A stretch of 47,386 bases of DNA from Thermoplasmata archaeon (GTDB taxonomy: Archaea > Thermoplasmatota > Thermoplasmata > Lutacidiplasmatales > UBA184), in assembly GCA_021798195.1 (NCBI GenBank), contig JAJZYH010000012.1, forward strand, positions 1 through 47,386, read 5' to 3'. How positions within the stretch are numbered: position 1 is the first letter of the stretch; every line of letters begins with the position of its first letter. This document shows positions 1 through 47,386 of the stretch, piece by piece. Position numbers and translations under genes: made by a program. Under the pieces are notes generated by a model. The model saw only the letters and a program-made list of their open reading frames with translations, did not search any database and was not told where the DNA came from.

Positions 1-66
1 TGCCGTATAACTACAATTATACGTCACCCACGTGACGGGCCCACGAGATCATCTGGTTATACGGCA
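1..66. repeat. nested inverted repeats with three TTATACGG-type units
   Basis: TGCCGTATAAC at 1-11 is the exact reverse complement of GTTATACGGCA at 56-66. Inside this, CGTATAA (4-10) pairs with TTATACG (17-23), and CGTCAC (22-27) pairs with GTGACG (32-37) around a CCAC loop. The same CCGTATAA/TTATACGG unit therefore occurs three times within 66 nt. This could be a multi-site operator, a cruciform or the end of an element cut by the window edge. The function is unknown. Confidence 0.6.
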
Positions 67-579
67 CGAATGGGCGTTGGAAGATCCCCCCCTGCGGGAC
101 CAATTCGTTCGCCAACGACGCGGGCGACTGCGACGTGGAATCACACCCATTCTTGAGAGAGGGGTAGCACCGGCCCCCCTCCCCCATGGTTACGGGTCTA
201 CTATCGCCATCTGGTTTATTGAAGGTGTAGAGTTACGTAATCAACGTTACATAGAATCGTTATTGTGTTGAGCCGCGGCTTCTGGAACTCCGCACGTCCC
301 AGCAGCACCGATCACTCCTCCTGGGTATTGCCATGATTGTGCCCTCCATGGGTCCCAGGCCGGGCCCTGGAGCACGGCCAAACCCCAACCCGATGGGGTT
401 GCAAGTAGTTAACGTATTACTTATAGCTAAATAACATAGCGATATAACATATAGAGATATAATGGAAAAATAATGTAAAAGGAAGACGGGTGGGGAAATC
501 CCGAATCCGTGCTGGGGGATTCGGTGCGCGGCTCCGGGGACCTTGCAGGAAGCGGTGCCGGTGAAAGGTATTAAGGGGA
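67..579. other. AT-rich intergenic region upstream of the APS kinase gene
   Basis: No convincing gene is seen. A 79-codon open frame at 32-271 has no recognisable features. The stretch at about 400-480 is strikingly AT-rich, with repeated ATATA-like runs such as GATATAAC and GAGATATAATGG, and probably holds the promoter of the APS kinase gene. Short related motifs GTTACGTAAT (near 234) and GTTAACGTATTAC (near 409) may be protein-binding sites. Confidence 0.4.
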
Positions 580-600
580 ATGGCCCGACTCGGGGAGGCA

Positions 601-1200
601 ATGGCGTCCGAATCCCATGTGGGACCCCCGCATCGACCCTCGGGTGTGGTCATCTGGATCGAAGGGATTCCGGGGTCCGGGAAGACCACGCTGGCCCAGG
701 GCTTGGCCCGAGAGTACGTGGCCCACCAGCAGGAGGTCGAGGTCTTGGACGGGGACGAAGTGCGCCGAGGCCTCTCGTCGGACCTTGGGTTTTCCCGCCC
801 CGACCGGGAAGCCCATGCGCTCCGGGTCGCCTTCGTTGCCCAACGACTTTCCCGGCATTCCATCAACGTCGTGGTGGCGCTCATCACGCCCTACGAGAGT
901 TCCCGGCGCAGCATCCGCGAGAAGCTCTCCGGCGGCTTCCTCGAGGTGTGGACCCGCTGTCCTCTGGAGATCTGTCGAAAGCGCGACCCCAAGGGTCTCT
1001 ACGCACGGAGTCGGGAGGGAAGCCTTCCCCACCTCACGGGGGTCGACGATCCCTTCGAGACCCCCCGGGGAGCGGACCTAGTCCTCGACACGGACCAGAT
1101 CGACGTGGAGGAGTGCATCCGCCGGACCTGGCAGAGAGCTGAGCAAATACGGCACGACGCCGTCGAAAACCCCGTACCGGACCCGCCCTCGCATTCGTAA
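601..1200 (+). CDS. cysC: adenylylsulfate (APS) kinase
   Basis: Transfers the gamma phosphate of ATP to adenylylsulfate, making PAPS, the sulfate donor for sulfation or reduction; cytoplasmic. The roughly 199-residue product has a Walker A loop GIPGSGKTT at about residues 22-30, the LDGDEVRRGLS segment that follows in CysC, the FVAQRL and ALITPYESSRRSIREKL stretches, the CPLEICRKRDPKGLYARSREG region and LTGVDDPFE near the C-terminus. All are typical of the family at normal length. ATG 601 follows GGGGAGG but with a very short spacer; ATG 580 in the same frame is the alternative. No ATP sulfurylase, PAPS reductase or sulfotransferase lies nearby, so the fate of PAPS is unknown. A polysaccharide-sulfation role is only a guess prompted by the nearby glycosyltransferase. 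Confidence 0.9.
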   Translation: MASESHVGPPHRPSGVVIWIEGIPGSGKTTLAQGLAREYVAHQQEVEVLDGDEVRRGLSSDLGFSRPDREAHALRVAFVAQRLSRHSINVVVALITPYESSRRSIREKLSGGFLEVWTRCPLEICRKRDPKGLYARSREGSLPHLTGVDDPFETPRGADLVLDTDQIDVEECIRRTWQRAEQIRHDAVENPVPDPPSHS

Positions 1201-1274
1201 GGGTCCCACGTCATCGCCCTTACCCAAGGGAAGAATCCCGGGCTTCCTCGCGGAGGTTCGCCCCTTGTCCCCCG

Positions 1275-1294
1275 GGAGGGACAGAGGTCCCTCC
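1275..1294. terminator. hairpin between convergent cysC and purT
   Basis: GGAGGGAC (1275-1282) pairs perfectly with GTCCCTCC (1287-1294) around an AGAG loop. It sits just beyond the stop codons of two convergent genes, where a transcription end or stabilising 3' hairpin would be expected. There is no T-run, so termination itself is inferred. Confidence 0.4.
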
Positions 1295-1299
1295 GCCGC

Positions 1300-2598
1300 C
1301 TATCCCTTCGCAGATGACCCCGCATCCGGTGGGGATCCCGCCGCGGGCCCGATGGGTTCCGGGAATCGGATCCGCTCCTCCACGAGGTGGGCCGCCCGCA
1401 TGGCGCGATCTCGGGCTACGTCCACATCGGATGCCTGCGCCAGGGCAATGCCCATTCTCCGCTCCCGGTAGGCTTGGGGCTTTCCGAACAGATGAATGCG
1501 CACCCCGGGGATCGCATGGGCATCCCAGAGGCCCCCATAGGCGGGAGCCCAGCCCTCTCCGCTCGCGAGGATGACGTGCGCGGCGGCCGGGCTCACCATC
1601 TCGATGGAGGGAACGGGAAAGCCCAGGATGGCCCGGGCATGGAGCGCGAACTCGCTCTGCCATTGGCTCGCCAGAGTGACCAGCCCTGTGTCATGGGGGC
1701 GCGGCGAGATCTCGGAGAAATAGACCTCGTCCCCCACCAGGAACTGCTCGCACCCGAAGATCCCGATCCCTCCGAGGCGGTCCGTAACGGCCTTGGCGAC
1801 GTCCTGCATCTTCTTCCGGAGGGATTCGGAGGTCAGGGTTGGCTGCCAGCTCTCGTGATAATGCGTCCCGGGCCGGGTGTGTCCGATGGGGGGACAGAAG
1901 CTGGTGGCCACATGGCCCTGTGCATCGTAGTGGCGAAGGGTCAGCTGCGTGATCTCCAGATCGAATCGTACGAATTCCTCGATCATGACCCGGGGGTTCC
2001 GGACACGACCCTCCCGGCTTGCGGCGCCATAGGCATCGGCGACTTCTGCGGGTTCTTTCACCAGGCTGCTGCCCAGACCGGAACTGGACATCATGCTCTT
2101 GAAGAGGCAGGGGTACCCCACCTTCTCCGCTGCCCCCTTGGCCTCGTCGAGGTTGTTCGCGAACTCGTAGCGGCTCGTCTTGACCCCCGCGGCTTCCGCC
2201 GCCAGGCGACGGATGCGTTCCCGATCCATGGTGATGAGGGTGGCCTCGGCCCGCGGGATCACAACCCAGCCTTCCTCCTCGAGCCGCAGGAGCTCGTGGG
2301 TGTCGATCTGCTCGATCTCGGGGACGATGAGATCGGGCGCCTCCTTCTTCACCAGCGCCCGCACGGCTCGCCCGTCGGTCATCGGGACCACGTGATGCCG
2401 GTGGGCCACCTGCATGGCCGGAGCCCCCGCGTAGCGGTCCACCGCGACCACTTCCGCGCCCATGCGCATGGCTTCGAGGGCGATCTCTCTCCCAATCTCT
2501 CCGCTTCCCAGGAGCATGACGCGCGCGGCCCCCGCGAAAAGGGGGGAGGCAAGTTCTCGTCGCGGGCGGACCCCGGGGGGAGCCATACCGTGGGGCAT
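1300..2598 (-). CDS. purT: formate-dependent phosphoribosylglycinamide formyltransferase (GAR transformylase 2)
   Basis: ATP-grasp enzyme that forms formyl-GAR from formate, ATP and GAR in de novo purine synthesis. The N-terminal Rossmann-like part has VMLLGSGEIGREIA and VVAVDRYAGAPAMQVAHR. IVPEIEQIDTHEL follows, then the ATP-grasp body, and near the metal site EISPRPHDTGLVTLASQ, the hallmark of PurT (PurK differs here). The product is about 432 residues, a little longer than E. coli PurT because of a Pro/Gly/Ala-rich tail. ATG 2598 was chosen; GTG 2610 and ATG 2586 are alternatives. It lies a few nt after the glycosyltransferase stop on the same strand, so the two are probably co-transcribed. 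A folate-dependent PurN is encoded 30 kb away. Confidence 0.93.
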   Translation of the reverse strand: MPHGMAPPGVRPRRELASPLFAGAARVMLLGSGEIGREIALEAMRMGAEVVAVDRYAGAPAMQVAHRHHVVPMTDGRAVRALVKKEAPDLIVPEIEQIDTHELLRLEEEGWVVIPRAEATLITMDRERIRRLAAEAAGVKTSRYEFANNLDEAKGAAEKVGYPCLFKSMMSSSGLGSSLVKEPAEVADAYGAASREGRVRNPRVMIEEFVRFDLEITQLTLRHYDAQGHVATSFCPPIGHTRPGTHYHESWQPTLTSESLRKKMQDVAKAVTDRLGGIGIFGCEQFLVGDEVYFSEISPRPHDTGLVTLASQWQSEFALHARAILGFPVPSIEMVSPAAAHVILASGEGWAPAYGGLWDAHAIPGVRIHLFGKPQAYRERRMGIALAQASDVDVARDRAMRAAHLVEERIRFPEPIGPAAGSPPDAGSSAKG

Positions 2599-2621
2599 GA
2601 TCCCGACCACTCCGTCCCGGA

Positions 2622-3761
2622 CTATCTATGTTGCGCGGCCCCGTGTCCCTTGAGGACGTCCTGATAGATCTTCCGGTAGGACGGGACCACGGAATCCCAA
2701 TCCCAGCGACGGCTCGCTTGTCGGGCCTTCCGTCCGACCTCCAGTCGGAGGGATTCGTCCTGGATCAAGCGCGCCACGGCGGTTCGGAACTCGTCTTCTT
2801 CGGCGGCCACGAACCCCGCCCCGTCCCCGGCCAGATCCCGGGCGATACCGGTGTCATATGCGACGAAGGGGAGACCCGCGGCACACGCCTCCACCAGGCT
2901 CACGCCAAACGCCTCGTAGGACGATCCTTGCAGGTAGAGGTCCGCCTCATGATACGCGGCGAGGACCTCGTCGCGAGGTAGAGGTCCTGTGAAGATCACG
3001 GGGACCCCGTGGGCACGGGCCATCGCCTCCACCGAAGCGCGATCGGATGCGTGCCCGGGGATGTCACGCCCCACGATGACGAGTGCAACCCTGGGACCGT
3101 GGCCCACCAGAGCCCGGACGACTCGGTCCAACCGCTTGTTGGGCCAGAGCCCACCCACATAGAGCGCCATGAGAGGTGTTGAGATCCCCCAGCGCTCTCG
3201 GAAGCCGCGGAACCCGGGAGGGGAGCGAAACTCGGCCAGGTGCACGCCCTCCCCGACCAGATGGATCCGGCGGGGCGGGAAACCGAACCGGATCATGCGC
3301 TCCTGCTCCTTGGCGTTGAGGGCAAGGTAGGCATCGAAGGCCCGCAGTACGAGGGGGAAATAGCGGCCGAAATAGGCTCGATTGAGCCAAGACGGGTCCA
3401 TGGCCAACTGATAGAAGTCGTGGGGAGTGATCACCTGCGGGCCATCGAAGATCCCGGCGACCGGGAAGTAGAAGTCCGCGCACCAGATGCGATTTCCGCT
3501 CATGTGGAGGAGATCATAGTCCAGAGAGCGAAGGGTGCGCCAGTAGCTTCGGGGGACCCGGAACTTGCCCAGATGGCGCATGGGGAGCCGGTGGACGTGG
3601 ATCCCGTCCAGGAACTCCTGGGTTGCCGCGTTCGGTTCCTCTTGGGTCAATACCTGGACGCTGTCCCCCAAGGACGTCAAACCCCGCGCCAAACCCCATG
3701 TCCATCGCTCGGTCCCTCCTTCCGCGGGATGGAAGCGGTGGTTCACGAGAAGGATCTTCAC
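2622..3761 (-). CDS. GT4-family glycosyltransferase
   Basis: Product of 379 residues with a GT-B fold. The N-terminus MKILLVNHRFHPAEGGTERW is the usual GT4 start with the GG loop. The C-terminal domain has ALYVGGLWPNKRLDRVVRAL, and the nucleotide-sugar site EAFGVSLVEACAAGLPFVAYD shows the E-x7-E pattern. No signal peptide or membrane span is seen, so it is likely a cytoplasmic or peripheral enzyme building a glycolipid, N-glycan or polysaccharide. Donor and acceptor cannot be read from sequence. It is upstream of and probably co-transcribed with purT, although no functional link is apparent. Confidence 0.88.
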   Translation of the reverse strand: MKILLVNHRFHPAEGGTERWTWGLARGLTSLGDSVQVLTQEEPNAATQEFLDGIHVHRLPMRHLGKFRVPRSYWRTLRSLDYDLLHMSGNRIWCADFYFPVAGIFDGPQVITPHDFYQLAMDPSWLNRAYFGRYFPLVLRAFDAYLALNAKEQERMIRFGFPPRRIHLVGEGVHLAEFRSPPGFRGFRERWGISTPLMALYVGGLWPNKRLDRVVRALVGHGPRVALVIVGRDIPGHASDRASVEAMARAHGVPVIFTGPLPRDEVLAAYHEADLYLQGSSYEAFGVSLVEACAAGLPFVAYDTGIARDLAGDGAGFVAAEEDEFRTAVARLIQDESLRLEVGRKARQASRRWDWDSVVPSYRKIYQDVLKGHGAAQHR

Positions 3762-4135
3762 GGGAAGTATTCACCATCCCCTTCGGGAGGGGCCGGTGGT
3801 CAGGACCGTACCCCTCCTCATGACCGTTGCGGGCGACTCCGATGAAACATGGGGGTGCCCGGGCGAAGTCCCCTCAGAGGTGGCCCGTAGGACCTCGATG
3901 AGAGGTCCTCCGCGCTCATGGTCTGGGTTCTGGACCGGAATCCAATGGAATGCACCCGTCAATCCGGAGGCGAAGCTCAGCCGGGGGATGGCTACCGCAA
4001 CGGCGTACCCCGGCGGAGATGTCCCTCCGAGGCGGGGGGGATCTCGTCACGAGCGGATCCGGTGGATCTCGCCCCTCAAGCCTTGGATGGCCCCGGGCCA
4101 GCGGAAGGGGACCTCCCCCCAGAACCCCGTTGCAC
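3762..4135. other. intergenic region with a hairpin at 3890-3908
   Basis: About 370 nt between two leftward genes, with no supported ORF. GGACCTC (3890-3896) and GAGGTCC (3902-3908) form a perfect 7-bp stem with a 5-nt loop. It may end or stabilise the upstream symporter transcript, or sit in the leader of the glycosyltransferase gene. Confidence 0.4.
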
Positions 4136-5650
4136 TCAGGATGAGGTGGCGGCCAGGGGTGCCTCCCGCTTCCGGGGGATCACGGCGCTGACCACCACGC
4201 ACACGAGGAGGTTGATGGCCAACGAGATCACCGCGATGTAGAGGGCTCCGAAGGTTGTGGAATAGAGCGACGTGACGAGAGGCCCGAACTTATTGGCCTC
4301 CAGGGCAAAGAGCACCCCCGTGAACACACCCAGGAGCAGCCCGGCGATCAACCCCTCCTTCCTCCACCACTTCGTGTACAGGCCGATGAACACGGAGGGA
4401 AGCAGTTGCAGGATCAGGACCCCTCCCAGGAGCTGAAGCTGGATCGCATAGGTGGCCGGGACGGCAAACACGAACCCCAGCGCGATGAACTTGAAGATGG
4501 CCGAAGCCCACTTGGCGATGTCGGTCTCCGTCTTGGGGTTCAGGTTGGGACGGAATTCCTTGATGATGTTCCGCGTGAGCAGGTTCGCCTGGGCGATGGC
4601 CATGATGGCCGCGGGGACGAGGCCCCCGATGAAGATCCCGAGGAGCGCGATCCCTGCAAGCCAGTTGGGAAGCACCGTGAGGATCAGCGAAGGGACCACC
4701 TCGATCCCTTGGCTGCTCGCGGGGAACTGGTGGACGAAGGAGAGGGCGGAAGGGACGGCGAAGATCAGGACGCCGAACAGGGCCAGGAAGGCGAGCCCCA
4801 ATCCGTAGAGCGGGAGGATGGCGGTGCTCTTCCGGACGTCCTTGGTGCTCCGGTTGCTCAAGACCCCGTTCACCGAATGCGGATAGAGGTAGAGGGCCAA
4901 CGCACTGCCGAGCACCAGAGTGGCGTAGCCGGGCGCCAGGGAGTTGGGGAGGGTGACGTAGGTGGGTTTGGCGGCGAATGCGGTGGAGAACCCCCCGCTC
5001 ACCTCCAGCAGGATCGCGACGGTCACCACGATGACCGTGAGCCAGATGAGGATGTCCTTGAACACCGCGGTGAGGGTCGCGCCGCGGAGCCCACTCGTGA
5101 ACGTGAATGCCGCCAGGATGATGAACGAGACCACCAGTGCGATCTCGCTGACTTGCGTGACGTTGGACACACCCACAAGCATGGCGGACAGGACGGCCTG
5201 CATCCCGACGATCTGGAGGGCGATGTAAGGCAGCTCGGCCACGATTCCCGTGATGGCGACCAAAATGGCCAGGGTCCGGCTGTTGAACTGATCCTTGACG
5301 AAGTCGGAGGCGGTGACGTACCCGCGCTCCCGGGAGACCTTCCAGAGCTTGGGCATGAAGAAGAGCGCCACGGCGAAGGTCATGGACACATAGGGGACCG
5401 CGAAGAAGTAGAGGGCCCCCTTGGCATACACCCCGGACGGCACGGCGACGAACGTGTAGGCCGTGTAGAGGTCCGCCCCCACGAGGAAGAAGGCAAGGGT
5501 GGCCCCGAGCCGTCGACCGGCAAGGCCCCACTCATGGATCTTGTTGAGGTCTCCCCGCCGCCATCGCGAAGCGTAAAAACCGAGGAAGACGAAGATCGCG
5601 AAGAAGATCAGAAAGGTCGCGAGCACCGTGGTATCGAAGGTATACGTCAT
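4136..5650 (-). CDS. sodium:solute symporter (SSS family, MctP/YhjB type)
   Basis: Integral membrane protein of 504 residues with about 13 hydrophobic helices spread over its length. It resembles the SSS branch that includes rhizobial monocarboxylate permease Mct[22 protein letters not shown] in the second-helix region, then the [20 protein letters not shown] loop and an [11 protein letters not shown] loop. Family members import monocarboxylates or amino acids with sodium. The strongest context is the overlapping upstream gene for a DUF3311 protein, the usual companion of this subfamily. Start ATG 5650 overlaps the companion's stop by 4 nt (ATGA), so translation is likely coupled. The substrate is inferred only loosely. 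Confidence 0.88.
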
Positions 5651-5883
5651 GGCATCTCCCCCGAGGCGGGCGCGGATTGGTCTTCATCCCGGTTCGCCAG
5701 GATCGCATAGGCCGCGTAGGGGACGACCGAGAATCCCAGCCAGAAGATCTGGAACCACCAGAAGAAGGGAAGACCCCCGAGGCTGGGGGAGGGCACGTTG
5801 TAGGTCCACACCAGGAAGTCCACGAGCGACGGGACAATCAGCAAGATCGCGAGCACTCCGTAGAGCCCCTTCCACTGCACCAT
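5647..5883 (-). CDS. DUF3311-type small membrane protein, symporter partner
   Basis: Product of 78 residues with two membrane helices (about 7-27 and 41-63) and the [11 protein letters not shown] core typical of DUF3311 proteins, which pair with MctP/YhjB-type symporters in bacteria. It is probably a small accessory subunit. The stop overlaps the symporter start by 4 nt. A weak GGTGA site lies about 7 nt upstream of ATG 5883. The acidic tail (NRDEDQ) is probably cytoplasmic. Assignment rests on length, the W-rich core and the neighbour. Confidence 0.82.
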
Positions 5884-6648
5884 GCCATCTCACCCGGGAA
5901 GTTCCCACGCCTTGACGAGCGGCCGGGGGGCGCCGTGGGGGTCGACTCGCACTCTCGCGCTCCCCCTCCGTCGCATGTAGGACCTCGGCTTGATGCGTGG
6001 GAAGTCTTCGCACGGCATCTTGGAGGGGCGATATAATGGCTCCGTTCTCCCACGCGGGAGCCTGGGACAAGTTCTGGTGGAGCCACTCCCATGGTCCGGG
6101 AGTGCGATTCAGCGGAGGCGCTGGGTCCCTTGGGCTCCCTGGTCAGTCATTCCGTGCCCTTGGGTGAGGGAACGGGCAGGACGGTCGACCGGGGGTATCC
6201 GGAGACAGGAAGAAGCGGGCTCCCGTGGATCCGTGCCGGAAGCAGGCCCAAAGTCGACGGACCTTTCCCTCGGGGCCCTTCGACGGATACACTCTCCAAT
6301 ACAGGAGGTGAATCCGCCGGGGTCCCGGAGAGTGCGCGTGAAGAGACCTCCACGAGGAAAGGCCCAGTTCGGGGCCCTCTCGGGTAGCCGTCCGGAGGTC
6401 ATGCCGCCGGACGAGGCCCGCCGGATGGGTTCGGCGTTTGAGGTATCGGGTGACCCGTGGAACGTCGACCCTCTTGAGGCCCCCGAAGAACACCACAAGT
6501 CCCACGGATTGGTGGGGGCATGAATGGACCCAGACCCGGAGGCCCCCGGAACGGTGTTCCCGGATCCGGCCCTTCTTGGGACAGTGTCCCAAGGAACCCC
6601 CGAGAGTCCCCCGGATTTGCCGTACGATCCCTTCCGGGATTGGAGCGC
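5884..6648. other. 765-bp non-coding region with TATA box and strong hairpins, possible structured RNA
   Basis: No supported protein gene. A TATA-like box GATATAATG at 6030-6038 faces right, predicting a start near 6058. Downstream are CACTCCC/GGGAGTG (6084-6090/6098-6104, 7-nt loop), GGAAC-GGT-GTTCC near 6549-6561, and an almost perfect palindrome CTTGGGACA-G-TGTCCCAAG (6575-6593). The RNase P-like string GAGGAAAGG occurs at 6354-6362, but the partner motifs needed for RNase P were not found. A non-coding RNA is possible but unproven. Confidence 0.35.
6030..6038 (+). promoter_or_regulatory. TATA-like box inside the 5.9-6.6 kb gap
   Basis: GATATAATG stands out in GC-rich surroundings. No ORF begins at the expected distance, so if it is used the transcript is non-coding. 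Confidence 0.4.
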
Positions 6649-7026
6649 TCATGCCCTGGTGTGCTCCCGTGCCGCAGAAGGCGGGAAGTGGGCCAACAGG
6701 TTCTCCCAGGCCTCCCGGGTCCGTTCGACGCCCTCTGGGAATCCCGTTAGAATGTGTTGAGTGGCTCCCCCGCCGCGCTCCAGGAATATCTGGGGGATCA
6801 GGTAGTCGGGGGCCCAATCCCCATGGCGCCGCACGTAGTGGTCTGCCAGCCTTCCCTGGCGGGGATGATCGATGTCCAGCCGCAGGATGGGCACGCCAAG
6901 CCGCCGGGCCAGCCTCTTGCTGTACCGGTCGGAGAGCGGGACACAATGGGGACACCACTCCGCGAGGACCACGACGAGGCGGCGGGGCTCCCCAGCGCGG
7001 GAACTCTTTGTGGGTCCCTGATCCAT
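6649..7026 (-). CDS. thioredoxin-fold protein with CPHC active site
   Basis: Product of 125 residues. The beta-strand VVVLAEWCPHCVPLSDRY carries a CxxC pair (Cys25, Cys28) at the start of a helix, and YLIPQIFLERGG supplies the cis-proline strand opposite the active site; both belong to the thioredoxin fold. CPHC is seen in glutaredoxin-like and DsbA-like proteins. No signal peptide is present, so it probably acts on cytoplasmic thiols or disulfides. A TATA box (CATATAATGC, 7048-7057) lies about 26 nt upstream of ATG 7026, so the mRNA is probably leaderless. The partner is unknown. Confidence 0.75.
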   Translation of the reverse strand: MDQGPTKSSRAGEPRRLVVVLAEWCPHCVPLSDRYSKRLARRLGVPILRLDIDHPRQGRLADHYVRRHGDWAPDYLIPQIFLERGGGATQHILTGFPEGVERTREAWENLLAHFPPSAAREHTRA

Positions 7027-7047
7027 GGCCGACCCAGACTGGTTCCG

Positions 7048-7057
7048 GCATTATATG
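7048..7057 (-). promoter_or_regulatory. TATA box of the CPHC thiol protein gene
   Basis: CATATAATGC on the minus strand, centred about 26 nt from ATG 7026, the spacing expected for a leaderless archaeal transcript. Confidence 0.6.
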
Positions 7058-7182
7058 GGTCACCTATCCCCGGACCCATGGTGGCGCGGGGGAGAGTCTA
7101 GCGGAGACGCCCAGGCCCCCAGGTCCCGGGGCGATCGGAGCGACCCGGGAAATGGTTCGGGATACCTGAAAGTCCTTCGGCT

Positions 7183-8604
7183 TCAGCCCACCTGATTGTA
7201 TCCGTTCACCGAGTCGATGTAGTAGTTGATGTTCCAGCTCGGGGGCATGTTGAGGGCGAAGGGGAGCATGTACGAGGAGCTGAGAGCCAAAGGCGACGTG
7301 AGGTTGCCACCGGAGATCGCCATGTGGTCCAGCGTCGTGTTGGAATAGTAGTCCTGGATGGGGAAGTTGGAGCAGCAGGGCTGCCACTCCATCTGGGTGT
7401 AGGTCCCGTAAAACTCCGTCCCCGTGTACGGGATCGCGGCGAACCAGGTCTGATCCCGACCCTTCACGGAGTGATCCAGGATGAGGAAATCGATCATGCC
7501 CGCCGACACATTGTCGGTGATGGAGAGAGTGAGCTGGGTGCCAGGCGGCGACGGGAAGCCGTTCCCCACCGCTGGATTGCTCGAGTTCAAGAAGTAATGG
7601 GCGAAGCAGTTGACGCCGGGGACATACCACGGCGCGATGGTCCCGTTGGGGTCCAGGTCGATCCCCAGTTGGAAGAAACCGACGCAGGTGGAGCGGGTGG
7701 TTCCGTACCAGTTCATGGCATTGATCTGGAAGGAGAGGATACCGGTCTGAGGGATGTTCCAGTTGGTGAGAGTCATCGAGGCGGTAAGTGTCGTGAAGGC
7801 CGGCAATAGCTGCACCAAGAGACCGGATCCCTGCCCGTAGCCGTCCATGTTGTTGTAGCCAGGGATCGCGGTGGGAATCTCGTAGGTCGATACCACGATG
7901 TTGGTGTAGTCCACGGTGCCGGAGGTGGTGGAGATCCAAGCCTCCGCGTACTCGCCCGCGTTGGGGACGGAGATCCCCGTGGCGATGGGCTGGTCGGTGC
8001 GGTCCGCGTAGACGTCCATGTACCAGTTGGTGGTCTTTCCATTGGAACTGGTCACCGCGTAGACATTGGAGCTCAGGTAGACCCACCCGGCAGGTTGGGC
8101 CGTCAAAGAGGGGACGGTCCCGACCATGGTGGCCGTGGCGGGGGTTCCACCGGCCCAGATCTGGTTCCCCTGAACGCCGATGACGGCCACGGCCGTCGTG
8201 CCACTTCCCAGCCCGATCCAGCCTGTGCCCTTCCCCGCATGCACATCGGCCTGGAAGGAGAGAGAGGCATCCCCGGTGACAAATCCCTGGGAGGCGACAT
8301 CGGTCTGGGCCGACATGCCCGTCGCTCGGGATTCAAGGGAAGGCTCCCCGTTGTAGGAAGGTTTGGTGACAATGCTGGCTGATCCCTGGATCGCGTGCCA
8401 TCCATCCATCTGGAGGTTTTCGAAGTTGGAGACAAAGGCGAACGCACCCGCGAGATTCGAGACCGGAGGCTCCAGGGGGGTCTCTATCGGGTTGTGGAGC
8501 GCGAAGGGAGTCGCGGCCGGAGATCCCGCCGGGATTGCAAAGGAGAGACCCGGGAGAACCATGAGCGCGCAGACCAACCACAACACGATCGACTTACCTA
8601 TCAT
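7183..8604 (-). CDS. secreted protein with ConA/LamG-like region, function unknown
   Basis: ATG 8604 gives a clean signal peptide (MIGKSIVLWLVCALMVLPGLSFA), while an in-frame GTG at 8619 would add charged residues before it. The product is about 473 residues and rich in Trp, Tyr, Ser, Thr and Asn, with many Asn-x-Ser/Thr sites. The first half reads like a concanavalin/LamG-type beta sandwich (FENLQMDGWHAIQGSASI ... WYMDVYADR ... AEAWISTTSGTVDYTNIVV). The second half has several cysteines, including QPCCSN, and no assigned domain. It probably acts outside the cell, perhaps on carbohydrate or as a surface layer component; that is inference. The TATA box at 8634-8643 supports the chosen start. 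Confidence 0.75.
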   Translation of the reverse strand: MIGKSIVLWLVCALMVLPGLSFAIPAGSPAATPFALHNPIETPLEPPVSNLAGAFAFVSNFENLQMDGWHAIQGSASIVTKPSYNGEPSLESRATGMSAQTDVASQGFVTGDASLSFQADVHAGKGTGWIGLGSGTTAVAVIGVQGNQIWAGGTPATATMVGTVPSLTAQPAGWVYLSSNVYAVTSSNGKTTNWYMDVYADRTDQPIATGISVPNAGEYAEAWISTTSGTVDYTNIVVSTYEIPTAIPGYNNMDGYGQGSGLLVQLLPAFTTLTASMTLTNWNIPQTGILSFQINAMNWYGTTRSTCVGFFQLGIDLDPNGTIAPWYVPGVNCFAHYFLNSSNPAVGNGFPSPPGTQLTLSITDNVSAGMIDFLILDHSVKGRDQTWFAAIPYTGTEFYGTYTQMEWQPCCSNFPIQDYYSNTTLDHMAISGGNLTSPLALSSSYMLPFALNMPPSWNINYYIDSVNGYNQVG

Positions 8605-8932
8605 GCGATGCCCTCGCACGCCCTATCGGAATAGCATATTTAATAATGGGCGGCAACCAAGGGGACGATCCCAAATGGGGAGAACTTACCCGATGAGCAT
8701 CGAGGGCGCGAACATGTGCGACCGAAGGGCGCACCCTGGACGCGCCTCCCCCGGCGAGCCTGGATATCTCTGACCCGCATCAGCAATTGCAGGCTGCCGA
8801 GTCTCGGCCAACGGGCCAGTGCGTGCGGGCGGAGGCCAGCGTACCGGCGCTCCGGGATCCTGTGGGTGATCTGTCGGGCGACATCGGAACTCGGTGCCAC
8901 TACAGAAACCCGGAATGCCCGCTCCGGAGACG
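8605..8932. other. promoter region and non-coding gap between secreted protein gene and tRNA-Ile
   Basis: Apart from the TATA box of the secreted protein gene, the roughly 290 nt up to tRNA-Ile hold no supported gene. CACTACAGAAACCC near 8898-8911 recalls an RNase P motif, but the other conserved regions are absent. Confidence 0.35.
8634..8643 (-). promoter_or_regulatory. TATA box of the secreted protein gene
   Basis: TTAAATATGC on the minus strand, about 34 nt before ATG 8604. It predicts a start of transcription within about 10 nt of the ATG. Confidence 0.6.
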
Positions 8933-9007
8933 TGGGCCCGGAGAGATTTGAACTCTCGACCTCCCGGTTATCAGCCGGGCGCTCCAGCCAGTCTAAGCTA
9001 CGGGCCC
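8933..9007 (-). tRNA. tRNA-Ile (anticodon GAT)
   Basis: Read on the minus strand, acceptor GGGCCCG pairs with CGGGCCC and the discriminator is A. The D arm is TAGCTTAGACTGG, the anticodon stem-loop is CCGGC-TGATAAC-CGGG with GAT, and the T arm is GAGAG-TTCAAAT-CTCTC. Length is 75 nt with no intron. A TATA box (CTTATACGAA, 9031-9040) lies about 28 nt upstream. Confidence 0.95.
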
Positions 9008-9030
9008 GAATGGCGAAGGCGATGGTTCGT

Positions 9031-9040
9031 TTCGTATAAG
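9031..9040 (-). promoter_or_regulatory. TATA box of tRNA-Ile
   Basis: CTTATACGAA on the minus strand, centred about 28 nt upstream of the mature tRNA 5' end. Confidence 0.5.
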
Positions 9041-9167
9041 GGAATCGGTCTTCCCCCTCCCTTCCCTTCGGGTCCACGGGCTCGCCGGTGGGTAGCTCCG
9101 TAAACCCCCGGGCGAGGGGAGGAGCCGGAAAGGGATATCGGCGGGGATTCCTGGAGGAGGGTTGCAC

Positions 9168-9980
9168 ATGACCGGCTCGGAGCCATCCAAGGCTCGTACG
9201 GCCCCCCGGATCTCCGAGGTCCTGGCCACCACGGCGCAGGAAGCGCTCGAGGCGAAGATCCTCCGGGATGTACGGCAGTCCCCCGTCCCCCGCCATCTCG
9301 CCATCATCATGGACGGGAACCGTCGCTTCGCGCGCGCCAACGGGCTCCTCGCGGTGGAGGGGCACCTCAAGGGGAAGGACAAACTCGAGGAGCTCCTCAA
9401 TTGGTGCCTCGAGATCGGATTGCGTGTCCTCACCGTGTACGCCCTCTCCACGGAGAACTTTTCCCGCCCTCCGGAGGAGATCACGCAGCTCATGGACCTC
9501 TTTGCCGAGAGCTTCCGGAAGATCGGCGACGACCCCCGGGTGCATCGCCACCACATCCGGGTCCGCGCCATCGGGAACCTGTCTCGCCTTCGGCCGGACG
9601 TCCAGGAGGCGATCCGGTACGCCGAGGAGCGCACCCAGGGCTATGTGGAGTACTTCTACAACATCGCCATCGCCTACGGCGGGCGCGAAGAGATCCTCCA
9701 GGCCATCCGTTCCATCGCCACGGATGTGCGGCAGGGCCGGCTCACCCCCGAGGAGATCGATGAGTCCACCGTTTCCCGGCGCCTGTACACGCAGGACCTC
9801 CCCGACCCCGACCTGGTGCTGCGGACCAGCGGAGAAGAGCGGATCTCCAATTTCCTCCTCTGGCAGGTGGCCTACTCGGAGCTCTACTTCTCGGATGTCA
9901 TGTGGCCGGGCCTCCGCAAGCTCGACTTTCTGCGGGCGATCCGGGTCTATCAACGCCGGCAGCGGCGGTACGGGACGTAG
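9168..9980 (+). CDS. uppS: cis-prenyltransferase (polyprenyl diphosphate synthase)
   Basis: Condenses isopentenyl diphosphate in cis onto an allylic primer. In archaea the product is the dolichyl-type lipid carrier for glycosylation. The roughly 270-residue protein has every family signature: HLAIIMDGNRRFAR with the catalytic Asp, YALSTENFSRPPEE, AYGGREEI, and the C-terminal DLVLRTSGEERISNFLLWQ followed by AYSELYFSDVMWP. ATG 9168 was chosen because GGAGGAGG ends 7 nt upstream; TTG 9162 is in frame. It is about 60 nt upstream of the thermosome gene, which has its own promoter. The product should feed glycosyltransferases such as the two GT4 enzymes here, which is inference. Confidence 0.95.
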   Translation: MTGSEPSKARTAPRISEVLATTAQEALEAKILRDVRQSPVPRHLAIIMDGNRRFARANGLLAVEGHLKGKDKLEELLNWCLEIGLRVLTVYALSTENFSRPPEEITQLMDLFAESFRKIGDDPRVHRHHIRVRAIGNLSRLRPDVQEAIRYAEERTQGYVEYFYNIAIAYGGREEILQAIRSIATDVRQGRLTPEEIDESTVSRRLYTQDLPDPDLVLRTSGEERISNFLLWQVAYSELYFSDVMWPGLRKLDFLRAIRVYQRRQRRYGT

Positions 9981-9985
9981 GTAAA

Positions 9986-9993
9986 TTTATATA
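9986..9993 (+). promoter_or_regulatory. TATA box of the thermosome gene
   Basis: TTTATATA in GTAAATTTATATACGAG is the strongest TATA box in the window. It predicts a start near 10016, leaving a leader of about 28 nt that contains GGAGG (10032-10036) before ATG 10044. Confidence 0.75.
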
Positions 9994-10043
9994 CGAGCGC
10001 TAAATCAGTCCTGTTGCACGTCTGTGCAATTGGAGGAACAACC

Positions 10044-11711
10044 ATGTTGACCGGTCAGACGCCCATCCTTGTCCTCAAGGAGGGCACGAAGCGAGAGAAG
10101 GGTCGCGGAGCCTTGTCGAACAACATTGCGGCAGCGAAGGCCATCGCCGATGCGGTCCGCAGCACGCTGGGACCCCGGGGTCTCGACAAGATGCTGGTGG
10201 ACTCCATGGGGGACGTGGTGGTCACCAACGACGGGGTCACCATCCTCAAGGAGATGGACGTGGAGCATCCGGCCGCGAAGATGCTGGTGGAGGTCGCGAA
10301 GACCCAGGACCAGGAAGCGGGGGATGGGACCACCACCGCCGTGGTCCTCGCAGGGGAGCTCCTGAAGCGCGCCGAGGGCCTCATCGAGCAGAACATCCAC
10401 CCCACCGTGATCTCCCAGGGATACCGCCTCGCGAGCCAGAAGGCTCTGGAGACCCTGGAGGCCATCAGCGAAAAGGTGGACATCAAGGACCACGAGACCC
10501 TGGTGAAGATCGCGAAGACCGCCATGGCATCCAAGACGGTCTCGTTCAACCGGGACGCTCTCGCGGACCTCGCGGTGAAGGCCGTGACCGCGGTGGCGGA
10601 GAAGACCGACCGTGGCTACGAGGTGGACCTGGACAACGTCCAGGTGATCAAGAAGCAGGGTGGGGCCATGTCCGACACCCAGCTCATCGAGGGGGTCATC
10701 GTGGACAAGGAGAAGGTGCACTCCGGGATGCCCACCGTGGTCACGGAGCCCAAGATCGCGCTCCTGGACGCCGCCCTGGAGATCAAGAAGACCGAGATCG
10801 ACGCCAAGATCGAGATCAACGACCCGTCGCAGCTCACCGCCTTCCTCCAGGAGGAGGAGAACATGCTGCGGAAGATGGTGGAGACCGTGAAGAAGTCCGG
10901 CGCCACCGCGGTGTTCTGCCAGAAGGGGATCGATGACCTCGCCCAGCACTACCTCGCGAAGGAGGGGATCTACGCCGTCCGCCGCGTGAAGAAGTCCGAC
11001 ATGGAGAAGCTCGCCAAGGCCACGGGAGGGAACATCATCTCCAAGGTCAGCGAGCTCACCAAGGACGACCTGGGCGTGGCCGGCAAGATCGAGGAGCGGA
11101 AGATCGGCGACGATCAGATGACCTTCGTCACCGGCTGCAAGAAGGCCCGCGCGGTGAGCGTCCTCATCCGGGGCGGCACCGAGCACGTGACCGACGAGAT
11201 CGAGCGGTCCATCGAGGATGCCCTCAACGTGGTGGCCGTCGCCATCGAGGACGGCCGGTACGTCATCGGCGGGGGCGCCAGCGCGTCGGAGCTCGCCATG
11301 CGGCTCCGGGACGAGGCCGCCCGCGTGGGCGGCCGGGAGCAGATCGCCTTCGAGAGCTTCGCGGAGGCCCTCGAGACGGTTCCCCGGACCCTCGCGGAGA
11401 ACGCCGGCCTCGACCCCATCGACATTCTGATCGAGCTCCGGAAGAGCCACAAATCCGGGAAGAAGAACGCCGGGGTCAACATCACCACCGGTAAGGTCGA
11501 TGACCTCCAGGTGCAGAACGTCCTGGAGCCCATCCGGGTGGGACGCCAGGCCATCCAGTCGGCCACCGACGCGGCGGTCATGATCCTCCGGATCGACGAC
11601 GTCATCGCCGCGAAGGCCAACGCTCCCCCGGCGGGTGGATCCGGCGGCGGTCCCGGCGGCGGGATGGGCGGCATGGGCGGCATGGGTGGCGGCGACTTCG
11701 GCGAGGACTAG
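10044..11711 (+). CDS. thsA: thermosome subunit (group II chaperonin)
   Basis: ATP-driven protein-folding chaperonin that assembles into closed double rings in the cytoplasm. The product is 555 residues, normal for the family. Visible signatures are [25 protein letters not shown] (start of the nucleotide site), [18 protein letters not shown] (catalytic Asp and phosphate loop) and [17 protein letters not shown]. The C-terminal tail is Gly/Met-rich (GGMGGMGG), as in archaeal thermosomes. ATG 10044 is set by GGAGG 7 nt upstream and by the N-terminus ([14 protein letters not shown]). Only one subunit gene is present here; paralogues may lie elsewhere. A long hairpin follows the stop. Confidence 0.97.
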
Positions 11712-11730
11712 ACCCGTATCGGAACGCCCC

Positions 11731-11765
11731 CCTTGGGCCAGGTCCCCACGGGACCCGGCCCAAGG
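11731..11765. terminator. long hairpin after the thermosome gene
   Basis: CCTTGGGCC-A-GGTCCC (11731-11746) pairs with GGGACC-C-GGCCCAAGG (11750-11765), giving a 15-bp stem with one A/C mismatch and a CAC loop. It lies 20 nt after the thermosome stop, between convergent genes, and is followed by ATTTTC. It is probably a transcription end or mRNA-stabilising element. Confidence 0.6.
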
Positions 11766-11860
11766 AACCATTTTCCCAACCTGTTCCTCCTTCTCAAGTC
11801 GGGGCAAATGTCCCGAGGCGGGAAGCGTTCCCGAGGGGCCTGCGATCCGGCCCGAAGCGG

Positions 11861-12448
11861 TCAGGGGAAAGCCGCTGGGAGAGCCCGGAGGAGGGCCCGA
11901 AACGCCCTCCCCCGATGCGAATAACGGTTTTTCACGTCGGCGGGCATCTCCGCAAAGCTCTCCGAGCATCCCCGGGGGATGAAGATGGGATCGAATCCGA
12001 ATCCAAGCGTTCCGCGGGCCGTCCGGGCCAGGGACCCGGTCACCGCGCCCCGGGCAAGGAGCACCTCCGGACCTTGGCGTACCCCCACCACGCACCGGAA
12101 CGTGGCGGAGCGATCCCTTCCGCGTACCAGACGAAGGACCCCCGCAAGGCCCAGCGTGCGGTAGGCGTACGCCGAGTAGACTCCGGGGAACCCGCCCAGG
12201 GAGTGGATGAACAACCCCGAGTCCTCGACAAGGGACAATTCGCCCGGTCGGGGGGATACGGAGTTCAGCTTGGACCGGGCCACTTCTTCGAGCGAATCCC
12301 CCTGGATCTCCACAAGTCGCCGGCGGCTCCAAGCCACGCGGATCCCCCGGGGCTCCAGCAACGCCCGGATCTCCCGGACCTTCCCGGGATTGGTGGTGTA
12401 GACCCGGACTTGACCTGGCCGGTCCGGTCCGGGAGGCGCCCTCACCAT
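11861..12448 (-). CDS. rdgB: RdgB/HAM1-type XTP/dITP diphosphatase
   Basis: Hydrolyses non-canonical purine triphosphates (XTP, dITP) to monophosphates, keeping them out of nucleic acids. The 195-residue protein shows YTTNPGKVREIRALL (N-terminal substrate loop), LVEDSGLFIHSLGGFPGVYSAY (EDSGL with catalytic acid) and GFGFDPIFIPRG. SHRGRAFRALL matches the usual end. Its ATG overlaps the stop of the nitroreductase gene (GCATGGTGAG), so translation is likely coupled. A GTG after the Pro-rich start is possible, but the ATG fits the overlap. Confidence 0.92.
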   Translation of the reverse strand: MVRAPPGPDRPGQVRVYTTNPGKVREIRALLEPRGIRVAWSRRRLVEIQGDSLEEVARSKLNSVSPRPGELSLVEDSGLFIHSLGGFPGVYSAYAYRTLGLAGVLRLVRGRDRSATFRCVVGVRQGPEVLLARGAVTGSLARTARGTLGFGFDPIFIPRGCSESFAEMPADVKNRYSHRGRAFRALLRALPAAFP

Positions 12449-12978
12449 GCGAAGTTGTCGTAGGCCACGATCTCAGAAAAGCTCCGGCGGCCCCCGTCCC
12501 CGTTGTGGGCCCCGTTGTTGGAAGGATCCGGGTATCCCAGGGGCAGGACTCCCACCACACGGGTCCCCTCGGGGATCCCGAAGAGCTCCTTGATCCGGTC
12601 CTCCTTGAAGTCCGTGCACCAGCAGGTGCCCAGGCCATCGGCGGTGGCGGCAAGGAGGAAGTTCTGGATCGAGGCGGCCACATCCAGCGGATAGCTCAGC
12701 ATGTAGCCTCCCACCAACGCGGGGGAGGCTTCCTCCATCCCCAGCGCCACGATGACCAGGGGGGCGGAATTCAGGAAGTTCCCCTTGGTGACGGCCTGGG
12801 AAAGCTTCCGCTTCTTCTCCTCGTCCCGTACCACGATGAAACGCCAGGGCTGCTGGTTCTCCACGGACACCGCGAGGCGAGCCGCATTCAGGACCCGCTG
12901 GAGCGCCTCGTCGGGCACCGGTCGCCCCAGGAAGGCCCGGCAGGACTTCCGTCCCTTGATTGCCTCGTGCAGGTCCAT
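12442..12978 (-). CDS. nitroreductase-family flavoprotein
   Basis: The 178-residue protein belongs to the FMN-dependent nitroreductase family. It begins MDLHEAIKGRKSCRAFLG, where the RRS-like motif contacts FMN, and continues with ARLAVSVENQQPWRFIVV, the DVAASIQNFLLAATADGLGTCW helix and VVGVLPLGYPDP. The physiological substrate is unknown; the family includes nitro, flavin and dehalogenating reductases. The start was placed at ATG 12978 on homology. A TATA-like GGCTTTAAGA (13071-13080) implies a leader of about 70 nt. It is first in a two-gene unit with rdgB. Confidence 0.88.
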   Translation of the reverse strand: MDLHEAIKGRKSCRAFLGRPVPDEALQRVLNAARLAVSVENQQPWRFIVVRDEEKKRKLSQAVTKGNFLNSAPLVIVALGMEEASPALVGGYMLSYPLDVAASIQNFLLAATADGLGTCWCTDFKEDRIKELFGIPEGTRVVGVLPLGYPDPSNNGAHNGDGGRRSFSEIVAYDNFAW

Positions 12979-13223
12979 ACCGAACGCCGCTCGAAAATCT
13001 CCGAGGCGGCCCCTCAGGGAGCCAAAGGCGCAGGCGAAGTTCGCATTCCAGACCTCGCACGGTCGGGGGGTCTTAAAGCCTTTGCGTTTCGTGGCGCATC
13101 CCCGTGCGGAAGGCGCTGCGCCGATCCCCGGGTCGGTCCGTGGGAGCGGTTCGTGGCACCGGGGGGGCCCTCCCCATTCCAGCCCTCCGGGTCGCCCCAA
13201 CGGCCCGCACCAAATCCGGCTCC

Positions 13224-13230
13224 TTATGTA
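13224..13230 (+). promoter_or_regulatory. TATA-like box of the MMPL exporter gene
   Basis: TTATGTA centred about 28 nt before GTG 13255. The spacing supports a leaderless start at that GTG. Confidence 0.4.
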
Positions 13231-13254
13231 GTTCCATGGCCCCTCGTGGCTCCC

Positions 13255-16200
13255 GTGCCTCGGAACCCCTTGCGGGCACCACGGAGCGGGCCGTTCCATC
13301 GGCTCGGGACTTCCATCGTCCGTCATCCCTGGTATCCCATCATCTTCTGGCTCCTGGTGCTGGCCATCGCCGTCCCGGGGATTCTCCGGGTGTCCAGCGT
13401 GACGGACAACTCCACCACGACCCTTCCCTCCAATGCGCCCAGCGTCCTCGCCGCACACGAGATCGCTCGCCTTTTTCCTAACGTCACCCAGGGCTCGTCC
13501 TCCCTCGTGGTCCTCTCGGGCCCTCGGATCACGGGACCTCGGGGTCAGGGACTCGTGGTCAACCTCACCCGAGACATCCAGTCCAATGGTTCCATCACCG
13601 ACCTCGCATCCATCTCCACACTCTACACGGCGTACCAGGCCTACCTCGACGGGCAGAGCGAGCTCGCGCTGAGGGTCATGGCGCCGGCCCTCACGGGTCC
13701 TGTCAGCCTCTACGACGAGGTCAACGGGACGGCGGACCTCCTCTGGGGGGTGCCGGCGCAGTACGTGGGGACATGGACCTCCATGGTCCAGCAGAACCCG
13801 AACACATCCCCCAGTTCCTTCAACTGGCCCGTGTACCAGGATGTCTTTCGCTCCCTGGGGAACAACACCGTGGCACAGGGAGTCCTTCATGAGTTCTACT
13901 ACGGGAACGCAACCCTCCAGAACGGGTTCAACGGCACCGCCGACTGCGCCGCAGCCCCATCCCAGGTGCTCACCTGCGCCGAGTCCGTGGTCCGCTCCGT
14001 GCTGCCTCCATGGGTGGCTACCCAACCGGCCGTCTTTCCCAGCGTCGTGGAACCCGACGTGGTCCTGGAGACGCTGGGCCTCGGGAACTTCTCCAGCTGG
14101 ACTTCCCTGCGATCCACAGCGCTTCACGTCCTGAGCGACGTGTCGGGCCTGGGCTACGTTCTGGAGGAGACCGTGCTCCAGGCCTTCCCCACGCTGAACG
14201 CCACCCCCCTCGAGGTGGAGAATTGGGCCGGCCTCGTGGCGGATACCACCTCTCCCTCCACCTATCTCATCCCGGTCCCGACTTCCCTCTGGGATTCCTT
14301 CGTGGACCCCGCCGACAACGTCACCTTCCTTGTCCTCAGCTTCAACGTGTCCGATTCCTATGCGCTTCCCAACGGCCATCAACCGGTCTTTTCCGACCTC
14401 GCCACCATCGGAGCGCTCCTCCAGCGGGAGGTGGGCGGGAGTTCCTCCGGTTTCTCCTACTGGCAGACCGGCGAGGCCGCATCGGACCTCACGGAGACCA
14501 CCGTGCTCAACTCGAGCCTCGCCATCACTCTCCCCATCACGGTCCTCGCCCTCCTGGGGGTCACCATCGCCTACTTCCGTTCTCCCGTGGCCCCGCTCGC
14601 GAGCTTCGGGGCCATCGGGATCGCGTTGGCCATCAGCCTGGGGGGCATCTTCGTCCTGGGGACACTCGTGGGGCCGGTGGACACCACGAGCGTGACCCTG
14701 GTGACCACGTTCGTCCTCGGGGTGGGTACCGATTACGGGGTCTTCCTCATCGCCCGGTACCGCGAGGAACTCCTCCGGGGCCGTTCCTCCGACGACGCCA
14801 TCGTCACGTCGGTGACCTGGGCCGGGGAGAGCATCGCCACCAGCGGGGCCACCGTCATCCTGGCCACCCTGGCCATGACCTTCTCGGGGCAGGCTCTGGT
14901 GAGCCAGTGGGGAGAAACCCTCTCCCTCTCGGTCCTCATCGCCCTCCTGCTCTCCCTCACCGTCATCCCGGCCATCCTCAAGCTGGTGGGGCCCCGGATC
15001 TTCTGGCCCTATTCCCGGGACCGGTTCCAACGCCAGGCCCAGAGGTACCGGGAGCGGATGGCCGCCGGAACCACCTACTTCCAACGCGCCGGACGCTTCT
15101 CCGTGGCCCGCCCCTGGGTCGTCGTGGGCGTGGCGCTCCTGGTCTCCGTCCCCCTCATCGCGGTGGCCCTCGAGGCCCCCGTCTCCTACGACTTCTACAA
15201 CCAGTTGCCCTCGAGCGCCGCCTCCTCCCAGGGGCTCCGGGAACTTTCCGGGAACTTCGGACCCGGGTTTGCCTTCCCCAGCGACGTCCTGGTGACGTTC
15301 CGAAGCCCTCTCCTCCAGGGGAACGCGACCAATTCGAGCGAGTTCGCCGAGATCCAGAACCTCACCACCACCATGGCAGGGACCCCCGGCGTGGCGTCGG
15401 TGGATTCGCCGGTGGGCCCCGCGAACTTCCCCCTGTCGGCCTGGATGAACTACTCCCGGGCCCCCCCCGCCCTCCAGGTGGAGATGCGGGGCTCCCTTTC
15501 GAGCTACGTGGGGGTGGATGGACGCACCGTCTGGTTCACGTTCCGCACCGACTCCTCCGGCCTCTCGCGCTCCGCGGTGACGGCCCTCGACTCCCTCGAA
15601 TCCCGGGTGACCTCCTACGCGGCCCATGCGCCGGCCATCCAGTCGGTGGCCTACGGAGGCGCCGCCTCCGAGATCCGGGACCTGGAGCGGCAGATCACTT
15701 CCGCGCAGGCCAACATGGAACTCATCGTGGTGGTGGGCCTGCTCCTGGTCCTCCTCCTGGTCCTGGGCTCCCTCATCGTGCCGCCACTCGCCCTGGCCAC
15801 CATCGCCCTCTCCATCGTGTGGGCGTGGGCCCTCACGTTCCTCACCCTCCAGGTCCTCTTCCACATCTCCATCTTCTTCTTCGTGCCCACGATCCTCTTC
15901 ATCCTGGTCTTCGGTCTCGGGATGGACTACAACGTGTTCATCCTCACCCGGATCCGGGAGGAGCGCCTCAAGGGATACCCCTCTTCGGAGGCCGTGGTGC
16001 GGGCGGTGGGCGCCACCGGGGGGGTCATCACGGCCGCGGCACTGATCCTGGGGACCGCGTTCTTCGTCCTCACCAGCGGCCAGTTCCTCCTCCTGCGCTC
16101 CATCGGGTTCGCCGTGGGGATCGCCGTGCTCCTCGATGCGATGTTCGTGCGGGCCTACCTGGTCCCCGCATCCCTCTCGATCCTCAAGGACCGCGCGTGG

Positions 16201-16284
16201 TGGATCCCTCCGGGACTGCGCCGCCTCCGGAGCGCTCCCACGATCCCCCAGAACCCCGGGGAGGAACCGGGAGTCCCTCCCTAG
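13255..16284 (+). CDS. MMPL-family RND-type exporter
   Basis: Large membrane transporter of about 1009 residues built as an internal duplication. Each half has one N-terminal helix (PIIFWLLVLAIAVPGI; PWVVVGVALLVSVPLIAVAL), a long extracellular domain with Asn-x-Ser/Thr sites and a block of five or six helices. The two transmembrane blocks carry matching motifs GVGTDYGVFLIARYREEL and GLGMDYNVFILTRIREER, the proton-relay and loop signature of MMPL proteins. Relatives export lipids, hydrophobic compounds or antibiotics. GTG 13255 is preferred on TATA spacing; GTG 13246 is also in frame. The frame stays open a long way upstream, but that part covers the nitroreductase gene. The substrate is unknown. 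Confidence 0.9.
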   Translation: MPRNPLRAPRSGPFHRLGTSIVRHPWYPIIFWLLVLAIAVPGILRVSSVTDNSTTTLPSNAPSVLAAHEIARLFPNVTQGSSSLVVLSGPRITGPRGQGLVVNLTRDIQSNGSITDLASISTLYTAYQAYLDGQSELALRVMAPALTGPVSLYDEVNGTADLLWGVPAQYVGTWTSMVQQNPNTSPSSFNWPVYQDVFRSLGNNTVAQGVLHEFYYGNATLQNGFNGTADCAAAPSQVLTCAESVVRSVLPPWVATQPAVFPSVVEPDVVLETLGLGNFSSWTSLRSTALHVLSDVSGLGYVLEETVLQAFPTLNATPLEVENWAGLVADTTSPSTYLIPVPTSLWDSFVDPADNVTFLVLSFNVSDSYALPNGHQPVFSDLATIGALLQREVGGSSSGFSYWQTGEAASDLTETTVLNSSLAITLPITVLALLGVTIAYFRSPVAPLASFGAIGIALAISLGGIFVLGTLVGPVDTTSVTLVTTFVLGVGTDYGVFLIARYREELLRGRSSDDAIVTSVTWAGESIATSGATVILATLAMTFSGQALVSQWGETLSLSVLIALLLSLTVIPAILKLVGPRIFWPYSRDRFQRQAQRYRERMAAGTTYFQRAGRFSVARPWVVVGVALLVSVPLIAVALEAPVSYDFYNQLPSSAASSQGLRELSGNFGPGFAFPSDVLVTFRSPLLQGNATNSSEFAEIQNLTTTMAGTPGVASVDSPVGPANFPLSAWMNYSRAPPALQVEMRGSLSSYVGVDGRTVWFTFRTDSSGLSRSAVTALDSLESRVTSYAAHAPAIQSVAYGGAASEIRDLERQITSAQANMELIVVVGLLLVLLLVLGSLIVPPLALATIALSIVWAWALTFLTLQVLFHISIFFFVPTILFILVFGLGMDYNVFILTRIREERLKGYPSSEAVVRAVGATGGVITAAALILGTAFFVLTSGQFLLLRSIGFAVGIAVLLDAMFVRAYLVPASLSILKDRAWWIPPGLRRLRSAPTIPQNPGEEPGVPP

Positions 16285-16307
16285 CCGTGGACCGGGTCCT
16301 CCCGGAT

Positions 16308-17111
16308 TCAGCCCCGGGGCCGAAGGCTCTCCAGGACAAGGTCCTCCAGCGCCTCCGTGAGGGAGGTCCGGACAACCCCGGTCAGGGCACTGGCCGCGGA
16401 GGCGGAAGCTCCTCCGAGGATCCGTTCCAGAAGGGGGCGGGGCGGGGTAAGCTCCACCGTCCGCCGGGGAGGAATGCCGGCCCGTCGCGCCAGATCCTCC
16501 AGGGCCACCCTGCGGTCTCCCAGGGCGTCGACAAGGCCCAGGTCCAGGGCTCTCCGGCCGCTCCAGAATTCTCCGGTGGCCAAGGCCTGGATCTCCTCCA
16601 CGGGCCGGTGGCGCTCCCGGGCCACCAGTGCGATGAACGAGTCGTAGCTCACCCGCCCCACCTCGAGGAGCTTCTCCCGCTCCTCGGGGGTGAGCGGGCG
16701 GATCCCCTGGTAGGCGTCCTTGTGCCGACCGTGGTGGAGGAGATCCACCTGGATCCCCAGCTTGGTGAGGAGCCCCTCCACGGAGACCGAAGGGAGGATC
16801 ACCCCGATGGAACCCACTTCCGACTCCTCGTAGGCATAGATCCGGTGCGCACCCAGGGCCGCCAGGTAGGCGCCCGAGGCCCCCACGGACCCGATGGAGA
16901 CCACCACCGGCTTCTGCTCCGCCACCCGTTTCACCGCATGGTAGAGGTCCGTGGAGGGGATGTCGGCCCCTCCCCCGCTGGAAATGTCCAGCAGGAGGCC
17001 CCGGAACTTGCGCCGGCGCTCCACCTGGGCGAGGAGCTTGAGGTACGGTTCCACGGTCCGTTCCCGGATGGTGCCGCGGAAGCGGACATGGGCGAGGACG
17101 GCCCCCCACAT
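16308..17111 (-). CDS. sppA: SppA/S49-family signal peptide peptidase-like protease
   Basis: ClpP-fold serine protease of 267 residues. VVSIGSVGASGAYLAALGAHRIYA holds the nucleophile (Ser79 in GASGAY), SEVGSIGVI follows, and HHGRHKDAYQGIRPLTPEER holds the probable general-base Lys131. In SppA these degrade cleaved signal peptides or membrane fragments. No N-terminal membrane anchor is visible, so this form may be soluble or peripheral. The start at ATG 17111 (MWGAVLAHVRFRGTI) is supported by a TATA box about 25 nt upstream; the open frame extends further but as low-quality Arg/Pro-rich sequence. Confidence 0.88.
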   Translation of the reverse strand: MWGAVLAHVRFRGTIRERTVEPYLKLLAQVERRRKFRGLLLDISSGGGADIPSTDLYHAVKRVAEQKPVVVSIGSVGASGAYLAALGAHRIYAYEESEVGSIGVILPSVSVEGLLTKLGIQVDLLHHGRHKDAYQGIRPLTPEEREKLLEVGRVSYDSFIALVARERHRPVEEIQALATGEFWSGRRALDLGLVDALGDRRVALEDLARRAGIPPRRTVELTPPRPLLERILGGASASAASALTGVVRTSLTEALEDLVLESLRPRG

Positions 17112-17130
17112 GGGCCGGGAGAGGCGACGG

Positions 17131-17140
17131 GCCGTATAAG
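17131..17140 (-). promoter_or_regulatory. TATA box of the sppA gene
   Basis: CTTATACGGC on the minus strand, centred about 25 nt from ATG 17111; leaderless spacing. Confidence 0.55.
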
Positions 17141-17185
17141 GGCCGGCACCCGGAAGACCCGTCCGCCGGGCCCAGGGGTGACAAG

Positions 17186-17195
17186 GGTTATAGAG
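17186..17195 (+). promoter_or_regulatory. TATA-like box of the rfcS-moaC-moaB unit
   Basis: GGTTATAGAG, predicting a start near 17216 and a leader of about 30 nt before ATG 17246. It is 45 nt from the divergent sppA promoter. Confidence 0.45.
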
Positions 17196-17245
17196 TCGGA
17201 AGGGGAACCACGGGCCCTGGCCCGGGAACGGCGTGCGGGGAGACC

Positions 17246-18244
17246 ATGGACGAGCCGCGGAGCGAGATCTGGATCGAGAAGTACCGGCCCAAGACCCTGG
17301 GGGACATGGTGGGTCAAGCCCAGATCGTCCCCCTTCTCCGGGGGTACGTGGCGCGCCGCTCCCTTCCGCACCTCCTCTTCGCAGGTCCCCCGGGCACCGG
17401 GAAGACCACGGCCGCGCTGGCCCTCGCCCGGGACCTCTACGGGCCCGAGTGGCGCGACGCATTCCTGGAGCTCAACGCCAGCGACCAGCGGGGGATCGAG
17501 ACGGTCCGGGGCACCATCAAGAACTACGCCCGGAGCGCCCCTCTCGGGGGCCTCTCCTTCAAGCTCCTCTTCCTCGACGAGGCGGACCAGCTCACCGCGG
17601 AGGCCCAGGCGTCCCTCCGACGCCTCATGGAGCGGTACTCCCTCATCTGCCGGTTCATCCTCTCCTGCAACTACTCCTCCCGGATCATCGAACCCATCCA
17701 GTCCCGGTGCGCGGTCTTCCGGTTCAAGCCCCACACGCCGGCCGAGATGCGGGCGTACCTGCAGCGCATCGCCCAGGCCGAGCACAAATCGGTGAAGGAC
17801 GAGGCGTACGACGCCATCCTCCGCCTCTCCCAGGGGGACCTCCGGAGGGCGGTGAACATCCTCCAGATCACCGCGACCCTCTCCGACATCGTGGACGCCG
17901 ATGCGGTGTATGAGAGCTCCCAGACCCCGCTTCCCCGGGACGTGGAGGAGATGCTGAGCCTGGCCGCCCGGGGGCACTTTCCGCAGGCCCGGGAGAAGCT
18001 CTACCAGCTCTTCACCGAGCGGGGCGCGAGCGGCGAGGACCTGGTGCGGGCCATCCACTCCTTCCTCCCCAACTTCGCCGGGATCCCGGACCTCGAGAAG
18101 ATCCAGCTGGTGGAGCTCCTCGCGGAGGTGGACTTCCGCCTGGCGGAAGGCGCTTCGGAGCGGCTCCAGCTGGAGGCGTTCCTCGCCCGGGTGGCGCGGA
18201 CCTCCCCCCATCCCGCGCATGCTCCCCCTTCCTCCGCGCGGTGA
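17246..18244 (+). CDS. rfcS: replication factor C small subunit (clamp loader)
   Basis: AAA+ ATPase that opens and loads the PCNA ring at primer ends. The 332-residue product begins with the RFC signature WIEKYRPKTLGDMVGQ. It then has Walker A FAGPPGTGKTTAAL, ELNASDQRGIETVR (RFC box), Walker B LLFLDEADQLT, FILSCNYSSRIIEPIQSRC with the SRC arginine finger, and the C-terminal oligomerisation helices. MoaC begins 3 nt after its stop, so DNA replication and molybdenum cofactor genes share a transcript. The large subunit is not in the window. Confidence 0.97.
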   Translation: MDEPRSEIWIEKYRPKTLGDMVGQAQIVPLLRGYVARRSLPHLLFAGPPGTGKTTAALALARDLYGPEWRDAFLELNASDQRGIETVRGTIKNYARSAPLGGLSFKLLFLDEADQLTAEAQASLRRLMERYSLICRFILSCNYSSRIIEPIQSRCAVFRFKPHTPAEMRAYLQRIAQAEHKSVKDEAYDAILRLSQGDLRRAVNILQITATLSDIVDADAVYESSQTPLPRDVEEMLSLAARGHFPQAREKLYQLFTERGASGEDLVRAIHSFLPNFAGIPDLEKIQLVELLAEVDFRLAEGASERLQLEAFLARVARTSPHPAHAPPSSAR

Positions 18245-18247
18245 ACC

Positions 18248-18736
18248 ATGCCCCCTCGGAAGCTCGTGGCCAATCCTGCTTCCACGGCGAGGCAGAGGGA
18301 CATCCGCGGGAAACCCAGCGTCCATCGCATCGCGGTGGCCGAGGGGATCCTCCGCCTGGGGTCTCGGAGTCTCCGGGCCCTCGGGAACGGGACCGTGGAG
18401 AAGGGCGACCCCCTCTCGGCGGGGAGCCTCGCGGGCCTGAGCGCCATGAAGAGGACCAGCGAGCTCATCCCCCATTGCCACATGGTCCCCCTCACCGGGA
18501 GCGAGGTGACCCTCCGTCAGGTGACGGGCGGGGTCCGGGCCCGGGCCCGGGCCGAGACCCACTGGGGGACCGGAGTGGAGATGGAGGCGCTCGTGGGGGT
18601 CTCGGTGGCCCTCCTCACCGTGTGGGACATGGTGAAGTACCTGGAGAAGGACGAGGGGGGAGGCTACCCCCACACCTCCCTGGGACCCGTGAAGGTTTTG
18701 AGCAAGTGGAAGTCCCCCGAAGAGGTGCCCCCATGA
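18248..18736 (+). CDS. moaC: cyclic pyranopterin monophosphate synthase
   Basis: Converts the MoaA product to cyclic pyranopterin monophosphate in molybdopterin synthesis. The 162-residue product contains SELIPHCHMVPL, the family's substrate-binding HCH loop, the VEMEALVGVSVALLTVWDMVKYLEKDE helix with the catalytic Asp and Lys, and GPVKVLSKWKSP at the end. ATG 18248 is 3 nt after the rfcS stop. Its TGA overlaps the ATG of moaB (ATGA), so the pair is translationally coupled. The product would serve the molybdenum hydroxylase at 28-32 kb. Confidence 0.95.
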   Translation: MPPRKLVANPASTARQRDIRGKPSVHRIAVAEGILRLGSRSLRALGNGTVEKGDPLSAGSLAGLSAMKRTSELIPHCHMVPLTGSEVTLRQVTGGVRARARAETHWGTGVEMEALVGVSVALLTVWDMVKYLEKDEGGGYPHTSLGPVKVLSKWKSPEEVPP

Positions 18737-19311
18737 CCCCGCCCGGTTCCAACATGCTGCCCACCTCCCACGCGAACGCCTCCTCGGCGTCCCCCCCGGC
18801 GCCCGCCGCCACCGGGCGCCATCACGAAGGGGGCGGCCGCACCCTGAACTTCGGGATCCTCACCACGTCGGACGTGCACACCGAGGAGGATGACGAATCC
18901 GGTGACCTCGTGAAGCAGCTCGTGGCCGAGGGAGGGCACGTGGTCCGGAAGTACGCCCTGGTGGCAAACTCCGTGGCGGACATCCGCGACGCCCTCAACG
19001 CCTGGTTCCAGGACATCCATCTGGAGGCGGTGGTCACCATCGGAGGGACGGGGGTGAGCTCGCGGGACGTCACCATCGAGGCGCTGGAGGGGATGCCGGG
19101 CGTCAAGCGGCTCGAGGGGTTCGGGAGCCTCTACCGCATGCTGAGCTTCCCGGAGGTGGGGGCCCTCGCGGCCATGAGCCGGGCCGGCCTCTACGTGATC
19201 CAGAACCGCCCCATCTTCGCCATCCCCGGATCGGAACGGGCCTGCCGGACCGCCCTCCAGAAGCTCATCCTCCCCATGGTCCAGCATCTGGTGGAAGAGC
19301 TGGAGCGCTGA
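18733..19311 (+). CDS. moaB: MoaB/Mog-family molybdopterin adenylyltransferase
   Basis: Activates molybdopterin by adenylation before metal insertion. The 192-residue product has a disordered Pro/Ala/Ser start (residues 1-35), then FGILTTSDVHTEEDDESGDL, AVVTIGGTGVSSRDVTIEAL (the TGGTG(x)S/T-RD signature) and YVIQNRPIFAIPGSERACRTALQKLILPMVQHL. The start at ATG 18733 overlaps the moaC stop by 4 nt; an internal ATG 12 residues later is possible. Confidence 0.92.
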   Translation: MTPPGSNMLPTSHANASSASPPAPAATGRHHEGGGRTLNFGILTTSDVHTEEDDESGDLVKQLVAEGGHVVRKYALVANSVADIRDALNAWFQDIHLEAVVTIGGTGVSSRDVTIEALEGMPGVKRLEGFGSLYRMLSFPEVGALAAMSRAGLYVIQNRPIFAIPGSERACRTALQKLILPMVQHLVEELER

Positions 19312-19371
19312 GGAGCCACCGGCGGTGGCGCCCGGCCCCGCTCCGATAATCCCGGGGACCGGTGCGAAATC

Positions 19372-19379
19372 GTAAATAG
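19372..19379 (+). promoter_or_regulatory. TATA box of the thioredoxin gene
   Basis: GTAAATAG centred 29 nt before ATG 19404; leaderless spacing. Confidence 0.5.
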
Positions 19380-19403
19380 TCCGGGCCAGGTGCCTCCTCG
19401 CGT

Positions 19404-19721
19404 ATGGCCGTGAAAGAGCTCGAGTCCCAGTCCTTTGCCAAGTTCTCGCAGGAGAACCCGGTGGCCGTGGTGGACGTCTGGGCCGCCTGGTGCGGTCCCT
19501 GCCGTATGATCTCCCCCATCGTAGACCGCCTTTCCACCAAGTACCAGGGGAAGGCCGCCTTCGGGAAGCTCAACGCCGACGACAATGCGGAGACCGCCCA
19601 GCAGCTGGGCGTCATGAGCATCCCCACCTTGCTCTTCTACAAATCCGGCAAGCTCGTGGACCGGATCGTGGGCGCCTACCCCGAAGAGGTCATCGAGGAG
19701 CATCTCAAGAAGCTCCTCTGA
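19404..19721 (+). CDS. trxA: thioredoxin
   Basis: Cytoplasmic dithiol reductant of 105 residues, the normal length. VVDVWAAWCGPCRMISPIVDRL has the classic WCGPC active site, and GVMSIPTLLFYKSGK has the cis-Pro loop. No signal peptide. It sits between the Moco genes and aRF1 with its own TATA box. No thioredoxin reductase is in the window. Confidence 0.96.
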   Translation: MAVKELESQSFAKFSQENPVAVVDVWAAWCGPCRMISPIVDRLSTKYQGKAAFGKLNADDNAETAQQLGVMSIPTLLFYKSGKLVDRIVGAYPEEVIEEHLKKLL

Positions 19722-19860
19722 CTCTCGCCGGACGGGACCCCCCGTACCGGGGTCCCCGGATCGTGGCCTGCACCGGCAGTGCGTTCTCAACCCTCCTCCC
19801 GCCGCCCACCGGGCGGACCGGGACCCTTGCTGCCGTTCACCCATCCGAAGGGGGGTGTGC

Positions 19861-21153
19861 ATGCCGGGGAATGAGATGGACCCTCAGCTGGCCCGCTACC
19901 AGTTCCGTCGGATGCTGGAGGAGATCTCCCAGGCCGAGGGACGGGGGACCGAACTGGTCACCCTCTACGTCCCCCCCGGGCGGGCGATCTCCGACGTCCT
20001 GGGCTACCTTCGGAACGAAGCCGCCCAGGCCGGGAACATCAAGAGCCGGGTCACCCGGAAGAACGTCACCGGGGCCCTCGAGACCCTGATGAACAAGGTC
20101 AAGCAGTACAAGCAGGCCCCGCCCCACGGGGTGGCGTTCTTCGTGGGGGCCAAGGCGGTGGGGGCGGACCGGAGCGAGAACGTGGCCTACGTCATCGAGC
20201 CCCCGGAACCCCTCAACACCTACATGTACCGCTGCGATTCCCACTTCGTCCTGGACCCGCTCCTCGACATGATCCACGAGCCCGAGGTGTGGGGCCTCAT
20301 CGTGATGGACCGCGCGGAGGTGACCTTCGGGTTCCTGCGGGGCAAGCGCATCGAGCCCCTCCGGAACAAGCAGTCCCAGGTCCCCTCGAAGCACGGCCGG
20401 GGGGGCCAGTCCCAGCACCGGTTCGAGAGGCTCATCGAACATGCCGCCCACGACTTCTTCGTCCGCTGCGGAGAGATGGCCACCGAGCTCTTCCTGCCCC
20501 AGAAGGACCGCCTCAAGGGGATCCTCCTGGGCGGACCCGGGGCCACCAAGGAGTACTTCTACAAGGAAGGCTACCTCCACTACGAGCTCCAGGCGAAGGT
20601 GGTCCAGCCGCTCTTCGACGTGGGCTACACCGACGAGTACGGCCTTCGGGAGCTCGTGGAGAAGGCGACCGCGACGCTCCACGGGCTCGAGCTCACCGAG
20701 GAGAAGGAGATCATCCAGAAGCTTCTGCGGGAGATCAAGAAGAGCCCCCAGGGCCTCGCCGCCTACGGGGAGAAGGAGGTCCAGAGAGCCCTCGAGGCGG
20801 GTGCCGTGGAGACCCTCCTCGTGTCCGAGGGGCTCCACCGGAAACGGCTCGCCTTCCGCTGCACGGCGTGCGGGAAACCCCTCCTGCGGTCCACGGCGGA
20901 GGGCCCGGGTGCCCCCCCGGATGCCCCTCCCACGTCCTGCCCCTCCTGCGGCGGGGGCCCCCTCACCCTGGAACGTTCGGAGGATCTCGTCACGAGCCTC
21001 TTCGAGGAGGCCACCCGGTACGGGACCCAGGTGAAGATGATCTCCACCGAGAGCGAGGAGGGGGAGATGCTCCTCAAGGCATTCGGGGGCCTCGCGGCGA
21101 TCCTCCGGTTCGGGATCGGCGGATCACCTCCCCCGGCACTCTCCTCTCGCTGA
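19861..21153 (+). CDS. prf1: peptide chain release factor aRF1
   Basis: Recognises all three stop codons and triggers release of the finished peptide on the ribosome. The 430-residue product has domain 1 with the NIKS codon-recognition motif (59-62, GNIKSRVT). Domain 2 has GGQ (181-183) in KHGRGGQSQHRFERL. Domain 3 has two CxxC pairs (CTACGKPLL and CPSCGGGPL), suggesting a zinc-binding minidomain. ATG 19861 follows a G-rich run; GTG 19855 and ATG 19876 are alternatives. The extra tail GGSPPPALSSR is unremarkable. Confidence 0.96.
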   Translation: MPGNEMDPQLARYQFRRMLEEISQAEGRGTELVTLYVPPGRAISDVLGYLRNEAAQAGNIKSRVTRKNVTGALETLMNKVKQYKQAPPHGVAFFVGAKAVGADRSENVAYVIEPPEPLNTYMYRCDSHFVLDPLLDMIHEPEVWGLIVMDRAEVTFGFLRGKRIEPLRNKQSQVPSKHGRGGQSQHRFERLIEHAAHDFFVRCGEMATELFLPQKDRLKGILLGGPGATKEYFYKEGYLHYELQAKVVQPLFDVGYTDEYGLRELVEKATATLHGLELTEEKEIIQKLLREIKKSPQGLAAYGEKEVQRALEAGAVETLLVSEGLHRKRLAFRCTACGKPLLRSTAEGPGAPPDAPPTSCPSCGGGPLTLERSEDLVTSLFEEATRYGTQVKMISTESEEGEMLLKAFGGLAAILRFGIGGSPPPALSSR

Positions 21154-21667
21154 GTGTGCAGGGCGGCAACGGGGATGCGTCGGCACGTACCTGACCATGA
21201 CGCCCTCCTCGTTGTGCGAGAGGGGGAGATTCGAGGACAGTCGTTGGTGGTTTGAATCGGGGGGCGACTCCCCGACGTGCTAGCGTCGAATGGGGTTTCG
21301 AGTCTCGTGGGATGGGAGCCTTCAGCGTGCCACTTCGAAAGACCATTTCGTGAGGGTTGATAGGACCCGGAGTCTCTCCAATGAGAGCCAGTCCATCTGG
21401 CAGCCCGTGACCTTCATCCGGAGGGGGCAGAGCGTGGGCGGTCGGAAGCCGGTTTCCCTTCCGATTCCCCCCTGTCACAGTACAGAACCCGTCCCACTTT
21501 TTTCCCGCTCGAATGGTGGAGTAATTATTGGACCTCAGGTAAAATATATAATATATACACGGGTGTTGGATCCGAGCGATCGCGGCTTGTTTGTGACCGG
21601 GATACGTGTTCCACTCAAGGGGTATGGACTATTGAGCCGATAAGGGCGTAGAGAGCGGAGGTGCCAC
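21154..21667. other. non-coding region upstream of the low-GC surface protein gene
   Basis: About 510 nt with no supported ORF and falling GC. TCGGGG/CCCCGA near 21257-21276 and GACG/CGTC just after it form small hairpins. The TATA-rich run 21541-21558 is the likely promoter, and GGAGGTG (21657-21663) is a strong Shine-Dalgarno for ATG 21668. Confidence 0.4.
21541..21558 (+). promoter_or_regulatory. TATA-rich promoter of the low-GC surface protein gene
   Basis: AAAATATATAATATATAC is a strong TATA element, unusually long and AT-only for this genome. It implies a leader of about 90-100 nt ending in GGAGGTG before ATG 21668, in contrast to the leaderless genes nearby. Confidence 0.5.
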
Positions 21668-23086
21668 ATGGTCGCGAGTGGACGCGACAGCAGCAACGCG
21701 TCGGCCACATTCAAAGTGGTACTTTCCATTGGGATCGGTGTACTAGTCGCAATTGTGGGGCTCTGGGTGGTGGGCACCGTGCGGAATCCACAAACAGTCT
21801 CGATAACTGTGGTGGATCCGAATGGCACTCCCTTGGAAGATGTCACTGTCCAAGGCTTCATCGTTAGCCCATCGGGAGTGTTCACTCAAGTCTTTCTTGG
21901 CACGACCAATCTGTACGGAACATTTGCAACGACAAACCTGTCGGTCGCCGATTCTGTGATGAACGCTTGGGCTCACACTGAAGGGTCCGCGCAGATTGGT
22001 TACAGCTATCCGGACATCATCCTCTTTCTGACATACACGAATCGTTCCGGACAGTACTTTCAGGAGAGCCATCTGTCATTAACACCGGGCCAGTTGTTCG
22101 CGGGCCAGTCTGTTTCCACGACTGCTGTATTGAGCAGCAAGCCCCTGGATCTCCCCACACCGGGATGTGCGATGAGTTGTGAATGGATCGGCAAGAAAGT
22201 CGATGGACCGTATCCATCCTCGCCGGGACCCATTGGCACCATCTGGGCGACCTTCGCGGGAGATGCCTACGGGGCGGTCGCTGAATCAATACAGTCCACT
22301 TCGTCGACGAACTTCAATATGGGGCTCGCCATCGGAGCACTCTTCAGTCAGGGAGCAAGTGTGACAGATGAGGCGGGAACAGCGATCTGGACCGTATCGA
22401 GTGAGGCGCAAATGGGCACCTCCAGTGGGACCATATATCCTGGGCAGACGAACTACCAGTACATCGATGCGCAAGTGGAGGGGGAACTATTCCAAGAGTA
22501 TTCCTATACCCCGTACTTGTGCGCCCACGAGGGGATTGACTGTCCCCAACCCACAAACATCTATCAATATGACGTGGGCATCATTAATATACAAATAAAC
22601 AATGGTGCGATAGCGTGGGGGTACGCCAACACACTGCCCGGGTGGACGAGCAATATTAGCTACAATTATACCTACACCAATGTCAACGATAGCACTGTAG
22701 GTAATGGCGGAGGTTTCAGCGCCCAGCGGGAACTCTACAGTTGGCAATTGGTGAATACATTCACATCAGACGACACCACCTGGATCATGGTGGCTGTCGA
22801 CGTAGGTGGTATTTTGGCCGATGCGCTATCGGATGGTTTGGCCATCCCTGCAACCATGGCATTGTCGCTGGTCGGGACCATTCAAAGCAATACGGTCAGT
22901 GACACGCAGGCAGCGGTGATCTGGAACGCGGCCGATGGAGCTCATATTTACGTGTATGCGGAAATCGGGGACATCTATTACCAATTGGGCAATGGCAATG
23001 ACGGAAGGGTTCCGCTCATGGGCATCTATGTCACTGCAACGGAAGGTGGCGGGTGTGTGGAGCCGCCAAACATGTGCATGGGCTAG
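21668..23086 (+). CDS. membrane-anchored surface protein of unknown function, low GC
   Basis: The 472-residue protein has one N-terminal membrane helix (VVLSIGIGVLVAIVGLWVVGTV, about 16-37) with the rest predicted outside. VSITVVDPNGTPLEDVTVQGF resembles the start of a carboxypeptidase-regulatory-like or SpaA-like beta sandwich. The remainder is rich in Ser, Thr, Asn, Gly and Tyr, with many glycosylation sites and a few paired cysteines (PGCAMSC, CAHEGIDC, the C-terminal CVEPPNMC). Codon use is clearly more AT-rich than that of its neighbours, and long non-coding stretches flank it, suggesting transfer. Start by GGAGGTG 5 nt upstream. No known family was recognised. Confidence 0.72.
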   Translation: MVASGRDSSNASATFKVVLSIGIGVLVAIVGLWVVGTVRNPQTVSITVVDPNGTPLEDVTVQGFIVSPSGVFTQVFLGTTNLYGTFATTNLSVADSVMNAWAHTEGSAQIGYSYPDIILFLTYTNRSGQYFQESHLSLTPGQLFAGQSVSTTAVLSSKPLDLPTPGCAMSCEWIGKKVDGPYPSSPGPIGTIWATFAGDAYGAVAESIQSTSSTNFNMGLAIGALFSQGASVTDEAGTAIWTVSSEAQMGTSSGTIYPGQTNYQYIDAQVEGELFQEYSYTPYLCAHEGIDCPQPTNIYQYDVGIINIQINNGAIAWGYANTLPGWTSNISYNYTYTNVNDSTVGNGGGFSAQRELYSWQLVNTFTSDDTTWIMVAVDVGGILADALSDGLAIPATMALSLVGTIQSNTVSDTQAAVIWNAADGAHIYVYAEIGDIYYQLGNGNDGRVPLMGIYVTATEGGGCVEPPNMCMG

Positions 23087-24139
23087 TTGCGGCGTGTCGG
23101 GGCGCGTGGCCAAGGACGAGGAGGCAGATGCCTACCAGCTGACGGGATGCTGGGTCAGCGGTCCCACACGAGAAGCGCTGTCGCCAGATCCTCTTCTGAA
23201 CATGGTGATAGGTGGCGTATAACCGTCGGAGGGGATGGTTGGCCCGTCTTCAACCATCGAAGATTGGTCCGACCCTTCTCGGGACATCTTCCACCTCCAC
23301 TCTGCCCTTCTGCCGGGGCCTTCCCCCTGAATTTCCCACCCACACTCTGGATCCGTGGTGACGGCGGTTCCGCGCCCGCTCATCTGACGTTGTCAGCACC
23401 GCCGTACGCCCCCGGACCACACCTCCCTCCTCCCGGATATGGCGGCGGAGTTCAGGGGTGTGCTCCGGACGAAGGAGCACCACTCCCCTCGGCAGCGGCA
23501 CGTGGGGCACCTCGTCCAGCAGCCATTTGCGGCGATCCGGGTACTTTCCTCACCCGCTCGAGGTCGCCTACCCCGCTCACCCACGACGAAACGATGAGTT
23601 CCTCCCCCTCTGTACGCCATAGGGAACGCTGGTGGGCAAGTCAATAGACTCAACTCCATGTCGCTCCCCTCTCCTACATTCTCAGCAGTCGCGTGAACGC
23701 GGTCGTCCTCCTTCCACGTCCACACCGTCCGGATGGTCTTCCGGGTCCCGATCGTTTCTCGCAGATCCCAATTTCCTCGGTGGATCGTCGCGCGCGTCCC
23801 GGGGTGCACCGGAAACCTCTGTCCCCCTGCTTGGAAGCGGATTGCTCAGGGGGAGGGGGGCCGACGGGAGGGTCCCGCAGCTCCGCTTCCCCCCGAGGAT
23901 CGTGCAGGAGGGAGTCTGCAGCACTTTCAAGGGACACACCGGAGATCGGGCGAGGACACCCAGCGTCACCCCAGGTGGATGAAGATTCTCTTCCGAGTCA
24001 TGCTCTGGAACGCGCCAGCTCGGGACTACTACCTGGGTTGAGCGATGGGATGGGACATCTCCGGACGACTGGGGGATGGTCCGGTGACCCTCTTTCCATC
24101 GACAACGCTTATAAACTGACTGGGGGTGGCGCGGGCGCA
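23087..24139. other. 1-kb region without a convincing gene, possibly degraded
   Basis: No supported gene up to S17e. On the minus strand, 23250-23551 is open for about 100 codons and includes KWLLDEVPHVPLPRGVVLLRPE, which loosely recalls the end of PIN/DUF5615-like toxins (LPRGVVLLR). There is no good start and no matching N-terminal part in the same frame, so at best it is a broken remnant. Base composition is intermediate between the low-GC surface gene and the rest. Confidence 0.3.
24107..24116 (+). promoter_or_regulatory. TATA box of the S17e gene
   Basis: GCTTATAAAC centred about 28 nt before ATG 24140; leaderless spacing. Confidence 0.65.
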
Positions 24140-24370
24140 ATGGGCAACATCCGCCAGACCTACGTGAAGCGCGTGGCCATCGAGCTCGTCCGGCAGCACC
24201 CCGATGCCTTCACGGAGGACTTCGCCCAGAACAAGCAGAAGGTCCTGGAGCTCACCGACCTCCGGGTGGAGACCCCGGACGGGAAGAGCCGCGTCACGTT
24301 CAAGAAGCTCGCCAACCGCATCGCGGGATATGTCACCCGCTACCACCGGCGGCGCAAGCTGGCCGCGTGA
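24140..24370 (+). CDS. rps17e: 30S ribosomal protein S17e
   Basis: Small-subunit protein found in archaea and eukaryotes. The 76-residue product starts [24 protein letters not shown], has [17 protein letters not shown], and ends [16 protein letters not shown], the most conserved S17e segment. A short extra strand ([12 protein letters not shown]) before that makes it slightly longer than many archaeal forms. Monocistronic, leaderless by promoter spacing, and convergent with eIF6. Confidence 0.95.
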
Positions 24371-24397
24371 GACCTCCTGGGCGGAGGGCCCGGCCCC

Positions 24398-25063
24398 TCA
24401 GCTATACACCTTGAGCCCTTCCTGCAGGTGCACCATCTCCACGGGGGTGGTGAGGTCTCCCGCAAGGATCCCCCGGGAGTTGGCCACGAGGCAGGCCCCC
24501 ACGAGGGGGATCCCGAAGTTGGCCGTGGAGCGGTGGGCCGGGACCCCCAGCGTCGACTCGAGGATCTCCACCTCCGCGGGGGTCGCCCGGGGATGGACCA
24601 CCACGCCCCGGTTCGTGGCCACCGCGGCCTTTGCCACGGTACCCAGGCCCGCCACGGTGGAGGCCACCACGGGAACCCCCATGGCGTCCCGGATCAGGCG
24701 GCGCTGGGCCGAGGTGAATTCCGGATGGACCACCGCGCCCCGGTCGTTGGCGAGGATGGTGTTCCCCAGGGCGTTGAGCTTGCTCCGGAGGACCACCACC
24801 TCCAGGGAACTCTGGAGACGCCCCCGTTCGTCGAGATCCACGCTCTCCGAGAGCACGAGCCCCCTTCCGTTCATGGCCACCAGCGCTCCCACCACCTCGG
24901 TGTCGCAGATCGTGGTCCGGAGCGTGGAGACCCCCAGGGTCGTCTCGAGGAGATGTTCCAGAGCGGGAGGACAGGAAGGGGGAATGAGGGCCCTCTCCTC
25001 CCCCACCCGGAAATAGACCCCCAGGTACGGGCTTCCCAGGTACGAGGCCTTCCCGACCGTCAC
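24398..25063 (-). CDS. eif6: translation initiation factor 6
   Basis: Binds the large ribosomal subunit and blocks joining of the small one. The 221-residue product has the fivefold pseudo-repeat of eIF6: GSPYLGVYFRVGEERALIPP, then VGALVAMNGRGLVLSE, LGNTILANDRGAVVHPEF, AKAAVATNRGVVVHPRA and VGACLVANSRGILAGD. GTG 25063 fits the homologous N-terminus; an earlier in-frame ATG at 25132 would run into the L31e gene. It is last in the S19e-PDCD5-L39e-L31e-eIF6 operon, an arrangement common in euryarchaea. Confidence 0.95.
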   Translation of the reverse strand: MTVGKASYLGSPYLGVYFRVGEERALIPPSCPPALEHLLETTLGVSTLRTTICDTEVVGALVAMNGRGLVLSESVDLDERGRLQSSLEVVVLRSKLNALGNTILANDRGAVVHPEFTSAQRRLIRDAMGVPVVASTVAGLGTVAKAAVATNRGVVVHPRATPAEVEILESTLGVPAHRSTANFGIPLVGACLVANSRGILAGDLTTPVEMVHLQEGLKVYS

Positions 25064-25091
25064 ACCGCCCTCGAACCCCCTCCGGGGTCTC

Positions 25092-25388
25092 TCAGGCCTC
25101 GCCTTCGGCGAGGTCCACTTCCACGAGCCCATCCTCGAACCGGATGGCCTTCACGCGGACCTTCGAAGGGATGTGAGTGATGGATCGGCGCCAGAGGTAC
25201 TCGTTGAGGCGCGGGTCGATCCAGACGTTCTTGGGCTCCGCCTTCATGTGGCGCACCATGAAGCGTCGGATGGTGCCCATGGCGTGCTTCGTCCTCTCCG
25301 TCCGGGGGGGTGCATGCTGACTGGCCCGGAGGGGCACCACGAATTCCCGTTCCAGCTCTTCCACGCGTCCCTTCTCCTCTTCCGCCAT
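25092..25388 (-). CDS. rpl31e: 50S ribosomal protein L31e
   Basis: Large-subunit protein near the peptide exit tunnel. The 98-residue product contains REFVVPLRASQHAPPRTERTKHAMGTIRRFMVRHM, WIDPRLNEYLWRRS and KVRVKAIRFEDGLVEVDL, the full L31e pattern. It lies 18 nt after the L39e stop and 28 nt before eIF6. Confidence 0.97.
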   Translation of the reverse strand: MAEEEKGRVEELEREFVVPLRASQHAPPRTERTKHAMGTIRRFMVRHMKAEPKNVWIDPRLNEYLWRRSITHIPSKVRVKAIRFEDGLVEVDLAEGEA

Positions 25389-25406
25389 GTTCTTCCCCCG
25401 GTCGGA

Positions 25407-25565
25407 TCACAGATGCAGGTGGCCCCGGCGCCAGGTCCGGCGCTTGGGATGGGTGGTCACGCGCCGGTTGGTCCGCTGCATGACCCAGGCCGGCACCCGG
25501 CGGTTCGACTTGGTGGCCCGGTTCAGTCGGAGCTTGCGGGCGAGCGGCCTGCGACGGTTCGCCAT
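25407..25565 (-). CDS. rpl39e: 50S ribosomal protein L39e
   Basis: A very short, highly basic 52-residue protein that lines the exit tunnel. It reads [21 protein letters not shown] and continues with [15 protein letters not shown] and [11 protein letters not shown], matching L39e end to end (the PxWV and RRxWRR elements are invariant-like). It sits 17 nt after the PDCD5-family gene and just before L31e, the standard L39e-L31e-eIF6 order. It is easy to miss because of its size. Confidence 0.96.
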
Positions 25566-25582
25566 GATGATCCTTCTTCTCC

Positions 25583-25942
25583 TCAGCGACGCGTGATGCG
25601 GATCTCCCTCTTCTCCGGCATGATCCGCTCCAGGAGGGACCGGAGCGTCTCGTCGTCGATCTGGCGGCGGAGGCGACCGCTCACGGCCAGCGCGCTGATC
25701 TGCTGCTCCACGGCGGAGGCCACCTCGGGCTTTGCGAGGCGGATCCGGGCGAGGCGCTCCCGCGCCTCGGGGGTCAGGATGCGCCGCAGGAGCTCATGCT
25801 GCTCCGCCTGGCGGCGCTCCATCTCCGCCTGTTGCATGGCCGCGTACCCGGCGTCCGCACCACCGGCGGCCGCCTGCTCCTGGAGCTGCTGCAGCCGACG
25901 CCGGCGGAGCTCCTCGAGCTCCGGGTCCTCCTGGTACGCCAT
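25583..25942 (-). CDS. PDCD5/TFAR19-family DNA-binding protein
   Basis: The 119-residue helical protein has the family layout: an N-terminal charged helix ([16 protein letters not shown]), then [46 protein letters not shown], and C-terminal [25 protein letters not shown]. Archaeal members bind DNA weakly; their cellular role is not clear. It lies between S19e and L39e, a conserved position. An Ala/Gly-rich linker ([13 protein letters not shown]) is a local variation. Confidence 0.95.
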
Positions 25943-25991
25943 GTGGGTCCTGTCCTCCGCCCCTTCTTCCTCGATCGGCCCGGACCCCTCC

Positions 25992-26447
25992 TCAGAGGTA
26001 CTTCTTCACCGCGGGCTGGACCTCGGCGAGGGCCTTCATGGTCTCCTGGCTCACCCGCTGCAGGAGGCGCTGCCCCTCGGGGGAGACGCGACGGCCCCGG
26101 AGCTTCACCGGCGCAAGGAGCCCCGCCTTCTGGAGCTGCTGGACGATCTCCTGCGTCACGGAACGACTCCCCTTCACCGCGTGGTAAGGGGCGCTCCCAC
26201 GGTCCCGGCGCCCCCCATATTCTCCGGAAAGGCGCGAGACCCCTTGCGGGCCCTTGGTGTACAGCTTCCGGAGCACGGAGGCGGACCGCAGGTACCACCA
26301 GTCCTTCTGCAAGGGCGCCCTCTCCGTGTGGGTGCCCGTTCGGGCGAATTGGGCCCAGGCGGGGGGTTGGATCGCTTCGATCTTCCGGAGCTCTTCCGCG
26401 AGCCGCGGCAGGAGCTGTCCCGGAGGGACTTCCATGGGGTTCGTCAT
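25992..26447 (-). CDS. rps19e: 30S ribosomal protein S19e
   Basis: Small-subunit protein shared with eukaryotes; 151 residues. Signatures are WAQFARTGTHTERAPLQKDWWYLRSASVLRKLY, LSGEYGGRRDRGSAPYHAVKGSRSVTQEIVQQLQKAGLL and GRRVSPEGQRLLQRVS. The start at ATG 26447 is supported by a TATA box about 30 nt upstream. It is the first gene of the five-gene ribosomal/eIF6 operon. Confidence 0.97.
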   Translation of the reverse strand: MTNPMEVPPGQLLPRLAEELRKIEAIQPPAWAQFARTGTHTERAPLQKDWWYLRSASVLRKLYTKGPQGVSRLSGEYGGRRDRGSAPYHAVKGSRSVTQEIVQQLQKAGLLAPVKLRGRRVSPEGQRLLQRVSQETMKALAEVQPAVKKYL

Positions 26448-26472
26448 AGGGCGGGGGCGCCGAGCGAGGGAT

Positions 26473-26482
26473 ACTATATAAA
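26473..26482 (-). promoter_or_regulatory. TATA box of the S19e operon
   Basis: The minus-strand TTTATATAGT is centred about 30 nt from ATG 26447. The element is nearly symmetric and could also serve the divergent molybdenum operon starting at 26566. Confidence 0.65.
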
Positions 26483-26565
26483 AATCGTGCTGGGCCCACC
26501 TCGAGAACGGGCGCCGTCGCTCCCCTCCCGAAAGGGTTCTTCCTCCGGGGCGGCCTCCCGGGTAC

Positions 26566-27171
26566 ATGCCCACCTGCCTCGTCCTCGCCGCCGGTGCCTC
26601 CCGGAGGATGTCGGGCACGCACAAGGCCCTCCTCGAGGTGGAACCCGGGGTCTCGGCGCTGGCCCGCATCCTCCGGGTCTCCCGGTCCGCGGGCCTTCCT
26701 GCAGCCCGTGTGGTCCTGGGAGCCCAGAGCGGAGCCCTCTCCCCCGTGGTCCTCGCCGAGGGGGGGATCGTGATCCACAACCCTCGGTGGGACCGGGGAA
26801 GGACCGGTTCCGTGAAATGGGGGCTGCGGGAGATCGCCCCGGAGGGCTTTCCCGTGCTCCTGTGGCCCGTGGACCATCCGTGGGTCCTTCCCCGGACCAT
26901 TGCGAGCCTCCTCTCCCGGGCTGCCAGCGACCCTTCGGCACACTGGTGGATCCCTACCTACGAGGGGCGAGGGGGCCATCCCGTGCTCGTGGGGCTCCCG
27001 GCGCGCGACGAGGTCCTGGGATACGGGGACGACGAGCCTCTTTTCCGGTATCCTCATGAGCATCCGGCGGTCACGGTCCACGTGCCCGTGGACGACCCCG
27101 GAATCCTCTGGAACACCGATACCCCTCAGGCGTACCGGACCGCCCGCGGGGCGCGGGAGATCCCTCCATGA
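26566..27171 (+). CDS. MocA/MobA-like molybdenum cofactor nucleotidyltransferase
   Basis: Predicted to transfer CMP (or GMP) to molybdopterin. The 201-residue product opens with LVLAAGASRRMSGTHKALLEV, the nucleotide-binding loop of this family. RWDRGRTGSVKWGL, LLWPVDHPWVLP (metal-binding Asp) and GRGGHPVLVGLP follow. Enzymes of the xanthine oxidase class normally carry the cytosine dinucleotide cofactor made by MocA, which fits the hydroxylase genes downstream. Its TGA overlaps the xdhC start (ATGA). Nucleotide specificity cannot be fixed from sequence alone. Confidence 0.88.
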   Translation: MPTCLVLAAGASRRMSGTHKALLEVEPGVSALARILRVSRSAGLPAARVVLGAQSGALSPVVLAEGGIVIHNPRWDRGRTGSVKWGLREIAPEGFPVLLWPVDHPWVLPRTIASLLSRAASDPSAHWWIPTYEGRGGHPVLVGLPARDEVLGYGDDEPLFRYPHEHPAVTVHVPVDDPGILWNTDTPQAYRTARGAREIPP

Positions 27172-28022
27172 ACCGTGCCGTCTGGCGGGAGGCATTGCGC
27201 CTCATGGACCTCCACGACCCCTTCGTACTCGCCACCGTGGTGGAGGCCCGGGGATCGGTCCCCGGGAAGCTGGGTGCCATGATGCTGGCCCGGTCCGACG
27301 GGAGCTTCGTGGGGACCGTGGGCGGGGCCGGGCTGGAGGAGAAAGTGAAGCTTTTAGCGCGGGAGACCTTCGCGCGCCGGCGAGGGGGATTGCAACACTT
27401 CGACCTCATGGGGTGGAAGCCGGGAGGGATCCCCAGCCGGTGCGGAGGGTCCGTGGAGATCGCCCTCCAGTACGTGCCCGCCCGCCCCAACGTGCTCCTC
27501 TGGGGAGGGGGCCACGTGGCGAAGGCCGTGGCCCAGAGCCTCCAGTGGCTGGACTACGACCATTCGGTGGCCGATGACCGGCCCGAATACGTCGCACCGG
27601 ACCGGTTCCCGGGCGCCCGCCACCGCTGGGTGGTGGAACCCTCCCGCCTTGTGGACCGGATCCGGGAGAGCGAGGAACGATTCACCCACGCCTACCTCCT
27701 GGGGTACGACGCCGGGAAGGACGAGGAAGTGGCCGCCACCCTCTTGACCCATCTCGACCTCCCGGTGGGGCTCATGGCCAGCGCCACCAAGAGGGAGCTC
27801 ACCCTGCGGGGCCTCCGGGCCCGCCACCTGCCGGAGGAGGCGCTCTCCCGCTTCCATTCGCCCGTGGGCCTCCCCCTCGGAGGCGAGACCCCGGAGGAGC
27901 TCGCCGTGGGCATCGTGGCGGAGATCGTGCAATGGTTCCACCCCACCCCCGTGGACGCTGAGGGAGAGGAGGTGACGTACGGCGAAGAGGGTCCCCGCGA
28001 AGCTCCGCATCAACGGGTGTGA
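27168..28022 (+). CDS. xdhC: XdhC/CoxF-family molybdoenzyme maturation factor
   Basis: Binds sulfurated molybdenum cofactor and inserts it into xanthine-oxidase-type enzymes. The 284-residue product has the N-terminal XdhC domain (VLATVVEARGSVPGKLGAMMLARSDGSFVGTVGGAGLEEKV), then a Rossmann domain (PNVLLWGGGHVAKAVAQSLQWLDY) and LGYDAGKDEEVAATLLTHLDLPVGLMAS. It overlaps the MocA-like gene by 4 nt at its start and the iron-sulfur subunit gene by about 40 nt at its end, so the block is one transcript. Confidence 0.93.
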   Translation: MNRAVWREALRLMDLHDPFVLATVVEARGSVPGKLGAMMLARSDGSFVGTVGGAGLEEKVKLLARETFARRRGGLQHFDLMGWKPGGIPSRCGGSVEIALQYVPARPNVLLWGGGHVAKAVAQSLQWLDYDHSVADDRPEYVAPDRFPGARHRWVVEPSRLVDRIRESEERFTHAYLLGYDAGKDEEVAATLLTHLDLPVGLMASATKRELTLRGLRARHLPEEALSRFHSPVGLPLGGETPEELAVGIVAEIVQWFHPTPVDAEGEEVTYGEEGPREAPHQRV

Positions 28023-28473
28023 CTACACGCTTTCCGTCCCGCCCCAGCGGATCCTCCTCGACGTGCTCCGCGAGGACCTGGGGCTCACGGGTTCCAAGAG
28101 GGGGTGCGACCTGGGCACCTGCGGCTGCTGCACGGTCCTCCTGGACGGAGTGCCCACCCTCTCCTGTCTCACGCTGGCGAAGCTCGCGGAGGGTCGGGAG
28201 ATCACCACCATCGAGGGGATCGCTCCTCCGGGCGGTCTCCACCCCGTGCAGAAGGCGTTCGTGGAGAAGGGGGCCACCCAGTGCGGGTTCTGCACCCCCG
28301 GTTTCATCATGACCGCGGTGGCCTTCCTGCGGGACCACCCGTCCCCCACGCGCGAGGAGATCTCCCGCGCCGTCTCGGGGAACCTCTGCCGCTGCACGGG
28401 GTACGTGAAGATCCTCGACGCCATCGAGGCGGCGTCGCGGGCCATGGCCCGGGAGGGGGCTTCCTCCGCATGA
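27979..28473 (+). CDS. hcrC: molybdenum hydroxylase [2Fe-2S] subunit (HcrC-like), apparent ACG start
   Basis: Electron-transfer subunit with two [2Fe-2S] clusters. Counting from ACG 27979 it has 164 residues. The plant-type ferredoxin domain has Cys43, 48, 51 and 63 (GCDLGTCGCCTVLLDG), and the helical domain has Cys102, 105, 137 and 139 (QCGFC ... LCRC). The conserved first strands (KLRINGCDYTLSV) lie upstream of GTG 28063, and the frame is closed at TGA 27973. No ATG, GTG or TTG lies in between. ACG 27979 sits 6 nt after GGAGG (27968-27972), so a non-canonical start is the best reading; a sequencing indel is the alternative. The gene overlaps the xdhC end. Confidence 0.85.
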   Translation, partial: TAKRVPAKLRINGCDYTLSVPPQRILLDVLREDLGLTGSKRGCDLGTCGCCTVLLDGVPTLSCLTLAKLAEGREITTIEGIAPPGGLHPVQKAFVEKGATQCGFCTPGFIMTAVAFLRDHPSPTREEISRAVSGNLCRCTGYVKILDAIEAASRAMAREGASSA

Positions 28474-30863
28474 CGCCCGCCGCATCGGGGGAGGCCCCCG
28501 CGGTCCCCCACCGGCTCATCGGGGCGAGGGTTCCCCTCGTCGACGCCTCGCTCAAGGTCACCGGACGCGCCGAGTACACCGACGATCTCCGTCGCCCCAA
28601 CCTCCTCGTGGGCCGGATCCTCAAGTCGGTCCATCCCCACGCCCGGATCCGCAAGATCGATGTGACGGAGGCCCGGAAGGTCCCGGGGGTCGCCGCCGTG
28701 CTCACGGGGGACCGCTACCCCCGGACGTTCGGGGTCCTCCCCATGACCCACGACGAGACCGCCCTCGCGGTGGACCGGGTCCGGTACATCGGGGAGGGCG
28801 TGGTGGCCGTGGCCGCCGTGGACGAGGAGACGTGCGAGAGGGCATTCGCCCGGATCCGCGTGGAGTATGAGCCGCTCCCGGTCTACGACGACCCCAAGGT
28901 GTCCCGGAACCCCGTGGCCGTGAAGATCCACGAGCGAGCCCTCCGGGACACGAACCTCCAGAAGGAGGTCTTCCAGCACTTCGGCGACCTCCCCGGCGCG
29001 TGGCGGGCCGCCGCCCATTCCGTGCGGGTGAGCGCCCGCTACGCCGGCGTCACCCACGCCTTCACCGAGCCGCACGCCGTCCTGGCCGAGTACTCTCCGG
29101 ATGGCCGGCTCACGGTGTGGTCCGCCACGCAGGTCCCCCACTACCTGCACCGGGCCCTCTCGGAGGTCCTGGACCTGCCCATGCACCGGATTCGGGTCAT
29201 CAAGCCCGAGGTGGGGGGGGGCTTCGGGGGGAAGAGCGACCCGTTCCCCCACGAGATCGCCTGCGCCGCCCTCGCCATGGAGACCGGCCGGCCGGTGAAG
29301 ATCGTGTTCGACCGCGACGACGTGTTCTACACCAACCACGGGCGCCACCCCACCTGGAACACGGTGGGGATCGCCGCCGATGCCCTGGGAAGGTTCACGG
29401 CGCTCGACGTGGAGGCCCTCCTCGACGGGGGAGCCTGGAGCTCCTTCGGGACCGTCACCACCTACTACAACGGGGTCCTGGCCATGGGCCCCTACCAGTT
29501 CCCCAACTTCCGTTACCACGGGGCCCGGGCATACACCAACCACCCCCCCTCCGGGGCCATGCGCGCCCACGGGGGGACCAACATCCGCTACAGCGTGGAG
29601 GTCGCCGTGGACATGCTGGCGGAAGAGATGGGCTGGGACCCCACGGAGCTCCGGCTCCGGAACTTCCTTCCGCCCCATTCCACCACGGTGAACGAGTTCC
29701 GCATCACCTCCAACTCCGTCCGCCAGTGCCTCCTCGCGGCCCGGGAACGCTCGGGATGGCGCGAGAAGTTCCGGGCCCTCCCCTACGGGCAGGGGATCGG
29801 CATCGCCTGCGGATTCTACATCTCGGGCTCCAACTCCCCCATCCACTTCACCCCCAAGTTCCCCCAGTGCACCGTCCACCTCAAGGTGGACATGGACGGG
29901 GGCGTCACCGTCCATTGCGGCGCGGCCGACATCGGGCAGGGCTCCAAGACCATCCTGGCGCAGGTGGTGGGAGAGGTGCTGGGGATCCCCCTGGACCGGA
30001 TCCGGATCGCCGCGGTGGACTCCGATACCGCACCCATCGACATCGGGAGCTATTCCAGCCGGGTGACCTTCATGATGGGGAACGCCGCGAAGAGGGCGGC
30101 GGAGGACCTCCGGCGCCAGCTGGTCCAGGCCGCCTCGGACCTCACAGGCTATGCCCGGGAATCCCTGGAGTGCGGCGGGGACCGCATCTACGTCCGGCAC
30201 CGCCCCCAGGTGGGCGTGTCGTTCCTGGAGGCGGTGCACCGGGCCATGGAGCACACGGGAGCGCTCCACGCCAGCGGATCCTACGAGTCGGCGCCCATGG
30301 GGGGCACCTTCAAGGGAGCCCGGGCCGGCACCGCTCCCGCGTACTCCTTCTCCGCCTATGCCGCCGAGGTCGAGGTGGACGTGGAGACGGGATTCGTCCG
30401 GGTCCGGAAGGTCTGGGCCGGGTTCGATTGCGGACGTCCCCTGAACCCCCAGTCGGTGGAGGGCCAGATCGAGGGTTCCATCCACATGGGGCTGGGCCAA
30501 CTCCTCTCGGAGAGCCTCAACTACCGGGGGCCGCGCCTCATGAACCCCTCCCTCCTGGACTACAAGATCGTCATGCCGCAGGACATGCCCGAGGTGGAGT
30601 GCCTCCTGGTGGGGGAGGACGATCCGGAAGGCCCCTTCGGGGCCAAGGAGGCCGGGGAAGGGCCCCTCATCCCGGTGCTGCCGGCGGTGGGGAACGCCCT
30701 CTACGACGCCCTGGGGGTCCGCTTCCTGGACCTCCCCATCACCCCGGACAAGGTCCTGCGCGCGCTGGAGGAGAAGGAGCGCAGGGAGGGAAGGCTCTCC
30801 AAGCCCGCACCTCCGGCCGTCATGCCCGTGCCCGCAGGGGGGACGGATCATGCACCTCGATGA
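28470..30863 (+). CDS. hcrA: molybdenum hydroxylase catalytic subunit, 4-hydroxybenzoyl-CoA reductase type
   Basis: Mo-cofactor subunit of the xanthine oxidase family, 797 residues. The N-terminal domain (VDASLKVTGRAEYTDDLRRPNLLVGRILKS) is followed by VGGGFGGKSDPFPHEIACAAL, PSGAMRAHGGTNIRYSVE (where CoxL would have AYRCSFR or AYRGAGR) and GAADIGQGSKTILAQV. The C-terminal GAKEAGEGPLIP has the active-site Glu (about 730). The lack of a CoxL loop argues against CO dehydrogenase. Assignment as hcrA rests mainly on the neighbouring FAD subunit. ATG 28470 overlaps the iron-sulfur subunit stop by 4 nt. No other aromatic pathway gene is nearby, so the true substrate is open. Confidence 0.88.
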   Translation: MTPAASGEAPAVPHRLIGARVPLVDASLKVTGRAEYTDDLRRPNLLVGRILKSVHPHARIRKIDVTEARKVPGVAAVLTGDRYPRTFGVLPMTHDETALAVDRVRYIGEGVVAVAAVDEETCERAFARIRVEYEPLPVYDDPKVSRNPVAVKIHERALRDTNLQKEVFQHFGDLPGAWRAAAHSVRVSARYAGVTHAFTEPHAVLAEYSPDGRLTVWSATQVPHYLHRALSEVLDLPMHRIRVIKPEVGGGFGGKSDPFPHEIACAALAMETGRPVKIVFDRDDVFYTNHGRHPTWNTVGIAADALGRFTALDVEALLDGGAWSSFGTVTTYYNGVLAMGPYQFPNFRYHGARAYTNHPPSGAMRAHGGTNIRYSVEVAVDMLAEEMGWDPTELRLRNFLPPHSTTVNEFRITSNSVRQCLLAARERSGWREKFRALPYGQGIGIACGFYISGSNSPIHFTPKFPQCTVHLKVDMDGGVTVHCGAADIGQGSKTILAQVVGEVLGIPLDRIRIAAVDSDTAPIDIGSYSSRVTFMMGNAAKRAAEDLRRQLVQAASDLTGYARESLECGGDRIYVRHRPQVGVSFLEAVHRAMEHTGALHASGSYESAPMGGTFKGARAGTAPAYSFSAYAAEVEVDVETGFVRVRKVWAGFDCGRPLNPQSVEGQIEGSIHMGLGQLLSESLNYRGPRLMNPSLLDYKIVMPQDMPEVECLLVGEDDPEGPFGAKEAGEGPLIPVLPAVGNALYDALGVRFLDLPITPDKVLRALEEKERREGRLSKPAPPAVMPVPAGGTDHAPR

Positions 30864-31833
30864 GTTCCAGCTCCATCAGCCGGAAAGCCTCCCGGAGGCC
30901 ATCTCCCTCGCCCGGGAGTTCGCGGGCCAGTTCGACTACCTCGCCGGGGGGACCGACCTCCTGCCCAACTACAAGATGCACCTCAACCCCAGACCGCACC
31001 TCATCTCCCTCGACGCCATCCCCGAACTGCACCGATTCTCCCCCGACCAGGGGGATCTGGGGGCCATGGTCCGCCTGCGGGAGATGGAGGGATCGGCCGG
31101 GCTCGCCTCGCGCTACCCGGCCGTGGCGCAGGCCGCGCGGGAGGTGGCCACTCCTCTGGTCCGGGCCTCCGGGACCCTGGGGGGAAACCTCCTGGTGGAG
31201 ACCCGGTGCTTCTTCTTCAACCAGTCCTACTTCTGGCGGCAATCGCTGGGCTTCTGCCTCAAGGCCGACGGGGACCGCTGCCACGTGGTACCCCAGAAGG
31301 AGAAGTGCTACGCCACCTTCTCCGGGGACCTGGCCCCCGCCCTCATGGCCCTGGACGCCCGCGTGCGCCTCATGGGGCCGGAGGGCACCCGGGAGATCCC
31401 CCTCACCGACCTCTACCCCCGGGACGGGGACGGGATCCGGAGGACCTCCCTGCGTGCCGGCGAGGTATTGGAGGGAGTGACCCTCCCTCCCCCCGTTCAG
31501 GGCCTCCGGTCCATCTATCTCAAGCTCCGCGTCCGCCCTTCCTACGACTTCCCCGAACTGGGCGTGGCGGTCGCCCTCTGCCAGGACGGGGGGAGGGTGA
31601 GCCACCTCCGGGTGGCCCTGGGGGGGCTCGAGATGGTCCCGCGACGGATGGATGCCCTCACGGACCCCTTGGTGGGGTCGCAGCTCACCGGCGAGAGCCT
31701 CCGGGCGCTGGGAGAGGCCATCCGGTCCGCCGTGCGACCCGTCCACAACACCTTCCTCGCGCCGGATTACCGGAGGAAGATGACCGCGGTCCTCGTCCGC
31801 AGGGCCGTACGCTCCCTGACGGAGGGCTCGTGA
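30850..31833 (+). CDS. hcrB: molybdenum hydroxylase FAD subunit with [4Fe-4S] insert (HcrB-like)
   Basis: FAD-binding electron-transfer subunit of 327 residues. FAD loops are AGGTDLLPNYK (about 32-42) and ASGTLGGNLL (106-115). Between them and the second half is an insert with Cys120, 136, 144 and 153, spaced C-x15-C-x7-C-x8-C (TRCFFFNQSYFW, GFCLK, DRCHVV, EKCYATFSGD). This is the arrangement of the extra [4Fe-4S] site of 4-hydroxybenzoyl-CoA reductase beta subunits; ordinary XdhB/CoxM lack it. In that enzyme it allows reductive dehydroxylation driven by ferredoxin. The gene overlaps hcrA by 14 nt; its stop overlaps the next start (GTGA). Confidence 0.92.
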   Translation: MHLDEFQLHQPESLPEAISLAREFAGQFDYLAGGTDLLPNYKMHLNPRPHLISLDAIPELHRFSPDQGDLGAMVRLREMEGSAGLASRYPAVAQAAREVATPLVRASGTLGGNLLVETRCFFFNQSYFWRQSLGFCLKADGDRCHVVPQKEKCYATFSGDLAPALMALDARVRLMGPEGTREIPLTDLYPRDGDGIRRTSLRAGEVLEGVTLPPPVQGLRSIYLKLRVRPSYDFPELGVAVALCQDGGRVSHLRVALGGLEMVPRRMDALTDPLVGSQLTGESLRALGEAIRSAVRPVHNTFLAPDYRRKMTAVLVRRAVRSLTEGS

Positions 31834-32285
31834 AGGCTGCGGTGAAGGGACCCGCATCCCCCCCCGCACCGGTCCCTTCCCGGAGCCCCGCCACCTTCGC
31901 CCTGGTCCCCATCGGGGAGCTCCGGGCACACGAGGAGACGGAGGAGGCCAAGGTGGAGGAGGTGCTGGAGGAGATCCAGAGGGCGGGTGCGGTACGGGAA
32001 CCGATCCTGGTCTCCCGCGACACCCTGGTGATCCTGAACGGGCACCACCGGGTGGAGGCGCTCCGGCGGCTGGGCATGCTCCGGGTCCCCGCCTGGGTCG
32101 TGGACTACCGGGACCCGCGCATCCACGTGGACCGCTACCCCGGCTCGGCCATGGAGCGGGCCCCCTCGAAGGAGGAGATCGTCCGGAGGGCACGGTCGGG
32201 CTCCCTCTTCCCGCCCAAGACGAGCCATCACCGGGTGGAATTCTCGCTCCCCCCACGGTCCACGCCGCTCGCGGAGCTTGCCTGA
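31830..32285 (+). CDS. ParB/SerK-fold protein coupled to the molybdenum hydroxylase operon
   Basis: Begins at GTG 31830, overlapping the hcrB stop by 4 nt; 151 residues. After a Pro-rich start comes a ParB N-terminal-type domain: FALVPIGELRAHEETEEAKVEEVLEEIQRAG, REPILVSRDTLVILNGHHRVEALRRLG and VPAWVVDY. GSLFPPKTSHHRVEF lies near the C-terminus. Archaeal free-standing proteins of this type include the serine kinase SerK; the NGHHR motif is similar to its DGHHR. A nucleotide-dependent kinase or a regulator are both possible. The last 58 nt overlap the end of purN on the other strand. Confidence 0.72.
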   Translation: MKAAVKGPASPPAPVPSRSPATFALVPIGELRAHEETEEAKVEEVLEEIQRAGAVREPILVSRDTLVILNGHHRVEALRRLGMLRVPAWVVDYRDPRIHVDRYPGSAMERAPSKEEIVRRARSGSLFPPKTSHHRVEFSLPPRSTPLAELA

Positions 32286-32920
32286 GGCTCCGGGGATCCC
32301 CTCGCGGGCAGGGGGAGCGGAAGCTCCCCCCGGGCCACCCGGGAAAGCACCCGGAGGAGGAGTTCGTGTTCCCAGGGGCGCTGCCGATCCGACAGGGACT
32401 GGGGGGTATCGTCGGGGCGCACGGGCCAGCTCTCCTGGTCCAGGATAGGGCCGTGGTCCAGGTCGGCGGTGACCACGTGGACGGTGGCCCCCGTGACCGT
32501 ATCGCCGGAGGCGAGGACCGCCTGGGCCACCCGGAGCCCGTACATGCCGGGGCCTCCGAACCGGGGGAGGAGCGAGGGATGGACGTTCACGATGCGCCCC
32601 GGAAAGCGCCGCAGGACCGGACCCTTCAGGACCCGGCGATACCCGGCGAGGACCACGAGCTCCGCCCCGGCCCCCTCGAGAGCCTCCGCCACCAGGTCCT
32701 CCCATTCCGGGGGTCCCCGGGGCGGAGGAGGGATCACGGCGCGGTCCAGCCCCCAGTGGGCCGCGCGTTCCAGCGCCCTGGCTTCCTCCCGGTCGCTCAC
32801 CACGAGGTCGATGGTCGCCCCGAGGCGACCCTCGCGGATGGCGCGCGCCAGCGCTTCCAGCGTGGTGCCTTCGCCCGAGACGAGGACCGCAAGGTGCAGC
32901 GGCGGCACGTCGCGGGCCAT
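32228..32920 (-). CDS. purN: folate-dependent phosphoribosylglycinamide formyltransferase
   Basis: Transfers a formyl group from 10-formyl-tetrahydrofolate to GAR. The 230-residue product has LAVLVSGEGTTLEALARAI (phosphate loop), VVLAGYRRVLKG, IVNVHPSLLPRFGGPGMYG with the catalytic Asn and His, and TGATVHVVTADLDHGPILDQE with the catalytic Asp. All catalytic residues are present, so the gene looks functional although PurT is also encoded here. The last 20 or so residues are Ser/Gly-rich and overlap the ParB-fold gene. It is the last gene of the Gar1-TFB-TldD-TldE-PurN run. Confidence 0.94.
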   Translation of the reverse strand: MARDVPPLHLAVLVSGEGTTLEALARAIREGRLGATIDLVVSDREEARALERAAHWGLDRAVIPPPPRGPPEWEDLVAEALEGAGAELVVLAGYRRVLKGPVLRRFPGRIVNVHPSLLPRFGGPGMYGLRVAQAVLASGDTVTGATVHVVTADLDHGPILDQESWPVRPDDTPQSLSDRQRPWEHELLLRVLSRVARGELPLPLPARGSPEPQASSASGVDRGGSENSTR

Positions 32921-32941
32921 GGTCCCCCCCCGTCCGGGCCC

Positions 32942-34351
32942 TCAGAACGTGGTGGCGCTGGGGAAGGTGAACGAGCGGCTCACCAGGGAGGGGAGGACCG
33001 CGGACATGAATCCCCTCTCGTCACCGTAGGCCCGGACCTTGCCGCCCACGAGCTCGGTCCCGGCGAGCGTGGAAAGGATCCCTTCGGTGAAGCGCAGGTT
33101 GGTGATGGGGTGCTGCACCTCCCCCCGTTCCACCCAGTACGTCCCGTCCCGGGTCATTCCGGTGAGGGTGGTCTTGCCGGGATGCACGGAGCGCACGTAG
33201 TGGAACCGGGTCACCAGGATCCCCCGACGGAGTTCCTTCACCAGCTCCTCCAGCGTCGCGGTCCCGGGACGCAGGAGGAGGTTCCGCGGGATGGGTCCGA
33301 TGGACCCTGCGGGAGCCTCCGGAGGAAGGGCATTGGCCGTGGACCTCGTCCGGGCCCGCGCGGCGGTGAGGGTGTCGTGGGCGGGTCCCCGGGCCACCCC
33401 CCGGTCGATGAGCGTCCGCCGCCGCATGGGGAGTCCTTCGGCATCGAGCGCCGCGGGAAGTCCCCGCGGGTTCCGCGGGTCGTCCACGAGGGTGATCTCC
33501 GGGGCCGCGACCCGCTTCCCCTGCCCATTCACGAGAAAGCTCCAGCCCTCCTCCACGGAGAGCGCTCCCAGGCCCATCCAGGACAAAAAGCTCAGCAGCT
33601 CGAACAGGGCCGATCCGCTGAGGAGGACCCGGTAGCGCCCCGGCTTCGCCATCCGGGGACGCACCCGGGGGGTGATCCGGGCCGCCTCCCGGGCGAGCCC
33701 GATGAGGTCCAGCCGGGCGGGGTCCCAGTGGGCCATCTCCGCCCACCCGGAGGGCGGCGGGTCCCGGGACGCGATCTCGGTGAGGAAGTTCGCCTGGGCC
33801 ACCGTCCGGTAGGAGTTCCTGTGGAGGCCGGAGGTGTTGGCCACCGCCAGCTGGGAGATCCCCTGGTTCACGACGCCCGAGATCCGGGCGGGCCCGATCT
33901 CGTCCTCCACCACCGCGAAGGCATCCGCGAGGGCCTGCCCCCGGGCCTCGAGGTCGTCCTGGAAGACTCCCCGGGCCACGGGGATGGCGGGCGTGGGCGT
34001 CCCCGGGTCCTCCGGGAATCCCGGGAAGTCCCGCACCGCGGGGGCCACCTGGGCGAGGGCGCGCGCCCTCCGGACCAGCGCTGCGATCCCCTCCGCGGAA
34101 ATCTCGGTGGAGGTGGCCACTCCCAGGCGGCCATCCTCCGAGCAGATCCGCAGCGAGATCGACTCCACCGTCTCGGAATGGGGTTGGTAGAGCATCGAAT
34201 TCGCCGAACGCAGGGTGGTCCATTGCTCCCGATAGTAGCGGACGTCCGCGGGCTCGTGGACCGCCGCGAGGACCCTCTCCAGGAGTTCTCTGGAGCGATC
34301 CCCGTCCGGCCACGGGATCGGGGATCCCTCCCGGGACCCAGCCGTCGTCAT
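32942..34351 (-). CDS. tldE: TldE/PmbA-family protease subunit
   Basis: Partner of TldD; the pair forms a metalloprotease that acts on unfolded or small peptides, with the zinc site in TldD only. The 469-residue product has the PmbA/TldE layout: an N-terminal alpha/beta region (SETVESISLRICSEDGRLGVATSTEIS), the central VLLSGSALFELLSFLSWMGLGALSVEEGWSF without a HExxxH site, and the C-terminal GKTTLTGMTRDGTYWVERGEVQHPITNLRFTEGIL. The ATG overlaps the tldD stop by 4 nt. Confidence 0.93.
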   Translation of the reverse strand: MTTAGSREGSPIPWPDGDRSRELLERVLAAVHEPADVRYYREQWTTLRSANSMLYQPHSETVESISLRICSEDGRLGVATSTEISAEGIAALVRRARALAQVAPAVRDFPGFPEDPGTPTPAIPVARGVFQDDLEARGQALADAFAVVEDEIGPARISGVVNQGISQLAVANTSGLHRNSYRTVAQANFLTEIASRDPPPSGWAEMAHWDPARLDLIGLAREAARITPRVRPRMAKPGRYRVLLSGSALFELLSFLSWMGLGALSVEEGWSFLVNGQGKRVAAPEITLVDDPRNPRGLPAALDAEGLPMRRRTLIDRGVARGPAHDTLTAARARTRSTANALPPEAPAGSIGPIPRNLLLRPGTATLEELVKELRRGILVTRFHYVRSVHPGKTTLTGMTRDGTYWVERGEVQHPITNLRFTEGILSTLAGTELVGGKVRAYGDERGFMSAVLPSLVSRSFTFPSATTF

Positions 34352-35802
34352 CTTGGCCCCCCCACCCGGGCCTTCCGGAAGAGCCCCATGGGTGCGCCGT
34401 GCCCCACGCGCATGACCTGGCCCGGTTGGCCCTTGCCGCAATTGGGAAGGCCCCAGAGCCTCCAGGTCTCGGGCCCGCCCACCGCCTCCAGGGAACTCCA
34501 GAACTTGGGGGTCATCCCCGAATAGATGGGGTTGCGCAGAAGAGGGCCCAGTTCGCCCCCGCGGATCCTGCGGCCCACCTCGCAGCCGAACTGGAAGTTG
34601 AGCCTCTTGTCGTCGATGGACCAGGAGCGGTTCGTCTCCATGTAGATCCCGTCGCGCACCTCATGGAGGAGCTCCTGGGCGGACCGTTCGCCGGGCTCCA
34701 GGTTCACGTTGGTCATCCGGATGAGGGGGGTCCGAAGGTACCCATCGCCCCGGGCGGTCCCTCCGCTCCGCGTCCGACCGATGCGGGCGGCCATCTCCCG
34801 CGAACTCAGGAAGTCCACGAGGATCCCTTCCTTCACGAGGGAGTACTTCTGCCCCGGGACCCCTTCGTCGTCCCACGGGAAGGTGCCGAGGCCCCCGGGT
34901 CGGGTGGCGTCGGCGGTGATGTTCATCGCGGGCGAGCCGTACCGGAACGTGCCGAGCCCGGCGGTGGTGAGGAAGCTCGTCCCCGCGAAGCCGGCCTCGT
35001 AGGCCAGGATCCGGTCCAGCTCCGTGGCGTGACCCACGGATTCGTGCACCTGCAGGGCCAGCTGGTCGCTCGCCAGGACGAGGTCCATGGACCCCCGGGG
35101 AGCCGCCCGGGCCGTGAGGAGCTCCACGGCGGTCCGTCCCACCTCGCGGGCGTGGGCTCGGAGGTCCAGCGACGAGACGAACTCGAACCCCCCCTGGGCG
35201 AAGTTCCCCCCGAAGCTCGTGGGGTAGGAGCGCCGCTGGACCTCCCCCTCCCCCACCGCCGTCGCCTCGATCCCCGCCCCCGAATGGGTGAGCGAGGCCC
35301 GGTAGCTCGCGCCCTCCGAGGACAGGTACCACTTGTCCTCCTGCCAGAAGGTCATGTGCGCCCGGCCCACCTTGACCGCGGGATCCACGTGGAGCTCCGC
35401 CTCGGCGTCCCGGAGATGCCGGATCTTCTCCTCGGCGTCCATCTGGAAGGGGTCGCTCTGGAGCGGGGTCTCGTACCGGCCCTCGTGGGGAAGGTCCCGC
35501 TCCTCCGTGAACGGGACCGGCTCCTTCCGGGTCCGCTCCGACGCGGCGGCGAGCCGGGCCGCCCGCTCCGCCGCGCGGCGGACCGCGGCGGGGGTCCTCT
35601 CGCTGGTCCCCGCGAATCCCCACCCGCGCTCCCGGAGCACCCGGATCCCGATTCCCGCCTCCTCCGTGCGGGTGAGCGCTTCCGCGATCCCGTTCTTCAC
35701 CGAGAGCTTCTCATAGCGGTAGGCCGTGAATGCACGCACATCGGCGAACCGGACGCCGGGCCCTTGGGCGGCCTCCAGCGCGGTCCGGATGAGATCCTCC
35801 AT
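34348..35802 (-). CDS. tldD: TldD-family metalloprotease
   Basis: Catalytic half of the TldD/TldE protease, 484 residues. The zinc motif HESVGH is at 253-258 in LALQVHESVGHATELDRIL. FPWDDEGVPGQKYSLVKEGILVDFLSSREMA and FQFGCEVGRRIRGGELGPLLRNPIYSGMTPKFWSSLEAVG (metal-ligand Cys region) match the family. It is encoded directly upstream of and coupled to tldE. In bacteria the pair matures microcins and degrades CcdA; the archaeal substrate is unknown. Confidence 0.95.
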   Translation of the reverse strand: MEDLIRTALEAAQGPGVRFADVRAFTAYRYEKLSVKNGIAEALTRTEEAGIGIRVLRERGWGFAGTSERTPAAVRRAAERAARLAAASERTRKEPVPFTEERDLPHEGRYETPLQSDPFQMDAEEKIRHLRDAEAELHVDPAVKVGRAHMTFWQEDKWYLSSEGASYRASLTHSGAGIEATAVGEGEVQRRSYPTSFGGNFAQGGFEFVSSLDLRAHAREVGRTAVELLTARAAPRGSMDLVLASDQLALQVHESVGHATELDRILAYEAGFAGTSFLTTAGLGTFRYGSPAMNITADATRPGGLGTFPWDDEGVPGQKYSLVKEGILVDFLSSREMAARIGRTRSGGTARGDGYLRTPLIRMTNVNLEPGERSAQELLHEVRDGIYMETNRSWSIDDKRLNFQFGCEVGRRIRGGELGPLLRNPIYSGMTPKFWSSLEAVGGPETWRLWGLPNCGKGQPGQVMRVGHGAPMGLFRKARVGGPR

Positions 35803-35859
35803 GGTCTCCCCTCGCCCGGATCGGCTCCGGGCCGTGCCAGAGCCCAGTTCGCGGGGGGT

Positions 35860-36813
35860 CTAAAGCATGACCCTGAGCCCGAGCTTGTCGGTGAGCTCCT
35901 TGTAGCGGTTCCGGATGGTCACCTCGGTGACGCCCGCCACCTCGGCCACCTCCCGCTGCGTCCGCCGCTCCCCGCACTGGACCGAGGCGATGTAGATCGC
36001 GGCGGCGGCGACCCCGGTGGGTCCCCGTCCGCTGGTGAGCTCCCGTTCCGTGGCCTCCTTCAGGATGTCGTTGGCCTTGTTCTGCACCTCGCCCTTGAGC
36101 TTGAGCTCGCTGCAGAACCGCTGGATGTAATCTTGGGGGCGCGTGGGGAGGAGCTTCAGGCGGAGCTCCCGGGTCATGAACCGATAGGTGCGGCCGATCT
36201 CCTTCCGGCCGATGCTGCTCTTGGAGGCGATCTCGTCGAGCGTCCGGGGGACGTTGCACTGCCGGCAGGACCCGTAGAGGCTCGCCGCCACGACCCCTTC
36301 GATGGAGCGGCCCCGGATGAGGTTCCGGTTCACCGCCTTCCGGTAGATCATGGCCGCCGTTTCCCGGACGTTCCGGGGAAGGTTCATCCCGCTCGCGATC
36401 CGGTCCAGCTGCGCCAGGGCGAAGGCCAGGTTGCGCTCGGTGGCGTTGGAGACCCGGATCCTCCGTTGCCACTTCCGGAGGCGGTAGAGCTGGGCCCGGT
36501 TCCGCGTGGGGATGGACTTGCCATAGGGGTCCCGGTTCTTCCACCCGATCTCCGTGGAGAGCCCCTTGTCGTGGATCGTGAGGGTGCTGGGGGCCCCGGT
36601 GCGCGTCCTCTTCTCCCCCTGCTCCGCATCGAAGGCGCGCCACTCGGGGCCCTGGTCGATCATGGCATCCTCCAGGACCAGCCCGCAGTTGTCGCAGACC
36701 AGCTCTCCCCGTTCGTAGTCCTTGGTGAGGTGATTGGACTTGCAGTTGGTGCAACGCGCCGTGACGCTCAAGTCCGGATTGGCGCCCGCAGGAGCCTTCA
36801 GCTCATCTTCCAC
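35860..36813 (-). CDS. tfb: transcription initiation factor B (TFB)
   Basis: Recruits RNA polymerase to the TBP-TATA complex. The 317-residue product has a zinc ribbon (Cys21, 24, 40, 43: CTNCKSN ... CDNCGLV), the B-reader/linker [17 protein letters not shown] with DKGLSTEIG, and two cyclin folds ([21 protein letters not shown] to [28 protein letters not shown] to [12 protein letters not shown]). GTG 36813 overlaps the gar1 stop by 11 nt, and that pairing is common in euryarchaea. An open extension upstream is gar1 DNA in the wrong frame. Confidence 0.96.
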
Positions 36814-37039
36814 GCCGTTCCGCCTCCTCCACCACCAGCCGGGTCCCCACCAGCGCCAGCGCCTCGGCGGCTCCCAGGGCACGTCGGGGCCGGACGGAGA
36901 GATAGGGCGAAGCCACCGGTCCAAAGACCCTCATCACCTGCCCCCGGAAACGTCCCTCCGGGTCCCGGACCCCCGTCCCCACCGGAAGCGCCCGGGAACC
37001 CCGGACGGTCCAGAGGCCCTGGGACGTGAGGGTCACCAC
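36803..37039 (-). CDS. gar1: Gar1-like H/ACA RNP protein
   Basis: Component of the pseudouridylation RNP with Cbf5, Nop10 and L7Ae. The 78-residue product has the Gar1 beta-barrel: [48 protein letters not shown] (the GxVxDxxGxxxGxVxxxFGPVxxPY pattern). GTG 37039 or 37036 is the likely start because the TATA box at 37105-37112 lies inside any longer version. It overlaps tfb. Confidence 0.87.
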
Positions 37040-37104
37040 AGTCCCGGCCTCGCGTGGCCCGTGGTCATCGTGAAAAGCTTGTGGCCGCGTGGGGACGGTC
37101 AATT

Positions 37105-37112
37105 CATATAAG
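37105..37112 (-). promoter_or_regulatory. TATA box of the gar1-tfb operon
   Basis: CTTATATG on the minus strand (within CCTTATATGAATT) predicts a start near 37081 and a leader of about 40 nt before GTG 37039. TFB may thus be expressed from a TFB-dependent promoter it shares with Gar1. Confidence 0.55.
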
Positions 37113-37113
37113 G

Positions 37114-37430
37114 CATTTCCGCAAGGCATTAAACCTTTTCGGGGTCGTGACCGCCTGTGGAGCGGCATCGGGAAGGCCGCCTGATGGAGGGAGCCCAACC
37201 AGGGTTCTCCCCCTCATGGTGAGGTCCTTCGCAGAACGGGGATGCCCACCGGCTGGACCCGGCGATCGACCCCCCGCGGGGGCCCGTGAGCCGGCGCACG
37301 AAGGGCTACCCGGGTGCCATGCTCAGAATGCCATCCTCACAGGCGCGGGAAAGTGGACGGGCGAGTCCCCTCAGGATGCCCAATCCTAATCTTTCTCGGA
37401 GGGTGAGGCGCCGGCGGGAGTTGGTGTCCC
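37114..37430. other. divergent intergenic region between gar1 and a methyltransferase gene
   Basis: About 320 nt with no supported ORF or RNA. A weak TATA-like CCTAATCT near 37383-37390 may serve the methyltransferase. Confidence 0.3.
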
Positions 37431-38123
37431 ATGCCGGGTGAATGGGTGGAGTGGCACCGGGGATACGCCGAGGGCCAGCCTCTGACCCGGAGGCTCCGCG
37501 CCGTCCAACGGTCCATCCGGACCTTCCTGGATTCGCGCGCGCCGGGTCCCATTGGGGTCTTGAGCCTCTGCGCGGGGGACGGGCGGGATCTCCTGGGAGT
37601 CCTCTCGGATCACCCCCGGCGGGACGACGTCCGGGCCCGCCTCATCGACCAGGACCCGGACCTGGTGGCCGAGGGGCGCAGAGCCATCGCCCGCATCGGC
37701 CTCGAGGGCGTGGAGTTCGTGGAGGGAGATGCCGCATCTGCCCGGACATGCTCCGGGGCCGTGCCGGCCGACCTCGTCCTCGCGTGCGGGATCTTCGGCA
37801 ATGTGAGCGATGGGAACATCCACGACTTCATCGGTCACCTTCCGGAGCTCTGCGCCCCGGGCGCCCATGTGATCTGGACCCGTTCGAGGGTGGCGCCGGA
37901 CCTCACGCCCACGATCCGCCGCTGGTTCCAGGAGAGCGGGTTCGCTGAGGAGTCGTTCACCGAGATCCCCGAGAGCCTCATGTCGGTGGGGGCCCACCGT
38001 CTCGTCGTTGCGCCCCGGGAGTTCCGACCGGATGTCCATTTCTTCACCTTCCTGCCTCCCCAGGACCGCCCCTCGCGTCGGGGTGCGGCGGGACACTCTG
38101 CCGGGACAGCCGAGGGACGCTGA
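37431..38123 (+). CDS. class I SAM-dependent methyltransferase, substrate unknown
   Basis: The 230-residue product has a Rossmann-type fold: GVLSLCAGDGRDLLGVLSDH (motif I with CAGDGRD), VRARLIDQDPDLVAEGRRAI (acidic residue for the SAM ribose), VEFVEGDAAS, and ADLVLACGIFGNVSDGNIHDFIGHLPELCAPGAHVIWTR. The GIFGNV and NI-HDF stretches resemble small-molecule methyltransferases. The C-terminal HFFTFLPP is followed by a basic tail. It stands alone, convergent with the zinc-ribbon protein gene, and its substrate cannot be inferred. Confidence 0.78.
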   Translation: MPGEWVEWHRGYAEGQPLTRRLRAVQRSIRTFLDSRAPGPIGVLSLCAGDGRDLLGVLSDHPRRDDVRARLIDQDPDLVAEGRRAIARIGLEGVEFVEGDAASARTCSGAVPADLVLACGIFGNVSDGNIHDFIGHLPELCAPGAHVIWTRSRVAPDLTPTIRRWFQESGFAEESFTEIPESLMSVGAHRLVVAPREFRPDVHFFTFLPPQDRPSRRGAAGHSAGTAEGR

Positions 38124-38408
38124 CCGCGAGCCACGGGGAAACCCCTGGGGCGAAGTGAGGGTCCCTCCCCCCTGGATGCCGGGCCTCCGGTCCTTGCGTT
38201 CTCCCGAGAGGTGCCCGTTGCGGTCATCTCTCCCAGTTTGGGTGGGAAGGGCCATTCGTACCCCCCTGGCCAAGCCATGTGAGGAGGTCGGCCGAACCCG
38301 CAGCTCCCCGAGAGCGCAACTGGCTCCCGGGACGAGATGAGGGGAACAGGGAAATGCATGGGTACTGGGTGGCCCCGGGTGGGCTCATCGCCCCCACGCC
38401 TCCCCGGC

Positions 38409-39746
38409 TCATTGCGGATCGGTGGCGGGTCCTTCCTTGGGAGGGAGTCTCCCAGCTCCGCGAAGGATATCCCGGACCCGCCGCAGGGCTTCCGTGGCCG
38501 GCTCCAACTCCAGGGCCTTGAGGTGAGCCGTCCCTTCCCGCAGGAGCTGCGCAGCCTCCCGGACGTCGACCCCATCCCGCTGCAGCGTCCTCACGATCCC
38601 GGCGAGTTCCTTCGCCTCGCGGATCGCCTCGGGGAGCGAACCGGAGACCTTCTTCTCGTGCGAGGGTCTTGGGGGGGGGGCCGCGGGGGCCTGAGCTTCG
38701 GCCTCCTTCGTGGGCTCGCGCCGGAAACGCGCGCCCGGAGGGGTCTTGGTCCCCTGGCGCTCCTGGATCTTCCGCAGGGTCTCCTGGAATCCCACGAGCT
38801 CCTCCCCGGCCTCCAGCATGTGACCTTCCCGAGAGTGGCGGACCACCTGCTTCCACAGGCCCTCCAGTACCCTGCGCTCGTCCTCGGGGATCCGCGGATC
38901 CTTGAAGCCCAATGCACCCTCCTGGACTCCCTCCCGGATCTTCTCCCGGAGATTCTCGTGGAGGCTCACCAGGCTTGCCGAGGCCCGGGCGGCCATCTGT
39001 TGCAGCGTCTTTGCCGTCTGAGGCCCTGAGGCCAGGCCCTTCCGTACCCCGTCCAGGCGTTCCGTGGCCTCCGCCGTCTCGATCCCGAGCCGCCGGGACA
39101 CGTCCCGGATCCCCTCCAGCCGGAGGAGAGTCTCCTTGAGGCCCCTCCACTCCTGTTCCAGGACGTGGAGGCTTTCCTCCGCCTCCCGGAGGACCCGAAC
39201 CCCCTCGGCCTGTCCCTTCCCATGGAATATCTTCCGGGCCCGGGCCAGTTGCGCCGCGACGTCCGCCGAGACCCCCTCTTCCCGGAGCGCCCCCTCCCGG
39301 TCCTCCAATTCCCGTACGTAGGAGTCGAACCCCGCCTCCATCTCCTCCTCGGAATGGGTCACGGCCGCCTTCAGGGCCGCGTGCGCGGGCTCCAGTTGCC
39401 CCTGCGCCAGCAGCACCGTGGCCTGGGCCATCGCTGCGGCGATGGCGGCCCGGTCCACGTGGAGGACCTCCCCCACCCGGAGAGTCGACTCCAGCTGACG
39501 GGCGAGCCCCTCCATCTCCTCCTCGAGGGTTGGACCCGAAGCGGCGGGGGCCCCGGCCGCGGCCTCCTTCGGGATGGCTCCCGATGCCACCCCTCCCGCC
39601 GAAGGGGGAGGTTCCTGGAGCGACTCCCGGGCGTCCGTCCAGAGGACCCGGGACAAACCGCATGTGGGGCACCGGTCCAAAGTCCCGGAAGGATTGGTGC
39701 CGCAGACGGGACATCCCGTCTCTTCCGGTAGGGCCGCCGCCGGCAT
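38409..39746 (-). CDS. zinc-ribbon protein with long coiled coil
   Basis: The 445-residue product starts with CPVCGTNPSGTLDRCPTC (Cys12, 15, 26, 29), a rubredoxin-like zinc knuckle. A Pro/Ala linker follows, then about 300 residues rich in Glu, Arg, Ala and Leu with heptad-like spacing, predicted coiled coil. A Pro-rich break (about 355-375) separates a last helical segment. No enzyme motif is seen; it may be a scaffold or regulator. ATG 39746 is preferred over ATG 39770 because the TATA box overlaps the latter region. Confidence 0.75.
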   Translation of the reverse strand: MPAAALPEETGCPVCGTNPSGTLDRCPTCGLSRVLWTDARESLQEPPPSAGGVASGAIPKEAAAGAPAASGPTLEEEMEGLARQLESTLRVGEVLHVDRAAIAAAMAQATVLLAQGQLEPAHAALKAAVTHSEEEMEAGFDSYVRELEDREGALREEGVSADVAAQLARARKIFHGKGQAEGVRVLREAEESLHVLEQEWRGLKETLLRLEGIRDVSRRLGIETAEATERLDGVRKGLASGPQTAKTLQQMAARASASLVSLHENLREKIREGVQEGALGFKDPRIPEDERRVLEGLWKQVVRHSREGHMLEAGEELVGFQETLRKIQERQGTKTPPGARFRREPTKEAEAQAPAAPPPRPSHEKKVSGSLPEAIREAKELAGIVRTLQRDGVDVREAAQLLREGTAHLKALELEPATEALRRVRDILRGAGRLPPKEGPATDPQ

Positions 39747-39770
39747 GATGGCCCAATGGGGGCGGGCCAT

Positions 39771-39780
39771 GATAAAAACT
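39771..39780 (-). promoter_or_regulatory. TATA-like box of the zinc-ribbon protein gene
   Basis: AGTTTTTATC on the minus strand, centred about 29 nt from ATG 39746. Confidence 0.45.
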
Positions 39781-39833
39781 CCCCCCGAGACGGGCCCCCG
39801 GAAGGGACTTCAGGGCTCCCTCGGGGAGTGCCT

Positions 39834-40085
39834 TCACCCTCCCGAAAAGGTGCCCACCAGTTCCAGAAGGCCCTTCTTCCCGAGTGGGAGATCCAGAGGG
39901 ACGGGCTCTCCCTCCCACCAGGAGGAATGCCCCTCAGGAGAGAGGCCGAGGCTCCCCATGACCTCCCGGACCGTGGTGCCCGCCGGAACCGATATCGAGG
40001 GGGGGAAGGGTTGGCTCCCATGGCCATGGACCCTCAGGCGGATCTCCACCAGGGATCGCACGGGGGAACTCTCCGGAACGGGCAT
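39834..40085 (-). CDS. beta-grasp protein ending in Gly-Gly (ThiS/MoaD/SAMP-like)
   Basis: The 83-residue product has a short basic start, then VEIRLRVHGHGSQPFPPSISVPAGTTVREVMGSLGLSPEG (the beta-hairpin and helix of ThiS/MoaD-like proteins, with gTTV before the helix). LPLGKKGLLELVGTFSGG follows and ends exactly in Gly-Gly. Such proteins are adenylated by an E1-like enzyme and act as sulfur carriers (MoaD, ThiS) or protein modifiers (archaeal SAMPs, Urm1). No E1 or MoaE gene is in the window. It is 16 nt downstream of tRNA-Ser on the same strand. A link to thiolation or to the molybdenum block is possible but unproven. Confidence 0.78.
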   Translation of the reverse strand: MPVPESSPVRSLVEIRLRVHGHGSQPFPPSISVPAGTTVREVMGSLGLSPEGHSSWWEGEPVPLDLPLGKKGLLELVGTFSGG

Positions 40086-40101
40086 GCCTTCCTCGGGGAA
40101 G

Positions 40102-40187
40102 CGCTGAGGGGGAGATTTGAACTCCCGCGGAGTGAACCTCCACCGGTTTTCGAGACCGGCGCCTTGACCGAGCTAGGCTACCTCAGC
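40102..40187 (-). tRNA. tRNA-Ser (anticodon CGA)
   Basis: The minus-strand acceptor GCTGAGG pairs with CCTCAGC; the discriminator is G, as usual for archaeal tRNA-Ser. The anticodon stem-loop is CCGGT-CTCGAAA-ACCGG. There is a long variable arm (TGGAGGTTCACTCC), and the T arm GGGAG-TTCAAAT-CTCCC is complete. Length is 86 nt with no intron. A weak TATA (TCATATCC, about 40214-40221) lies about 30 nt upstream. Confidence 0.95.
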
Positions 40188-40241
40188 TTGGTCCCTGAAC
40201 GTCCTTGAGCACGGGACGGATATGAGCTTCTCCGCCCCGCT

Positions 40242-41273
40242 TCACCGGGGAACCGTGGTCATCGTGGCCTTCATCCGGTCGATGGCCACCACCGGGAAGG
40301 GGTCGATCCCCAACCGCTCCGCCCAACGGAGGCTCAGGATGTCGCCGACCCAGATCCCCTCCAGGATCTCCGTGAGCGGGTCCGGGGAGGATAGGCGCAC
40401 CGAGCCATGCGGGATCCCCTGCCGCTCCAGGACCCTCTCGAGATAATCGATCCGGCGGGTCACGTCGGCCGAATCCACCGCCCCCCGGATCAAGGCCACG
40501 TAGGGCGCCGCGTCGCTCCCCCTCCAAAGAGGATCCCACGCCACCAGGGCGTTGTGAAGGAGCTCCGGAATGGTGTCGAAATGCGAAAGTCTCTTCGTGT
40601 TCTCCTCGGATTGGGTCTTCCACCGGCGCCCCACCACCGCGAGCCGCTCGGGGGCATAGACCCAGAGGGGTCGCTCCCCGAGAATTTCCACGATCCTCCC
40701 GGGGGTTCCCCGCGGGTCCAGGAGGGCGGGTCGGAGGCCCCGGAGTTCCACCACGGTCCTTGAGGGATCGATCCGCCCCCCGGGGAATACCGGGGAGAGG
40801 GCACCGAGGAGGGCTCCCAAGAGCCAGCCCAGCGAGGCACGGGGAGGGTGGCCCCCCGGGACCAGGACCCGGGGAACTCCCTCCGCCTCCGCCCGCGTCC
40901 CGAGTTCCCCTCCGGAGGTGATGACGAGGCGGCGCATGCCCAGTGTCCCCGCCTCGCGATACGCGGAAAGCGTCTCCGCCGTATTCCCCGAGTAGGAAAC
41001 GAAGATGGCGAGGGAGGAGCTCTTCGCCCAGGACGGGAGTTCGAAGTCCCTCACGGGGAGGACCGGGCAACCGGCATGCCGGGCCGCGAGCGCGGCGGCG
41101 ATCTCCCCCGAGATCCCGCTCCCGCCCATCCCCGAGACCAGGACGGTCCCGGTCACGGGGGCCGAGATCTCCCGCCCCCTTCGGTATCCCTCCTCCAGCT
41201 GGTCCGGAAGGGATTCCACGAGGCGCCACATGGCCCTTCGGTGGTCCGGGATCGCTTCCTCGCCCTGCGACAT
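40242..41273 (-). CDS. bifunctional phosphoglucose/phosphomannose isomerase
   Basis: Interconverts aldose and fructose 6-phosphates in archaeal sugar metabolism. The 343-residue protein has two SIS domains: VLVSGMGGSGISGEIAAAL and IFVSYSGNTAETLSAYREA (sugar-phosphate loop), then RRWKTQSEENTKRLSHFDTIPELLHNAL with the catalytic Glu and His of this archaeal/bacterial PGI/PMI family. IWVGDILSLRWAERLGIDPFPVVAID closes it. Leaderless by TATA spacing. The product could supply precursors for glycosylation. Confidence 0.93.
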   Translation of the reverse strand: MSQGEEAIPDHRRAMWRLVESLPDQLEEGYRRGREISAPVTGTVLVSGMGGSGISGEIAAALAARHAGCPVLPVRDFELPSWAKSSSLAIFVSYSGNTAETLSAYREAGTLGMRRLVITSGGELGTRAEAEGVPRVLVPGGHPPRASLGWLLGALLGALSPVFPGGRIDPSRTVVELRGLRPALLDPRGTPGRIVEILGERPLWVYAPERLAVVGRRWKTQSEENTKRLSHFDTIPELLHNALVAWDPLWRGSDAAPYVALIRGAVDSADVTRRIDYLERVLERQGIPHGSVRLSSPDPLTEILEGIWVGDILSLRWAERLGIDPFPVVAIDRMKATMTTVPR

Positions 41274-41617
41274 GTGGGGACCGACGGGGCCGGGCTATAT
41301 CTGCGTTCGTGAAGATGCACACCGGCCCGTTGCGCCATCCACCGGGAAAATTCCAGTCTTGGCCCCGCTATCCGCTCGGGGGCCCGCCGCATCCCGGGCC
41401 CTGGGCCCCCTCGCCGCGGGACCCTCCCGGGGAACGGTCGCATCAGGGGAACTCCCGGGCGCGAGGGGGACACCGGCGGGGGAAGGGTTTTTCTCATTGT
41501 CCGGGAATGAGATTCCCGTCCGGTGGTCTTCCAGAGCCCGATGGCGGCCCCTCCCGGCCGCTCTCAGGGTCGCGGGGATTGGAGGACGCCCCGTCGCGAA
41601 GGTGAGAGGAACAAGAG
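41274..41617. other. divergent leader region with hairpin upstream of KaiC-like genes
   Basis: About 340 nt without a supported ORF. The left end holds the isomerase promoter. CGGGAAT (41503-41509) and ATTCCCG (41513-41519) form a perfect 7-bp stem with a GAG loop, about 100 nt before the first KaiC-like gene. It may be an operator palindrome or leader hairpin. A clear TATA box for the rightward genes is not obvious; GGGTTTTTCTC near 41488 is a weak candidate. Confidence 0.35.
41293..41302 (-). promoter_or_regulatory. TATA box of the phosphoglucose/phosphomannose isomerase gene
   Basis: AGATATAGCC on the minus strand, centred about 25 nt from ATG 41273. Confidence 0.5.
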
Positions 41618-44515
41618 ATGCAGCGGGCATTCCTTGGTCCCCACGTCAAGGTCCCCACCGGTGTCGAGGGACTCGACCGGATGCTGCACGGTGGGCTCCT
41701 CCCGGGCCGTCCCTACCTGGTGGTGGGACCACCGGGCTCGGGCAAGACCACCTTGGCCCTGGAGTTCCTTCTCAAGGGAGTTCGGCAAGGCGAGGAGGTC
41801 CTCTACGTCACCGTGGAGGAGCCGCCCAATGAGATCCGGCGGAACTTCGCGGGCCTGGGGAAGGACCTGAACCGGGTGTGGGCCTTCGACGCCATCCCGG
41901 ACGTGATGCGGTACGAGAAGACCCCGTTCAAGGACATCGCCGCGGTACGGGCCGCGACGCGTCTCGGGGACATCGACCCCGGGATCCGACAGACCGGGGA
42001 GTTCTCCTCCGTGGAGGTCACCTTCAGCGCCCTCATGCAGACGCTGAAGATGGAGAGCGTCCGCCGGCTCTACAGCCGCATCGTCATCGATTCGCTCACC
42101 GCCCTCAAATTCTTCTGCATGAAGGGGTTCGACGAGACCCAGGGGGCCCAGGTGTTCCTGCGCTTCCTCTCGGACCTGCGCATCACATGCCTCCTCACGG
42201 TGGAGAGCCCCGCCGTGGACCTCCCCACCGGGGAGCGCCTCCTCGCCCGGGGGGAGATCCACCTGTTCACCTGGAACGTCGACGGGAAGACCGTACGGGC
42301 CATCGGCATCGAGAAGTTCCGCGGAAGCACCCACGATCCCCACCTGCATCCCTATCGGATCACCGCCCACGGGATCGCCATTGACCCGTCGGTGGCGATC
42401 TCCCGGGAGACCCGGAGCGTGGAGGAGCTTCCCGCCCCCGCTTCCCCGGAGACGGGGGGCGCGCCCAGCGACTCGGAGCTCATGATCGAGGCGCGCCGGG
42501 CGATCCTCACGGTCCAGGAAGACGTCCAGGAACTGCTCGAGGTGGGAGTGGATGTGGCCCCCGTCCGGAAGATCGTGGGGGACGCCCTCTCCCATCTCCT
42601 GAAGATGGAGGTGCGCGAATGCCTCGCCCTTCTACTCGAGGCCCGGCAGATGGTGAACCACCTCATCCTGACCTATCAGGTCACGCAGGAGGTCCGCGCT
42701 GGGGGCGAACCCCGCCTCGCCGCGCGGCTCCCCCCAGAACCGCTTCCGGGCGCCGTGGTGGTTAGCCCCAACGCGCCCGTCCCACCGGAAGCACGGGCCC
42801 AGACCGCCACGGAACTCCTCCCCGTCCTGCGCAGGGTCATGACCCTCATGCAGAGCGCACTGGGGGACTCCGCACGGGAGAACCTGCCCGAGGCCCTCCT
42901 GCGGAGGGCCACCGCGGCGGTGGAGATCCAGGTCGCTTCCGCCGAGACCCAGGATTGGGGCGGCGCCCCATCAGGGAACGGATCCCAAGCATCCGATCCC
43001 CATCCGCCTCCCGTGGCCTTCCCCCCGTCGTCTCCCCCCCCGGAAGCCCCCTCCGGGGAAGGAAAGGAGTCGTCCCACGGTTTAGATGGGGGGAAGGAAG
43101 GATCCTTCACGGGGAGTTCCCCATCACCGGCGACAAAGGTCCCGGGGTCTCCGAGCCCTGGGGTTCCCCTCCCCACCCCCCCGGTCCAAGCCCCGGAGGG
43201 ACGGGCTCGAGGGACCCCAACGATGGTTACCGGTCCACCCTCCCCCGCTGCCACGAACCCGCCAACCTCCCCCGTTCCTCCCTCGGACACCGCACCCGGC
43301 GACCACCCGGCTCCTCCGCCCTCGTCTTCCTTGGGAGGCGGATCCGCACCGGTTGCGAATCAAGCGGCCCCATCGCCGGAGCGCGGCTCCCCTCCCGTGA
43401 TGGGACCTGGATCCACGGCGACCAGGGCCGTATCCGGAGGAGGGGAGCCTCGCGCAGAGCGTGGACCCCCGACGGGACCCCCCCCGCCACAGGCCCAGGA
43501 GGAAGCGGCTCCGGCCATCCCTGAACTCTCCCAAGCGAAGCCCGCGTCCGCCCCTCCACCCGCTTCCACGGCTCCCGCCGGACTGGCAAAGGAGACATCA
43601 CCCGCCGTGGACGTGAAGGGCCCCCCCACTCCCCCTCCCGCCATCGCGGACGAATCTCCCGCCGTGGTGGAACGGGACCAGCCCAGAGCACCGGTCCTCG
43701 GTCGGATCCCGGCACCGGCAACCCGTCCTGCATCTCCACCCGCGAACGCCCCCGTACGCAGCACCCAGGCTCCTGCCGGGACCCCTTCGCCTCTCGGGGA
43801 GGTCCGGATCCCTCCGACGAGCCCGCTTCCATCATCCCACCGAGGTGATCCTCCTCCCCCGGCAGGGACTCTGGGGGGAGGCAGAGGGGGACAACCGGGG
43901 GCTCCGAAGCCGGAGGAACCAAGGGCCGGATTGCACGAGGTGAACGGGACCGGGAGTGAGGTTCCACCCGCCCCGACCAGTGCACCTCCGACCGTGCCTT
44001 CGGCATCCCCCCTTGCATCCGTCGGGGAGGACGGTGCCCGGTCCGAATCCGGCCCCTCCGGCGCGGGAGAAGCCGACCCCGTGGCCCCCCTCCCTTCCGA
44101 GAGCCGCAAAGAGGGTCCAAACCCTATCCCTGCCGAAGGTCGTCCCGCCCCCCTTCCCCCATCGCTTCCCGGGGGGGGAACGGTACCGGTGCTTGCTCCC
44201 CCCTATCTACCGGCGCTTCCCTCTCCGGCAATCGCCAGGGATACCGTGCATCTCCCGCCAAGAACAACGGTCGCGTCCTCCCCGGAACTCTCGGGGGAAC
44301 CCGGCACCGGTTCCTACGGGGGCGGGATGTCCGGTACCTCGCCGGGGGCACCCCAGAAGCCGGAAACTCTCCGGAGGCGGCGTCGGTCGGGTCGGGGGAG
44401 CCTGAAACCCAAGAAGGGTCATTCGGAACGCAGGAGTGGCGGTTCTCCGGACGGGCCGGAAGATACGGGGGAGGTGATGGATGAGCGCGACGGAGCCGAT
44501 CCCTCCGCCCAATAG
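41618..44515 (+). CDS. KaiC-like RecA-family ATPase with helical domain and very long Pro-rich tail
   Basis: The 965-residue frame holds three parts. Residues 1-265 form a single KaiC domain: VPTGVEGLDRMLHGGLLPGRPYLVVGPPGSGKTT (Walker A 37-45), YVTVEEPP (catalytic glutamates 67-68) and SRIVIDSLTAL (Walker B). Residues about 285-360 are helical (EVGVDVAPVRKIVGDALSHLLKMEVRECLALLLEARQ). The rest is about 600 residues of Pro, Gly, Ser, Ala and Glu, low complexity, ending in a basic patch (RRRRSGRGSLKPKKGHSERR). The stop-free tail up to the next gene suggests it is translated, though a frameshift cannot be excluded. Archaeal KaiC-like proteins act in signalling; the partner is unknown. Confidence 0.8.
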   Translation: MQRAFLGPHVKVPTGVEGLDRMLHGGLLPGRPYLVVGPPGSGKTTLALEFLLKGVRQGEEVLYVTVEEPPNEIRRNFAGLGKDLNRVWAFDAIPDVMRYEKTPFKDIAAVRAATRLGDIDPGIRQTGEFSSVEVTFSALMQTLKMESVRRLYSRIVIDSLTALKFFCMKGFDETQGAQVFLRFLSDLRITCLLTVESPAVDLPTGERLLARGEIHLFTWNVDGKTVRAIGIEKFRGSTHDPHLHPYRITAHGIAIDPSVAISRETRSVEELPAPASPETGGAPSDSELMIEARRAILTVQEDVQELLEVGVDVAPVRKIVGDALSHLLKMEVRECLALLLEARQMVNHLILTYQVTQEVRAGGEPRLAARLPPEPLPGAVVVSPNAPVPPEARAQTATELLPVLRRVMTLMQSALGDSARENLPEALLRRATAAVEIQVASAETQDWGGAPSGNGSQASDPHPPPVAFPPSSPPPEAPSGEGKESSHGLDGGKEGSFTGSSPSPATKVPGSPSPGVPLPTPPVQAPEGRARGTPTMVTGPPSPAATNPPTSPVPPSDTAPGDHPAPPPSSSLGGGSAPVANQAAPSPERGSPPVMGPGSTATRAVSGGGEPRAERGPPTGPPPPQAQEEAAPAIPELSQAKPASAPPPASTAPAGLAKETSPAVDVKGPPTPPPAIADESPAVVERDQPRAPVLGRIPAPATRPASPPANAPVRSTQAPAGTPSPLGEVRIPPTSPLPSSHRGDPPPPAGTLGGGRGGQPGAPKPEEPRAGLHEVNGTGSEVPPAPTSAPPTVPSASPLASVGEDGARSESGPSGAGEADPVAPLPSESRKEGPNPIPAEGRPAPLPPSLPGGGTVPVLAPPYLPALPSPAIARDTVHLPPRTTVASSPELSGEPGTGSYGGGMSGTSPGAPQKPETLRRRRRSGRGSLKPKKGHSERRSGGSPDGPEDTGEVMDERDGADPSAQ

Positions 44516-45290
44516 AGTCTCCACGGGGGTCCCGGGGCTCGACCGGATCCTCCGGAGCGGCCTCATCCCCGGGAGGCCGTACCTGGTGACCGGCGCCTCG
44601 GGGAGCGGGAAGACCATCCTCGGGCTGCAGTTCCTCCTCGAGGGGATCCGGCGGGAGGAAGCCGTCCTCCTCGTGGCCGTGGACGAACCTCCGTACGAGA
44701 TCATGGAGAACGTGAACACCTTCGGGTGGGACCTTTCCCGGATCCATACGCTGGACGCGAACCCGGGAACGGCCGGCTTCCGGCGCCTGGGGGACGTCCA
44801 GGAGATCAAGTCCCTGCACGACGTCAAGTCCATGCAGGACCTGAGCGAGAAGGCCCGCCGGGCCCAGACGTCGGAGGAGGTCTCCATCCAGTCCATCTAC
44901 CTCAAGCTCCGGAAGCAGATGGAGACCGTCCATTTCCAGAGGGTGGTCATCGATTCCATGACCTCCATCCGGCATTTCGCCCTTCGCCAGGGGGAGGACC
45001 TGCAGGCCGAGCGCACCGAGATCCAGTCGCTCCTCCGCTTCCTGTCGGAGCAGGGAGCGACCACGCTGGTGATGGCCCAGCCCACCGAACCCGACGAACT
45101 CACCCCGGAAGAGATCCTATGTCGGGGCTCCATTGTCCTCACCAAGGAGTGGACGGGCCACTCCACGCGCCGGGCCGTCCAGGTGAGCCGCTTCCGGGGT
45201 TCGGCCCACGACGCCGATGCCCACCCCTTCACCATAGGACCGGACGGGATCCGGGTGGAAGCCGGGGCTTCGACGGGGACTGCGCGATAG
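44481..45290 (+). CDS. KaiC-like RecA-family ATPase
   Basis: The 269-residue product is a single KaiC domain: VSTGVPGLDRILRSGLIPGRPYLVTGASGSGKT (Walker A 38-45), LLVAVDEPPYEI (position of the catalytic acidic pair, here Asp-Glu), FQRVVIDSMTSIRHFALRQGE (Walker B) and RRAVQVSRFRGSAHDADAHPFTIGPDGI at the end. It starts inside the end of the first KaiC-like gene (35-nt overlap) after GGGGGAGGTG, so the two are co-translated and may form a mixed ring. It lacks the helical domain and tail. Its end overlaps the glycosyltransferase gene on the other strand by 62 nt. Confidence 0.88.
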   Translation: MSATEPIPPPNRVSTGVPGLDRILRSGLIPGRPYLVTGASGSGKTILGLQFLLEGIRREEAVLLVAVDEPPYEIMENVNTFGWDLSRIHTLDANPGTAGFRRLGDVQEIKSLHDVKSMQDLSEKARRAQTSEEVSIQSIYLKLRKQMETVHFQRVVIDSMTSIRHFALRQGEDLQAERTEIQSLLRFLSEQGATTLVMAQPTEPDELTPEEILCRGSIVLTKEWTGHSTRRAVQVSRFRGSAHDADAHPFTIGPDGIRVEAGASTGTAR

Positions 45291-46320
45291 TCTCCCGGTA
45301 GACCTCCACCACCTGTTGCGCCACCCGGGGCCAGGAATAGTTCTCGAGGGCGTGCCATCGCCCGGCCTGCCCCATGGCCCGCCGGGAGGGCTCGTCCCGG
45401 AGGATGGATGCGAGGCGCTCCCGCCAGAGTCGGACCTTCTCCCCCTCGTCCAGGGGCTCCGGTACCAGGAAGCCCGCCCCCGGGACCGGAACCTGAGGAG
45501 AAAGGACATCGGATCCCAGGACGGGAAGGGCGCTGGAAAGGGCCTCAAGGACCGCGAGGCTCAGGAGCTCGGACCCGCTGGGATGGAAGTACACGTCGGC
45601 GCGGGCGAACTGGAGGGCCAGGTCCGCTTCCGGGATCTCTCCCGTGAGGGTGAGCCGTCCGGGAGCCCCGATCCAACGCTCGAGGTCCCGCGCATACTTG
45701 GGGTCCTGGACCGGGCCGACCAGCACAAGCTCCGCCTGGGGGATCTCCCGGACGACGCGCGCCGCCAGATGCCAGCGTTTCCGGGGATGGATGGCGCCCA
45801 CTCCCAGGATCCGGCGTCCCGTCCGGGAGGACCAATCGGGACGGAAGAGTTCCGTGTCCACCCCGTTGGGGATCACCCTCACGTTCCGGGACGGGGTGGG
45901 GGGTCGTACGCGGGACATCCGCTCCGCCACCGCGGAAGAGAGGGCGATGACGCGACGGGCTCCCGCACACGCCCTCTTCTCCAGGTGGAATCCCAACCTC
46001 TCGGTGGGGGACCGGGCTCCCCACCAGTGCCGGGAGTGGGAGGTATAGACATAGGAGAAGCCGCGGAGGAGGAGGGCATTCCCCACCACCGGCGTCGAGG
46101 CATGGGCCACATCGTAGGACCGCTCCCGGAGGAGGTCGGGGACCTCGAGGGCGAACCGGTATTCGTCCCGGGGGTGTTGGGAATAGGTCCGGTTGAGCAC
46201 CTCCACATGGATGCCCGATTCCCGGAGACCCCGCGCCAACCCATCGATGGCCTTCTCCACGGCACCCCATCCCGGGGGTGGGATCGGGAGCACGCCGCTA
46301 CCGATGAGGAGCACGTCCAT
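45229..46320 (-). CDS. GT4-family glycosyltransferase
   Basis: The 363-residue GT-B enzyme starts MDVLLIGSGVLPIPPPGWGAVEKAID, with the N-terminal substrate loop. Next come VAHASTPVVGNALLLRGF and VRVIPNGVDTELFRP (the NGVD motif), ILGVGAIHPRKRWHLAARVV, and FHPSGSELLSLAVLEALSSALPVLGSD with the E-x7-E donor site. Donor and acceptor are unknown. ATG 46320 is preferred because an upstream extension is not GT-like; GAGGT lies about 10 nt before it. It is distinct in sequence from the GT4 at 2.6-3.8 kb. Confidence 0.87.
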   Translation of the reverse strand: MDVLLIGSGVLPIPPPGWGAVEKAIDGLARGLRESGIHVEVLNRTYSQHPRDEYRFALEVPDLLRERSYDVAHASTPVVGNALLLRGFSYVYTSHSRHWWGARSPTERLGFHLEKRACAGARRVIALSSAVAERMSRVRPPTPSRNVRVIPNGVDTELFRPDWSSRTGRRILGVGAIHPRKRWHLAARVVREIPQAELVLVGPVQDPKYARDLERWIGAPGRLTLTGEIPEADLALQFARADVYFHPSGSELLSLAVLEALSSALPVLGSDVLSPQVPVPGAGFLVPEPLDEGEKVRLWRERLASILRDEPSRRAMGQAGRWHALENYSWPRVAQQVVEVYRETIAQSPSKPRLPPGSRPVLW

Positions 46321-46385
46321 GGTGACGGGGACCTCTTCACCTGCTAAAGGTTTGGCGGGACGGGAAGAACACGTCCGTGGCCCCC

Positions 46386-47189
46386 TCACGCCCGATGACC
46401 GAGGATCGTCTTCCCGCGGGTGAGCTTCTCCCCCAGACCCAGGGTCACACCGAGCGCGGCGACCCAGATCACAAGTTCCGGGAAGGCAAAGGCCATTCCG
46501 AGAGCGATCCCCGTGGAGACGTCCATGACAACCAGGTACGCGGAGGGGATCAAGTCGAGGACCGCGAGAAACACAAGCCCCCGCGTGAGCCCCGCAGTGG
46601 CCCGCGACGCGAGAAACAGAGCGATGACGACCAGGCTGATCACCGCGACCGAAACGCGGGCGACGAGCACGAAAAGATCCGACAGATTCCCCCGGACGAG
46701 GCCGTGGACCGCGAGATCCCCCACCGAAAGGACGACGACTGCCAGCCCCGCGAGCGCCAGGGCGCGCACCCCGGACAGGTGACGGACTTCCTCGGGGCCG
46801 TAGAGGGTGGTTCGGCCCCGTCGGAGGGGGAAGGGGTAGCTCACGGCCATCGCTCCGGTCAGGATGGCCAACGCGGAGAAGAGGGTACGGAGCGATGCCG
46901 GTGCCAGCCCCAGGAGGATGAGGTTTCCCAGGAATGCGATCCCCACCAACACCCAGGAACGACGGTTGATGGTCTTGAGGTCCACGAGGAGAAGAATCTG
47001 GGCGAGGACGAAGGCTCCCACCGCGATCAAGAGGAGTTCATCCACCGCGGCCCGGAAGCCTTCCTCCGGGAGGGCGATGATGAGATATCCCACGCAGAGG
47101 GCGATCATCGCCACGGCCCCCATGGTGAATACCTCCATCTTGGCGTAGGCGTAGGCAACCTTGCTGGAGACGTCATTCATGGCGAACAT
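46386..47189 (-). CDS. multi-span membrane protein of unknown function
   Basis: From ATG 47189 the 267-residue protein (MFAMNDVSSKVAYAYAKMEV) has about seven to eight hydrophobic helices, including VFTMGAVAMIALCVGYLIIAL, LLLIAVGAFVLAQILLLV and VLVGIAFLGNLILLGLA. Short charged loops (LKTINRRSW, PLRRGRTTLYGPEEVRHLSG) lie between them, with a basic C-terminus. No transporter or enzyme motif was recognised. ATG 47180 is an equally good start. A TATA-like CTTTAAGCTT lies at 47262-47271. Confidence 0.7.
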   Translation of the reverse strand: MFAMNDVSSKVAYAYAKMEVFTMGAVAMIALCVGYLIIALPEEGFRAAVDELLLIAVGAFVLAQILLLVDLKTINRRSWVLVGIAFLGNLILLGLAPASLRTLFSALAILTGAMAVSYPFPLRRGRTTLYGPEEVRHLSGVRALALAGLAVVVLSVGDLAVHGLVRGNLSDLFVLVARVSVAVISLVVIALFLASRATAGLTRGLVFLAVLDLIPSAYLVVMDVSTGIALGMAFAFPELVIWVAALGVTLGLGEKLTRGKTILGHRA

Positions 47190-47261
47190 TGCGGACCCTT
47201 CGGGGCCGGGGCGGACTTCCTGACCTTCATCCTCCCCGACGCCCGTTCCGAGAGACGGACG

Positions 47262-47271
47262 AAGCTTAAAG
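47262..47271. promoter_or_regulatory. TATA-like element between membrane protein gene and tRNA-Gln
   Basis: AAGCTTAAAG on the plus strand, CTTTAAGCTT on the minus. It lies about 78 nt before ATG 47189 and 47 nt before tRNA-Gln, so it could serve either. The leftward assignment is slightly better. Confidence 0.35.
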
Positions 47272-47313
47272 GACAACGACCGTACCGTAACCCTGCGGTC
47301 CAGCCGGACCGAT

Positions 47314-47386
47314 AGCCCCGTGGTGTAGTGGCCAAGCATACGGGCCTTTGGAGCCTGGGACAGCGGTTCGAATCCGCTCGGGGCTA
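47314..47386 (+). tRNA. tRNA-Gln (anticodon TTG)
   Basis: Acceptor AGCCCCG pairs with CGGGGCT, discriminator A; the last base of the window is the discriminator, so the gene is complete. Anticodon stem-loop CGGGC-CTTTGGA-GCCTG, T arm AGCGG-TTCGAAT-CCGCT. The TGGTGTAGTGGCCAAGCAT D-arm region is typical of archaeal tRNA-Gln. Length 73 nt, no intron. Confidence 0.95.

Follow-up and report, generated by a model that had tools for sequence, protein, structure and literature searches.

Why does the gene for a small protein ending in Gly-Gly lie immediately behind a tRNA gene, and what does the protein do? The question is raised by a locus in the 47,386-nt stretch of DNA analysed here as a whole (the window), which is contig C61 of G000, the genome (1.75 Mb in 73 contigs) of a soil archaeon of the Lutacidiplasmatales (Thermoplasmata). 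On the minus strand, an ORF of 83 aa with an ATG start (39834..40085) ends in TFSGG, with the two glycine codons at 39837-39842 and the stop codon at 39834-39836. ARAGORN places an intron-less tRNA-Ser(CGA) at 40101..40187 on the same strand, leaving a 15-nt spacer (40086..40100) between the tRNA 3' end and the ATG; since the ARAGORN call includes one base past the discriminator, the gap is 15-16 nt. Both ORF translation and ARAGORN agree with the first-pass annotation, which had described an 83-residue protein ending in Gly-Gly about 16 nt behind a tRNA-Ser on the same strand. The tRNA-Ser(CGA) pattern has a single match in this genome, where the tRNA and the protein gene are separate and do not overlap. 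A TATA-like CATATC located 32-37 nt 5' of the tRNA (40219..40224, minus strand) is the probable promoter of both genes together. The spacer is too short to hold a promoter of its own, so the protein is likely expressed from the tRNA promoter, and the two genes are probably co-transcribed. According to family scans, the next gene upstream on the minus strand encodes a bifunctional phosphoglucose/phosphomannose isomerase, while the downstream neighbour, an uncharacterised protein, gave no significant match. The window also carries, at 41618-44515, a KaiC-like ATPase whose C-terminal tail is very long and rich in Pro and Ser.

The protein was assigned to a family by profile and structure comparisons. 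It scores below the curated cut-offs of both SAMP2 models, PF21965 from Pfam (E 7.5e-4, 20.3 bits against a cut-off of 27 bits) and NF041919 from NCBIfam (15.5 bits against 70 bits), and we therefore file it as SAMP2/TtuB-type rather than as SAMP2. PF21965 is matched by 52 of the 58 aligned family members at E <= 0.1. A PDB search with the window sequence alone gave nothing useful; a profile built from the 58 relatives retrieved TtuB (E 1.2e-6), SAMP2 (E 1.2e-5) and also PF1061, with MoaD-type chains appearing only weakly (6jc0, E 0.0068; 1vjk, E 0.8). The AlphaFold2 model of the window protein is a beta-grasp fold (mean pLDDT 84.3, pTM 0.68) whose last residues are of low confidence, fitting a free tail, and Foldseek returned TtuB chains (5ztb, 5gha) as top matches. 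The beta-grasp core and the role as sulfur carrier or archaeal modifier proposed in the first-pass annotation are supported. Besides, Gly-Gly forms the very C-terminus in all 28 homologous ORFs, which were collected regardless of how they ended (locus L029, a spurious match within a long frame, was left out), so that no relative lacked the Gly-Gly or ran past it. The Trp/Pro-rich character of the core had also been taken as a hint of a separate subfamily: a WW or FW motif is indeed present in the carriers of genera g1, g2, g3 and g7 and absent in g4-g6, which amounts to variation at the genus level and not to a subfamily. We conclude that the window protein is most likely a ubiquitin-like sulfur carrier of the SAMP2/TtuB/Urm1 type.

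Regarding the partners that such a carrier would need, an E1 was matched in 38 of 41 genomes, with a single match in G000 (G000:C48:5013-5714). The frame of the latter reads as a MoaD-like domain, ThiF and rhodanese in that order, the rhodanese being our reading of the sequence; taken at its full length (G000:C48:5013-6077), the N-terminal MoaD-like domain ends in SIAGG and the C-terminal part is rhodanese-like. ThiS and ThiF matches fall in one frame in many members of the Lutacidiplasmatales family, and G000 has a further ThiS-like ORF ending in SIAGG. All 36 high-quality genomes of the family have NcsA/TtuA, G000 a single one (G000:C4:15471-15782). A MoaD-like ORF ending in YSGG adjoins MoaE in G000, on a contig other than that of the window; the E1 and the MoaE that the first-pass annotation wanted sought elsewhere in the genome are hence both there. 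As G000 has one E1, one NcsA/TtuA and a distinct MoaD adjoining MoaE, tRNA thiolation is most likely, by analogy with known carriers, the dedicated role of the window protein. The carrier may also act as a protein modifier, conjugated as SAMPs are.

The association with the tRNA is widespread in the Lutacidiplasmatales family. A carrier homologue (E <= 0.01) was found in 91 of 103 family genomes, including all 36 of high quality and all seven genera, and in 86 of the 94 family loci examined tRNA-Ser(CGA) lies directly 5' of the carrier on the same strand. The other eight loci comprise four in genus g3, where the tRNA is not adjacent (in two of these four genomes it is found 2 to 3 kb upstream of the carrier), one from which the tRNA has moved elsewhere, and three truncated at contig ends, among which L028 retains the 3' end of the tRNA. 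A search of named genomes with the tRNA-Ser(CGA) pattern gave 88 matching stretches, almost all in Thermoplasmata MAGs, among them Candidatus Lutacidiplasma silvani AcS3-62. Outside the family, we surveyed 40 loci chosen from 102 genomes with a match; in 14 of them, from eight families, tRNA-Ser(CGA) and the carrier are arranged head-to-head on opposite strands, no more than 500 nt apart. Three of four class-level loci have this same head-to-head order. Judged from gene order, the link is older than the Lutacidiplasmatales family: it would have been divergent first and become co-directional within this family. A few of the 40 loci present another tRNA beside the carrier, namely tRNA-Thr(CGU) twice and tRNA-Ala(CGC) once, with one further unclear call (L359). 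The three clear cases (L357, L362 and L395) all carry C34, by chance or through some link to the biology of the wobble position.

Among the 86 linked loci, 74, which belong to the sister clade of genera g4, g5 and g6, carry an insert in the T loop of tRNA-Ser(CGA) at position ~59/60; it measures 33 nt in 69 loci (L099 included), 32 nt in three and 30 nt in two. The 66 distinct 33-nt sequences share the anatomy of a tRNA intron, with T stem, short central helix, two 3-nt bulges and a covarying intron helix. Helix h, GGGAG/CUCCC, is found in all 66, and each of the four pairs of the outer intron helix is formed in 52-66 of them. The central helix has three standard pairs out of four and one A-G mismatch, which we count against our interpretation, and the exon borders thus offer a near-canonical predicted bulge-helix-bulge motif. 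Cuts placed within the bulges as in the known motif restore the loop UUCAAAU. EndA, the enzyme that would make these cuts, was found in 39 of 41 genomes. Two EndA domains in one frame suggest the alpha'2 type. The available text of PMC6379350 classes this type as narrow in specificity. With the A-G mismatch, splicing may thus be less than efficient, which would fit a transcript used in two ways.

The intron-bearing tRNA is missed both by ARAGORN with default settings and by the Rfam tRNA model. One could argue that these genomes simply hold a second, intact tRNA-Ser(CGA), an explanation that we rejected because the pattern matches only once in 87 of the 89 matching genomes (twice in G077 and G097); likewise, there was no other Ser(CGA) among the 30 tRNA loci of G003. 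This last genome, rated 100% complete, yields only 31 Rfam tRNA matches, with the intron-bearing Ser(CGA) among the missed ones, and other tRNAs in it may have unusual introns too. All the genomes compared are metagenome assemblies, and the presence of the arrangement in more than 70 independent ones leads us to reject a sequencing artefact. Upstream of the tRNA, 67 intron-clade loci share an AT peak ~31-27 nt 5' of the gene (0.93-0.99 at 30-28 nt), which is where an archaeal TATA box would lie. There is no room for a further promoter between tRNA and carrier in this clade.

The reading frame of the carrier extends through the tRNA in the intron clade. When we translated from the codon situated in the variable arm, 20 nt before the intron (-20), imposing no requirement on the C-terminus, all 73 intron loci that could be tested (L099 and L110 included) gave a product ending at the carrier Gly-Gly, with lengths of 95-100 aa, against two of the twelve intron-less linked loci. 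These twelve are spread over the three phases (5, 4 and 3), have no ATG in the variable arm in any case, and possess their own start codon 3' of the tRNA. The -20 codon is ATG in 71 intron loci and TTG in two, both of which have an in-frame ATG at -26. The GC-rich insert is free of stops in every frame, so that on this count the carrier frame is no different from the others. The variable arm itself is nearly frozen in the intron clade, with five types in 72 loci, always with in-frame starts, while that of tRNA-Ser(UGA) from the same genera comes in 30 types in 71, none of them with an ATG. According to these data, the carrier of g4-g6 shows a predicted start in the tRNA variable arm and a frame that continues through the T arm, the intron and the acceptor strand. 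The tRNA and its intron would thereby contribute a tail of about 22 extra residues to the N-terminus of the protein. When the full-length product is modelled, the beta-grasp fold is preserved and residues 7-17 fall below pLDDT 50; the tail thus lacks confident structure and is probably a by-product that the protein tolerates.

Locus counts are not counts of independent events, since the lineages are related. In order to count events we used a tree of NcsA covering 84 genomes, 55 of them with the trait, built with a quick method and having many weak branches. On it, the stretch from the tRNA end to the end of strand 1 of the carrier underwent at least 13 length changes, all of them frame-keeping. 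The tally comprises these 13 length changes, two changes in intron length and five changes of intron state, for which the shortest reading is one gain and four losses (in G022, G015, G115 and G057; the intron-less G062 is not on the tree).

Two natural experiments bear on which RNA would be translated. The three genomes with a 32-nt intron form one clade, and hence represent one event; they carry one extra base (+1 nt) behind the tRNA, which compensates the intron length in such a way that the frame is kept in the unspliced RNA and lost in the spliced one. The other case is G057, in which an intact, intron-less tRNA-Ser(CGA) lies about 1 kb upstream of the carrier and a decayed tRNA remnant, without acceptor and D arm, directly precedes it. 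ARAGORN did not find this remnant even with introns allowed. The remnant still begins with an ATG where the variable arm used to be, and from there the frame continues into the carrier; here the tRNA has evidently decayed while the carrier reading frame survived. Between the two tRNA copies of this locus (L171) there is a segment of about 0.7 kb, with an ORF of about 200 residues, possibly the trace of a duplication or an insertion.

These results can be weighed against an explanation in which the tRNA gene does not encode the start of the protein. The carrier could begin at a GTG, a TTG or a rarer non-AUG codon behind the tRNA, after an RNase Z cut, and the variable-arm start would then be incidental, owed to inheritance and to an arm that is palindromic and frozen. 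The arm motif is in fact partly palindromic, the window and the other intron-less loci do start behind the tRNA, and 39 of the 73 intron loci hold at least one in-frame GTG, TTG or ATG between the tRNA end and the end of strand 1 that could start a shorter protein, a count that speaks against the overlap. In the other 34 there is no ATG, GTG or TTG over this stretch, and such a scheme does not account for a frame kept over at least 13 length changes and a compensated 32-nt intron, for the ATG and frame that outlive the tRNA copy in G057, or for an arm that is free to vary in the sister isoacceptor tRNA-Ser(UGA). We regard a downstream start as unlikely.

Still less probable, in our judgement, is that the spliced RNA serves as the message, with EndA acting first and the ligated RNA escaping 3' processing to be translated from the variable-arm start. 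Introns of 30 and 33 nt (71 of 74 loci) keep the frame either way, which would allow it, but the three 32-nt loci, all of one clade, lose the frame once the intron is removed, and the spliced RNA would be expected to adopt an ordinary tRNA fold and to undergo 3' cleavage. As for the function of the protein, the first-pass annotation had offered MoaD, the carrier of molybdopterin synthase, as an option. Although fold and Gly-Gly end are the same, the separate MoaD/MoaE pair elsewhere in G000 led us to reject this identity, and the profile ranking, with TtuB and SAMP2 first, makes it very improbable.

The explanation that we favour, with a probability of roughly three in four, is that of a SAMP2/TtuB/Urm1-type carrier expressed from a tRNA promoter, whose gene overlaps the tRNA in the sister clade and imposes there a choice between splicing and translation. 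By analogy with the known systems, the single E1 would adenylate the C-terminal Gly-Gly and charge the carrier as a thiocarboxylate, and the carrier would hand the sulfur to NcsA/TtuA for tRNA thiolation. In the window, a tRNA-mRNA dicistron would be transcribed from the tRNA-Ser(CGA) promoter, and processing of the tRNA 3' end would release a nearly leaderless carrier message. For the sister clade, the reading frames, the clade with 32-nt introns and the remnant in G057 point to the unspliced pre-tRNA as the carrier mRNA. Removal of the intron by EndA together with end processing would yield tRNA-Ser(CGA), whereas with the intron retained the T arm could not form and the transcript would be a carrier mRNA. 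We lean towards the full form of this proposal for g4-g6, in which a single transcript is both pre-tRNA-Ser(CGA) and carrier mRNA, with a variable-arm start and a coding intron; splicing would give the tRNA at the expense of the message, retention the message at the expense of the tRNA, and the supply of a tRNA-modifying factor would be set against the capacity for tRNA splicing.

If this is true, one set of bases serves both for a tRNA and, in frame, for the beginning of a protein; about 70 species have kept this arrangement, and at least four lineages have undone it. Such a locus would represent a natural switch of one RNA between a non-coding and a coding fate, and would provide a concrete reason for keeping a tRNA intron. 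The overlap would also explain why annotation fails at these loci, where tRNAs are missed and the carrier start is probably misplaced by gene callers. The window protein, if our reading is right, is thereby placed in the family of tRNA-thiolation carriers. A literature search, with subscription journals largely outside its scope, found no published case in which a protein start codon lies within a tRNA gene whose intron is coding; the available text of PMC3491384, PMC6379350, PMC8707768 and PMC4033280 was within that scope. The words ubiquitin and intron are absent from the main text, as available, of the description of Lutacidiplasmatales (PMC9287336).

Compared with known systems, the carrier resembles TtuB of Thermus and the archaeal SAMP2 and PF1061 in its beta-grasp fold, its C-terminal Gly-Gly and the presence of an E1 and NcsA/TtuA in the genome. 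It differs from them in that its gene is fixed to a tRNA gene, in scoring below the SAMP2 cut-offs and, in the sister clade, in having an N-terminal tail encoded by tRNA and intron. Two products from one transcript, separated by RNase Z cleavage at the 3' end of the tRNA, are described for the tRNA-C/D sRNA dicistron of Nanoarchaeum in the available text of PMC3491384. The locus studied here would likewise give a tRNA and a second product per transcript with an RNase Z cut, but this second product is a protein message, and in the sister clade tRNA and message share nucleotides, so the 3' cut would destroy the message. T-loop tRNA introns with a bulge-helix-bulge motif have also been described, as the same partial text of PMC6379350 indicates. 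As in those, the intron lies within the T loop and its predicted splicing gives an intact loop; unlike them, it is located inside a protein reading frame and kept in frame. Dual-function RNAs, finally, are single RNAs with both a coding and a non-coding role, and the sister-clade transcript would differ from the others in that its non-coding product is a tRNA, whose own bases encode the N-terminus of the protein.
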